Shown here: one piece after another, positions 1-12,659 of the stretch
Layout: every line of letters starts with the position of its first letter
Position numbering within the stretch: the stretch's first letter is position 1
Source: Bryobacteraceae bacterium
Lineage (GTDB): Bacteria > Acidobacteriota > Terriglobia > Bryobacterales > Bryobacteraceae
Direction: 5' to 3'
DNA length: 12,659 bases
NCBI GenBank assembly: GCA_030039005.1
Contig: JASHQT010000202.1
Coordinates: forward strand, 1-12,659
Position numbers and translations under genes: made by a program
The notes under the pieces: model-generated
What the model was told of the DNA's origin: nothing
Database searches by the model: none
Seen by the model: the letters and a program-made list of their open reading frames with translations, nothing else

Positions 1-26
1 TTCTCCCGATCGCGAACCAGCCCAAA

Positions 27-87
27 AGCCCGGGCACCTAAGGGAAACACAGGGGAGCATTTCGGAGGAACGCCCGGCGGCTTTAGG
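27..87 (+). other. Possible structured leader upstream of the CAP gene
   Basis: The first 113 bases hold no credible gene. On the plus strand AGCC+CGGGC (27-35) can pair with GCCCG+GGCT (72-82, bases 77-78 bulged). CCTAA (37-41), inside that loop, can pair with TTAGG (83-87), which would make an H-type pseudoknot just before the CAP protein gene. I do not recognise a known riboswitch here. The stretch is GC-rich, so chance pairing is a real possibility. Confidence 0.2.
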
Positions 88-113
88 CTGAATGTTTCCT
101 TAAACTTCCATTC

Positions 114-632
114 GTGACGTGTTACCGTCGTGTTTTCGTCGTCTCCTGTTGTTTTTTCGTCACCCTGGCCGCGACCGCGCAAGTTCCCTGGCGGATGAAC
201 TTCACGGGCCCGGAGCCCGAAGGCGGGCTAGCCCGCGATATGCTGGCGGCCCACAATGAGGTCCGGCAGCGCGCCGAGGTGCCGCCGCTCACCTGGTCCG
301 ACAGTCTGGCGGCCGTAGCGCAGGATTGGGCCAATCATCTGCTTCATCAGGGACAGTTCTACCATCGGCCGCGGGCGGTCTACGGCGAAAATCTGCTGGA
401 GATTAACGGCTCGCGTGCACTGCCGGCCGAAGTGGTCGCGATCTGGGCGGGAGAAGCGAGCAACTACAGCTACGGCTCGAACACCTGCCATGGCATGTGC
501 GGCCATTACACGCAGCTCGTGTGGAGCTCGACGCGCGAAGTAGGTTGCGCGGTCGCGCACGATGCCATGCGCGAGGTTTGGGTGTGCAATTACAACCCGC
601 CCGGGAACTGGGTGGGCGAACGGCCGTACTGA
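114..632 (+). CDS. Secreted CAP-domain (SCP/PR-1-like) protein
   Basis: A 172-residue protein with an N-terminal hydrophobic segment (about residues 7-22, ending TLAATAQ) that reads as a signal peptide, so it is probably exported. The rest is one CAP domain. HNEVR is at 47-51 and GENL at 91-94. The CAP1 signature GHYTQLVW is at 130-137 and the CAP2 signature CNYNPPGNW at 158-166. The conserved His and Glu of the CAP cavity therefore seem present, and four cysteines near 124-158 could form disulfides. The family is extracellular; roles differ (lipid binding, defence-like or protease-like functions) and none can be assigned here. The start is GTG at 114; no in-frame ATG precedes the signal peptide and no good Shine-Dalgarno sequence is close, so the exact start is uncertain. 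It is transcribed toward dacB and is not in its operon. The match to the PR-1-like consensus is unusually full for a bacterial protein. Confidence 0.9.
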   Translation: MTCYRRVFVVSCCFFVTLAATAQVPWRMNFTGPEPEGGLARDMLAAHNEVRQRAEVPPLTWSDSLAAVAQDWANHLLHQGQFYHRPRAVYGENLLEINGSRALPAEVVAIWAGEASNYSYGSNTCHGMCGHYTQLVWSSTREVGCAVAHDAMREVWVCNYNPPGNWVGERPY

Positions 633-684
633 GCGACGCTTATTGATCGCGCACGCATATAAGGACCCATAACCGGGCGGTCGT

Positions 685-2172
685 CTACTGTAGCAAACTC
701 AAAACCAGCTCGTCGATCGCTTTGGTTACGCCCGGGCTCGGTTCTTCGAAATGATTCACCAGCAGCGAGAACGCCACACGGCCGTTGGCGGGAGTGTCGG
801 CGTAGCCGGACATGGCCTTGACGTGATCGAGCGTGCCGGTCTTGGCGTGAATCGCGCTCGCGCCCGGATGACCGGCGAAACGGCCGCGCAGCGTTCCGTC
901 CTCCCCGCCGATGGGCAGCAGGCTCAGCCACTCGTCGCGCCGCGGCGACTGATCCATATAAGCCAGGAGCTTCGTGATCGCCGTGGGCGAGACCAAGGTG
1001 CGAGGCGAAAGCCCGGAGCCGTCGGTGAACTGGTATTCGTCGTTCGAAACGCCGATCCCGGAGAGGAATTCGTCCATCAAGTCGAGGCCGGCTTCGCGGC
1101 TGCCGGCTTCATGGATACCAGGCTGGCCCGATGCCGCCGCGACTTCGCGCAACAGGATTTCGGCGTGCAGATTTTGGCTGACTTTGTCCACCACCTGGAG
1201 AAGCTGGATCAGCGGCGGCGATGAATGCCCGGCGAGCAAGACTTTCGGCGGGTGCGAGGGCTCGTCGGCCTCATCGGGGAAACGATGCCGCGCCACCGCA
1301 TCGCCGCGAATCGAAATCCCACGCCGCAGCAGCGCGTCGCGTAAAACCTCGGCCGCATAGAGTGCCGGATCGCCGATCGCGAGCTCCTGCACGTATCCCG
1401 TGTCAGCTTTCGGGATCACGCCCCACAGGTGCAGCTCGCGGCCGGAAGCGCTGCGATAGAACCGGACCTTGCGGATGCCATGTTCGAGGGTGATGACGCG
1501 ATTATCGATGGCGAAATTCTCGAAAGGCGGCGAAAGCGTGATCCGCGCCAGGTCGCCCGTGCGCGCGGCAGGCCGAAGAGTGAGCAGGAATGTGTTGTCG
1601 TCGAGGACCAGGGCGCTGACGGGCGCGCCGTACTCACGTGAAGCGCTGTCGGATGACCACGGACCGGGCTGCGGCTCGAAAACATAGCGCGTATCGTCGC
1701 CAACGATGTCGCCCTCGACGCGCTTCAAACCTCGCGCGGCGAGCTGATCGGCCAATTCTTCCATGGCGCGGAAGGTATAAATTTCGCCTGCCGGCGCGTG
1801 ATTGCGGTAAGGATATTCACGGCCGGATAAGCTCGGATCGCCGCCGCCGATGAGCTCCAGATCGCCAGGCAACGTGCCGTTGGCATCGATCGGAACTTCG
1901 GCGCCGATTTGAGTGGTCAGGCGATAATCGTCGCCTAACTTCGTGAGCGCCAGCGCCGTGGTGAACAGCTTCATGTTGGACGCGGGCACGAACAGGCGGG
2001 CGGCATTACGCGCGTACAGCACGCGGCCGTCGCTCAGGCGCACCACCCGCATTCCGACGAAGGCGTGGGCGAGAGCGGGAGAGGAGTCGAGCATTTTGTC
2101 AAGACGTTCGGTCAGATCCGCAGCCGCTGCGGGCACCATCGCGGCGAGAACGCACAATAAGAGGGGCTTCAC
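685..2172 (-). CDS. dacB: D-alanyl-D-alanine carboxypeptidase/endopeptidase, PBP4 (DacB) family
   Basis: A 495-residue periplasmic penicillin-binding protein of the class C low-molecular-mass type, which trims or cuts D-Ala-containing peptides in peptidoglycan. Counting from the GTG start at 2172, a signal peptide spans about 1-19 (KPLLLCVLAAMVPAAAA). The active-site SxxK is SNMK (Ser65-Lys68), the second motif SQN is at 332-334, the family-typical DGSGLS is at 384-389, and the third motif KTG is at 444-446. The large insert between motifs 1 and 2 is as expected for PBP4. The frame is open upstream to 2322, but that extension lies inside the transporter gene and would bury the signal peptide. 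GTG at 2172 overlaps the transporter TGA as GTGA and gives a clean signal peptide, so I chose it. Expression is probably by translational coupling; there is no strong Shine-Dalgarno sequence. Confidence 0.93.
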   Translation of the reverse strand: MKPLLLCVLAAMVPAAAADLTERLDKMLDSSPALAHAFVGMRVVRLSDGRVLYARNAARLFVPASNMKLFTTALALTKLGDDYRLTTQIGAEVPIDANGTLPGDLELIGGGDPSLSGREYPYRNHAPAGEIYTFRAMEELADQLAARGLKRVEGDIVGDDTRYVFEPQPGPWSSDSASREYGAPVSALVLDDNTFLLTLRPAARTGDLARITLSPPFENFAIDNRVITLEHGIRKVRFYRSASGRELHLWGVIPKADTGYVQELAIGDPALYAAEVLRDALLRRGISIRGDAVARHRFPDEADEPSHPPKVLLAGHSSPPLIQLLQVVDKVSQNLHAEILLREVAAASGQPGIHEAGSREAGLDLMDEFLSGIGVSNDEYQFTDGSGLSPRTLVSPTAITKLLAYMDQSPRRDEWLSLLPIGGEDGTLRGRFAGHPGASAIHAKTGTLDHVKAMSGYADTPANGRVAFSLLVNHFEEPSPGVTKAIDELVLSLLQ

Positions 2173-3395
2173 GGTTCGACTCGCGGAATCTGCGACAGGC
2201 TGCTCAGCTTGGCTTCGAGCATAATCAGCAGCGCCAGCAGAAACACCAGAAATGTGCCGAGCAGCGGAAGCGTCATCACAGCCTGAATTCCCCAGGCTTC
2301 GGCGAAATAGCCGAGCAGCCACGGCGCGAGGAAACCGCCCGTCATCGCGAGTGAAAAAAGACCGTTATAGAAACCCGGATGGTAATAGGGGAAGCGGTGG
2401 GCGATCTTCTGCACCACCAGCGGATAGATGGACGCGAACCCGGCGCCGACGAACAGAATGCCCATCACCGCGCCGAACCGATTGTTGGTGGAGGCCAGCA
2501 CGATCATCCCCAGCAGCGCCGAGATGATCGATCCGATGAACAGCCCGGCGCGATTGGCGCGCTTCAGTACAAACTGCGACAGGATGCGGCCTACGAGAAG
2601 CGACGCCCAGTACAGAGCCAGCAGGAGCAGAGCGCCGTTGGGACTGATGCCGAGCCTGCGAATCAGGAACAGCGGCAGCCATCCGGCCATGGACCATTCG
2701 TTGCCGAATTGGAAAAACAGCAGAAGGCTGAACAGCACCGCGCCGGGATTGCGGAAATCGCGCAGAACCTGAGCCAGAGGAAGCGATTCAAACGCGGGAT
2801 TGCGGGCATACTTGCCTTTGTGGCACACGATCGCGTAGAGGCCGGGCAACACGGCGAACAAGATCAGAATGCTCGGAACGGTGTAGACATAGTAGGTGCC
2901 GGCGACCAATAAAGCGGTCAGCAGGCTGCCCATGCCGAAGAGCAGGCCAGCGAAGTTCACCGTGGCCGCGCGATCGGCGCGATAGATGGGCGAGATGGCA
3001 TGGAAGACGGCGGCGTTGAGCAGTCCCGTGGCGAATCCGATCGCCAGCACGCCCGCCAGCCGCCATGTCGCGGGCTCCGGCGGCGAAGAGAGCGCCAGAA
3101 ACAGAAACGCGCCGCAAGCCAGAAGATTGGCCAGAATGAAGACGAATTTCAGTCCGCGCCGGGGAAGCAGATAGTGAGCGGCCGCAACTGACAGCACCAG
3201 CCCGCAAGCCAGGCTGAGAAAGTAATCGCCGGCTTCCGTGAAGCCCGGGCGAAGGTGATATCCCCAGGAAGGCAATATCGCGCCCAGGAACGACATCAAC
3301 ATCCCCGACACCAGGAATGCAGCCATGGAGCGCCAGGCGTCCCGCGCTACTGAATCGTCCGGGTCAAGCTGCAACTGTGCGGCGCTCGACATCAT
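2169..3395 (-). CDS. Major facilitator superfamily (MFS) transporter
   Basis: A 408-residue polytopic membrane protein with about twelve hydrophobic helices in two halves separated by a charged central loop (near HKGKYARNP). The first helix, with SFLGAILPSW, and the short basic loop PRRG between helices 2 and 3 resemble MFS carriers of the sugar/fucose-permease type, but the substrate cannot be read from sequence. It is the first gene of an operon with dacB, the two sharing a GTGA junction. A role in handling a cell-wall or sugar compound is possible from that pairing but is only inference. The start has two adjacent ATG codons (3395 and 3392). A TACAAT -10-like hexamer on the minus strand (3406-3401) lies so close that transcription would begin at or near the first ATG, which suggests a leaderless message. 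Confidence 0.85.
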   Translation of the reverse strand: MMSSAAQLQLDPDDSVARDAWRSMAAFLVSGMLMSFLGAILPSWGYHLRPGFTEAGDYFLSLACGLVLSVAAAHYLLPRRGLKFVFILANLLACGAFLFLALSSPPEPATWRLAGVLAIGFATGLLNAAVFHAISPIYRADRAATVNFAGLLFGMGSLLTALLVAGTYYVYTVPSILILFAVLPGLYAIVCHKGKYARNPAFESLPLAQVLRDFRNPGAVLFSLLLFFQFGNEWSMAGWLPLFLIRRLGISPNGALLLLALYWASLLVGRILSQFVLKRANRAGLFIGSIISALLGMIVLASTNNRFGAVMGILFVGAGFASIYPLVVQKIAHRFPYYHPGFYNGLFSLAMTGGFLAPWLLGYFAEAWGIQAVMTLPLLGTFLVFLLALLIMLEAKLSSLSQIPRVEP

Positions 3396-3426
3396 CGGCT
3401 ATTGTACTGCCTGTTACCGATTCCCG

Positions 3427-3592
3427 TAGACTATCCGGCGTGGAGCTTCCAGAAGTGGGATGGGAACGCTGCGCAGGGAACGGGTTATGAGCTACTTAAC
3501 ACGTCGCACGTAGCGTGGCTCGCGAATTGCACCTAGAGATGTAAGTAGGGTTAATCTTCCAAGGCTACGGGAGTTGCCTCTGGTTTTCGTCG
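3427..3592 (+). ncRNA. Candidate rod-shaped structured RNA, 6S-RNA-like
   Basis: Non-coding on both strands. The plus-strand transcript can fold into one long interrupted rod. CGGCG (3436-3440) pairs with CGTCG (3588-3592). CCAGAaGTGG (3449-3458) pairs with TTGCcTCTGG (3574-3583). GGAA (3477-3480) pairs with TTCC (3557-3560), GGTTA (3483-3487) with TAATC (3552-3556), and CTACTTA (3492-3498) with TAAGTAG (3542-3548). Between the second and third helices lies a large internal bubble (18 nt against 13 nt), and a terminal domain covers 3499-3541. Closed ends, a central bubble and about 155 nt of length are the architecture of 6S RNA, the RNA polymerase decoy; the assignment is structural only. 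A weak -10 (TAGACT, 3427-3432) would start the RNA near 3438-3440, and the terminator at 3593 follows directly. It is divergent from the MFS gene. Confidence 0.45.
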
Positions 3593-3627
3593 ATGCCCCG
3601 CAGGAATGCGGGGCATTTTTCTTTTTT
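3593..3627 (+). terminator. Strong intrinsic terminator of the 6S-like RNA
   Basis: A perfect 9-bp stem, ATGCCCCGC (3593-3601) and GCGGGGCAT (3608-3616), with a six-base loop AGGAAT, followed by a T-rich tract (3617-3627) broken by a single C. The T tract is on the plus strand, so it ends a rightward transcript. No protein gene lies upstream on that strand, which is the main reason to infer an RNA gene at 3427-3592. Confidence 0.88.
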
Positions 3628-3696
3628 CTAAACCGTCTGTATATGGTAGATAGAGCGACTGCTCATCTCTACATCTTGTGTGCCGCAAGAAACCGT

Positions 3697-3726
3697 TTGA
3701 CAGGCTTCGCTTCCGGATCTTATGAT
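3697..3726 (+). promoter_or_regulatory. Near-consensus sigma-70 promoter for the micro-ORF RNA
   Basis: TTGACA (3697-3702, a perfect -35) is separated by 18 bases from TATGAT (3721-3726, five of six to the -10 consensus). The predicted start of transcription is near 3732-3734, only about 6 bases before the anti-Shine-Dalgarno complement. It is one of the two best promoters in the window and serves a transcript only about 230-240 bases long. Confidence 0.75.
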
Positions 3727-3738
3727 GGTTTCATCACT

Positions 3739-3757
3739 GAGAAAGGAGGTGGTCCAG
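3739..3757 (+). promoter_or_regulatory. Extreme Shine-Dalgarno: 18-base complement of the 16S rRNA 3' end
   Basis: GAGAAAGGAGGTGGTCCAG. Bases 3740-3757 match the reverse complement of the usual bacterial 16S 3' tail (CTGGATCACCTCCTTTCT) at 17 of 18 positions, and the one difference still allows a G-U pair. Normal sites match 4-7 bases. The core AGGAGG (3744-3749) lies 14 bases from the ATG at 3764, farther than usual, while the extended pairing reaches to within 6 bases of it. Confidence 0.8.
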
Positions 3758-3763
3758 TCTAAC

Positions 3764-3820
3764 ATGGGTTTATGTAGTGACTGTAGCTTTAATTCCACGC
3801 GCGAGGTGGCCGACTGTTAA
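3764..3820 (+). CDS. 18-residue Cys-containing micro-protein or leader peptide
   Basis: The reading frame encodes MGLCSDCSFNSTREVADC, then TAA. It has a CxxC pair (Cys4, Cys7) and a C-terminal Cys18, a composition that could bind a metal or sense cysteine or charging, though that is inference. The case for translation is its position: a near-consensus promoter, a very short 5' leader made almost entirely of an extended 16S-complementary sequence, the ATG right behind it, and a terminator about 110 bases after the stop. The stop codon sits in the loop of a small hairpin (CGACT 3811-3815, AGTCG 3821-3825). I do not recognise the peptide. It could be a functional micro-protein, a leader peptide in an attenuator ahead of rpmE, or a by-product of an RNA whose job is to bind ribosomes. 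It is too short for ordinary gene finders. Confidence 0.5.
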   Translation: MGLCSDCSFNSTREVADC

Positions 3821-3932
3821 AGTCGAGCTCTGAACGTTCAGGTTTCGTTCAGTGACGAAGCCGCTGTTCCTGTGGACCGGCCGCTTCCCTGCGCGATACT
3901 AAAGTAATCCTGGGATTAGCCTAGGCTACCTG

Positions 3933-3970
3933 CCCCCGCAACGCCTGCTACGGTGCTGCGGGGGTTTGTA
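3933..3970 (+). terminator. Strong intrinsic terminator ahead of rpmE
   Basis: CCCCCGCA (3933-3940) pairs with TGCGGGGG (3957-3964). After one A-C mismatch the stem continues as CGCC with GGTG, leaving a loop of about six bases. A T-rich tail (TTTGTATTTT, 3965-3974) follows. It ends the micro-ORF transcript 70-80 bases before rpmE, so it either isolates rpmE or acts as an attenuator for it. Confidence 0.85.
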
Positions 3971-4043
3971 TTTTGGCGTTAGCCCCGAGACGTTGCTTGA
4001 CGGCTGCGGTACACTGAAGATTCGGAAGGATTCCCGTACAGAA

Positions 4044-4295
4044 ATGAAAGAGAAGATTCACCCCGCTTACGAAGAGATCAACGTCATTTGCGCTTGTGGG
4101 AGCACGTTCAGGACGCGTTCCACGCACAAGGGCGACATCCGCGTGGAAATTTGCTCCAGTTGCCATCCGTTCTTTACTGGACGTCAGAAGCTGGTGGACA
4201 CCGAAGGCCGCGTCGACCGTTTCCAGAAGAGGATTGCGAAATCGAAAGATCTGAAGGAAAAGAAGAGCGCCAAACAGCCAGTGGCCGCCCGCTAG
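4044..4295 (+). CDS. rpmE: 50S ribosomal protein L31 (bL31), zinc-binding (C+) type
   Basis: An 83-residue basic protein beginning [19 protein letters not shown], the usual L31 opening. The zinc ligands CxC (Cys16, Cys18) and CxxC (Cys37, Cys40) are all present, followed by the family segment [20 protein letters not shown] (41-60). This makes it the zinc-containing form that sits at the intersubunit bridge of the 70S ribosome. A lysine-rich tail (about 61-83) is longer than in E. coli. The frame opens further upstream (a TTG at 3966), but ATG at 4044 gives the conserved N-terminus and has GGAAGGA 13 bases before it. No clear promoter of its own is visible between 3975 and 4043. It meets the minus-strand operon end to end with a gap of only 15 bases. 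Confidence 0.95.
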
Positions 4296-4310
4296 ATTCC
4301 CAACCGCGGC

Positions 4311-4712
4311 TTAGCGCTGCTTCTGCTGTTCTTCCTGCTGCCTTTGTACGCGTTCGGCGTGCAGTTTCTCGTATTTGGGGAGCTGCTCCGGGCTGAGCAT
4401 CATTTTGACTTTCTCGATGTGCTCATCGCGGATCTGCCGGATTTCCTGGTTTTCCCGCTCGCGGGCCTGACGGAAGCGCATCAAGGTATCGTCCATGATG
4501 GCGCTTAACTGCTTCACCTGGTCCTCAGTCAAATCCAGCCGCGCCTTGCTTTCATCCATGTACTGCTTGCGCCAATCACCCGGCGGAGGTTGTGGGTTGA
4601 CGCTGCGCGCCACCGGCGGGTTGTAGGTGCGATATCCGAGCGCACCTACCACAGAGCCGCACACGAAGACCAGCAGCAGGTAGAAAGCGATCGGTAGGCT
4701 CTTACGGGTCAT
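4311..4712 (-). CDS. Membrane-anchored helical protein, Spy/CpxP/metal-resistance-like
   Basis: A 133-residue protein with one N-terminal membrane helix (about 7-27), a proline-rich spacer (31-45), and a long, highly charged helical domain outside the membrane. Two LTxxQ-type elements, LTEDQ (61-65) and LSPEQ (106-110), have the spacing seen in Spy/CpxP and periplasmic heavy-metal-sensor proteins, which act as periplasmic chaperones or stress sensors. The C-terminus is Gln/Glu/Lys/Arg-rich (QRQQEEQQKQR) and likely coiled or disordered. It is the last gene of the sigma-factor operon, 13 bases after the anti-sigma-like gene, with GGAAG directly before its ATG. The context suggests it helps detect or relieve envelope stress signalled by the sigma factor. 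Family membership is by motif and architecture only. Confidence 0.65.
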   Translation of the reverse strand: MTRKSLPIAFYLLLVFVCGSVVGALGYRTYNPPVARSVNPQPPPGDWRKQYMDESKARLDLTEDQVKQLSAIMDDTLMRFRQARERENQEIRQIRDEHIEKVKMMLSPEQLPKYEKLHAERVQRQQEEQQKQR

Positions 4713-4725
4713 CTTCCGTTAAGAC

Positions 4726-5055
4726 TCATTTTCCGTCGGGTTCAGTGTAATCGATGCGAATGCCGACCGCGGAAAGATTCTCGGTGGGATTGGCGCTGGC
4801 CAGCACGTCCACATAGTTGCCGGTCACCACCTGCTGCTTAGCGGCGGGGACCTGCAGGACGATGCCCAGCAGCAGGCAGATCGCAGCCGAGGCCACGACG
4901 AAGGCTTGCGTCAGCTTCTTCAAGCGCACGAGGAAGAACTGCCGCGCTTCGATCTTGCGCCACAGTTCGGGCATGAAATTGGCGCTCGCCTCCGGATCCG
5001 GCACGGCGGTGCGATATTGTTCGAACAGATGATCTAGCTGTCTATTCTCTTCCAT
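4726..5055 (-). CDS. Probable membrane anti-sigma factor
   Basis: A 109-residue protein with a cytoplasmic N-terminal half (1-48, including FMPELWRKIEARQ at 27-39), one membrane helix (about 50-69), and a short outer tail of about 40 residues. It lacks the HxxxCxxC of zinc-type anti-sigma factors. The assignment rests on its size, its one-helix layout, and its place directly after an ECF sigma factor gene on the same strand, with a 47-base gap. In such pairs the N-terminal part holds the sigma factor at the membrane until a signal triggers release. A GAGGAGG sequence lies 13 bases before the ATG. It could instead be an unrelated small membrane protein of the same operon. Confidence 0.6.
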   Translation of the reverse strand: MEENRQLDHLFEQYRTAVPDPEASANFMPELWRKIEARQFFLVRLKKLTQAFVVASAAICLLLGIVLQVPAAKQQVVTGNYVDVLASANPTENLSAVGIRIDYTEPDGK

Positions 5056-5102
5056 GCGCGTCTCGGCGCCTCCTCGTCCTCACGAAATATTCTACCCCTA
5101 AG

Positions 5103-5711
5103 TTACTCGCCTGTTTTGCCACCACCCGGGTCTGTTTTTCCGCCGCCTGGCTTGCGCGCCGCGTGATAGGCATTCAACACCCTCTGCCGGGCCCGGAAAA
5201 GCCGGACCTTTAGAGCATTCTCATTTACCGAATAGATCTTTTCAAGCTCTTTCAGCGATAAGCCTTCCACTTCTTTCAGCGTCAGAAGAATTCGATCTTG
5301 CTCGGAAACCGACTGCAGAAGCGATTCCACTAACTCCTTTACCTGCTTTTGACGCTGCTCCTCGCCGGAAACTTTCCCGCCCGCAGCGGCATCAGCCATC
5401 ATCACCTGCTGCTCGCTCAGGTCCGACATGCGCGCTTCGTTGCGCCGGCGCTGCTTTCGCAGATAATCATACGAAGCATTCACCGTGAGCCGGTAGAGCC
5501 AGGGCTCAAAAACCTCCGGCGTCCTGAGCTGATCCAGCGAATAATAGAGCCTGAGAAAAACCTCCTGAGCTACGTCCTCTACGTCTTCCGGCCGCCCGAT
5601 CAGCCGGGCGATAGTACCTAAAATCCGCTTCCTGTATGCAACTACCACCTGGTTGAACGCCGAATCATCGCCCTTTTGGGCTTTTTGGATGAGTTCGAAG
5701 TCGACCAGCAT
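5103..5711 (-). CDS. ECF-family RNA polymerase sigma factor
   Basis: A 202-residue alternative sigma factor of the RpoE-like group. Region 2 covers about 10-90, with the core-binding segment DVEDVAQEVFLRLYYSLD (43-60) and the promoter-melting/-10 part WLYRLTVNASYDYLRKQRRR (71-90). A linker follows (91-126), then region 4 (about 127-180) with the helix-turn-helix LSLKELEKIYSVNENALKVR (151-170) that reads the -35 element. The C-terminal tail carries the hexapeptide PGGGKT twice (188-193 and 195-200), which is not part of the family. It is the first gene of a three-gene operon with the anti-sigma-like and Spy-like genes. The ATG at 5711 has only a weak upstream purine run. I saw no convincing sigma-70 promoter; autoregulation by its own product is common in the family but not shown here. 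Confidence 0.92.
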   Translation of the reverse strand: MLVDFELIQKAQKGDDSAFNQVVVAYRKRILGTIARLIGRPEDVEDVAQEVFLRLYYSLDQLRTPEVFEPWLYRLTVNASYDYLRKQRRRNEARMSDLSEQQVMMADAAAGGKVSGEEQRQKQVKELVESLLQSVSEQDRILLTLKEVEGLSLKELEKIYSVNENALKVRLFRARQRVLNAYHAARKPGGGKTDPGGGKTGE

Positions 5712-6011
5712 GCAGGCCCTAGAAATACCATACGCCTGCTCGCTTTCTTAGGCGTCCTGGCAAATTGTTAGGTTACAAGGGCTTGGGACCGAAAGCAAAG
5801 ACTTTTGGGCTGAATACCAGGGAGGTTTCGGCCACTTCCGGTAGCCGGTGAAGACAGGCGTGGTAAATCAGCGCGCGGCCGGAACGGGTGGGGCGGATAG
5901 GACGAGACCCCAACCGCCGATCGCTCGTTGCCATCAGGTCAGAAGGCAAGCCACATCGACGCTTCAGGCTGGCCAAACGGCTAAAGGCCGATGCACTCAT
6001 CCGTGGCGTTA
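5712..6011 (+). other. Divergent intergenic region without a supported gene
   Basis: About 300 bases lie between the sigma factor start and the arsR promoter. An 81-codon minus-strand frame (6018-5773) is open, but its start lies within the arsR -35 and it has no ribosome-binding site. Its product is Arg/Pro-rich and I do not recognise it. It could be a remnant of a gene or repeat lost when the arsenic operon arrived. No clear terminator or RNA was found. Confidence 0.4.
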
Positions 6012-6039
6012 TTGACAAATTCCTTAATTCTGCGATGAT
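6012..6039 (+). promoter_or_regulatory. arsR operon promoter, predicted leaderless
   Basis: TTGACA (6012-6017, perfect -35), a 16-base spacer, then GATGAT (6034-6039, four of six to consensus). Transcription should begin six or seven bases later, which is the A of the arsR ATG at 6046. No Shine-Dalgarno sequence precedes that ATG. Confidence 0.65.
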
Positions 6040-6064
6040 AGAACTATGGAAGCATCGAAATTAA
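6024..6064 (+). promoter_or_regulatory. Possible ArsR operator: inverted repeat over the -10 and start codon
   Basis: TTAATTctGCGATG (6024-6037) and CATCGAAATTAA (6053-6064) are inverted copies apart from two extra bases in the left arm. The repeat covers the spacer, the -10 and the first arsR codons, so a bound repressor would block RNA polymerase. ArsR proteins typically bind AT-rich dyads in their own promoter. The alternative is an mRNA hairpin, although the left arm lies upstream of the predicted transcript. Confidence 0.4.
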
Positions 6065-6408
6065 AGCTGGCCGGCGAAGCGGACCGGACGGCCACCTATG
6101 CCGACATGTTCGCCGCCCTCGGGGCCGAGCCGCGTCTGCGAATTTTGCGTGTACTTTTAGCCGCGCACCCCGACGGAATGGTGGTCGGCGAGATTCAGAA
6201 CGAGCTCGGCATCACACCGTCTACTCTCTCGCACCACCTCGAAAAGCTCAAGAATGAGGATCTCATCAGCGTGCGCCGGGAAAGTACGTTTCTGCGATAC
6301 ACCGCGAACACCGCCGCGCTGGAAGAGCTGCTCGGGTTCCTGTACGCGGAGTGTTGCACCCGCAATAAAGCGATCAAGCCAACCAAAATCACGCAGCTCT
6401 GCAGATAG
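6046..6408 (+). CDS. arsR: ArsR-family arsenite-responsive repressor
   Basis: A 120-residue winged-helix repressor. The recognition region GEIQNELGITPSTLSHHLEK (48-67) is the standard ArsR/SmtB helix-turn-helix, followed by the wing (about 72-88, LISVRRESTFLRYTAN). It lacks the classical CxC in the DNA-binding helix. Instead it has adjacent Cys103-Cys104 (LYAECC) and Cys119 near the C-terminus, as in the ArsR subtype that binds As(III) with C-terminal cysteines (the Acidithiobacillus ferrooxidans type). Binding of arsenite would release the operator and turn on the operon. It is the first gene, eight bases before arsC1 and reading in the same direction. The start at 6046 appears leaderless. 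Confidence 0.93.
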   Translation: MEASKLKLAGEADRTATYADMFAALGAEPRLRILRVLLAAHPDGMVVGEIQNELGITPSTLSHHLEKLKNEDLISVRRESTFLRYTANTAALEELLGFLYAECCTRNKAIKPTKITQLCR

Positions 6409-6416
6409 GAGGAGGC

Positions 6417-6878
6417 ATGGCGATCAAAACGAAGGTGCTGTTTCTTTGTACCGAGAATTCCTGCCGGACCCAGATGGCAGAAGCATTTCTGCGACAGATG
6501 ACCGGCGATGAGTTCGAGATCGTCAGCGCAGGAGCGGAGGCGGGCCGGTTGGACCCGGAAGCTGTCAGCGCCATGCGCGAAGTAGGCATCGACATCTCGT
6601 CGGCGAGCGCCAAGGCCGTCGATCCGTATCTCCGGCAAAGGTTTCATTACGTGATAACGCTGTGCGATCGCGAGAAAGAGCGGACATGCCCCATATTTCC
6701 CGGTGCGATCTGGAGGCAAAAGTGGACGATTGAGAGCCCCGCCGCCATGAAGGCCGCGGGCCTTGATCACGCATTCGCTGTGCGTCGCGTTCGCGATGAG
6801 ATCCATCGCCGCGTCGCTGAATTCATCGAGAAACACCAGCATCCGAAATCGCCGGAGGGGAAATCAGCATGGAACTGA
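6417..6878 (+). CDS. arsC: Arsenate reductase, low-molecular-weight phosphatase type (copy 1, altered general acid)
   Basis: A 153-residue enzyme of the LMW-PTP-like ArsC family, which reduces arsenate to arsenite in the cytoplasm using a three-cysteine relay, usually with thioredoxin. The P-loop CTENSCR (Cys11-Arg17) and the relay cysteines Cys83 (TLCDRE) and Cys91 (RTCPIFP) are present. In place of the usual (D/E)DPA, where the Asp is the general acid, this protein has ESPAA with Ser107 at the Asp position; the codon is AGC. The second P-loop residue is also unusual (TEN instead of TGN). It may be slowed, use Glu106 instead, or have a shifted role. A GAGGAGG sequence stands just before the ATG, and the last 10 bases overlap arsM. 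A second, canonical copy lies at 9596. Confidence 0.88.
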   Translation: MAIKTKVLFLCTENSCRTQMAEAFLRQMTGDEFEIVSAGAEAGRLDPEAVSAMREVGIDISSASAKAVDPYLRQRFHYVITLCDREKERTCPIFPGAIWRQKWTIESPAAMKAAGLDHAFAVRRVRDEIHRRVAEFIEKHQHPKSPEGKSAWN

Positions 6879-7705
6879 AGGAAACAGTACGGGAGAAGTA
6901 CGGCGAGGCGGCGCGGCGCGTCAAATCCGTCGGCAGTTCCTGCTGTGGAGCGGCGCCAAGTTCGCTCGGCTGCGTGGATCCGATCACGTCGAATCTCTAT
7001 GATCCGAGCGATACCAGCCAGCTTCCAGAAGAGGCGGTACTGGCGTCTCTGGGCTGTGGGAATCCCACCACCCTGGCCGAATTGAAGCCGGGCGAGACGG
7101 TCCTTGATCTCGGGTCCGGCGGCGGCATTGATGTCCTGCTCTCGGCCAAACGCATAGGGCCGTCAGGCAAGGCTTATGGTCTGGACATGACCGATGAGAT
7201 GCTCGCACTCGCGCGCGAGAATCAGCGCAAAGCGGGCGTGGAAAACGTTGAGTTTCTCAAGGGCGAGATCGAGAACATTCCTCTGCCGGACAAATCGGTG
7301 GATGTCGTCATTTCCAATTGTGTGATCAACCTTTCGGGCGACAAGAACCGCGCGATTCGCGAAGCTTTCCGCGTGTTAAAGCCGGGCGGGCGGTTGGCTG
7401 TCTCCGATGTTGTGGCGCGCGGAGAAGTGCCCGCCGAGGCGCGGCAAAGTATGTTGCTTTGGATCGGCTGCATTGCAGGCGCGCTGGAAGAGTACGAATA
7501 CGTGCGGGCTTTGGCGCGGGCCGGCTTCGATTCAATCGACGTGGAGCCAACCCGTATCTACAACATCGAAAACGCGCGGGCATTTCTCGCGGGCGAGGGC
7601 ATCAACGTAGACGCGATTGCGCCTCAATTGGACGGAAAGTTTATGAGTGCGTTCATCCGCGCTACGAAGCCCGCGGGGTGTTGCGCACCCGGCTGTTGCG
7701 CTTAA
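6869..7705 (+). CDS. arsM: Arsenite S-adenosylmethionine methyltransferase
   Basis: A 278-residue class I SAM-dependent methyltransferase that methylates As(III) to volatile or less retained species. The SAM motif DLGSGGGID is at 80-88, with downstream motifs LDMTDEML (105-112) and LKPGGRLAVSD (170-180). The As(III)-binding cysteines are in the expected places: Cys63 (LGCGNPT), Cys151 (SNCVINL) and Cys201 (WIGCIAGAL), plus the N-terminal Cys25-Cys26 and Cys35. The C-terminus ends in Cys pairs (GCCAPGCCA, 270-278), a common tail in bacterial ArsM that may collect arsenite. The start overlaps the end of arsC1 by 10 bases and has GGAGGGG before it, so translation is probably coupled. Acr3 begins 11 bases after its stop. 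Confidence 0.95.
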   Translation: MELKETVREKYGEAARRVKSVGSSCCGAAPSSLGCVDPITSNLYDPSDTSQLPEEAVLASLGCGNPTTLAELKPGETVLDLGSGGGIDVLLSAKRIGPSGKAYGLDMTDEMLALARENQRKAGVENVEFLKGEIENIPLPDKSVDVVISNCVINLSGDKNRAIREAFRVLKPGGRLAVSDVVARGEVPAEARQSMLLWIGCIAGALEEYEYVRALARAGFDSIDVEPTRIYNIENARAFLAGEGINVDAIAPQLDGKFMSAFIRATKPAGCCAPGCCA

Positions 7706-7716
7706 GGGGCGGTATC

Positions 7717-8814
7717 GTGTCTGAGACTACACTGGCCATACCTCGCCCTCGGGCCTCCGGCGGTCTCGGCCGCTTCGAACGCTATCTCTCGGTCTGGGTT
7801 GCCCTATGCATGATTGCCGGCGTGCTCCTGGGTAGAGCGTTGCCCGCGGCAACATCTGCACTCCGTAGCGTCGAGTTCAGCAAGGGCAGTCAGATCAATC
7901 TCCCCACCGCCGTGTTGATTTGGCTGATGATCACTCCCATGATGATGAAGGTCGATTTTGGAGCCATCCGCAATGTTGGCCGTAAACCGGCCGGGTTGTG
8001 CGTGACCTTATTCGTTAACTGGGTCGTGAAGCCTTTCTCGATGGCGGCTCTGGCGTGGCTATTTTTTCGGATGGTTTTTGCTGCATTCCTCACGCCGGCC
8101 GAAGCGAGTCAATACATTGCCGGATGCATCATCCTAGCCGCCGCTCCGTGTACGGCGATGGTCTTCGTTTGGAGCCATCTGACGAAGGGCGATCCCGCCT
8201 ACACCCTGGTCCAGGTCTCTGTAAATGACCTGATCATGCTCGTGCTATTCGTTCCCATCGTACAGTTCCTCGTGAACGGTGCGTCCTCGCTTACCGTGCC
8301 GTTTGCGGTTCTTCTTACGTCGGTTATCGTCTTTATCGTTGTACCGTTGGCGGCGGGCACAATCTTGCGAGCGGTGCTAATTGGGAAATATGGGCGCGGC
8401 TGGTTCGAACAAACCTTGCTTCCCAAGTTTGCGCCGGTCACCATTTTCGCGCTGCTCGCAACGCTCGTTCTCATATTCGCGTTCCAGGCGGACAACATCA
8501 CAAGCCGGTTTTTTCACGTGGTGCTGATCGCCATTCCAATCACCTTGCAGGTATACCTGAATTCGGGACTGGCGTATGGTCTGATGCGCCTGCTCAAGGT
8601 AGAGCACTCCGTGGCCGCGCCTGGCGCGCTGATCGGTGCTTCGAATTTCTTTGAGTTGGCTGTTGCAACAGCGATCGCGCTCTTCGGACCGGAGTCTGGA
8701 GCGGCGCTCGCGACAGTTGTCGGCGTGTTGGTCGAGGTTCCCGTCATGCTGTCGGTTTGTACGGCGTGCAATCGCACCCGTCATTGGTTCCCGTCGTCGT
8801 CCGCCACGTCGTAG
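7717..8814 (+). CDS. acr3: Arsenite efflux permease, ACR3 family
   Basis: A 365-residue inner-membrane protein with about ten helices that pumps arsenite out of the cell. Family marks are YLSVWVALCMIAGVLLGR (23-40), the segment INLPTAVLIWLMITPMMMKV (60-79), and AAAPCTAMVFVWSHLTKGDP (141-160), whose Cys145 corresponds to the essential Cys of ACR3 helix 4. Near the end is GASNFFELAVATAIALFGPE, including the conserved Glu. The frame is open back to 7318, but that part lies inside arsM. GTG at 7717 gives the normal length and N-terminus and has AAGGGGCGG a few bases before it. It is the third step of the operon: ArsC makes the arsenite that this pump removes. Confidence 0.95.
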   Translation: MSETTLAIPRPRASGGLGRFERYLSVWVALCMIAGVLLGRALPAATSALRSVEFSKGSQINLPTAVLIWLMITPMMMKVDFGAIRNVGRKPAGLCVTLFVNWVVKPFSMAALAWLFFRMVFAAFLTPAEASQYIAGCIILAAAPCTAMVFVWSHLTKGDPAYTLVQVSVNDLIMLVLFVPIVQFLVNGASSLTVPFAVLLTSVIVFIVVPLAAGTILRAVLIGKYGRGWFEQTLLPKFAPVTIFALLATLVLIFAFQADNITSRFFHVVLIAIPITLQVYLNSGLAYGLMRLLKVEHSVAAPGALIGASNFFELAVATAIALFGPESGAALATVVGVLVEVPVMLSVCTACNRTRHWFPSSSATS

Positions 8815-8824
8815 AGCGCGCCGC

Positions 8825-9599
8825 ATGCGTTTCTTAATCATCGGTGGGAGTGATGCCGGCATTAGCGCCGCTCTGAGGGCGCGCGAACTCGCCCCGGATG
8901 TCGAGGTGAGCGTAGTGCTCGCAGACGCATTTCCAAACTTCAGCATCTGTGGACTCCCGTTCTTCCTAAGCGGGGAAATGCCGGACTGGCGCGACCTGGC
9001 TCATCGGACCGAATTCGGGGGAATCGAACTGCTGACCATTAGTTCGGCAAGAAGCATTTGTTTCAGAGATCGTACGGTCGAGATCGTTGGGCCTCGCGGC
9101 CCCCGGGCCTTACGTTATGACCGGCTGTTGATCGCCACCGGCGCTCGTCCGGCCATGCCTCCCGTCAGCGGTCTGGATCTCAACCTTCCTTTAGGGACCA
9201 CATCACACAAGCCAGGACGCGTGGCCGGCGAAAACGCAGTGGGCGGGGATCGTCAGTTGGCGGGAGTGGCGGGCTCGCAGATTGTGAAGGTCCTCGACTT
9301 GGCAATGGCCCGCACCGGCTTGCGGGAGGGGGAGGCGCATGACGCCGGATTCTCTCCAGTCACTGCGTCAACAGCGGGCTTCGATCACAAGGCTTACTAT
9401 GGTTGGGCATTGGCAATTGAGCGTCGCCAAGCAAATTGACGTCTTTGCGACAGCATTGTTTGACAGAATGAAAGTTGACAATCTCAACGACGTCGACCTC
9501 AGCTACACTCCCCCGCTAGGCAGCCCCTGGGATGTTGTGCAACTGGTGGCGCAGAAGTGGACGGCAAGCCAAGAGATCCTATTGAGGGTGGCGACTTGA
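8825..9599 (+). pseudogene. Decayed FAD-dependent NAD(P)H oxidase/CoA-disulfide-reductase-like gene
   Basis: The N-terminus is a good FAD-binding domain: Rossmann GGSDAGISAA (7-16), the redox cysteine in NFSICGLPF (Cys42), and ATGARP (105-110). At about residue 119 (near base 9180) the sequence jumps straight into NLPLGTTSHKPGRVAGENAV, so the NAD-binding domain and the second FAD strand are missing in frame, roughly 170-190 residues against the family. After DHKAYY (base 9400) a second, shorter block is missing and the frame shifts. The first frame stops at 9439. The true dimerisation-domain tail, GHWQLSVAKQIDVF to PWDVVQLVAQKW, continues in the frame from 9402 to 9599. Such flavoproteins occur in arsenic operons, but this copy cannot be a normal enzyme. 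A 204-residue product of unknown use could still be made. Confidence 0.88.
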
Positions 9600-10015
9600 G
9601 CACGAGCAAGCAACGGGTATTGATTCTTTGTACGGGTAATTCGGCCCGTAGTCAGATGGCTGAAGGGCTTTTGCGCCATGACGCACACGACCGCTTCGAT
9701 GTCTTCAGTGCTGGGACGAAACCCGGCCGAGTTCGGCCGGAAGCCGTCGCGGTGATGGAGGAGTTGGGCATCGACATCTCTGGGCATCGATCCAAGCATG
9801 TGGATGAGTTTCGCGACTCCACTTTCGATTACGTTCTTACCGTTTGCGATAACGCAAAGGAGAGCTGTCCAGTTTACCCTGGGCACGCCAACCGGCTCCA
9901 TCACAGTTTTGAAGATCCCGCGGCAGCTCAAGGATCGGAAGAGCAGCGCCTCTCTGCATTTCGTTCGGTTCGTGATCAGATCCGCCAATACTTGCGGACA
10001 TTCCCCGAGCAATAG
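9596..10015 (+). CDS. arsC: Arsenate reductase, low-molecular-weight phosphatase type (copy 2, canonical)
   Basis: A 139-residue enzyme of the LMW-PTP-like ArsC family with every key residue in place: P-loop CTGNSAR (Cys12-Arg18), relay cysteines Cys84 (TVCDNAKE) and Cys91 (SCPVYPG), and the general acid in FEDPAAA (Asp107-Pro108). It reduces arsenate for export by Acr3 and is likely the main reductase of this operon. I chose TTG at 9596 because it gives the usual length, has GAGGGTG six bases before it, and overlaps the TGA of the decayed upstream gene as TTGA; GTG at 9557 would add 13 unrelated residues. It is clearly diverged from copy 1, with different P-loop and acid loop, so it is not a recent duplicate. 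Confidence 0.92.
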   Translation: MSTSKQRVLILCTGNSARSQMAEGLLRHDAHDRFDVFSAGTKPGRVRPEAVAVMEELGIDISGHRSKHVDEFRDSTFDYVLTVCDNAKESCPVYPGHANRLHHSFEDPAAAQGSEEQRLSAFRSVRDQIRQYLRTFPEQ

Positions 10016-10034
10016 GCCTAAACCGAGCGCTTGT

Positions 10035-10178
10035 ATGTGTAGAGCTTTACATATCCTCCTCTGGCTCGTGATTGCGGTCATTGCCATCGGGACAGGCGTG
10101 TGGACAATTTGGGCCGGTCACCAACCTCGAACGCACTCGATTTGGGCTCCGGATACGGATTCATCGATACCACCGTGA
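10035..10178 (+). CDS. Small single-helix membrane protein, unknown
   Basis: A 47-residue ORF with one clear membrane helix (about residues 6-27, ILLWLVIAVIAIGTGVWTIW) and a short polar tail rich in Pro, Asp and Ser. It follows arsC2 by 19 bases in the same direction. There is no good Shine-Dalgarno sequence, only GAGCGC near the start. It could be a small membrane component of the operon, the remnant of a longer gene, or chance, although a hydrophobic run this long between charged ends is suggestive. No family recognised. Confidence 0.4.
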   Translation: MCRALHILLWLVIAVIAIGTGVWTIWAGHQPRTHSIWAPDTDSSIPP

Positions 10179-10203
10179 GCGGTTAGGGCATTCCGCGATG
10201 CCA

Positions 10204-10212
10204 TGTTAGAAT
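10204..10212 (+). promoter_or_regulatory. Extended -10 promoter of the helicase gene
   Basis: TGTTAGAAT matches the extended -10 (TGn followed by TAGAAT, five of six). The region 17-18 bases upstream (TTAGGG) is a poor -35, as is usual for extended -10 promoters. Transcription would start near 10219, giving a leader of about 40 bases and making the helicase independent of the arsenic operon. Confidence 0.5.
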
Positions 10213-10260
10213 CGCAAGTGGTTCCCCCGCCGCGCTGCGCTTCGACGCAGTCCAAGCACG

Positions 10261-12603
10261 ATGGATTTTTTGAAGGGTCTTAATCCGCAACAACAAGCCG
10301 CCGTTTCCCACGTCGAAGGTCCGCTGCTGCTGCTCGCAGGCGCCGGTAGCGGAAAAACGCGCGTGATTACGCATCGCATGGCGCATTTAATGGATGCCAG
10401 TCGCGTGCCCGGCCCGTGCATCCTGGCAGTCACCTTCACCAACAAGGCCGCCGACGAGATGCGCTCGCGCGTGAACAACCTGCTCGGCAATCCAGGCAAG
10501 GATGGTCCGGTGGTTTCGACGTTTCATTCGTTCTGCGTGCGCCTGCTGCGGCGCGACGGCGCGAGCTTAGCCCAAATCCGCAATGGTTTCACGCGCCAGT
10601 TCACCATCTACGACGATGACGATCAAGTGGCCGTCATCAAGGCCATCTTCCGCGGCCTGGGCCTGGACGAAAAATTCATGCAGTACCGCGCGGTGTGCTC
10701 GTGGATCAGCCACAAGAAGAGCCGCAAGGAATCGCCGCAAGACGTCTACGGCGCGGCCACGGATCAGAAGACATCGCAGCTTGCTTCCATCTACGAACAA
10801 TACGAAGGCCGCCTGCACCAGGCCAACGCGCTCGATTTCGACGATCTTCTGCTCGAATCCGTGCGCCTGCTCGCGCACGATGCCGCTCTGCGACTGCAGA
10901 TCAACCGGCGCTTCGAGTTCGTCATGATCGACGAATACCAGGACACCAATCGCAGCCAGTACGAGCTGATGCGGCTGCTCACCGAAGCGCACAAAAACAT
11001 CTGCGTGGTGGGCGACGAGGATCAATCGATCTATGGCTGGCGCGGTGCCGACATCCGCAATATTCTCGATTTCGAGCACGATTTTCCGGCCGCAACTGTG
11101 ATTCGCCTGGAGCAGAATTACCGCTCGACGAAAAATATTCTGGAAGCCGCGAGCGCCGTGGTCGCCAATAACACCGAGCGCAAGGGGAAGTGGCTGTGGA
11201 CCGAATCGGGCGCGGGTGAAAAGATCGGACGCTTTGAGGCGTTCGACGGCGAACAGGAAGCGCTGTTCATCGCCGACACCATCGAGAAGCTGCTTTCGGC
11301 GAGCCCGGCGGATCGCGCGGCCGTGCTCTACAGGACTAATTTCCAATCGCGCCAGATCGAAGAAGCCCTCCGGCGCTACGGGCGCGATTACGTGGTGGTC
11401 GGCGGGTTCAGTTTTTACCAGCGCGCCGAAGTGAAGGACGCGCTGGCGTATTTGAAGGCCGTCCTGAGCCCGCAGGATTCGGTTAGCTTGCTGCGCGTTA
11501 TCAACACGCCCGCCCGCGGGATCGGGCGGAGCACCATTGAGCAGATCGAAGAATACGCCAACAAAAACAAGATGTCCGCGTGGGCCGCCATCTCGCGGAT
11601 GCTCGAAGAAAATCAGTTCCCGGCGCGCGCTGAATCGGCGCTGCGGATTTTCAAGACCATGATGGAGGAGTTTGCCGCCGCTGCTGCCGAGGCGAAGGCC
11701 GACGACCTCCTGCGCCAGATCCTGGAGCGCACCGGCTATGCCAAGATGCTCCAAGCCGATAATGATCCCGAAGCCGAATCGCGGCTAGGCAATTTAAGCG
11801 AACTGGTGAACGCGGCGTCGGAAGCTGCCGAGCGCGGCGAACGCATCGCGGAATTTTTGGACCATGCCGCGCTGGTTTCGGATTCGGATGCCATCGACGA
11901 GCGCGCCCAGGTGTCGCTGCTCACGCTGCACAACGCCAAAGGGCTGGAGTTCCCCATCGTCTTTCTGGCCGGCATGGAAGAAGGCCTGTTCCCGCACATC
12001 CGCTCGCTCGATTCGAAAGCAGCCATGGAAGAAGAGCGCCGGCTGTGCTATGTCGGCATGACGCGCGCGGAAACACGGCTGTTCCTCACCTCGGCGCGCT
12101 ATCGCCGGCGTTTCGGAGGTGGGCAGCAGGAAGCGACCATTCCTTCGCGATTCCTGCGCGAGGTGCCGCGCGGACTGGTCGAAGATCTGAGCCCTTCGCG
12201 GCAAACTGTTCCCGCGCGCGGGCCCGATCTTTTCGCCGAACAATACGAAGTCCGCGAAACCGCCAGGCGCAACCTCTACACCGGCAAGACCTACAACTCC
12301 GTCGAGAACATCCAGCAGTTCTTCGCCGAGCGCGGCAAATCGGCCCAGCCGTCCGCACAGGCGCCAACAGCCAAGAGCCAAGAGCCAATAGCGCGCCCTC
12401 CAGCGCCAGCTCCCCAGGCGCGTCCGGCACCGTCGCGCGCCCGCGGATTTCGCGCCGGGGCGACCGTCCGTCACCCCAAATATGGCCGCGGAACCGTGCT
12501 GCGTCGCGAAGGTGACGGCGAGGATGCTAAGCTCACGGTAAGCTTCCCCGGCTACGGCTTGAAAAAGCTGGTGGAGAAGTATGCTGGAATTCAAGAGGAT
12601 TGA
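10261..12603 (+). CDS. pcrA: UvrD/PcrA-type ATP-dependent DNA helicase
   Basis: A 780-residue superfamily 1A 3'-5' helicase used in nucleotide excision repair, replication restart and removal of proteins from DNA. Q motif LNPQQQAAV (7-15), Walker A AGAGSGKT (26-33, Lys32), motif Ia TFTNKAADEM, TFHSFC, Walker B DEYQDTN (224-230), motif III GDEDQSIYGWRGAD (251-264), motif IV RLEQNYRST, motif V LLTLHNAKGLEFPIVFLAG and motif VI EERRLCYVGMTRAE are all intact. The C-terminus has a Pro/Ala/Gln linker of about 35 residues, then a PcrA-type Tudor-like domain (VRHPKYGRGTVL to GLKKLVEKYA) that in the family binds RNA polymerase. Length and layout are normal. The linker contains a short nucleotide repeat. 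It is probably core genome, next to the arsenic insert. Confidence 0.96.
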   Translation: MDFLKGLNPQQQAAVSHVEGPLLLLAGAGSGKTRVITHRMAHLMDASRVPGPCILAVTFTNKAADEMRSRVNNLLGNPGKDGPVVSTFHSFCVRLLRRDGASLAQIRNGFTRQFTIYDDDDQVAVIKAIFRGLGLDEKFMQYRAVCSWISHKKSRKESPQDVYGAATDQKTSQLASIYEQYEGRLHQANALDFDDLLLESVRLLAHDAALRLQINRRFEFVMIDEYQDTNRSQYELMRLLTEAHKNICVVGDEDQSIYGWRGADIRNILDFEHDFPAATVIRLEQNYRSTKNILEAASAVVANNTERKGKWLWTESGAGEKIGRFEAFDGEQEALFIADTIEKLLSASPADRAAVLYRTNFQSRQIEEALRRYGRDYVVVGGFSFYQRAEVKDALAYLKAVLSPQDSVSLLRVINTPARGIGRSTIEQIEEYANKNKMSAWAAISRMLEENQFPARAESALRIFKTMMEEFAAAAAEAKADDLLRQILERTGYAKMLQADNDPEAESRLGNLSELVNAASEAAERGERIAEFLDHAALVSDSDAIDERAQVSLLTLHNAKGLEFPIVFLAGMEEGLFPHIRSLDSKAAMEEERRLCYVGMTRAETRLFLTSARYRRRFGGGQQEATIPSRFLREVPRGLVEDLSPSRQTVPARGPDLFAEQYEVRETARRNLYTGKTYNSVENIQQFFAERGKSAQPSAQAPTAKSQEPIARPPAPAPQARPAPSRARGFRAGATVRHPKYGRGTVLRREGDGEDAKLTVSFPGYGLKKLVEKYAGIQED
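12369..12388 (+). repeat. Short tandem repeat, AGCCAAG x 2.9
   Basis: The heptamer AGCCAAG occurs twice in full and then six-sevenths of a third time. It lies in the disordered linker of the helicase and codes for a TAKSQEPI segment. Seven-base units shift frame from copy to copy, so changes in copy number would disrupt the last domain unless made in threes. Confidence 0.6.
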
Positions 12604-12615
12604 TCGTTACTCAGA

Positions 12616-12659
12616 ATGAATACCAAACACGTTGCAGATAAAGCCGAACGCAAGAAACT
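12616..12659 (+). CDS. Start of an unidentified gene, cut by the window edge
   Basis: ATG at 12616 opens a frame of 14 codons (MNTKHVADKAERKK) that runs off the end. The start is Lys/Arg-rich and hydrophilic, without a signal peptide. It begins 12 bases after the helicase stop on the same strand, so it could be cotranscribed, but no clear Shine-Dalgarno sequence is visible. Too short to name. Confidence 0.4.
   Translation, partial: MNTKHVADKAERKK

What the first reader, a model, noticed from the sequence alone, without database searches (positions are those of the whole stretch)
3697..3970. Short RNA with an 18-base complement to the 16S rRNA tail and an 18-codon Cys micro-ORF
A near-consensus promoter, a leader made almost only of anti-anti-Shine-Dalgarno sequence (17 of 18 plus one G-U), a micro-ORF with CxxC and a terminal Cys, and a strong terminator form a complete, independent unit in a gap most annotations would leave blank. 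The pairing is far longer than translation needs, and AGGAGG is 14 bases from the ATG, so the duplex could hold the 30S subunit as much as start translation. Possible roles are a very highly expressed micro-protein, a ribosome-sequestering RNA, or a sensor of free 30S. The sequence facts are direct; the roles are inference.
Basis: partly seen in the sequence, partly recalled or inferred. Interest (0 to 1): 0.85.

Follow-up and report, generated by a model that had tools for sequence, protein, structure and literature searches.

The report
Ribosome-clasping micro-mRNA shared across phyla
A tiny RNA gene that can zip along 20 bases of the ribosome's RNA tail and carries an 18-codon reading frame is real and conserved in acidobacteria, and it appears to be kin to an actinobacterial "small RNA" of unknown function.

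Summary
The unit is real: promoter, 20-nt complement to the 16S rRNA tail, 18-codon ORF and terminator lie where stated. It was found at, near or in the genomes of 77 of 80 rpmE-bearing contigs. Where rpmE lacks it, 13 of 16 genomes carry one copy elsewhere: a stand-alone gene, not an rpmE leader. A covariance model matches 46 of 297 genomes of the phylum. Two divergent copies clearly exceed Rfam's cut-off for RF02471 Ms_IGR-5, an actinobacterial "sRNA", and a third is borderline. Of 126 candidate sites, 118 end Glu-Val + three codons + stop, all 118 with an in-frame first start codon; Nocardia, Tsukamurella and a phage-labelled scaffold share this ending. So Ms_IGR-5 and this element are probably one family of small mRNAs. 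CxxC is not conserved (7 of 124). Closest kinds: Ms_IGR-5, alphaproteobacterial CC2171, rreB (recalled). Best reading: a ribosome-occupied small mRNA whose 5' end captures 30S subunits; a ribosome finishing the ORF opens a helix and may pause on an internal Shine-Dalgarno. Its purpose is inferred.

The parts
3697..3702 (+). -35 hexamer TTGACA
   Evidence: mean promoter score 8.6 of 12 over 124 elements vs 3.3 in mononucleotide shuffles
3721..3726 (+). -10 hexamer TATGAT; transcript start inferred near 3733
   Evidence: -10 end to AAGGAGG distance is 14-16 nt in 110 of 124 elements
3735..3740 (+). CACTGA, 5' strand of a pseudoknot with 3849-3854
   Evidence: 95-98% of cells paired; double-sided changes at the two outer pairs only (7 G-C for A-U at cols 8/169; one U-A for C-G at cols 3/182); the four inner pairs never vary. 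Across 124 elements a 5'-end complement scoring 6 or more lies downstream in 54% vs 13% of shuffles
3740..3759 (+). 20-nt complement (two G-U) to the 3' tail of 16S rRNA; extended Shine-Dalgarno
   Evidence: conserved
3764..3820 (+). micro-ORF, 18 codons + TAA: MGLCSDCSFNSTREVADC
   Evidence: first start codon in frame in 118 of 118 signature-bearing elements
3803..3808 (+). GAGGTG (codons Glu-Val), SD-like, followed by exactly 9 nt and the stop codon
   Evidence: same in the Ms_IGR-5 consensus and in L201, L202 and L203, read
3798..3812 (+). 5' strand of the long helix joining the ORF end to 3878-3893
   Evidence: 6 of 14 pairs with double-sided changes, 87.6% of cells paired
3811..3825 (+). 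hairpin CGACT/AGTCG around the stop codon (alternative to the top of the long helix)
   Evidence: MFE folds; covariation not tested
3841..3862 (+). hairpin 3841-3847/3856-3862 whose loop (3849-3854) forms the pseudoknot
   Evidence: 5 of 7 pairs with double-sided changes, e.g. U-A to C-G in 19 of 57, G-C to A-U in 14 of 57
3878..3893 (+). 3' strand of the long helix
3924..3930 (+). GGCTACC, conserved pre-terminator motif that resembles the anti-SD and can pair with GGTGGCC of the ORF; in the MFE fold its CTACC part pairs with the SD
   Evidence: motif [CT]ACC in 42 of 73 elements with a strict terminator vs 19% of shuffles; MFE fold
3932..3965 (+). intrinsic terminator hairpin
   Evidence: strict terminators in 73 of 124 elements vs 27 of 620 shuffles (the window's own, with a mismatch in the stem, was missed by that test)
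4044..4295 (+). rpmE (ribosomal protein bL31), the neighbour; not part of the unit. A -10-like TACACT lies before it (read by eye; one search lists no promoter there)
   Evidence: Pfam PF01197, 108.6 bits; element found elsewhere in 13 of 16 genomes whose rpmE lacks it

Best explanation
It is a stand-alone gene, one copy per genome as far as found, for a small mRNA of about 235 nt. SHOWN (sequence and comparison): own promoter, placed so that the RNA should start about 7 nt before a 20-nt complement of the 16S rRNA tail; a conserved short ORF of 11-22 codons that, in nearly every acidobacterial copy read, ends Glu-Val-x-x-x-stop; in Bryobacterales a pseudoknotted fold in which the last codons and the stop lie in or beside a helix; a terminator. 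It is most likely the acidobacterial branch of the family that Rfam lists as Ms_IGR-5 in Actinobacteria. INFERRED: the 5' end captures a 30S subunit through the whole free 16S tail; the captured ribosome translates the short ORF. When it reaches the stop codon its anti-SD can pair with the internal GAGGUG, 6 nt from the P-site codon, so it tends to dwell there and holds the 3' helix open. The state of the RNA (folded or ribosome-occupied; stable or degraded) therefore reports or tunes ribosome availability.
For: Conservation of promoter, complement, frame and fold; one match per genome and not tied to rpmE; relatives across the phylum. Kinship with RF02471: L109 50.3 bits and G157 50.6 against a cut-off of 45, full model length; L104 47.3 though 44.5 for the same place (G173). 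Same ORF ending in three actinobacterial-type copies, e.g. Nocardia MDSSRTREVAVR* (L201 and L203). Coding: 118 of 118 first start codons in frame; Arg kept through five synonymous codons in 101 of 124 elements. Duplex -37.8 kcal/mol. Published Ribo-seq reads on MS_IGR-5 in two mycobacteria (PMC4974804, passage) and transcripts in Streptomyces (PMC8079986, PMC8780764, passages).
Against: No expression data for this organism. Scores of 17-29 bits can come from the SD alone: a Streptomyces plasmid site at an annotated gene start (L137), without the ORF signature, scores 16.7 bits with R1 and 28.7 with RF01867, so R1's hits on the actinobacterial copies (16.4-21.0 bits), the weaker hits and the CC2171 match to the window (19.6 bits) do not prove kinship. 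RF02471 gives no hit in 14 control genomes; an actinobacterium, C. glutamicum, was named among the controls. GAG and GTG are nearly invariant as letters (123 and 116 of 124), so part of the 'protein' conservation may be RNA constraint. Of 126 candidates 8 lack the signature, among them two true-looking elements (L002, L054) and two alphaproteobacterial copies. ORF-end pairing beats 29 of 30 shuffles in only 32 of 69 and 15 of 55 elements. The pseudoknot is not evident in Nocardia. The fold of 3805-3896 alone is not exceptional (17 of 200 shuffles as stable). Ribo-seq reads also fall on non-coding RNAs.
Confidence: 0.6

Rival explanations
1. A 30S tail guard or trap: the RNA works by occupying the whole 16S 3' tail, idling or protecting 30S subunits (for instance from the 3' exonuclease RNase R) while the short ORF merely clears or times the ribosome.
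For: The duplex is much longer than initiation needs and keeps both halves even where one letter is inserted (GGAGGATGGTCCAGCC class, 31 of 396 genomes). RNase R starts at the anti-SD, and an SD oligonucleotide increased protection of 16S rRNA in vitro (PMC10901742, passages).
Against: Does not explain why frame, start codon and the three-codon spacing to the stop are kept. Needs an abundance near that of ribosomes, which is untested.
Confidence: 0.25
2. An ordinary mRNA for a micro-protein that acts in trans, with an over-strong ribosome binding site.
For: Frame kept in 118 of 118; Arg conserved through synonymous codons.
Against: Only the last six residues are alike; the N-terminal part varies in length and sequence; CxxC in 7 of 124. 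Near-invariant GAGGTG letters and the fold point to an RNA role.
Confidence: 0.1
3. A cis leader or attenuator of rpmE (bL31).
For: Within 500 nt upstream of rpmE in 58 of 80 loci, with a terminator in between.
Against: 13 of 16 genomes whose rpmE lacks it carry it elsewhere; 1.2 and 2.4 kb away in L001 and L046.
Confidence: 0.03
4. Chance match or an rRNA fragment in antisense.
For: The 20 nt are, but for two G-U, the reverse complement of the 16S 3' end.
Against: Conserved with frame, fold and flanks over many genomes; the reversed control pattern gave 0 of 396 hits.
Confidence: 0.01

Closest known systems
Ms_IGR-5, Rfam RF02471 (Actinobacteria sRNA, described from Mycobacterium smegmatis)
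   Same: 5' ACAC(x)AGG + AAGGAGGUGGUCC, a frame ending GAG GUG + 3 codons + stop (consensus), structured 3' part, terminator; L109 and G157 score above its cut-off, L104 does in one of two calls
   Different: The window copy does not reach the cut-off; Bryobacterales copies have a different middle fold with the 5' pseudoknot; Rfam lists it as an sRNA, not an mRNA
CC2171, Rfam RF01867 (Caulobacter sRNA; alphaproteobacteria)
   Same: GAAAGGAGGUGAUCCAG at the 5' end, ORF right behind it, terminator; weak full-length match to the window (19.6 bits, E 0.023-0.042), which the SD alone could give (compare L137)
   Different: Below cut-off (75); in the copies read (L130-L134) the peptide begins MSHC and none ends Glu-Val + 3 codons + stop (L130 ends Glu-Ala + 3 codons); R1 scores there only 6-14 bits
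rreB / rreR small mRNAs with an extended Shine-Dalgarno (Hahn et al. 2017, RNA Biol, doi 10.1080/15476286.2016.1256534)
   Same: Conserved small mRNA with an unusually long SD (title seen in a reference list); 17-nt SD and 30S association are recalled, not read
   Different: Alphaproteobacteria only, as recalled; the paper is not held, so sequences were not compared
L31 (rpmE) leader RNAs such as L31-Actinobacteria RF03158 (name seen)
   Same: Often upstream of rpmE here
   Different: Away from rpmE in 13 of 16 genomes tested; no Rfam hit at cut-off in the window

Membership tests
RF02471 Ms_IGR-5 | Rfam gathering score of 45 bits | tested here: not met
   Window: no hit at gathering nor among hits at E<=10. 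Divergent relatives L109 50.3 and G157 50.6 meet it; L104/G173 47.3 but 44.5; L110 44.8
RF02471 Ms_IGR-5 | Extended SD followed by an ORF ending GAG GUG + 9 nt + stop (feature found here, not Rfam's own definition) | tested here: met
   window 3740-3820; L201-L203 read; consensus
RF01867 CC2171 | Rfam gathering score of 75 bits | tested here: not met
   19.6 bits. In 5 genomes the best weak hits fall on the element in G141 and G017 and elsewhere in G173, with none in G269 and G217; 6 of 14 control genomes also ring at E<=1
RF01867 CC2171 | Peptide starting MSHC (seen in the copies read here, not Rfam's definition) | tested here: not met
   window MGLC...; alphaproteobacterial copies MSHC...
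rreB-type small mRNA | At least 16 nt complementary to the 16S 3' end upstream of an sORF (recalled criterion) | tested here: met
   20 nt including two G-U
rreB-type small mRNA | Independent small transcript | not testable with these tools
   Promoter conserved, terminator in 73 of 124; no RNA data held for this organism
rreB-type small mRNA | Association with 30S subunits (recalled) | not testable with these tools
   Only Ribo-seq reads on the actinobacterial relative in the literature
rpmE (L31) leader | Located in the 5' UTR of rpmE | tested here: not met
   13 of 16 genomes have it away from rpmE

The most novel reading that the evidence does not exclude
An ancient gene shared by Acidobacteriota and Actinobacteria, with a look-alike in alphaproteobacteria, codes for an RNA that physically reads the ribosome. 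It clasps the entire 16S tail at its 5' end and parks the same ribosome at a stop codon through a second Shine-Dalgarno and a Glu-Val-x-x-x nascent end. The folded or ribosome-occupied state would be a general gauge or buffer of free 30S subunits.
Probability: 0.3. Interest if true: 0.9.

Novelty: new variant of a known kind. Interest (0 to 1): 0.72.

Why it matters
It would turn an Rfam entry of unknown function into a testable small mRNA and extend the kind to another phylum. It gives a strict new signature: SD duplex of about 20 nt, short ORF, Glu-Val + 3 codons + stop. A gene kept across phyla whose 5' end is a copy of the 16S complement makes a clear question testable: does the cell use an RNA to sense or hold small ribosomal subunits?

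Tried and rejected
rpmE leader: rejected by whole-genome searches. Chance or antisense rRNA: rejected. Known Rfam family at its own cut-off: none for the window. Cys motif as the functional core: rejected. Viral carriage: one scan of viral contigs gave a single hit (L200) in a glycine-rich-looking stretch, judged chance. RNAalifold's own consensus paired the 5' end with the SD; no pair of that helix showed a double-sided change, so I replaced it by a structure with a pseudoknot that I drew from the same sequences and counted, so it leans towards them. Pattern counts over 396 genomes are lower bounds and partial: the pattern (31 of 396, reversed control 0) catches only the class with an inserted letter, and that (53 of 396) has a reversed control that matches in 24 of 396 by my count, so many of the 53 may be chance. 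One search scored only 10 candidates per genome, and its 46 of 297 include at least three Bryobacterales-type genomes already in hand (G017, G008, G207). The 80 loci are not 80 genomes (L014 and L028 share a MAG). Sequences left out before counts: A1 holds 57 of the 60 elements aligned (L002, L011 and L042 dropped by me as too divergent to align). The 124 elements were kept only if start, frame and stop spacing fitted, so the codon counts are conditional on that; the wider number is 118 of 126 candidates, the other 8 being L002, L054, two alphaproteobacterial copies (L130, L133), one 16S antisense site (L169) and three judged chance (L170, L171, L200). The elements are related, so 118 is not 118 independent cases. 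rreB itself could not be read.

Full report
What was checked. The window region 3697-3970 was read directly. One promoter-like site with 11 of 12 matches was found in 3000-4800, where shuffles give 0.7 on average. The sequence 3740-3759 pairs without a break with the 16S rRNA tail taken from a relative, genome G020, whose tail reads GCGGCTGGATCACCTCCTTTCT: 20 positions, two of them G-U, -37.8 kcal/mol, against -5.0 to -19.8 kcal/mol for nine start regions of the same window; the best other stretch tested on either strand is -28.4. The ORF 3764-3820 encodes MGLCSDCSFNSTREVADC. The terminator hairpin 3932-3965 folds at -25.6 kcal/mol, better than all 200 shuffles, while 3805-3896 alone is not exceptional (17 of 200 shuffles as stable); the whole RNA 3733-3970 has z -3.7. 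No Rfam family reaches its cut-off in the window and ARAGORN finds no tRNA or tmRNA.

Conservation near by. The neighbouring gene is rpmE (Pfam L31, 108.6 bits). A scan of genome contigs with its protein gave 80 loci, nearly all titled Bryobacterales or other acidobacterial MAGs. Of these 80, 58 carry the motif within 500 nt upstream of rpmE (which counts 59 of 81 with the window). In four more (L013, L025, L028, L063) part of the element is visible at the contig end. In L001 and L046 it lies 1.2 and 2.4 kb away. The genomes of the other 16 were searched with the covariance model R1: 13 of 16 have it elsewhere (L051, L065 and L076's genomes do not), and each of the 17 genomes hit among the 20 searched has one match. 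That makes 77 of 80 loci, and it speaks against an rpmE leader.

Fold. On 57 aligned elements (A1) a structure with a long helix joining the ORF end to a downstream strand, a hairpin, a small helix, and a pseudoknot from the 5' CACTGA to the hairpin's loop keeps 90.0% of cells paired (shuffles 86.1; slid versions 27-48%). It has 16 pairs with changes on both sides (shuffles 6.5) and a covariation score of 0.214 (shuffles 0.149); none of 500 shuffles reached any of the five measures. The pseudoknot rests on 7 double changes at one pair and one at another; its four inner pairs never vary and say nothing. The small helix is the weakest (80% of cells paired). The structure was drawn from these sequences, and shuffles do not remove relatedness, so this is strong but not a probability.

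Spread. R1 finds a match in 46 of 297 genomes of the phylum of G017, one per genome, from E 3.7e-39 to 7.5e-3, with only 10 candidates scored per genome. Thirty loci were returned; three were already in hand, and the other 27 were read: all 27 show an extended SD and a short frame with GAGGTG, 26 of them a CAC-type 5' end (L117 differs). Of 20 loci sent to Rfam (19 divergent ones and the Bryobacterales-type L081), 11 are listed with RF02471 Ms_IGR-5 at E<=10: L109 50.3 and L104 47.3 bits above the cut-off of 45, L110 44.8, L113 39.3, L106 35.6, L124 30.6, L103 30.4, and four lower. In 199 genomes of the phylum RF02471 matches 13 at E<=0.1, one over the cut-off (G157, 50.6); there the place of L104 scores 44.5, and one of the 13 (G085) matches only part of the model; none of 14 control genomes rings. 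Actinobacterial copies were reached through plasmid and phage-record searches: Nocardia farcinica L201 142.7 bits, a scaffold labelled phage, L203, 76.9, and Tsukamurella L202 44.3, just below the cut-off.

A control against. R1 finds L201-L203 with 21.0, 20.1 and 16.4 bits (E 1.3e-5 to 3e-4 in a search of 11 loci), but a Streptomyces plasmid site that shares only the SD (L137, at an annotated gene start) scores 16.7 bits with R1 and 28.7 bits with RF01867. Matches in that range can thus come from the SD alone. The kinship with Ms_IGR-5 therefore rests on the 39-51-bit full-length matches and on the shared ORF ending, not on the low scores; for CC2171 it is not established.

The reading frame. 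Of 126 candidate sites with the SD motif in the loci held, 118 show a Glu-Val (or variant) codon pair followed by exactly three codons and a stop, and in all 118 the first start codon after the SD is in frame with it. Peptides run from MSSYHSEVAAA and MDSSRTREVAVR (Nocardia) to MGLCSDCSFNSTREVADC (window); L202 and L203 read MVNFRTEEVAAA and MISDRTCEVARR. In the 124 elements selected for a fitting frame Arg precedes Glu in 101, written with CGT, CGC, CGA, AGG and CGG, which speaks for the peptide. GAG (123) and GTG (116) are almost fixed as letters, which speaks for the RNA. Two further deep copies, L199 and L193, read by eye, end EV + three codons + stop, although R1 gives them only 14.2 and 6.3 bits.

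How it may work. The -10 box ends 14-16 nt before AAGGAGG in 110 of 124 elements, so the RNA should begin about 7 nt before the 16S complement (inference). The complement covers the single-stranded tail and reaches the base of helix 45 (16S structure, recalled). The internal GAGGUG lies 6 nt from the P-site codon when the stop codon is in the A site (sequence shows directly), a spacing typical of a Shine-Dalgarno (recalled); pausing there is inference. The ORF end pairs with downstream sequence better than 29 of 30 shuffles in 32 of 69 Bryobacterales-type and 15 of 55 other elements. In Nocardia and in L109/L110 the partner includes the pre-terminator motif CAGUCACC or CCACC. A ribosome at the end of the ORF would open this helix. 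What that does to the cell is not known. The rival that the RNA guards or holds 30S tails has a precedent: an SD oligonucleotide increased protection of 16S rRNA from RNase R in vitro (PMC10901742, passages).

Known kinds. MS_IGR-5 shows ribosome-protected reads in M. abscessus and M. smegmatis, as do tRNAs and the sRNAs 6C and F6 (PMC4974804, passage). Transcripts are reported in Streptomyces lividans (PMC8079986) and S. avermitilis (PMC8780764), and an M. smegmatis sRNA overlaps IGR-5 (PMC10454040); only passages were seen. CC2171 copies were read on alphaproteobacterial plasmids: L130 and L131 pass its cut-off, L132-L134 score 68-70 against 75; they have the same long SD but MSHC peptides. 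[quoted passage not shown] 2017) was seen in a reference list; its content (rreB, 17-nt SD, 30S association) is recalled. I saw no paper joining these families or placing them in Acidobacteriota in the listings; these are open-licence papers only, and searches listed 15 of 1,702, 25 of 49 and 12 of 45, so the absence is weak.

Verdict. The gene is most likely the acidobacterial branch of a family filed as actinobacterial sRNA Ms_IGR-5, and both look like small mRNAs. Identity as this family: about 0.85; translation of the ORF: about 0.85; 30S capture by the long duplex: about 0.85; the ribosome-gauge role: about 0.3.

Noticed in passing
micro-ORF 3764-3820 and relatives, 124 elements in all: The N-terminal part of the peptide is Ser-rich (299 Ser) and nearly free of Ala (121 of 124 have none before the last five residues); Ser is written AGT in 169 of 299 codons versus 10 of 142 in five window genes. 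Unexplained.
   Followed up: partly
e.g. L101, L108, L111, L118-L123, L138-L167: A class of 31 of 396 genomes of the phylum has one extra letter inside the SD (mostly GGAGGATGGTCCAGCC or GGAGGATGATCCAGCC), so the 16S duplex would carry a bulge while both halves are kept.
   Followed up: partly
window 6046-10015: Arsenic cluster: ArsR-type regulator, two thioredoxin-type arsenate reductases (both below the curated cut-offs), arsenite methyltransferase, ACR3 efflux pump.
   Followed up: partly
L052 and L098: A MAG titled Bordetella parapertussis holds Bryobacterales-type rpmE and this element; probably mislabelled.
   Followed up: no
L203 1501-1676: An unverified 'Bacteriophage sp.' scaffold from human faeces carries an Ms_IGR-5 copy (76.9 bits); probably bacterial DNA or a bacterial flank.
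   Followed up: no
L134 82-1413: The Skermanella CC2171 copy lies just downstream of a gene annotated GTPase HflX, itself downstream of a ribonuclease J gene.
   Followed up: no
L130 1501-1674: The Methylobacterium radiotolerans CC2171 micro-ORF ends Glu-Ala + three codons + stop (read), an echo of the Glu-Val ending; the other four copies read do not show it.
   Followed up: no
window 4726-5711: ECF sigma factor (5103-5711, minus strand) followed by a small ORF with no Pfam match that could be its anti-sigma partner.
   Followed up: no
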